From a virus: 20,574 nt of DNA. Location of the stretch: positions 1-20,574 of the IMG/VR virus record IMGVR_UViG_3300029448_000560; one strand, 5' to 3'. Shown piece after piece: positions 1 through 20,574 of the stretch. The notes under the pieces were generated by a model. It was not told the DNA's origin. It did not search any database and saw only the letters and a list, made by a program, of their open reading frames with translations. Each line of letters begins with the position of its first letter. Within the stretch, counting starts at the first letter, position 1. Made by a program: the position numbers and the translations under genes.

Positions 1-1
1 G

Positions 2-517
2 GGCTTGCAATGGTATAAAGAGGCACAGGACTGGTGCAAGGAAACCGCAAACGATTTCGCGCTTGATCCTTACAAGGTTGCAGGGGTGCTTTCGGCACTT
101 TCACCGAACAACAAATGGACAAGAAATAAACAGGACGCATGGAGCGTGTGCAACGCGAACCATTACAGCGAACCTATTGAAAGCGTAAAATGTTGCACTT
201 ACAATGCGAACAAGCGCAAAGCATTTGCGATTCTCGCCGATCAAGTCTCACTTTCAGAGAAGTCGCCAAAGACGCACAGCTTCGCGATGAATGTCGGCTT
301 GCTTTCTCCTGATCATGTCACGGCGGACAAGTGGCACATTCGCGCTTGCCTTGCTCGACCAGATCAAGGCGTAATCGATACCGCCGAAAGTTGCACGGCG
401 GCGCAATACAGAAGAATTGAATCGATCACAGTCAAATTGGCTCGCGCTTACGAGTTGAAAGGATACGAGGCGCAAGCGATTATTTGGGTAACAATTAAGG
501 ACACTTGGAACAGGTAG
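2..517 (+). CDS. Phage hypothetical protein, 5' end outside window (DUF7178-like)
   Basis: The frame is open to the left edge (first codons read Gly-Leu-Gln-Trp-Tyr), so the true start lies outside the window; a TTG at position 5 is only an internal possibility. About 171 residues are visible, soluble, with no signal peptide or membrane segment. Visible blocks are WYKEAQDWC at the start, VAGVLSALSPNNKW (around residue 27), HSFAMNVGLLSPDHVTADKW (around residue 92) and a Tyr/Ile-rich C-terminal helix. From memory this pattern matches a widespread phage family annotated DUF7178, with a helix-hairpin-helix-like look; no activity is established. The gene is the last of an upstream rightward operon, since a terminator follows directly. 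Family assignment is recollection, not a search result. Confidence 0.75.
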   Translation, partial: GLQWYKEAQDWCKETANDFALDPYKVAGVLSALSPNNKWTRNKQDAWSVCNANHYSEPIESVKCCTYNANKRKAFAILADQVSLSEKSPKTHSFAMNVGLLSPDHVTADKWHIRACLARPDQGVIDTAESCTAAQYRRIESITVKLARAYELKGYEAQAIIWVTIKDTWNR

Positions 518-523
518 AAGCAT

Positions 524-556
524 ACCCTAGTCAGTAATTCTGGCTAGGGTTTCTCT
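524..556 (+). terminator. Rho-independent terminator after the first gene
   Basis: An 11-bp stem (524-534 pairs with 540-550, one T.G wobble) encloses a 5-nt loop and is followed by TTTCTCT-like pyrimidines. It lies 7 nt after the stop at 517 and separates the first gene from the small-gene block. The U tract is imperfect, so efficiency is uncertain. Confidence 0.7.
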
Positions 557-582
557 ATGCTCTCCGCTATCATCAAAAGATC

Positions 583-608
583 AAAAGGGGGGCAACATAA
601 AAGGGGGG
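583..608 (+). repeat. Direct repeat of AAAAGGGGGG in the leader of the small-gene block
   Basis: The decamer AAAAGGGGGG occurs at 583-592 and again at 599-608, a 16-nt period. The second copy sits 10 nt before the ATG at 619 and probably serves as its ribosome binding site; the first copy may be a duplication of it. Nothing else recognisable lies in the 524-618 gap apart from the terminator. Confidence 0.6.
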
Positions 609-618
609 ACAATTTATT

Positions 619-930
619 ATGAAAACAAAAGAAAAACAAAAAACATACAACAAGATCACTACCGAGCATCTCGCACTAGAGAACTCGTTTGGAACAATAT
701 ACGAAGACCCAGAGGTCAAACTCAACTGCACAGTTGGAATTAAAGACCATACATACGGGTGGTTCGAATACTACGACGAAAAGACTGGAGGCAACGAATG
801 GCACGCCGAAGGCGGTCTCTGGTTCGAAAATAAAAAGGTCACGGACTACGACGGAGTCTTCTGTCTCACTCAAGGGGTCATTGAACTGCTGAAAGAAAAT
901 GGATTCGACACATCGGAGGTGGAAATATGA
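619..930 (+). CDS. Small phage protein of unknown function, 103 aa
   Basis: The start is an ATG preceded by a G-rich Shine-Dalgarno-like tract ending 10 nt upstream. The 103-residue product is soluble and aromatic-rich. A lysine-rich N-terminus is followed by a Trp/Tyr/Gly segment (GWFEYYDEKTGG and WHAEGGLWF, roughly residues 47-70), an acidic YDGVF motif and a C-terminal helix. The arrangement resembles small anonymous proteins I remember from many phages, but no function is known to me. It opens the run of overlapping small genes between two terminators; its stop overlaps the next start (ATGA at 927). Confidence 0.8.
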   Translation: MKTKEKQKTYNKITTEHLALENSFGTIYEDPEVKLNCTVGIKDHTYGWFEYYDEKTGGNEWHAEGGLWFENKKVTDYDGVFCLTQGVIELLKENGFDTSEVEI

Positions 931-1103
931 GAATAGACCTAGAGATAAAATCTGCCTTGCAATGGTTCAAGGACAACGATGTCCCTGCCTACGAAGACGA
1001 TGGAAGCATCTATGTCCAAGCGGGAAGAGATGCTGACGTTCAAATATCCAAAGCAGAGATTTTCTACAGAGCCGACCTACAACAGCAGGGGGTGGACGTA
1101 TGA
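927..1103 (+). CDS. Small hypothetical protein, 58 aa
   Basis: The 58-residue product starts MRIDLEIKSALQWF and ends QQQGVDV. The start overlaps the previous stop (ATGA), has a GGAGG at 915-919 at good spacing, and its own stop overlaps the next ATG at 1100. The tight fit on both sides argues that it is real and that longer frames across this interval are shadows. It is predicted soluble, with an amphipathic N-terminal helix and an acidic centre. I recognise no family; by context it is an accessory early-type phage gene. Confidence 0.75.
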   Translation: MRIDLEIKSALQWFKDNDVPAYEDDGSIYVQAGRDADVQISKAEIFYRADLQQQGVDV

Positions 1104-1396
1104 AGGAAACAATACTCAGAGGAACAATCGCGCAGTTAGACAAAGAGGTGCAGGATGCGCTCGACCAGAGCGAACCGCACGACTACTACGAAAGACTGGA
1201 GCGAATAGAGGCATTGGTGCAGGAGTTAAAACCGCTTGCGAAGGACATAATGATCCTGTCAATGACCGCTTACAACACGGGCTACTCCGATGCCATGTCT
1301 GGAGACCCTTACAATTGTCCTTATACAACTAAGGACGAACGCTCTCTGGACTACTCTTTCGGCTTTCAAATGGGACTGGGGGAATACAACTCTTAA
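1100..1396 (+). CDS. Duplicated small phage protein, copy 1, 98 aa
   Basis: Its first 69 residues match the product of the gene at 2174 at 62 positions by my alignment, so the pair is a recent tandem duplication with two genes in between. The N-terminal half is a charged, probably helical or coiled-coil segment (about residues 10-50, rich in Glu, Leu, Arg). It is followed by SMTAYNTGYSDAMSGD and a C-terminal DYSFGFQMG. The two copies differ mainly between these last two motifs, where copy 1 has an insert with one cysteine. Start and stop of the upstream gene overlap as ATGA. Function is unknown; no membrane segment. Confidence 0.85.
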   Translation: MKETILRGTIAQLDKEVQDALDQSEPHDYYERLERIEALVQELKPLAKDIMILSMTAYNTGYSDAMSGDPYNCPYTTKDERSLDYSFGFQMGLGEYNS

Positions 1397-1409
1397 CACG
1401 TATCGATTT

Positions 1410-1613
1410 ATGAAAACAAATACAGAAAAAATAACTAGCGCGATGGACTTCGGTTCACCGCTTAATCAAGTAGTGATCCTGTCCGCAATTGAAAAATATT
1501 GCGAGCAGGTATCGAAGATAGAAGAGAAACCAGAGAATTGGACTAATGGATTAATCTCTTGGGAGGCTTGGAAGGTAGCATGCAAGGACGTAGAGAGGAG
1601 GATATTTGAATGA
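1410..1613 (+). CDS. Small hypothetical protein, 67 aa
   Basis: I place the start at the ATG at 1410, 13 nt after the preceding stop; the frame is open further upstream but would overlap the 1100 gene by over 100 nt. The 67-residue product has a MDFGSPLNQVVILSAIEKY segment (residues 12-30), which resembles a small protein commonly seen in marine phages, then an acidic Trp-rich C-terminal half. Its stop overlaps the next ATG (ATGA at 1610). Function is unknown. Confidence 0.75.
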   Translation: MKTNTEKITSAMDFGSPLNQVVILSAIEKYCEQVSKIEEKPENWTNGLISWEAWKVACKDVERRIFE

Positions 1614-1900
1614 ATGACGAAGTAGAGGTAGAATTAAAACTGCGAGACAGGGATTGCCTTGTCGTTGCAGAGGTCTACTGGGACTGGGAAAACGCTGAGT
1701 GCAGTAGTTACTACGGCAACGAGTGGGTCACAGAAAAATGGCGCACGATGAAGATCGACGACATCTACATCATGTCCGTTGATCTCATGACTGACTCGGG
1801 TGAATACAAATCCATACCGCACAACGCCCTCACGAAAGAGGACACGAACTTAATCAACTGCCATGTTGAAAGACAACTACTAGAAGAAAATGAGCTATAA
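1610..1900 (+). CDS. Small acidic hypothetical protein, 96 aa
   Basis: The start overlaps the preceding stop and has a GGAGG at 1597-1601, eight nt from the ATG. The product is acidic and rich in Asp, Glu, Trp and Tyr. Alternating hydrophobic residues in the first half (EVELKLRDRDCLVVAEVYW) suggest beta strands. The C-terminus overlaps the next gene by 11 nt. No known family is recognised. It belongs to the same small-gene run. Confidence 0.75.
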   Translation: MNDEVEVELKLRDRDCLVVAEVYWDWENAECSSYYGNEWVTEKWRTMKIDDIYIMSVDLMTDSGEYKSIPHNALTKEDTNLINCHVERQLLEENEL

Positions 1901-2177
1901 ACATAAACTAAAAGAAGAAGTTGATGATCTTACAAACGAGATCATGGACAAGATCAGAGACGTGCTATCGAAATACGAACAGCACTTTCCCGCATGGAAC
2001 GACGATAGGTTGGACTACAATCTGGACGATCAGATTTACCACCTCGTGCATGACGAGATATTCTATACTCTGCACCCGCCAGAGCCTATGGAATACGTCT
2101 CGCCCGACGAACATCTCAGCACCGCTTACTGCGATGCAATCAAGAAGTATAACGACAACGAGAGAGGAGAGGAATGA
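1890..2177 (+). CDS. Small acidic hypothetical protein, 95 aa
   Basis: A 95-residue acidic protein with a predicted N-terminal amphipathic helix (KEEVDDLTNEIMDKIRDVL, about residues 8-26) and a central aromatic/Asp-rich stretch. Its start overlaps the 1610 gene by 11 nt and its stop overlaps the next start at 2174 (ATGA). A competing frame from 1921 is Thr/Trp/Arg-rich and fits the spacing less well, so I treat it as a shadow. Function is unknown. Confidence 0.75.
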   Translation: MSYKHKLKEEVDDLTNEIMDKIRDVLSKYEQHFPAWNDDRLDYNLDDQIYHLVHDEIFYTLHPPEPMEYVSPDEHLSTAYCDAIKKYNDNERGEE

Positions 2178-2476
2178 AGGAAACAATACTAAGAGGAACA
2201 ATCGCTAAGTTGAATGAAGAGGTGCAGGATGCCCTCAACCAAAGCGAACCGCACGATTACTACGAGAGACTGGAGCGAATAGAGGAACTGGTGAAGGAGT
2301 TGAAACCACTCGCTAAGGACATAATGATCCTGTCCATGACCGCTTACAATACGGGCTACTCGGACGGCATGTCTGGGGATGAATTTAAACCGCCTTACAA
2401 GCACAGTAGCGATCCAGACCGACACGCCGATTACTCATTCGGATATCAAATGGGATGCAAGGAATACGAATCATGA
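2174..2476 (+). CDS. Duplicated small phage protein, copy 2, 100 aa
   Basis: This is the paralogue of the gene at 1100: the same start, the same charged helical N-terminal half, and the same SMTAYNTGYSDGMSGD and DYSFGYQMG blocks. About 62 of the first 69 residues are identical. The divergent stretch between the motifs is longer here (KHSSDPDRH) and lacks the cysteine. The DNA also stays close, with most differences at third positions. It is preceded by a purine-rich GAGAGGAGAGGA leader and overlaps the next ATG at 2473. Function is unknown; retention of both copies suggests dosage or divergence of the C-terminal surface. Confidence 0.85.
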   Translation: MKETILRGTIAKLNEEVQDALNQSEPHDYYERLERIEELVKELKPLAKDIMILSMTAYNTGYSDGMSGDEFKPPYKHSSDPDRHADYSFGYQMGCKEYES

Positions 2477-2919
2477 AAAGAGCAACTATTGGAGACGCGA
2501 TACTGGACAATATCTGCATCATCGCGGACGGAAAACTCACTCACGATTGGAAGGAGGAAGACAGAGAAGTGCTTGATGACGAGAAACTTAGCATCGGCGG
2601 TCTGGACATTGAGAGGGACGGCAGAAGCTGTTGGTTCGATACATGCATTGACGATGTCTGGTATGACCTGTTCAGCGACAGGACGATCATTCACTTGGAG
2701 CTATGGGACGACCCAGACGCGAATGCAAATACCAAGCAGGACTTGACCGAACGAGACCTGTTTTTAGATCCAGAGTTTTATCTCTGGATGGAATACGAAA
2801 GCGAGGAGTCCCCGAAATATTCTATCAGAGTTGAAATCGGCAAGGACAAACCAAACTTAGAGAGAGTGGTCACAATGATCCACTTCAACGAAAACCAACA
2901 GGCAGTAAAATATGAATAG
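2473..2919 (+). CDS. Acidic hypothetical protein, 148 aa
   Basis: The start is the ATG overlapping the previous stop (ATGA); a longer frame from 2455 is open but would intrude on the 2174 gene. The 148-residue product is acidic, with alternating charged and beta-like segments (WFDTCIDDVWYDLF around residues 54-67, FYLWMEYE around 100) and no signal peptide. It ends by overlapping the next gene by 8 nt. I do not recognise a family. It is the largest member of the small-gene block. Confidence 0.75.
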   Translation: MKRATIGDAILDNICIIADGKLTHDWKEEDREVLDDEKLSIGGLDIERDGRSCWFDTCIDDVWYDLFSDRTIIHLELWDDPDANANTKQDLTERDLFLDPEFYLWMEYESEESPKYSIRVEIGKDKPNLERVVTMIHFNENQQAVKYE

Positions 2920-3142
2920 CAAAGACTTGAAGTATTACTTCGCTCAAATTCTTATTCGCATAGGCGAATACGAAACCTACACCACTTACTACTTCAGAAC
3001 ATCTGGGGGTATTGAGTCGGCAGAGAGAGAAGTAAAAGAGTTATACGATGTAGGCGGAGACGACGACGAAAGAGTCGCCGAGCTAGTAAGCGTCTGCGAA
3101 GTTTCACCAGAGGAATACGAAGTCCTCAGAAAATACACATAA
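2912..3142 (+). CDS. Small hypothetical protein, 76 aa
   Basis: A 76-residue protein with a Tyr-rich beginning (YYFAQILIRIGEYETYTTYYF) and an acidic second half (DVGGDDDERVAELVSVCEV) that looks helical. The start overlaps the 2473 gene by 8 nt. It ends in a Glu/Tyr-rich tail. No family recognised; predicted cytoplasmic. Confidence 0.7.
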   Translation: MNSKDLKYYFAQILIRIGEYETYTTYYFRTSGGIESAEREVKELYDVGGDDDERVAELVSVCEVSPEEYEVLRKYT

Positions 3143-3155
3143 CAGAAAGGAACAA

Positions 3156-3335
3156 ATGAAAACATACATATGCAAAGCATACGTTGGAGTGCTAGTTGAA
3201 GCTTCGGATGAATTCGAAGCGGAGCAACTGGCAGGACTAGAGATGGACATAGGAGACATCGACTGGGAGGCTGAAGAGGCTGACCCAGATCATGACTACT
3301 TCACTACACTACAAAACTACACAATATTAAAATGA
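3156..3335 (+). CDS. Small acidic hypothetical protein, 59 aa
   Basis: The reading frame begins ATG at 3156 with AGAAAGGA just upstream and ends overlapping the next ATG at 3332. The product starts MKTYICKAYVGVLVEASDEF and is strongly acidic (about 17 Asp and Glu in 59). A beta strand followed by the DEFEAEQLAG helix is reminiscent of short phage proteins with a beta-alpha fold. The product of the next gene has a similar strand-then-NEQEAIDKV pattern, so the two may be distant relatives; that is inference. Confidence 0.7.
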   Translation: MKTYICKAYVGVLVEASDEFEAEQLAGLEMDIGDIDWEAEEADPDHDYFTTLQNYTILK

Positions 3336-3571
3336 GACAATACAACAAACAATACAATCCACCGATAGCTTTCGATGTGGATCAACCTGTATCGGGAGTG
3401 CGAAGATATACTGTCTACGCACGAAACGAGCAAGAGGCTATCGATAAAGTTAAGCACAACAACTTGACTGAACACGACGCACATTGGTTCGAAGAGTTAG
3501 ATTCAAACGTATGCTTAATCAAAGTGATCGATGCCGACGAATCAGCAACATTGGAGGTGCAGAATGGGTAG
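3332..3571 (+). CDS. Small hypothetical protein, 79 aa
   Basis: The start overlaps the preceding stop (ATGA). The 79-residue product has a YTVYARNEQEAIDKVKHNNL segment (roughly residues 26-45) that looks like a strand followed by a helix. The same arrangement appears in the 59-residue product just upstream. The C-terminus overlaps the next start by 8 nt, within which lies a strong GGAGG for that gene. Function is unknown. Confidence 0.7.
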   Translation: MRQYNKQYNPPIAFDVDQPVSGVRRYTVYARNEQEAIDKVKHNNLTEHDAHWFEELDSNVCLIKVIDADESATLEVQNG

Positions 3572-3914
3572 ATACTACAACGGAGATATAGAAGGTAAAT
3601 TCTGGTTCGGACTGCAACCTTCCGATGCCGCCGACAGGTTCGGCTCTGAAGGAACTTGGACGAACTTGGACTACTACTTCGACGAGGACGAATTACCTAC
3701 TGTCGAGGCGGAAATCAAGAAAATAGAAGATGCAATCGACGTTAAGAAGATTGATGACTTCTTTGATGAAAACAATAGTTACAACGACGGAAGTTTGCGG
3801 GATGCCAACATCACCGAAGCTGAACTCAGTCAATACGCCGACCTGTATCTTGGTAGGCAGATACGGGACTGCATAAAGAAAACAGGTGAATGCCAATTCA
3901 CCGCAGAAGTATGA
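3564..3914 (+). CDS. Phage hypothetical protein, 116 aa (GRYYNGDIEGKFWFG family)
   Basis: I choose the ATG at 3564 because a GGAGG (3553-3557) sits 6 nt upstream and the protein then begins with MGRYYNGDIEGKFWFGLQPS. As I remember it, that opening is the conserved start of a small protein found in many tailed phages. The central acidic region (DYYFDEDELPTVEAEIKKIE) and a C-terminal YLGRQIRDCIKKTGEC segment follow. The frame continues 11 codons upstream but without a good ribosome site. The function of the family is not known to me. Confidence 0.8.
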   Translation: MGRYYNGDIEGKFWFGLQPSDAADRFGSEGTWTNLDYYFDEDELPTVEAEIKKIEDAIDVKKIDDFFDENNSYNDGSLRDANITEAELSQYADLYLGRQIRDCIKKTGECQFTAEV

Positions 3915-4207
3915 GCAATCCATACAATCAATGCCAAGCCTACACCTACTTCAGCGAAGTGGAGGCAAAACTTAGACTGCGCAAGCTCACAAAGAAACTC
4001 ATGCAGAAGAACGGAGAATACACTGCTCTCACAACGGACGATTGCATGGCTACCTTCGCGGACGATGGCTTTCTGCTGGACTACCAGTGCCCCAGAAGCA
4101 TGTCCCTGGAGGAATCCCTTAGCAGTCAAAAGCGGTTCACTATAGCCCTTGATGAAATATTCATAGGTCTAGGTCTGCAAACCCCGTCGGAGGACAAGAT
4201 AACGTGA
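3911..4207 (+). CDS. Small hypothetical protein, 98 aa
   Basis: The start is the ATG overlapping the 3564 stop (ATGA); an upstream extension in frame would overlap needlessly. The product has a basic helical region (EAKLRLRKLTKKLMQKNGEY, about residues 18-37) followed by LTTDDCMATFADDGFLLDY and a C-terminal helix. It is predicted soluble, with three cysteines. Its stop overlaps a GTG that starts a membrane micro-ORF. No family recognised. Confidence 0.7.
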   Translation: MSNPYNQCQAYTYFSEVEAKLRLRKLTKKLMQKNGEYTALTTDDCMATFADDGFLLDYQCPRSMSLEESLSSQKRFTIALDEIFIGLGLQTPSEDKIT

Positions 4208-4281
4208 GCGCAATATGGGCGTGCGTGGACGTTCTGATACTGTATATTATACTCATGGTGCTACTTGAGAGGATGCAGTAA
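4204..4281 (+). CDS. Micro-ORF: 25-residue single-span membrane peptide
   Basis: Starting at a GTG that overlaps the previous stop (GTGA), the frame encodes MSAIWACVDVLILYIILMVL followed by LERMQ. Residues 6-21 are a continuous hydrophobic helix long enough to span a membrane. The stop comes 8 nt before the terminator stem. Reading-frame coupling identical in style to its neighbours and clean placement before the terminator support expression, but the size makes chance possible. Small phage membrane peptides can act in inhibition or lysis; which, if any, applies here is unknown. Confidence 0.55.
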   Translation: MSAIWACVDVLILYIILMVLLERMQ

Positions 4282-4289
4282 AATCAAAG

Positions 4290-4333
4290 GCTCTTTAGTT
4301 CTTGACAACCGAGAACTGAAGGGCTTTTTTTTT
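4290..4333 (+). terminator. Strong Rho-independent terminator ending the small-gene block
   Basis: A 13-bp stem (4290-4302 with 4312-4324, two G.T wobbles) and a 9-nt loop are followed directly by nine T residues (4325-4333). It lies just after the micro-ORF and just before the ATG at 4337, so it separates the small-gene block from the recombination/replication genes. Confidence 0.92.
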
Positions 4334-4336
4334 ATT

Positions 4337-4699
4337 ATGCAGGAACTAAACGTATATCCAGAAGGGGGGGCAAACTTTTTAGAGCCCGATGCAGTGGTGT
4401 CCGTGATCAAAGGGGACATCACTCAGGAAAAAATGGTGTCGCAGTTAGAAACTGGCGACGTTTACACAACTAAGATCAAGAGACAGATGCACAAGCGCAC
4501 TGTCAAGCAGTGCATAGAAGAAATGATATCGAAGAGGGTTTCGATTACATATAAGTTCTTCCCTTGCACTTACTTAGTCATAACGCATCTCATGAAAGGA
4601 GAGATACTCAACTTCCCGATTGAGGAAGATTTGGATGTAGATGACATTCAATACATATTTAATTATGTATTGGACTGCATCCAAGAAGACGAGCTTTGA
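4337..4699 (+). CDS. Hypothetical protein, 120 aa
   Basis: The ATG at 4337 follows the terminator T tract by only 3 nt and has no clear ribosome site. A longer frame from a TTG at 4265 would have to read through the terminator hairpin, so I reject it. The protein contains a basic patch (TTKIKRQMHKRTVKQCIEEM, about residues 44-63), a hydrophobic FFPCTYLVITHLM segment and an acidic tail. A seven-G run early in the gene is a potential slippage site. Family unknown. Its TGA overlaps the next ATG at 4699. Confidence 0.65.
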   Translation: MQELNVYPEGGANFLEPDAVVSVIKGDITQEKMVSQLETGDVYTTKIKRQMHKRTVKQCIEEMISKRVSITYKFFPCTYLVITHLMKGEILNFPIEEDLDVDDIQYIFNYVLDCIQEDEL

Positions 4700-5193
4700 T
4701 GCGAGGACAAAAGGGTCAGACGTATAAGGACTGGGTTGGGTCTGACTCCTGGAAAGAAGGGCAGGAAGCCGAGAAAAGTTTTGGAGATCTGGTCAGGAAT
4801 AAATACCCAGACATAAGAAAGGCTACACTGCAGGAGCAATACAGGCACATTGATTGGGTCTGTAGTGCAGGGACAATAGATGTAAAAGGCAAGACTACGG
4901 ACTTCATCTGGATTGAGTTCAAGAACAATACAGGGGGCAAAGGTTGGCTACACGGAGAGCAGGACTTCATTGCTTTTGAATTAGATGATAGCTTCATTGT
5001 CGTAAGGAGAGGGGACTTAAAAAATATTTGTGAAGAACTTTGTGACTTGGATAAAAGTGTTGCAAGTGCTTCGGACGCGCTCTACAAGGGCTACAGCAGA
5101 AGGAACAGATCTGACTTAATATCCATGATAAGGAAGGGTGACCTGCTAAAAATTAAGCACTCAATAATAAATAAAGATGTCGCACTTCTATAA
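4699..5193 (+). CDS. PD-(D/E)XK-like nuclease-fold protein, 164 aa
   Basis: The motif set is the main evidence. Residues 51-63 read IDWVCSAGTIDVK and are followed about ten residues later by WIEFKN (E73, K75), giving an acidic residue, D-x-K and E-x-K on consecutive predicted strands, as in PD-(D/E)XK superfamily enzymes. GWLHGEQDFIAFE (83-95) and FIVVRR (99-104) complete a small alpha/beta core. The basic C-terminus (YSRRNRSD and following) could contact DNA. At 164 residues it is the size of a Holliday-junction resolvase or small DNA-processing nuclease. It overlaps the next nuclease gene by 17 nt, suggesting a shared operon and pathway. Substrate is not deducible. Confidence 0.65.
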   Translation: MRGQKGQTYKDWVGSDSWKEGQEAEKSFGDLVRNKYPDIRKATLQEQYRHIDWVCSAGTIDVKGKTTDFIWIEFKNNTGGKGWLHGEQDFIAFELDDSFIVVRRGDLKNICEELCDLDKSVASASDALYKGYSRRNRSDLISMIRKGDLLKIKHSIINKDVALL

Positions 5194-5938
5194 ATACAAC
5201 AAGGGCAAACCCATATTCCTGCAGGACATAGCAACTGCAGCTCAAGCAAAAAAAGTAAGGGGGGCTTGGCCCTCGGTCACAACAGTTCTTGGGGTCATCT
5301 CCGATCCTTTCCTGGACAAGATATACAAGCCCAGAAAAATAACGGAGTTAGCCAGAGAGAATACAGGTATGCACTGGAAGGACATACTTGATCTTACCTA
5401 CGGAACCAGAGAGCACCCCGAAACTGGGGAGGAGATAGCATCCTCGGAGTTCGGAACAGCGGTGCACAAGCGCATAGAGGACTACGTCCTTGAGGACATA
5501 GAAGATAAGTTGATCGAAAGGGTTACACCCTGGGATGACTGGGCGCTACCATTCATAAAATGGTATAAGGACAACGAGGTTCTACCTGTAGCCGTGGAAC
5601 ACATGCTGGGGCACGGGGCAGTAAAGATAATCGGTAGCGTGGACTTCATTGGGAAATACGGAGATACTGGTAAGGCATTCTTGGCGGACTACAAGTGCAG
5701 AGCGAACTGCAAGGGCAAGGGTAAGTTCTACGAAAAGGACTGCTACCAGCTTGCAATTGAAGCATGGATGCTCTCAAGGAGAGCAGGGTTGGACTACATA
5801 CCAGATTGTATATCAGTTTGCATTGACTGCGAAACAAAGGAGCATTATCACAAGGTGTGGAAAGCGGACAAGGTTCAGGGCGGAATTGAAATCGCAAAGC
5901 TCTGCAGTAAACTGTATTGGAGAACTAGAATGCAATGA
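5177..5938 (+). CDS. PD-(D/E)XK exonuclease, RecB/Cas4-like, 253 aa
   Basis: The catalytic pattern of the RecB/Cas4-type PD-(D/E)XK family is visible in order: FGTAVHKRIEDYV (H97), GSVDFIG (D156), LADYKCR (D171, K173) and CYQLAIEAW (Q191). The spacing is normal for this family, and 253 residues is a normal length for phage members. The expected activity is metal-dependent exonuclease action on DNA ends, supplying single strands for the ERF-type annealing protein encoded downstream. There is no visible four-cysteine iron-sulphur cluster, so a Cas4-type cluster is unlikely. The start overlaps the upstream nuclease-fold gene by 17 nt. Confidence 0.85.
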   Translation: MSHFYKYNKGKPIFLQDIATAAQAKKVRGAWPSVTTVLGVISDPFLDKIYKPRKITELARENTGMHWKDILDLTYGTREHPETGEEIASSEFGTAVHKRIEDYVLEDIEDKLIERVTPWDDWALPFIKWYKDNEVLPVAVEHMLGHGAVKIIGSVDFIGKYGDTGKAFLADYKCRANCKGKGKFYEKDCYQLAIEAWMLSRRAGLDYIPDCISVCIDCETKEHYHKVWKADKVQGGIEIAKLCSKLYWRTRMQ

Positions 5939-6000
5939 GTATAATCGCTTTAATAATGATTCTAAGGGTAAAAAAAATCAACCGATGCCTACTGGCATAA
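5935..6000 (+). CDS. Possible micro-ORF, 21-residue hydrophobic/basic peptide
   Basis: An ATGA overlap with the exonuclease stop opens a 21-codon frame encoding MSIIALIMILRVKKINRCLL plus Ala. The first ten residues are hydrophobic and the rest basic, as in small membrane-associated peptides. Placement mimics the coupled genes around it, but the frame is short and A-rich, so it may be chance. If not translated, the 80-nt gap 5939-6018 holds only the ribosome site for the next gene. Confidence 0.35.
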   Translation: MSIIALIMILRVKKINRCLLA

Positions 6001-6006
6001 AGTAAG

Positions 6007-6013
6007 AAAGGAA
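6007..6013 (+). promoter_or_regulatory. Ribosome binding site that fixes a TTG start
   Basis: AAAGGAA lies 5 nt before the TTG at 6019. No ATG in that frame occurs before codon 13, and that later ATG would remove part of the conserved N-terminus, so the Shine-Dalgarno element supports TTG initiation. Confidence 0.55.
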
Positions 6014-6018
6014 CTGCT

Positions 6019-6279
6019 TTGATAAAAGTAAAAGAGAGCGCCTATAAAAATATTATGGATCAAGGCATGTTTGCTGATGGAGCCGTAATATTTCACGGCA
6101 TTGAAAACACAATAACTGGCGTGGACCAAAACGGACTTGCCATATATGACTACGAGGAAATGGTAAAAACCTTCATGGAGGATGGCATGTCGGACGAAGA
6201 AGCCATGGAGTGGATAGACTATAACGTAGTGGGCACAAACGCGGGACAAGGCTTCGTAATACATTATTCTTATGAGTGA
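6019..6279 (+). CDS. Small acidic phage protein, 86 aa
   Basis: Translation probably starts at TTG 6019 (ribosome site at 6007-6013). The protein contains GMFADGAVIFHGIE (about residues 16-29), YDYEEMVKTFMEDGMSDEEA (40s-60s) and EWIDYNVVGTNAGQGFVIHY. This order matches a small hypothetical protein I recall from many marine and other phages in which a DGM-x-x-EEA-x-E motif is conserved. It is acidic and soluble. The function of the family is not known to me. It overlaps the next gene by 8 nt. Confidence 0.75.
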   Translation: MIKVKESAYKNIMDQGMFADGAVIFHGIENTITGVDQNGLAIYDYEEMVKTFMEDGMSDEEAMEWIDYNVVGTNAGQGFVIHYSYE

Positions 6280-6910
6280 CTTAATATGTAATATACCCTC
6301 AAACAAAGTTTGGGTGCGCAAGGAATACTTGCACGATGGAGAAACTGGGCATGGCGAATACGTGGAGGGCGTATGGGTTACGGCAAAGAGTATACCAGGG
6401 AGAGCCTTTTACTTTGAGACTTATCTACCGAAATACGGAGCCCTGTTCGATAAGCTACCGATCTCTGCATTTGTATCCAGCCCAGAAGCACCAGACGAAG
6501 ATCTGCCGTTGCATGATCTGCAGTTCTGGAACTGCATGGACTACGGGGTGACTTGCATATCAAAGCAGTTCATTGGTTCAATGGACTACGAAATATTTAC
6601 GAGGTCGCACAAGACGTTGAAGGCAACCTACCTGTTCACCCTGGACAATTATCATACGCACAACGATGAAATTGATTACAGCACATCGGAGATACCAGCG
6701 GAGCATAAGTCTTTTAATTGCTTGGAGTTGGAGAACGGGCAGTTCTGCCTGTATCCCAACAATCGCATGCGGGTCTACGATAATTCTTTGACCCCGAATG
6801 AACCACTGCAACCTGACTTCAGCGTATCGACTGAGTTCTACCAGGTTGAGAACGGATACAAATACAGGCTCGGCGATACAGACGAATACTATTGGAAGAG
6901 CGAAAATTGA
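6272..6910 (+). CDS. Conserved marine-phage hypothetical protein, 212 aa
   Basis: The protein begins MSDLICNIPSNKVWVRKEYL and contains GEYVEGVWVTAKSIPGRAFYF (about 28-48), KYGALFDKLPISAF, FWNCMDYGV, EIPAEHKSFNCLELENGQF (about 142-160), LYPNNRMR and LTPNEPLQPDFSVST. I recall this motif series from a conserved hypothetical protein of marine myo- and podoviruses; its role is unknown. It looks like a single globular beta-rich domain without a signal peptide or membrane span. Its TGA overlaps a TTG that probably starts the next gene. Confidence 0.8.
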   Translation: MSDLICNIPSNKVWVRKEYLHDGETGHGEYVEGVWVTAKSIPGRAFYFETYLPKYGALFDKLPISAFVSSPEAPDEDLPLHDLQFWNCMDYGVTCISKQFIGSMDYEIFTRSHKTLKATYLFTLDNYHTHNDEIDYSTSEIPAEHKSFNCLELENGQFCLYPNNRMRVYDNSLTPNEPLQPDFSVSTEFYQVENGYKYRLGDTDEYYWKSEN

Positions 6911-7125
6911 ACGGCTACAAGATAAGGTTCCGAATGAATCAATACGAAATTAAATACATCAGGTATGACATGCCCAATGACTACGTCGGGACTGCGACAA
7001 AGTGGGCTAACGATCCAAAGTCAGCCCTGAAGCATATACTTAAAAAATCCCCAGATAAGAACGGGGTGTGCTCCTTCAAAAGAGGGGGTTCAGGAAAAAT
7101 AATATCAACAGAGGAAATAAAATGA
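6907..7125 (+). CDS. Small basic hypothetical protein, 72 aa
   Basis: There is no good upstream ATG. I choose TTG at 6907 because it overlaps the previous stop (TTGA) and has GGAAGAG just upstream. A TTG at 6892 and an ATG at 6934 are alternatives. The product has a basic, aromatic N-terminus (MNGYKIRFRMNQYEIKYIRY), then KWANDPKSALKHILKKSPDK, and an SFKRGGSGKIIS tail. It is basic, unlike most neighbours, so nucleic-acid contact is conceivable. No family recognised. It overlaps the next gene as ATGA at 7122. Confidence 0.65.
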   Translation: MNGYKIRFRMNQYEIKYIRYDMPNDYVGTATKWANDPKSALKHILKKSPDKNGVCSFKRGGSGKIISTEEIK

Positions 7126-7469
7126 AAATGCACAGTTCTGGAAAAATGTCGCACTTCACTACAGGAGCCGTAAGAGATGCTATGGATGGCAAGGGGCTAC
7201 CGAGTCACATGCCAACGTCTGCACTTAGAGCCGCATCCAGGAGATTTGAAGAAGGCGCAGAGAAATACGGGTCGGGGAACTGGGAGAAAGGTATACCGCT
7301 ATCCAGATACATTGACAGTATATACAGGCATCTATGGGACTTCATGGAGGGCGACGAAGAAGAAGATCATCTGTCCGCAGTAATGTGGAACGCCATGTGC
7401 CTCTACGAGACAAAAGAAAAGATTGACGAGGAGTCCTTGCCTAGTAGTCTCAACGATATAGACGTATAG
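7122..7469 (+). CDS. DUF5664 / dATP-dGTP diphosphohydrolase N-terminal-domain protein, 115 aa
   Basis: The start is the ATG overlapping the previous stop; an upstream extension (18 residues) has no support. Diagnostic sequence is RFEEGAEKYGSGNWEKGIPL (about residues 43-62), then SRYIDSIYRHLWDFMEGDEE and a DHLSAVMWNAMCLYE helix. This is the conserved core of the phage DUF5664 family, named dATP/dGTP diphosphohydrolase N-terminal and related in fold to MazG-type all-alpha pyrophosphatases. Acidic metal-ligand candidates are E45, E46 and the D/E cluster before DHLSAV. The likely role is nucleotide-pool adjustment during phage DNA synthesis; activity is inferred from family naming only. Confidence 0.85.
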   Translation: MKMHSSGKMSHFTTGAVRDAMDGKGLPSHMPTSALRAASRRFEEGAEKYGSGNWEKGIPLSRYIDSIYRHLWDFMEGDEEEDHLSAVMWNAMCLYETKEKIDEESLPSSLNDIDV

Positions 7470-7471
7470 AT

Positions 7472-7921
7472 TTGAAATACATATCACAGAACAAGCTAAA
7501 AGCTTGGAGAGAAAATCAAGCTCCAAAGAAGTGTCCCATCAGCCAAGCTGAGATGCATGACAATGTAGTTGATCATTGTCACTGCACTGGCGAAATACGC
7601 GGTGTATTGCACAGGCAGAGCAATGCATTCCTGGGGAAGGTCGAGAACGCATGGAAGCGCTACGCATGCAGAAGTGCAAATGTTTCATTGCCCGAAGCTT
7701 TACGCAGAATGGCTGATTACATTGAGTTCAGTTGCACAGGTTTATTGCATCCCGTGGGAGCCAACCAATTGCAGAAAAAATTCGAAAGAAAAAAAACTGA
7801 AGATCAGTTGAATATTTTACTTGACCTCGGTGTAGACGTTGCCAGCATTGATGCTAGTAACTCGGACAAGAGGTCCAAGTTATACAGAAAACAAATAACC
7901 AAAATAGGCTATGAGCCATAA
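7472..7921 (+). CDS. Endonuclease VII-like nuclease (T4 gp49 family), 149 aa
   Basis: The VVDHCHCTGEIRGVLHRQSN block (about residues 32-51) followed by AFLGKVEN matches the His-Me finger core of endonuclease VII: D34-H35 then R43-G44 and N51 near the end of the metal site. T4 gp49 resolves Holliday junctions and branched DNA before packaging, and 149 residues is close to its length. In the zinc-knuckle positions only C21 is present where a CxxC would be expected, and the second pair is replaced by HRQS, so this is a zinc-poor variant. The start is a TTG without a strong ribosome site. The last 11 nt overlap the ERF-type gene. Confidence 0.85.
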   Translation: MKYISQNKLKAWRENQAPKKCPISQAEMHDNVVDHCHCTGEIRGVLHRQSNAFLGKVENAWKRYACRSANVSLPEALRRMADYIEFSCTGLLHPVGANQLQKKFERKKTEDQLNILLDLGVDVASIDASNSDKRSKLYRKQITKIGYEP

Positions 7922-8366
7922 TATTAAACAAAAACTACAAGGGATTCAGTCATCCCTCAAAGCCCCCAAGGGGCAGACCAATAAGTTCGGAGGGTATAAA
8001 TATCGCTCCTGTGAGGACATCCTAACTGCAGTAAAACCTTTACTCGCGGAGTGGAGTTGTTCAATATCAATCTCAGACGATATGGTTGAGGTAGGTTCTA
8101 GAGTATATGTAAAATCAATGGTGCATCTGTATGATTCAGATTCCGCTGACTTCATAACCTCTCAAGCCTTTGCCAGGGAAGCAGAGAACAAGAAGGGCAT
8201 GGATGATGCCCAAATCACTGGCTCCGCCAGTTCATACGCAAGAAAATATGCGCTCAACGGATTGTTTGCTATTGACGATACAAAAGATCCAGACGCTACT
8301 AATAAGCACGAGAAGGTGACAGAACCATCTCCGTCCAATTCTAAAAACACAGAGGATTTATTCTAA
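7911..8366 (+). CDS. erf: ERF-family single-strand annealing protein, 151 aa
   Basis: The ERF superfamily signature is clear: FGGYKYRSCEDILTAVKPLL (residues 26-45), beta strands through VGSRVYVKSMVHLYD, then GMDDAQITGSASSYARKYAL (96-115) and NGLFAIDD. ERF proteins anneal complementary single strands for phage recombination and genome circularisation, usually alongside an exonuclease; the RecB/Cas4-like gene upstream is the natural partner. The C-terminal 25 residues are a Ser/Pro/Thr-rich linker ending in TEDLF, a short acidic-aromatic tail. The start ATG overlaps the endonuclease gene by 11 nt; next gene follows after 2 nt. Confidence 0.9.
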   Translation: MSHNIKQKLQGIQSSLKAPKGQTNKFGGYKYRSCEDILTAVKPLLAEWSCSISISDDMVEVGSRVYVKSMVHLYDSDSADFITSQAFAREAENKKGMDDAQITGSASSYARKYALNGLFAIDDTKDPDATNKHEKVTEPSPSNSKNTEDLF

Positions 8367-8368
8367 TT

Positions 8369-8602
8369 ATGCCACAAATAAAATACGATAACACAAACAC
8401 TGGAGCTGTATTCAAAAACGACTACAAAGAGTCGGACAAGCATCCAGACATGACGGGACCACTAAACGTAGAGGGTGTTGAATACAACATCGCCGCGTGG
8501 AGTAACGTAAGCGAGAAGAAGGGTAAATACCTGAAGATCAAGCTCACTAAAAAGGAGGACAAGGGTTCTTCCGAGTCAGACAGTTCAGACGAGCCGTTCT
8601 AG
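8369..8602 (+). CDS. Small presumed ssDNA-binding protein with acidic tail, 77 aa
   Basis: Residues 1-63 (YDNTNTGAVFKNDYKE, HPDMTGPLNVEGVEYNIAAW, KKGKYLKIKLTKKED) resemble a small phage OB-fold-like family that I associate with ssDNA-binding proteins and DUF736-like sequences; that link is from memory. The last 14 residues are Ser/Asp/Glu-rich and end in DSSDEPF, closely imitating the DDDIPF tail with which bacterial SSB recruits partners. Immediate location after the ERF gene supports a role in coating recombination or replication intermediates. An SSB-like call is inference. A terminator follows the stop. Confidence 0.65.
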   Translation: MPQIKYDNTNTGAVFKNDYKESDKHPDMTGPLNVEGVEYNIAAWSNVSEKKGKYLKIKLTKKEDKGSSESDSSDEPF

Positions 8603-8623
8603 GACGACTTGTTTCATGCTACG

Positions 8624-8654
8624 AGAGGAGGGGCGAAAGCTCCTCCTCTTTTTT
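8624..8654 (+). terminator. Rho-independent terminator with GAAA tetraloop
   Basis: An 11-bp stem (8624-8634 with 8639-8649, one G.T) capped by the GNRA loop GAAA is followed by a six-T run (8649-8654). It lies 21 nt after the SSB-like stop and before the helicase gene, so helicase expression needs its own promoter or read-through. I see no convincing promoter between 8655 and 8671. Confidence 0.92.
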
Positions 8655-8671
8655 AGCTCTAATAACAAAAT

Positions 8672-9982
8672 ATGATACCACAAAATACAGAAGCAGAGAG
8701 ACACCTACTGTCCAGTTTTGTAAACGAACAAGGGACAGCGAAGTTCGACGAAGTCGCCAGTATACTGGACGAATCGGACTTCTATGATTTAAGTAATCAA
8801 ACAATTTTCAAGTGCATGAAAAGCATTGCACTTTCGGGCGCGGACATTGATGAAATATCTTTATCCGAGGAACTAAAAAGAGTTGGCTTGCTTGATAAAG
8901 CAGGCGGAATTGCTGGAGTTCTTGGTAGCACGAATCACCTGGGCATGGTTCAGCACAAGTTCTGCGCGGAGACCATCAAGGAGAAGTCCAACCTCCGTGC
9001 AATGATAAGGAAGTTCAAGTCCAGTGTAGAGAACATGGAGGACGAATCCAAGACGAGCTCAGAGGTTTCAGCTGAAGTCGAGTCCATGCTACTCAGCATG
9101 AACGATATGTCCGAACGCGACAAGGACGTTAAGCTTGCTTTGAAGGAGGTTCAAGATGAATTCAAGAGCATGCTCAACGGGACATACGAACCCGATGTAA
9201 TCAAGACGCACATTAGTCATCTGGATGACAAGCTAAGTGACGGAGGACTGGGCATGGGCGAAGTATGCGTCATCGCGGCTCCTACATCCTGCGGAAAGTC
9301 CCAGTTGGCTCTGAACATGGCTTGTAGGTGCTTTGACAGGCAGGGCATACCTGGACTCGTATTCTCGTTCGAAATGCCCAAGAAGCAAGTTCTGAAGCGT
9401 TTAATACACGCTATGTCTGGGGTGAACCCCAGGCGCATAAGGGACAACGTGATAACTCATGACGAGCAGAAGAGGCTCTGGGACTGCACCAAGAAGGTAG
9501 AGGACATGAAGCTCTTCACCAGTCACAGCGTAAGAGACATTGATGACCTTGTCATACAAGCCAGAGCGATGACAAGGAAGCACGGAATAAAACTTATTGT
9601 TGTGGATTACCTGCAGTTAGTCCCTTGGGACCCGAAGAAGTTCGGGAAGACGGATGCCATCTCCGACATATCGCACAAGATCAAACAGATGGCAATAGAG
9701 CTCAATGTAGCTGTAATATTGCTCTCCCAAGTGAACCGAGAAGGCGCTCGTTCGGAGGGTGGGCTTGAAGTTTATCATCTACGCGATTCTGGGGACATTG
9801 AGAACGACGCTGACGTCATAATTATGATGTATCCAGAGGAGATGGACATGAACAAGGCAACAAAGATAGATGAAAAAGGAAGTTATAAAAATATGATTTA
9901 CAAGATCGGAAAGAACAGGGAGGGTGAAAGAGACCTCATGGGGGCATTTAAATTCTACAATCAGCACGGGAGGTTCTACTGA
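8672..9982 (+). CDS. dnaB: Replicative DNA helicase, DnaB-like, 436 aa
   Basis: The domain order of DnaB-type helicases is complete. There is an N-terminal helical domain (residues 1-105, beginning IPQNTEAERHLLSSFV) and a linker, then a RecA-fold motor with Walker A APTSCGKS (203-210), FSFEM (231-235), Walker B LIVVDYLQL (308-316), LLSQVNR (350-356), HLRDSGDIENDADVIIM (369-385) and the arginine-finger-like GKNREGE (413-419). DnaB unwinds DNA 5'-3' at the replication fork as a hexamer. No primase domain is fused, and none is encoded in the window, unlike T7 gp4. 436 residues is normal for a phage copy. Start lacks a clear ribosome site. Stop overlaps the next ATG. Confidence 0.96.
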   Translation: MIPQNTEAERHLLSSFVNEQGTAKFDEVASILDESDFYDLSNQTIFKCMKSIALSGADIDEISLSEELKRVGLLDKAGGIAGVLGSTNHLGMVQHKFCAETIKEKSNLRAMIRKFKSSVENMEDESKTSSEVSAEVESMLLSMNDMSERDKDVKLALKEVQDEFKSMLNGTYEPDVIKTHISHLDDKLSDGGLGMGEVCVIAAPTSCGKSQLALNMACRCFDRQGIPGLVFSFEMPKKQVLKRLIHAMSGVNPRRIRDNVITHDEQKRLWDCTKKVEDMKLFTSHSVRDIDDLVIQARAMTRKHGIKLIVVDYLQLVPWDPKKFGKTDAISDISHKIKQMAIELNVAVILLSQVNREGARSEGGLEVYHLRDSGDIENDADVIIMMYPEEMDMNKATKIDEKGSYKNMIYKIGKNREGERDLMGAFKFYNQHGRFY

Positions 9983-10197
9983 TGGATATAAGATCAATAC
10001 ACAGTTGCATCAAATACTTTGAGACTACACTTGGTAAGGCTCCAAGGATGGTCAAGGAGGACGACGAGGACATCTACTGCGGACCCGTATTGACAGACTT
10101 CGCCAAGGAGCTGGTCGATAAGGTAGAAAAAAGAAAAAAAGATGCCGATAAAGTCTTGACTCAAAAAAATACTTCTGTAAAAAAGAAGAACAGGTAA
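9982..10197 (+). CDS. Small lysine-rich hypothetical protein, 71 aa
   Basis: The ATG overlaps the helicase TGA, implying translational coupling. The N-terminal 40 residues include KYFETTLGKAPRMVKEDDED and a short FAKELVDKVEKRKKDADKV helix, followed by a very basic tail ending VKKKNR. Such tails often contact DNA or RNA. A role as a helicase accessory or loader factor is possible from position alone; no family is recognised. It is the last gene of the rightward group, before the terminator at 10251. Confidence 0.65.
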   Translation: MDIRSIHSCIKYFETTLGKAPRMVKEDDEDIYCGPVLTDFAKELVDKVEKRKKDADKVLTQKNTSVKKKNR

Positions 10198-10250
10198 GTC
10201 CTAATCGGTAACGAAGGACGGGTTAGTTTCTTAGCCTTGTTTAATCCTGG

Positions 10251-10288
10251 ACCCCTCTTGTCATCTGTCATGCAAGGGGGGTTTTTTT
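10251..10288 (+). terminator. Terminator between convergent gene blocks
   Basis: A 10-bp stem (10251-10260 with 10273-10282, one T.G) with a 12-nt loop is followed by seven T residues. It serves the rightward operon. On the opposite strand the same stem is not followed by T residues, so it does not look like an efficient bidirectional terminator for the leftward genes. Confidence 0.85.
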
Positions 10289-13200
10289 ATCTAGAGGCCC
10301 TGAGAATGTCATTCACCCCTACGCTGATAATTCCTTTTCTCTTGTATTGATGAACCAGCTTTGGATCCGTGTGATGACCCATTTCGATAATCAATGCTGC
10401 CCTGTCGGCTGCATTTAAATTAAGGAGAAGCAGATCCAACTTCGTCCTGTCGCGACGGACATTGTCTTTTCTCCTGTTGAACTCAGCAAAAAACTTTTCG
10501 GCAAGCACTCTATCTGAACGATCAGGGCTTTTACTCATCCTCTTTATGTAGGACTTGGATTCTTGTTCGGTCTTTCCTGCGATCCTTTGATCGTATTTTT
10601 CTTGAGTGGACTCAACTACGCCCTTGGCGAACGGCTTGAATGGCATACCTTTTGCGATTCTGAATATATCAGCGCTTCGCACATTGCCCCTCTTGAGGAC
10701 TTCTATTTTTTCATCAACACTGTAGCCAAGGGAGTCCAGTCTGCTGTAGGCTTCTTCGATTCTATCAAAAGCTTTTTCAGCACTCTCTATTGATTTATTG
10801 TAGGATCTGTTTATATCGTCCTCTGAAATTTTATTTTCAAGGAACTTATACTTGTAGTCCGTTGTGTAGTTACCTCTTGCGTCCGAGTAGCGCTCAGAGA
10901 AATCCTGCACTCTTCGTATAGCCATTTGATTGAAGTCAATCTTTGTGAGCCTTGCTCCAGCTTGACGCATAAGAACTTCACCAAAAGTGTAATCCCCTTG
11001 CCCCTGGATGGCATCCGCGAACTTCAAGCCCTCTCTCATTACGCCTGGTTCAAAGGTTTTTCCTATAGCGTATGAAAGCCTTTCCTTCATGGACTCATAC
11101 CCCTCTGCCGTGCTTATCTTTTCGCCATAGATATCTCTATTGTCAATGGCTCGCATTACGTTTTGATTAACGAACGTGCCTTCACCCATGAGCTCCTCTG
11201 CAATTAATCCAGACAGGGTCTTGGTTGTTTCGTATTGATTCTCAGTTCCACCAACAACCGAATCATACAGAGCGCTCATGAACTGCGTGACTGTAGCGTG
11301 CGGGAAAAGATAACTGGTCATAGCAAATGTTCCCTTCTTCGTTTCCTTATCAAGGGTAGCAGCGAAGTCCTTGTCGCGCATGTAGCTGAAACCAAAAAAG
11401 GCAAAGTCATCTTTTTCTTTGGATCCTTCCAGCGGGTCTCCAGCTGCACCATCAAAAACGAACTTAAAAGTGGGAGCCATGAGCGATCCCGCCCCAGCGG
11501 ACACTGCTAAAGCAGCCCCCAGAGCGCCATATCTTTTGGCTCCTTCAGCGCGAAGCGCATTTAAAACTTTATTCGCACCCTCCTGGGGTAACTCCAGGTC
11601 AAAATCCTTCAAGAAGCTTTCTCCGCGAGTCATCTTCCCAGCGAACCTGACTTGATTCACTGTGTTCCTGAAGAACTCCAATGTAAATGTAACGAATGGA
11701 GGAAGTATACCCCTTCTTGATAAATACTTGCCCAGTCTTGATGTTCTCTGGTAGTTCTGGTAAGTATCGTTGGTTATAGTAGCTGCAATTCTTTTGATTG
11801 CTTGGGTCGCTTCTTCAGCGTTAGCACCGAAGCTAACTCCTTTTTTCTGAAGACCTTTTAAGAAATCTTGATTCGATTTCCATATCGTGTATCTAGTTGC
11901 GCTGTCCGTTACGTTATAAACCTTACCCATTGTTTGGGTAAGACGACTGAGCGTTCCTCCGACCTGCCCATTCTTCAAAGCAGCAGCAACTTCACTGGCA
12001 GCTATACTGGCATTTCCTATGCCGTATTCATACATTTCATTTAAATCCGCTATGAGCTTCTGTCTTGATTCAGCGGTTGCAAGTTTAGTTGCCTTTTTTA
12101 TATCCCCGACTTCGGCTGAAGCCAATGCAAATCCCTTGGCGTAATCGAACCTTCCATCCGATCTACGAAATATATTTACACCATTGCCGAGGGCAGCCAT
12201 TACTCCACCAATGCCATTAACCATGTAGGAGGCTGGGTTGTAAATAACTTTTGCAGCTTTCGAGTAGGCTACAAGAGATCCTCCAACCTTGTTTACGAAC
12301 CCTGCAGTGCCCTCAACCATTTGCTCGGTGAACTCAGCTTCGTATAGCTTGCTTATAGCGTGCGCCGTTTCAGCTGGAACATACATCTGCCTTCCGTCTG
12401 CATCAATACCCGCCATCCCAGGAAGGTTGAACTCCGTGTATCCAGGCTCCTTTGTGTATCTTACCTGATTAGTGCTCTGCACTGCTCTAAGGACAGAAAG
12501 ATTTGATTCTATCTTTGCCTGATGACGTATACTGTCTCTTATTCTGTATTTGGATTGAAAGCCTGCTCTCTGAACACCAGCGGTTACCTCTCCCAGGAAT
12601 CTTCGTTCTGCTGGTCCAGGCATGTGATCTTTGATTTTTATTTCGAATCTACCAGGTAGAGTAGCGATCAGAGCTTTTTGATTCAGTCTACTGTCCTTAG
12701 CGAACATGCTTTCCAGGTGCTTGAAGTGCGAGTCCACCTCCGCATTTATCTTTTCTTCGATCTTCGGATCACTTATGTCCTGACCTTGCTCTTTTCTTTT
12801 TCTTGTAACAGAAGCAGTAACTTCTTCTATTGCTGCAGCTCTTCTTTTTGCATTGTCGGACCATTTTTTATCAACGAACGCCTTGTAAACAGAAGTGTCA
12901 TACATCCTATGACCACGATCTATCTCCTGCTGCATTCGATCCATGATTACTTCTCTGGACTCTTTTGGAAGCAAGCTTAGTTCGTCGTTCTCTTCAAATA
13001 ACTTATAAAGCCGCTTTATTGCGGTCATTTCAATGTTTCGACTTTCATGCAAGTCCCCAGCAATTGCATCCTTGGCTAACCTTTCGGTCATCTCTCCACC
13101 GTTCATGAAGTCAGTTATGTCATCGCGCAATGCTTCATTTCTTAGAGTAGCTTGAGTTATAGAAGCCTCAAGTTTTGTACTGAGGGACTCTGCTCTTTGC

Positions 13201-14006
13201 ATTTCATTCTGGAACTTGTAGTAACCCTCTCTTGAACCTGCACCAACTCTTTTTGCTGGAGCAATATAATTCATTGCCTTCTTGAAGGTTGATCTAAATG
13301 GAGCAAGAATGCCTTTTTCTCCAGACGCAATGTCATTGGCTATGAACTCTCTTTGGAGCCTGTCCTTGGTCTTTAGGATTTGCCTTTGGGTAGCCTCCTT
13401 GCCCAAGACGGGCTCAAGAATTTCAGAAACTGTTTTATTGTCCAGTCTGTCCGTTGCTATTAACTCATCTATTTCATCTGCCCTCTTTCCTGCCAGGGCA
13501 TGCGCCGTGCTGAAGTATTTCGCATCAACCCTTCCAAGGATGTTACCAAGACCTCCACCAGTTGCTCCAGCAATAGCAATGTCCTCTACCTTTACCTCTC
13601 CTGTATCAAGATAATCGCCAAGGGTTCTTTCTCCTGCAGCAAGACCAGCACCCCTTATGGTTGCATCTCTTACTGGATTGACACCCCTGTTCTTAAAAGA
13701 AAACGAATTAGCAACGCCTGCAGCCAGGACTCTTCCCAGTTCTATATCGGTTGGGTCATCCTTGGTCATGAGTCCACGGACCCCCTTTTTGTCCTCAAAA
13801 GCTGTTTGAGCTGTTAAACTACCAACAGCGCCAGATATAAATCTAACAGCGGGTCTAAACAGAGACAATCTGCCCTTCAATAGACTAGCGGCTATTTCTC
13901 CCCCTACGCCAGCAACTACTTCCGTGCCTGCGGATTGCGCAACCTGCGGCCCAGTAAGGGGAAGTCTTTCTTCCTCTTCCTCCTCCTTGATTTCTTCAGG
14001 ATCCAT
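10287..14006 (-). CDS. Very large virion/polyvalent protein, 1239 aa
   Basis: The protein starts MDPEEIKEEEEEERLPLTGP. The N-terminal 150 residues are Gly/Ala-rich with weakly hydrophobic helices. A long charged coiled-coil-like part (about 190-480) contains a segment IKIKDHMPGPAERRFLGEVT. A middle part carries YNPASYMVNGIGGVMAALG (about 588-606), TDSATRYTIWKSNQDFLKG (about 697) and LPPFVTFTLEFFRNTVNQVR (about 767). A Gly/Ala hydrophobic stretch (about 825) and a charged C-terminus follow. The middle motifs recall large polyvalent or LPD38-like phage proteins; this is memory-based. The hydrophobic helices and last position in the virion gene block suggest an internal or ejected protein. Start overlaps the previous stop by 1 nt (TAATG). 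Confidence 0.7.
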   Translation of the reverse strand: MDPEEIKEEEEEERLPLTGPQVAQSAGTEVVAGVGGEIAASLLKGRLSLFRPAVRFISGAVGSLTAQTAFEDKKGVRGLMTKDDPTDIELGRVLAAGVANSFSFKNRGVNPVRDATIRGAGLAAGERTLGDYLDTGEVKVEDIAIAGATGGGLGNILGRVDAKYFSTAHALAGKRADEIDELIATDRLDNKTVSEILEPVLGKEATQRQILKTKDRLQREFIANDIASGEKGILAPFRSTFKKAMNYIAPAKRVGAGSREGYYKFQNEMQRAESLSTKLEASITQATLRNEALRDDITDFMNGGEMTERLAKDAIAGDLHESRNIEMTAIKRLYKLFEENDELSLLPKESREVIMDRMQQEIDRGHRMYDTSVYKAFVDKKWSDNAKRRAAAIEEVTASVTRKRKEQGQDISDPKIEEKINAEVDSHFKHLESMFAKDSRLNQKALIATLPGRFEIKIKDHMPGPAERRFLGEVTAGVQRAGFQSKYRIRDSIRHQAKIESNLSVLRAVQSTNQVRYTKEPGYTEFNLPGMAGIDADGRQMYVPAETAHAISKLYEAEFTEQMVEGTAGFVNKVGGSLVAYSKAAKVIYNPASYMVNGIGGVMAALGNGVNIFRRSDGRFDYAKGFALASAEVGDIKKATKLATAESRQKLIADLNEMYEYGIGNASIAASEVAAALKNGQVGGTLSRLTQTMGKVYNVTDSATRYTIWKSNQDFLKGLQKKGVSFGANAEEATQAIKRIAATITNDTYQNYQRTSRLGKYLSRRGILPPFVTFTLEFFRNTVNQVRFAGKMTRGESFLKDFDLELPQEGANKVLNALRAEGAKRYGALGAALAVSAGAGSLMAPTFKFVFDGAAGDPLEGSKEKDDFAFFGFSYMRDKDFAATLDKETKKGTFAMTSYLFPHATVTQFMSALYDSVVGGTENQYETTKTLSGLIAEELMGEGTFVNQNVMRAIDNRDIYGEKISTAEGYESMKERLSYAIGKTFEPGVMREGLKFADAIQGQGDYTFGEVLMRQAGARLTKIDFNQMAIRRVQDFSERYSDARGNYTTDYKYKFLENKISEDDINRSYNKSIESAEKAFDRIEEAYSRLDSLGYSVDEKIEVLKRGNVRSADIFRIAKGMPFKPFAKGVVESTQEKYDQRIAGKTEQESKSYIKRMSKSPDRSDRVLAEKFFAEFNRRKDNVRRDRTKLDLLLLNLNAADRAALIIEMGHHTDPKLVHQYKRKGIISVGVNDILRASR

Positions 14007-15694
14007 TATAGCGGTTCAGGTGTTCCTACGCCAGCAACTCCTGAAATGGGATCACCGTATCTATCAAACATGGGCTTTTGGATAGCAATTTCATACATAT
14101 AGGTTCTGTATAGATCGTCTTTCTCCTGTTTAGTGTATCGTCTTCCAGTATCTGGATTCACTTCAGGGAGCCTAGATATAATGTCATTAACAACTTGCTG
14201 ATTGTATTCGAACTTAGTTGGGTCGTCTTTTTCTGCGGTCCTAAGAGCATCTAACTCAAGTTGCTTTTGCTCGACGACGTTGCCAAGCAATCCAGCCTTG
14301 GACTGCTCCCTCATTGCAGGATCAGGATATGCCTTGCGTCTTTGTGCGTCGGTCAATCCGTCTTTACCTACAGAAGCCTGACCTCTTCGGACTTCATTGA
14401 AGTCTGGCTTGGCGGCAAGTCTAGCTTCACGATCCCTGGATGCTTGCTCAAAAGATCCACCTCCTGCTTGGCTAGGTGCTGCTCGGGAACTTGATCTGTC
14501 CTGCAAGAATGCATCACGGCTGTATCCAGTCTCGGGGTCAAACGTAGTGCCCATGCTTTGAGCCATTGCCTGACCTTGAGCTATTTCTTGCTCCGTAAGC
14601 GGACCCTGCTCTAGCCTTTTAAGGAAATTTGCTTGAGGGCTGTTCTCCTGTGCGGACTGCGGTATCGCACCGCGAGAAGCTATACTCTGGATGGCTCTTT
14701 GTTGAGCTGCCCTTTCTTCTTGCTTGCGCTGTCCTTCCATTGCATTGAACCTAGCTGCTGTGTTCGCATCCCCGTAAGCTACATTGCCTTCAGTATCAAT
14801 GAAAGGTTTCAGTCCTGGTGCTCGCTCTCCAGATATAAAGGGGTTGCCCTGCTCTGCTTGCTGGGCTTCTAGTCGATTCAAATCCTCCATGGATATCTCT
14901 TGCGTCTGAGTAGCCATTGGGTTTTCAGCCGTTGGAGCCCTTACTATGCCCATTGTCCCTGGGTCTCCGCCTTCCTCTAGTGGGGGAAGCGTGTATGCGC
15001 CCAGTGCTGTTCCTGGTGCAGCCATTTGCTCATCGGTGAATTGTTCACCTCTTGGAGCTAGTGCCTCTGCTGTGGTCTTAGGTGTTTCAAATGGAACTGG
15101 AGCCTGCTCGGGTATAGGAGCTTGGGCTACTGAAGCTGGAACTGTTGGAACTGTTGGAACTTCTGGAACTGTTGGAACTTCTGGAACTGTTGGAACTTCT
15201 GGAGCTGCTGGAGCTGCTGGAGCTACTGGGTCAGAAGGTAGATCCGCGGAGGGGTTTCTTTCGTATCCTAAAATACGTCCGTTTCTGGCTCTAATTGGCT
15301 TAAGGGGATTGAATCCCCTAGCAATAAGATCTTTTTCTTCGTCCGTCATTGCGCTTTGACCTGTGCCGCCTGAAGCCATTTCGTAACCCTCAGCTATTTT
15401 ACCGCTGAAATCAAACTGATTATCCAAGGCGTTTCCAACGGTGTATCCCGCTGTAAACGCTGCGGCTTTAGGCATACCAAGAACCGTTGCACCCCTGCTC
15501 AAAATAGGAACTGCGGTCTTTGCTCCAACAATGGCAGGAATTCCCAAGCTTGCTGCTGTCCCAGCAGTAAGATTTTCGTCCGCAAACTTTTCAACGGCTC
15601 CACGCTTGTCTACTTCACCTAGCAAAGCATCTTGGTTTCTCTGAGTTCTTAACTCGTTGGATCTTTGCCTTCTATTATTCCTTCTATCAGTCAT
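14006..15694 (-). CDS. Probable virion-associated protein with Pro-rich repeats, 562 aa
   Basis: The product begins MTDRRNNRRQRSNELRTQRN and is basic at first. Residues 40-90 form a Gly/Ala/Ile-rich, possibly membrane-interacting segment (TAASLGIPAIVGAKTAVPIL). Then comes a Pro/Val/Thr/Glu repeat (about 155-187), and a long low-complexity Gln/Ala/Glu-rich region of predicted disorder and helix. Large, low-complexity, partly hydrophobic phage proteins next to tail genes are often internal or ejected proteins, and I infer that here. Ribosome site upstream is weak; in the spliced transcript the upstream stop is only 7 nt away, so coupling could supply initiation. Family is not recognised. Confidence 0.65.
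   Translation of the reverse strand: MTDRRNNRRQRSNELRTQRNQDALLGEVDKRGAVEKFADENLTAGTAASLGIPAIVGAKTAVPILSRGATVLGMPKAAAFTAGYTVGNALDNQFDFSGKIAEGYEMASGGTGQSAMTDEEKDLIARGFNPLKPIRARNGRILGYERNPSADLPSDPVAPAAPAAPEVPTVPEVPTVPEVPTVPTVPASVAQAPIPEQAPVPFETPKTTAEALAPRGEQFTDEQMAAPGTALGAYTLPPLEEGGDPGTMGIVRAPTAENPMATQTQEISMEDLNRLEAQQAEQGNPFISGERAPGLKPFIDTEGNVAYGDANTAARFNAMEGQRKQEERAAQQRAIQSIASRGAIPQSAQENSPQANFLKRLEQGPLTEQEIAQGQAMAQSMGTTFDPETGYSRDAFLQDRSSSRAAPSQAGGGSFEQASRDREARLAAKPDFNEVRRGQASVGKDGLTDAQRRKAYPDPAMREQSKAGLLGNVVEQKQLELDALRTAEKDDPTKFEYNQQVVNDIISRLPEVNPDTGRRYTKQEKDDLYRTYMYEIAIQKPMFDRYGDPISGVAGVGTPEPL
15135..15228 (-). repeat. In-frame tandem repeat encoding Val-Pro-Thr/Glu units
   Basis: A 9-nt unit, arranged partly as an 18-nt higher-order period (GGAACTGTT then GGAACTTCT on the plus strand), recurs about ten times and ends in Ala-Pro units. 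It encodes PEVPTVPEVPTVP-type residues in the 562-residue protein. Period is a multiple of three, so copy changes keep the frame. It likely forms an extended linker. Confidence 0.85.
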
Positions 15695-15701
15695 TATTGC
15701 A

Positions 15702-15742
15702 TTATATCATATCAGTTGTGCTTGTGCAGTTCATAAATCCAA
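15702..15742 (-). other. Proposed short 3' exon of the 258-residue gene
   Basis: After splicing at TTGCCT (16113) to TTGGATTT (15742), the frame continues Phe-Gly-Phe-Met-Asn-Cys-Thr-Ser-Thr-Thr-Asp-Met-Ile and stops at TAA 15704-15702, giving about 268 residues in total. The stop context TAATGCAATAATG is nearly the same as TAAGTCAATAATG between the 449- and 247-residue genes, which supports this as the native gene end. Exact 3' splice base is uncertain by 3-6 nt. Confidence 0.6.
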
Positions 15743-16084
15743 CTACCGCGCATAGCAAGCCATCGTGGTTTTCGATGGTTTGGCGAGCCTTACGCCTCCC
15801 CAAAGCTTTCGCTCGGGGGAGGTTTCGTACGTCGCTCCAGCGGTTTGGCGCATTGTGTTATCGCTGCGGTTCTTTATCTGCAGCTTCTGCATGTTACCAT
15901 GCAGTTCAGACTATCTCTTCATCTTTCGATGCAGGGCGCTCGTGGGCAAATTACCGTCCGTTCTGGACTCGTCACCTAGTCGTTGCACCTTCTCGGCATT
16001 CCTGCCTGAGCTTGGCTCAGGATTGTCCCATTGGGAGTTCCCCTGAATTCACCCTGTATTGCCCTTTTAGGCAGTTGGATTTAT
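15733..16084 (-). repeat. 12-nt inverted repeat near the two intron ends
   Basis: ATAAATCCAACT at 16084-16073 (minus strand) is perfectly complementary to AGTTGGATTTAT at 15744-15733. The first copy is in the P1 loop just upstream of the guide sequence, and the second spans the proposed 3' splice junction. It could act as an extended P10-like pairing that aligns the 3' exon, or as a competing structure. Confidence 0.75.
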
Positions 16085-16112
16085 TAAACTGTCAAAGAAA
16101 ATTAGTATATAA
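15743..16112 (-). ncRNA. ORF-less group I self-splicing intron (subgroup IA-like)
   Basis: Positions 15705-16101 hold no leftward protein gene but a group I ribozyme core. P1 pairs exon TTGCCT (16118-16113) with guide GGGCAA (16064-16059), giving the conserved U.G at the 5' splice site. P3 is 16056-16050 with 15938-15932. P4 joins CAGG (16045) to CCTG (16018); P5 is TCCC/GGGA (16036-16026). The Q-type box TCCTGAGCCAAGC, R-type box GCAACGACTAG (15986-15976) and S-type box AAGAGATAGTCT (15919-15908) form P7. P8 is CATC-GAAA-GATG (15931-15920). P9 is a 7-bp stem with GTAA loop (15904-15887). An extra hairpin GTCC/GGAC between P7 and P3 strands suggests subgroup IA. The 5' end is well fixed; the 3' end (ωG at 15743, 15746 or 15749) is inferred from frame. 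No homing endonuclease inside. Confidence 0.9.
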
Positions 16113-16878
16113 AGGCAAAGAACCAAACATCGCATTCCTCAACCTGTCTTTTTACACCGTCTGGTACATCTTTTGTGCCCTTGTATTGTTGTATTATTGA
16201 ATGCGCATTGTCTCTTACCACTGGTTGGTATCCAGCCCACATCCATGCTACTATAGCAAGGTTCCACCTTTGATCGCATTCAGCTAATTTAACCAAGGAA
16301 GTGTCTTGATACCTTGCTAGGAATTCATCTATACCAGAGGATAATTGAGCCATGTCGGCGCTGGACGGAGTCCAAAAAAAACTTGGATCGGAGTCGCCTA
16401 AAATAAACCCACAAGTGTCTCCCCTACCATCATTTTCAAACGGCTTTGGGTTTCCGCAAAACATTCCCCTGGAGCCGTATAGATAGTAAGGAACTACATG
16501 AATGTGGAACCTGTATCTAGTGAATGCGCTTTTTAAATCCGAGTTAGCAAGCATGGTTCGAATACTTCCACCCTTGTGCTTGTAATAACCTCCCAGGTCT
16601 CCGAACCTCTTTGTCTTGTGCTTGTGATCTGGATTGGAGGTATCTATTGAATTCAATTTAGACGGATCGATATCATTCCATCGTATAATTCTTGTGCAAT
16701 AATGCATATACTTTTTAACTTTACTCGTTCCATCATGCCCCAGGGCTTCAACCCCAGGAAAGTTCGCTGGATTATTTTGCACTGTTGATTTAATGGATGT
16801 AGTCATTCTTGGAAGACCATCCACGAAAGGGACAGGAGCAAGTTTATCCGCTTTGCTGTTGGGGAACCAATTAGCCAT
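16102..16878 (-). CDS. Hypothetical structural-block protein interrupted by a group I intron, 258 aa unspliced
   Basis: The unspliced frame gives 258 residues from MANWFPNSKADKL to WFFAFIY, the last codons being read into the intron. The spliced product keeps residues 1-255 and gains about 13 residues from the 3' exon. The protein is soluble, with aromatic-rich segments (YRFHIHVVPYYLYGSRGMF around 123-141, FFWTPSSADMAQLSSGIDEF around 167-186) and DQRWNLAIVAWMWAGYQP near the C-terminus. No known family is recognised. Its start lies one nt after the stop of the 247-residue gene (TAAAATG), and it sits among virion-type genes, so a tail or head-tail role is possible. Unspliced RNA would leave a 407-nt gap before the next gene. 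Confidence 0.75.
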   Translation of the reverse strand: MANWFPNSKADKLAPVPFVDGLPRMTTSIKSTVQNNPANFPGVEALGHDGTSKVKKYMHYCTRIIRWNDIDPSKLNSIDTSNPDHKHKTKRFGDLGGYYKHKGGSIRTMLANSDLKSAFTRYRFHIHVVPYYLYGSRGMFCGNPKPFENDGRGDTCGFILGDSDPSFFWTPSSADMAQLSSGIDEFLARYQDTSLVKLAECDQRWNLAIVAWMWAGYQPVVRDNAHSIIQQYKGTKDVPDGVKRQVEECDVWFFAFIY

Positions 16879-16879
16879 T

Positions 16880-17623
16880 TTAAGAACCTGTTACCGCCTT
16901 CATTTGAGATACATCCACTGTAACATTGTATAGTTTATCATTAATGGTAGCAATGAATTGTTTTGATCCAGGGCGCGTATTAATTCGGTTTGCATCTAAA
17001 TCCGTTCCAACGTCTTGTCCAAATGAAAAGTTTCCTCCTATTAGTTGATTAACTCTTACAATAAAACTACTACCCTTTTTAGTAACATTAATAGTTCCGA
17101 GCATTTGATATCGCGTTTCCTTAGAGTCTGTTTGCCTTGCTACGTGACCTACTCCGAATTGATCTGGCTCATTGGATTTAATAATTCTTATATTCTTGTT
17201 GCCTATTAAACTGAATGTAAAATTTTGTTTACTCAATTCTACCTCAGCGTATACTTTTGCCATGCCGTCTTCAGTAAAAGGAACGCTAAAGTTTTTATCT
17301 GAAAATGAAATAACCTGTCCAAACATTTCTGCCTGTCCTCCGTTCACGGTTATTCGCAGGGTTCCAGATCTAACAAATTGTCCATCTGGATCATCATCTG
17401 AAACAAATTCTGTATCATTTCGAATACTTATAGCAAAGGGATGGGTGGTTTCAGTATTTGCATCTCCTCCTTCTTCTCCTATCGAAGAAAGGTCACTGCC
17501 TCCAGTGCTGTATGCAGGAGCATGTCCGTGAGGCGTCCCATGTATTTCGTAGTCCTGCAAAAAGTTATCAACGAGGGAACTCGTTTTAGGACCAACCCTG
17601 GATTTATATTTTTTTATTTCCAT
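16880..17623 (-). CDS. Beta-rich hypothetical, probably structural, 247 aa
   Basis: The N-terminus is MEIKKYKSRVGPKTSSLVDN, followed by a Gly/His/Ser stretch (HGTPHGHAPAYSTGGSDLSS, about 28-47) that looks like a flexible linker. The remainder alternates polar and hydrophobic residues (FAISIRNDTEF, GTLRITVNGGQAEMF, AKVYAEVELSKQNFTFSLIG, SSFIVRVNQLIGGNF), predicting a mostly beta fold typical of tail or fibre components. No catalytic motif or membrane segment is evident. It is separated by 7 nt from the upstream 449-residue gene and by 1 nt from the next gene. Tail protein is an inference from fold and position only. Confidence 0.7.
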   Translation of the reverse strand: MEIKKYKSRVGPKTSSLVDNFLQDYEIHGTPHGHAPAYSTGGSDLSSIGEEGGDANTETTHPFAISIRNDTEFVSDDDPDGQFVRSGTLRITVNGGQAEMFGQVISFSDKNFSVPFTEDGMAKVYAEVELSKQNFTFSLIGNKNIRIIKSNEPDQFGVGHVARQTDSKETRYQMLGTINVTKKGSSFIVRVNQLIGGNFSFGQDVGTDLDANRINTRPGSKQFIATINDKLYNVTVDVSQMKAVTGS

Positions 17624-17630
17624 TATTGAC

Positions 17631-18980
17631 TTATGCTACGGTAACGGTTGTTACTTCGTAATACTTAGTCCCGTCCAGAGCAGTTAAGATTAATCTAGAA
17701 TCCTGACTAATTATTCCTGTTTCATTATAACCTGCCGATGAAGTTGCTCCCGACCCAATGCATGAAGAAGTTTCACTGGCATTTCCAAAGTCACTAACAA
17801 TTCCATTGTCTACCAGTCTTGGGCTTTCAAATGAAGTATAATCAACTCTTCCAGATGATTCAGTTGTTAACAAATGACAACCGTTGTAGTTCTGTACTCT
17901 GGCGGTATTAGAAATGCTTTGATTAAATCCAGTTCTCGTTCTAGTATGATTTCCGCTTGGACTAACAAACTTAACGGTGTTGCCAGCTGAATTTCTTGAA
18001 GAGCTTTGAATAAAAGTTACTGAGCACGACACCTGACCTAAGTCATAAGCTGGAACAAACGTCCCAGGAGGAGACGTTGTCATTTCTACCTTGATGTTCA
18101 CTGGAACCTGTTTCTGCCTAGGGGGGACTACCTCCACGACGGAAATTGTTCCAAAAATAACAGTTTTTTCTGTGCAGTTAACAGTTCCAACTACATCAAC
18201 TTCTGCTACATCCTTGTATTCCTGAGTTATTCCCGTAACTGTGGTGCCTCCGTCGGAGGCGTTTTGCAGGGCGGTTTTTGTAAATGTAATGAACCCATTC
18301 TTTGATTCTTCTTTACTGGCAATGAGAACTCCTGCAGGAGTGCTTCCAAGAGTAGTTGCAGTTCCGTAAGAAACATGAGTAACTTGTTTTACATTACCGA
18401 ACTCTCTGGGCCCTTGCTCAACAGTTTCGGATATCAGTCCAGTGGCAACAAACTTTTCAGTCACCTTCCTGAATGCATCCGTGTCATCTATCTCAAACGA
18501 AGCAAGCTGCAGGGTTTGTGCGGTCTCGGAGTTAATTTGATGAGATATTGCATCAGAAGCTGAACCGATTGTTTTTGAATACGCAGTGCCAGCTGCAGCA
18601 ATTGATTCCCTCGTTACGGATCTAAGTCCATTGGGCTCTATGGATATTGTGTCGTCCTTTGTTTGGACAAAGGAAGAACTAAGAGTCTCGTAAACAAAAG
18701 TGACTAGGTATTCATTACCTTGCTGCTGCGAAGTCGCTTGAACCAAGCGCATATCGCTGTAGGTTTCTCCTGACCTTGCGCTAGCGCCATCCGTGCTGAA
18801 CTCGGCGTTCTGAAGAGAGCCGTAGTCCGCAAATATTCTACCCTTGTTGTCGTTATACCAATCCTCTCTAGGATTGGTGCTCTGAAGATTGAATGTAAGT
18901 CTGAACCTACTGTTTTGCAGTTTCTCTACAGAAGGACTGCTAACAAGCCTGAGCCGACTAGTCCTGTGAGAAATTGACAT
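17631..18980 (-). CDS. Beta-rich structural protein, probably tail-associated, 449 aa
   Basis: The start is ATG 5 nt after the stop of the H1-like gene. The protein is Ser/Thr/Val-rich with long alternating strands. Notable segments are YLVTFVYETLSSSFVQTKDD (about 92-111), ISIEPNGLRSVTRESIAAAG (about 112-131), and a late Ser/Gly/Thr-rich part (SSGRVDYTSFESPRLVDNGI). The pattern SSFVQ-x-KDD-x-x-S-x-x-x-NGLR-x-V-x-R recalls a structural protein of uncultured marine phages; I cannot confirm it. The shape of the sequence suits a tail-fibre, baseplate or capsid-decoration protein. No enzymatic motif was found. Confidence 0.7.
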   Translation of the reverse strand: MSISHRTSRLRLVSSPSVEKLQNSRFRLTFNLQSTNPREDWYNDNKGRIFADYGSLQNAEFSTDGASARSGETYSDMRLVQATSQQQGNEYLVTFVYETLSSSFVQTKDDTISIEPNGLRSVTRESIAAAGTAYSKTIGSASDAISHQINSETAQTLQLASFEIDDTDAFRKVTEKFVATGLISETVEQGPREFGNVKQVTHVSYGTATTLGSTPAGVLIASKEESKNGFITFTKTALQNASDGGTTVTGITQEYKDVAEVDVVGTVNCTEKTVIFGTISVVEVVPPRQKQVPVNIKVEMTTSPPGTFVPAYDLGQVSCSVTFIQSSSRNSAGNTVKFVSPSGNHTRTRTGFNQSISNTARVQNYNGCHLLTTESSGRVDYTSFESPRLVDNGIVSDFGNASETSSCIGSGATSSAGYNETGIISQDSRLILTALDGTKYYEVTTVTVA

Positions 18981-18985
18981 TTAGC

Positions 18986-19558
18986 TTACTTTTTCTTGCT
19001 TTTTAGATACTTTCTGTAAGCGGCAGCATCCCTTCCTCTGAGTCTATTTTTTTGAGCTGTAGTCATTTTGTCAAACCTGGATCCAGCTGAACTTGCACCT
19101 CTGGGCGCTGCTTTCTTTACCGCCTTCTTTATTGCCTTTTTTGCTGCCTTTGGTGCTGGCTTTGGTGTTTTTACTCCGAACTTAATTGGAGCCTTCCCTG
19201 GCTTTGCTGGTGCTGGTTTTGGTGCTGGCTTTGCGGCTGCTGCCTTCTTTTTGCTTTTGCTACTAACTGCCTTTGCACCTGCGGCTACAGTTCCGACAGC
19301 AGCGCCTCCACCAATAACCTTGGCTCCTGTTTTTTGGACAGCTCCTTTACCGATAAAGCCTCGCCGACCAGGTCTTGTGTAAGAACCCCTTGCGGTTCTT
19401 TTTAATCCTGGTGTAACTGCGTATCCTACGCCCTCGGCGGTTTTCTTGGCTGCACCAATAACTTTTTTGCCAGCCTTTGTTTTGGCTGCCTTTTTTGCTC
19501 CTGACTTAGCAGCTTTTAGGGCAGCTTTACCGCCACGAATTAATAGTCCAATGTTCAT
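18986..19558 (-). CDS. Histone H1-like Lys/Ala/Pro-rich basic protein, 190 aa
   Basis: The product has 41 lysines by my count, with repeated AAKK/AVKK and PAPK units: KAALKAAKSGAKKAAKTKAG near the start, PKPAPKPAPAKPGK (about 114-127) and KAAKKAIKKAVKKAAPRG (about 137-154). A Gly/Arg patch (TRPGRRGFIGKGAV) lies between. The composition is that of eukaryotic H1 tails and bacterial H1-like proteins, which bind DNA nonspecifically. Encoded within the virion gene block, it might condense DNA inside the capsid or be injected to act on the host nucleoid. No globular domain is visible; low complexity makes homology unsafe. The start overlaps the previous stop (ATGA). Confidence 0.8.
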   Translation of the reverse strand: MNIGLLIRGGKAALKAAKSGAKKAAKTKAGKKVIGAAKKTAEGVGYAVTPGLKRTARGSYTRPGRRGFIGKGAVQKTGAKVIGGGAAVGTVAAGAKAVSSKSKKKAAAAKPAPKPAPAKPGKAPIKFGVKTPKPAPKAAKKAIKKAVKKAAPRGASSAGSRFDKMTTAQKNRLRGRDAAAYRKYLKSKKK

Positions 19559-19788
19559 ACTTGATTATTTGTTTGTTGATTAAGGTTTCCCATTTCATAT
19601 AGACCTGGGGTTGGATTCATTATACCAAAAGAATTTCGTAGCAATTCCTCTGTAGTTTTGTCCTTGTATTTCAGCATCTCCTTTGGAACTTCGTATACGC
19701 CGTCTACAAGCTCAGGGTCAGCCTTTGGAGCCTTCTGTATTCTTTTTGGTGCAGATTTAGAAGCATTTGCTATCGAAGAGGGGATCAT
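19555..19788 (-). CDS. Small hypothetical protein of the virion block, 77 aa
   Basis: The first 25 residues are basic and Ser/Ala/Pro-rich (MIPSSIANASKSAPKRIQKA). The rest reads YEVPKEMLKYKDKTTEELLR and a Gly/Asn/Gln-rich tail (MNPTPGLYEMGNLNQQTNNQ). It overlaps the 49-residue gene by one nt (TAATG) and the H1-like gene by four (ATGA), so it is embedded in a translationally coupled string of small genes. No family recognised. Confidence 0.65.
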   Translation of the reverse strand: MIPSSIANASKSAPKRIQKAPKADPELVDGVYEVPKEMLKYKDKTTEELLRNSFGIMNPTPGLYEMGNLNQQTNNQV

Positions 19789-19937
19789 TACTTTAATATT
19801 TTTCTAGTGAAGTAATCCTTAGCAATCTTACGAAGCGTCTTCTGATCAGGCAGCTGACCACCGTATTTCTTATCTACTACGTTTCCGAATACCTTGCTAA
19901 CAGTGTTAACAACTTTCTTTGCAGCTGCTGCCTTCAT
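19788..19937 (-). CDS. Small basic protein, 49 aa
   Basis: The frame runs from ATG 19937 to TAA 19790-19788 and encodes a 49-residue basic protein, MKAAAAKKVVNTVSKVFGNV, continuing to DYFTRKILK. The start overlaps the previous stop (ATGA) and the stop overlaps the next start (TAATG), strong support for such a small gene. It has an amphipathic Ala/Lys/Val N-terminal helix. Function unknown; composition suggests nucleic-acid or membrane contact. Confidence 0.65.
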   Translation of the reverse strand: MKAAAAKKVVNTVSKVFGNVVDKKYGGQLPDQKTLRKIAKDYFTRKILK

Positions 19938-20113
19938 TTTAGATTTTGCCTAGCAAAATACTGCCGAGCGGAGTCATTCATTCTCTCCAGAGGATTGCCT
20001 GGTTTAAGCACCTTTTGAGCTTCCCCTCTTCGTCTTTGTCCTGGGGATTTCATCATATTTTTTATCCCCTTGGCAGCCTTACCAGCCGCCTTCATCATCA
20101 TTCCGTATGCCAT
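19934..20113 (-). CDS. Small basic protein, 59 aa
   Basis: The frame starts at ATG 20113 (MAYGMMMKAAGKAAKGIKNM) and ends RQNLK, with the stop overlapping the next ATG. It is rich in Met, Lys, Arg and Gly, with a basic PGQRRRGEAQKVLKPG segment in the centre. Like its neighbours it looks DNA-contacting. No family recognised. Only 26 nt separate it from the gene upstream. Confidence 0.65.
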   Translation of the reverse strand: MAYGMMMKAAGKAAKGIKNMMKSPGQRRRGEAQKVLKPGNPLERMNDSARQYFARQNLK

Positions 20114-20139
20114 AATTATTTATATTGTTGTAGTTATTG

Positions 20140-20376
20140 TTAGCACTTCCAACGCCTCAAGGCTAGTGCTTTTCTTGTTGGTCTTCCTTTTGAGTCCTTC
20201 ATTGGACCTTTTACGCCAGACATTCTAGCACAAAAACTTCGTCTACGGGCTGCTCTTTTACCCTTCGGGCTTTTCTCGGTTACTGGAGCCTTTAGGTTCG
20301 CGCCTGTCTTGCGCTTGAAATAAGCGCGACCAGCAGCCGTCAACCCTCCTTTTTTACTTTTGTGCTCTTTACGCAT
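20140..20376 (-). CDS. Small Arg/Lys-rich phage protein (DUF6321-like), 78 aa
   Basis: The sequence KKGGLTAAGRAYFKRKTGAN, then KSPKGKRAARRRSFCARMSG and a C-terminal RPTRKALALRRWKC matches, from memory, a small basic protein common in marine myoviruses and other tailed phages and catalogued as DUF6321. Two cysteines (in FCARM and at the last residue) are conserved in the copies I remember. Role unknown; the charge and location within virion genes suggest DNA condensation or packaging. Its start lies 3 nt after the stop of the partial gene to the right. Confidence 0.85.
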   Translation of the reverse strand: MRKEHKSKKGGLTAAGRAYFKRKTGANLKAPVTEKSPKGKRAARRRSFCARMSGVKGPMKDSKGRPTRKALALRRWKC

Positions 20377-20379
20377 TAT

Positions 20380-20574
20380 TTAGGTTCGACTCGATAAGTA
20401 CTTCTCAAAATATCTTAACTTAGCATCGTGCTGTAATATCAGTTTCATTTGGCTTTCAATTCTGAGTTGATGAATGTCTAGAATCTTTTTTTGTTCACGA
20501 ATATCCTTAGATAATAGATAGAATGATAGAACTATTGCTGCGCATAGGACAATATTAATAACTATTCTACGAAT
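20380..20574 (-). CDS. Partial membrane-anchored coiled-coil protein
   Basis: The frame enters from the right edge, so the true start is outside. The visible 64 residues are a hydrophobic segment (IVINIVLCAAIVLSFYLL, long enough for one membrane span) followed by a charged helical part (SKDIREQKKILDIHQLRIES and on), ending in LSSRT. One N-terminal span plus a coiled coil is the layout of inner-membrane spanins (Rz-type) and of some holin or tail-chaperone proteins; none can be chosen from this fragment. The next gene starts 3 nt after its stop. Confidence 0.6.
   Translation of the reverse strand: MRRIVINIVLCAAIVLSFYLLSKDIREQKKILDIHQLRIESQMKLILQHDAKLRYFEKYLSSRT

What the first reader, a model, noticed from the sequence alone, without database searches (positions are those of the whole stretch)
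15743..16112. Compact group I intron without homing endonuclease in a phage structural-block gene
All core helices P1, P3, P4, P5, P7, P8 and P9 pair on the minus strand, P1 carries the U.G splice-site pair with a 6-bp guide (extending to 8 bp into the intron), and P8 and P9 have GNRA-type loops. The intron sits at the extreme 3' end of a 258-residue gene with no known family, an unusual insertion site; many described phage introns interrupt nucleotide-metabolism, polymerase, lysis or photosystem genes.
Basis: partly seen in the sequence, partly recalled or inferred. Interest (0 to 1): 0.8.

Follow-up and report, generated by a model that had tools for sequence, protein, structure and literature searches.

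The report
Short self-splicing intron beside phage gene
This uncultured phage carries a genuine short self-splicing RNA intron without a homing enzyme, but it probably ends about 108 bases earlier than first proposed and may interrupt a folded non-coding RNA rather than a protein gene; a sister phage carries in the same intron a tiny tmRNA-like molecule of a kind known to block the host's ribosome-rescue system.

Summary
The intron is real: RF00028 matches window 16108-15887(-) at 86.9 bits, E=2.9e-21. It is td/Sfi21-like, about 218-262 nt, with no homing endonuclease gene. Five of six calibrated phage introns align their last G to window 15851, within GAUAACACAAUG, identical to the Enterococcus phage Pumpjack polA intron, whose intronless alleles are known. 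Identity to the only relative (L001) falls from 96% to 72% there.

The 5' site is undecided. A nearer site (16069|16068) is thermodynamically favoured and places the intron inside a rod-like RNA whose arms (16091-16070 / 15747-15727) pair over 15 contiguous bp and continue across the predicted junction. I prefer the near site at about 0.5.

If so, it interrupts a non-coding structured RNA; a 2014 review stated that all phage introns then known lie in protein-coding genes. No intronless allele was found.

L001's intron also holds, in its P5 loop, a 66-nt tmRNA tRNA-like domain without mRNA domain. Similar TLD-only RNAs occur in dozens of viral contigs; none of 30 loci checked lies in an intron.

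The parts
15851..16068 (-). Preferred extent of the group I intron (218 nt; RF00028 match covers 16108-15887)
16060..16073 (-). Near P1 hairpin: UGCCU (16073-16069) / GGGCA (16064-16060), loop AAAA; 5' splice site 16069|16068
   Evidence: C instead of U at 16069 in L001
16113..16118 (-).
16050..16056 (-). P3 5' strand CAGGGUG (3' strand CGCCCUG 15938-15932)
15977..15981 (-). P7 5' strand GACUA (3' strand UAGUC 15913-15909)
16026..16036 (-). P5 UCCC/GGGA; in L001 this loop holds the 66-nt tmRNA-like domain
15920..15931 (-). P8 CAUC-GAAA-GAUG
15887..15904 (-). P9 CUGCAUG-GUAA-CAUGCAG
15863..15884 (-). P9.1 GCUGC-(AGAUAAAGAACC)-GCAGC, loop motif shared with Pumpjack and P7571 introns
15851..15862 (-). 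Terminal motif GAUAACACAAUG with omega G at 15851; 3' splice site 15851|15850
16070..16091 (-). 5' arm of the exon rod, CAGUUUAAUAAAUCCAACUGCC
15727..15747 (-). 3' arm of the exon rod, GGUAGUUGGAUUUAUGAACUG
15748..15850 (-). Structured domain after the 3' splice site (not conserved as coding)
16102..16878 (-). 258-aa gene, no known family
14006..15694 (-). 562-aa gene downstream

Best explanation
A compact, homing-endonuclease-free td/Sfi21-like group I intron (minus strand, most likely 16068-15851, 218 nt) that removes itself by the usual two guanosine-initiated transesterifications. It most likely lies in a transcribed, folded non-coding segment between the 258-aa and 562-aa genes, not in a coding exon. 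The two exon arms (16091-16070 and 15747-15727) form a long stem; in the ligated RNA that stem continues across the junction (GCC.U|CGC with GCG.C.GGU), so exon pairing would hold the two splice sites together, as the anticodon stem does for bacterial tRNA introns. Shown here: the core, the 3'-end homology, the pairing, the absence of an ORF. Inferred: splicing itself, the choice of 5' site, and any role of the rod RNA (stable RNA, RNase III site or spacer).
For: Core: RF00028 at 86.9 bits. 3' site: five of six calibrated introns align their last G to 15851; the Pumpjack junction is calibrated by 758 phage records that encode the ligated sequence uninterrupted. Identity to L001 falls from 0.96 (16068-15851) to 0.72 plus indels (15850-15748) at that base. 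Exon rod: 15 contiguous pairs in the window, 0 of 2000 shuffles as long; spliced RNA z = -7.2 and -4.7 in the two genomes; one G.U to G-C change in the stem and one hairpin pair changed on both sides and kept. Near P1 with the rod is 8.5 (window) and 9.2 (L001) kcal/mol better than the far P1 (pseudoknots not counted). The domain after the 3' site differs between genomes by indels that are not multiples of three.
Against: In L001 the base at the near 5' site is C, not U (CUGCCC|AAAA), breaking the U.G rule; exceptions are rare (15 of 883 tmRNA introns have -1 C, there paired with A, PMC11915505). 16112-16069 is as conserved (43/44) as the intron itself and no 44-nt window of gene 258 is that conserved, which suggests an intron start at 16112. 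The P1 loop would be only 4 nt. No P10 forms with CGCC. The L001 helix alone (12 contiguous pairs) is matched by 40 of 2000 shuffles. No other copy of the rod RNA was found, so its reality rests on two genomes.
Confidence: 0.48

Rival explanations
1. Same ribozyme and same 3' site (15851|15850), but the 5' site is the reader's, 16113|16112: a 262-nt intron whose 5' exon is the end of gene 258. Splicing removes the FIY-stop end and adds a different tail.
For: U.G kept in both genomes (UUGCCU and UUGCUU with GGGCAA); identity jumps from 0.74 to 0.98 at 16113/16112 and falls at 15851/15850, so both edges of the conserved block would be the splice sites.
Against: Leaves the 22-bp pairing between the P1 loop and an exon segment 104 nt downstream unexplained; far P1 is 8.5-9.2 kcal/mol worse and competes with the near hairpin; the added tail is open in the window but frame-shifted with an early stop in L001, with no third-position bias in its first changes.
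Confidence: 0.2
2. One reading: intron 16112-15743 (370 nt), with the 103-nt domain as a peripheral extension after P9.1, a very long P10 between the P1 loop and exon 2, and a 13-codon coding exon 2 (GFMNCTSTTDMI).
For: Frame open in both genomes with the same stop 4-8 nt before the next gene, fitting the tight gene spacing of the operon; U.G in both; explains the complementarity as P10.
Against: The terminal motif with omega G is conserved at 15851 and would have no use; the splice site would lie inside a continuous 15-bp helix that runs on both sides of it; a P10 of this length is not known to me; the conserved stop overlaps a promoter-like TATAAT.
Confidence: 0.2
3. A decayed group I intron or ribozyme relic that no longer splices; the segment stays in the transcript and gene 258 simply ends at 16102.
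For: No transcript evidence; -1 C in L001 if the near site is right; the ORF ends with an identical FAFIY-stop in both genomes; L001 tolerates a 66-nt insert in P5.
Against: Core and terminal motif are 96% conserved between phages whose gene 258 differs by 18% in nucleotides, changes sitting mostly in peripheral stems.
Confidence: 0.12

Closest known systems
Enterococcus phage Pumpjack polA intron (PV544176) and Streptococcus thermophilus phage P7571 terL intron
   Same: Same P9, P9.1 with AUAAAGA loop and terminal GAUAACA..AAUG; same type of core
   Different: Those interrupt conserved codons of polymerase or terminase genes; an HNH endonuclease gene lies in the Pumpjack intron
T4 td-type introns; Pseudomonas phage K5 and Vibrio phage qdvp001 introns
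   Same: IA-type core with a P7.1/P7.2-type insertion and a UGAACACAA-type 3' end
   Different: Two hairpins after P9; inserted in coding genes
Bacterial tRNA and tmRNA group I introns
   Same: Intron in a structured RNA whose exon stem overlaps P1 (if the near site is right)
   Different: The host RNA here is not a tRNA or tmRNA (ARAGORN on spliced forms finds nothing); it is phage-borne
TLD-only tmRNA of mycobacteriophage DS6A (for the insert in L001)
   Same: tRNA-like domain without mRNA-like domain; a similar molecule inhibits tmRNA (PMC4131195, PMC11915505)
   Different: In L001 it sits in the P5 loop of a group I intron; absent from the window

Membership tests
Group I intron (RF00028) | Conserved core P3-P8 with the P7 guanosine-binding helix, covariance score above gathering | tested here: met
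   86.9 bits against 50, E=2.9e-21
Group I intron (RF00028) | P1 with U.G at the 5' splice site | tested here: inconclusive
   Two candidates: the near one is U.G in the window but C-G in L001, the far one is U.G in both
Group I intron (RF00028) | Terminal guanosine (omega G) after P9.0 | tested here: met
   GAUAACACAAUG| aligned with calibrated introns
Group I intron (RF00028) | Self-splicing with exon ligation | not testable with these tools
   No transcripts or assay available
Phage td/Sfi21-like IA introns | P7.1/P7.2-type insertion, P9.1 AUAAAGA-type loop, shared 3'-end motif | tested here: met
   subgroup named by similarity, no phylogeny made
[quoted passage not shown]
   No intronless allele found; the exon from 15850 is not conserved as coding, one from 15742 could be
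Self-mobile homing intron | Encoded homing endonuclease | tested here: not met
   No ORF of 50 aa or more on the minus strand inside

The most novel reading that the evidence does not exclude
A self-splicing intron that interrupts a phage-encoded structured non-coding RNA, where exon pairing positions the splice sites; in the sister phage the same intron has become the carrier of a TLD-only tmRNA decoy inserted in its P5 loop, so that a selfish intron delivers a possible anti-ribosome-rescue RNA.
Probability: 0.3. Interest if true: 0.75.

Novelty: new member of a known kind. Interest (0 to 1): 0.45.

Why it matters
A 2014 review noted that all phage group I introns known then lay in protein-coding genes although phages carry many tRNA genes (PMC3984707). 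A clear case in a phage non-coding RNA would break that rule and point to a phage structured RNA worth studying in its own right. The relative with a TLD inside the intron is a natural test of whether introns ferry functional small RNAs. The correction of the 3' end also changes what any RT-PCR test should look for.

Tried and rejected
tRNA or tmRNA as the host RNA: ARAGORN on the window and on near- and far-spliced forms of both genomes finds nothing. Other Rfam families in 15500-16400: only chance-level matches. Homologues of the exon RNA: none in phages by blastn, none beyond L001's own contig in IMG/VR and none in GTDB contigs by motif, none in more distant phages of the group by covariance model. 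Intronless allele of gene 258: not found in phages or IMG/VR; the gene at the same place in L004 (198 aa) is not detectably related. Host: not found in GTDB genomes. P1 elsewhere upstream: the exhaustive scan gives only the near and far pairings as credible in both genomes. Terminal inverted repeats of a mobile element: the arms resemble them, but no target-site duplication was seen by eye and no further copy turned up; not pursued. A first TLD pattern was one base off and did not recover the L001 element; corrected. A first hand translation of far-spliced L001 was cut one base early; the corrected frame also stops early.

Full report
Observation. Rfam's group I model covers window 16108-15887 on the minus strand with 86.9 bits (gathering score 50), full model length, E=2.9e-21. 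P3 (CAGGGUG/CGCCCUG), P4, P5, P6, P7 (GACUA/UAGUC), P8 with a GAAA loop and P9 with a GUAA loop are there, with a P7.1/P7.2-type insertion between P7 and P3. There is no minus-strand ORF of 50 aa or more inside.

Relatives. Gene 258 has no family in PHROGs or Pfam and no match in 50,697 phage records. In IMG/VR it has one relative, contig IMGVR_UViG_3300038520_002359 (L001), 78% identical in protein, with the same intron in the same place. The phage group is otherwise uncultured. The 1239-aa protein is 25% identical to one of Phage C75C1, which has the same large gene beside a divergent DnaB helicase gene. No host was found.

3' end. I fetched related phage introns whose splice sites can be calibrated from the genes they interrupt. 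In Enterococcus phage Pumpjack the junction is AACCCU|AAACAG ... GAUAACACAAUG|AAUUUA, giving SASNP|NLQQQP. 758 phage records encode that stretch uninterrupted, 45 of the matching records at 99% identity or more. The window has the same P9.1 loop motif (AUAAAGA) and the same GAUAACACAAUG, ending at 15851. Semi-global alignment of five of six calibrated 3' ends (Pumpjack polA, P7571 terL, qdvp001 terL, RCIP0039 polA, Valrath polA) puts the terminal G at 15851 in the window and at 6074 in L001. The sixth, K5, has an extra hairpin and aligns elsewhere. The calibration of the non-Pumpjack introns rests on my reading of conserved protein motifs across the junction. Identity to L001 is 0.96 over 16068-15851, apart from 67 inserted bases in L001, and drops to 0.72 with indels from 15850. 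I conclude that 15850-15743 is probably not intron.

5' end. For the far site: U.G holds in both genomes; 16112-16069 is 43/44 identical to L001, at the intron's rate, and no 44-nt window of gene 258 is that conserved. For the near site: with the core held, near P1 is 8.5 and 9.2 kcal/mol better than far P1 (pseudoknots not modelled). The sequences on either side of the near-site intron form one long stem, 16091-16070 with 15747-15727, 15 contiguous pairs in the window (0 of 2000 shuffles as long; the L001 helix, 12 pairs, is reached by 40 of 2000). In the ligated RNA the stem continues over the junction as CGC/GCG. The spliced RNA folds at z=-7.2 in the window and z=-4.7 in L001. Two pairs differ by a one-sided compatible change and one hairpin pair by changes on both sides; with two sequences this is thin. 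Against the near site: L001 has C at the -1 position.

With exon 2 starting at 15742 the frame stays open in both genomes (FAF|GFMNCTSTTDMI and FAF|GFINCTNTTNMI), with the same stop 4-8 nt before the next start codon. But the stop overlaps a promoter-like TGATATAAT with a -35-like TGCACA, both unchanged between the genomes. The site would also lie in the middle of a continuous helix, 108 nt beyond the conserved terminal motif.

Mechanism. Inferred from the family: guanosine attacks the 5' site in P1, the freed 5' exon attacks after the terminal G, and the exons are joined. If the near site is right, the exon stem holds the two sites together, as the anticodon stem does in bacterial tRNA introns. 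What the rod RNA does is unknown; a stable small RNA, an RNase III processing site, or a spacer before the next gene's promoter are all open.

The sister intron. In L001 the P5 loop holds a 66-nt RNA that scores as tmRNA (49.8 bits, gathering score 47): acceptor stem with G3.U70, T arm, CCA end, no mRNA-like domain. A pattern scan of IMG/VR found dozens of similar mini-TLDs in other viral contigs. In 30 loci scanned with Rfam none lay in a recognisable group I intron. TLD-only tmRNA is known from mycobacteriophage DS6A, and a similar molecule inhibits tmRNA, perhaps by titrating SmpB (PMC4131195; PMC11915505).

Novelty. As an intron it is a new member of a known kind. A 2014 review states that all phage group I introns known then were in protein-coding genes (PMC3984707). 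A 2025 study of Bastillevirinae again finds them in core genes, while noting Twort orf142, a tail tube gene (PMC11878797). A non-coding location would be new, but it is not proven here because no intronless allele and no transcript are available.

Noticed in passing
L001 5827-5892 (IMGVR_UViG_3300038520_002359): A 66-nt tmRNA tRNA-like domain without mRNA-like domain (G3.U70, CCA end) inserted in the P5 loop of the sister intron; the window has the empty P5 loop.
   Followed up: partly
L064, L065, L068, L069, L071, L073, L075, L079, L088, L091, L093, L097, L103, L107, L121, L134, L140 and others: Dozens of TLD-only tmRNA-like genes (about 62-70 nt) in other viral contigs, some in tRNA clusters; they resemble the DS6A decoy. 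A second class of about 80 nt also occurs.
   Followed up: partly
window 15728-15701 (-): Promoter-like TGCACA / TGATATAAT ending 6 nt before the start codon of the 562-aa gene; both hexamers unchanged in L001, suggesting a near-leaderless transcript.
   Followed up: no
window 16126-16112 and 15671-15657 (-): 15-nt, 93% complementary pair between the 3' end of gene 258 (far 5' exon) and the start of gene 562; by eye only partly kept in L001.
   Followed up: no
window 4475-4690, 3151-3290, 7835-7974: Other segments fold unusually stably (z about -6), inside predicted coding regions.
   Followed up: no
L093 9494-9696, L149 11617-11846: RAGATH-24 RNA matches in viral contigs that also carry mini-TLDs.
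   Followed up: no
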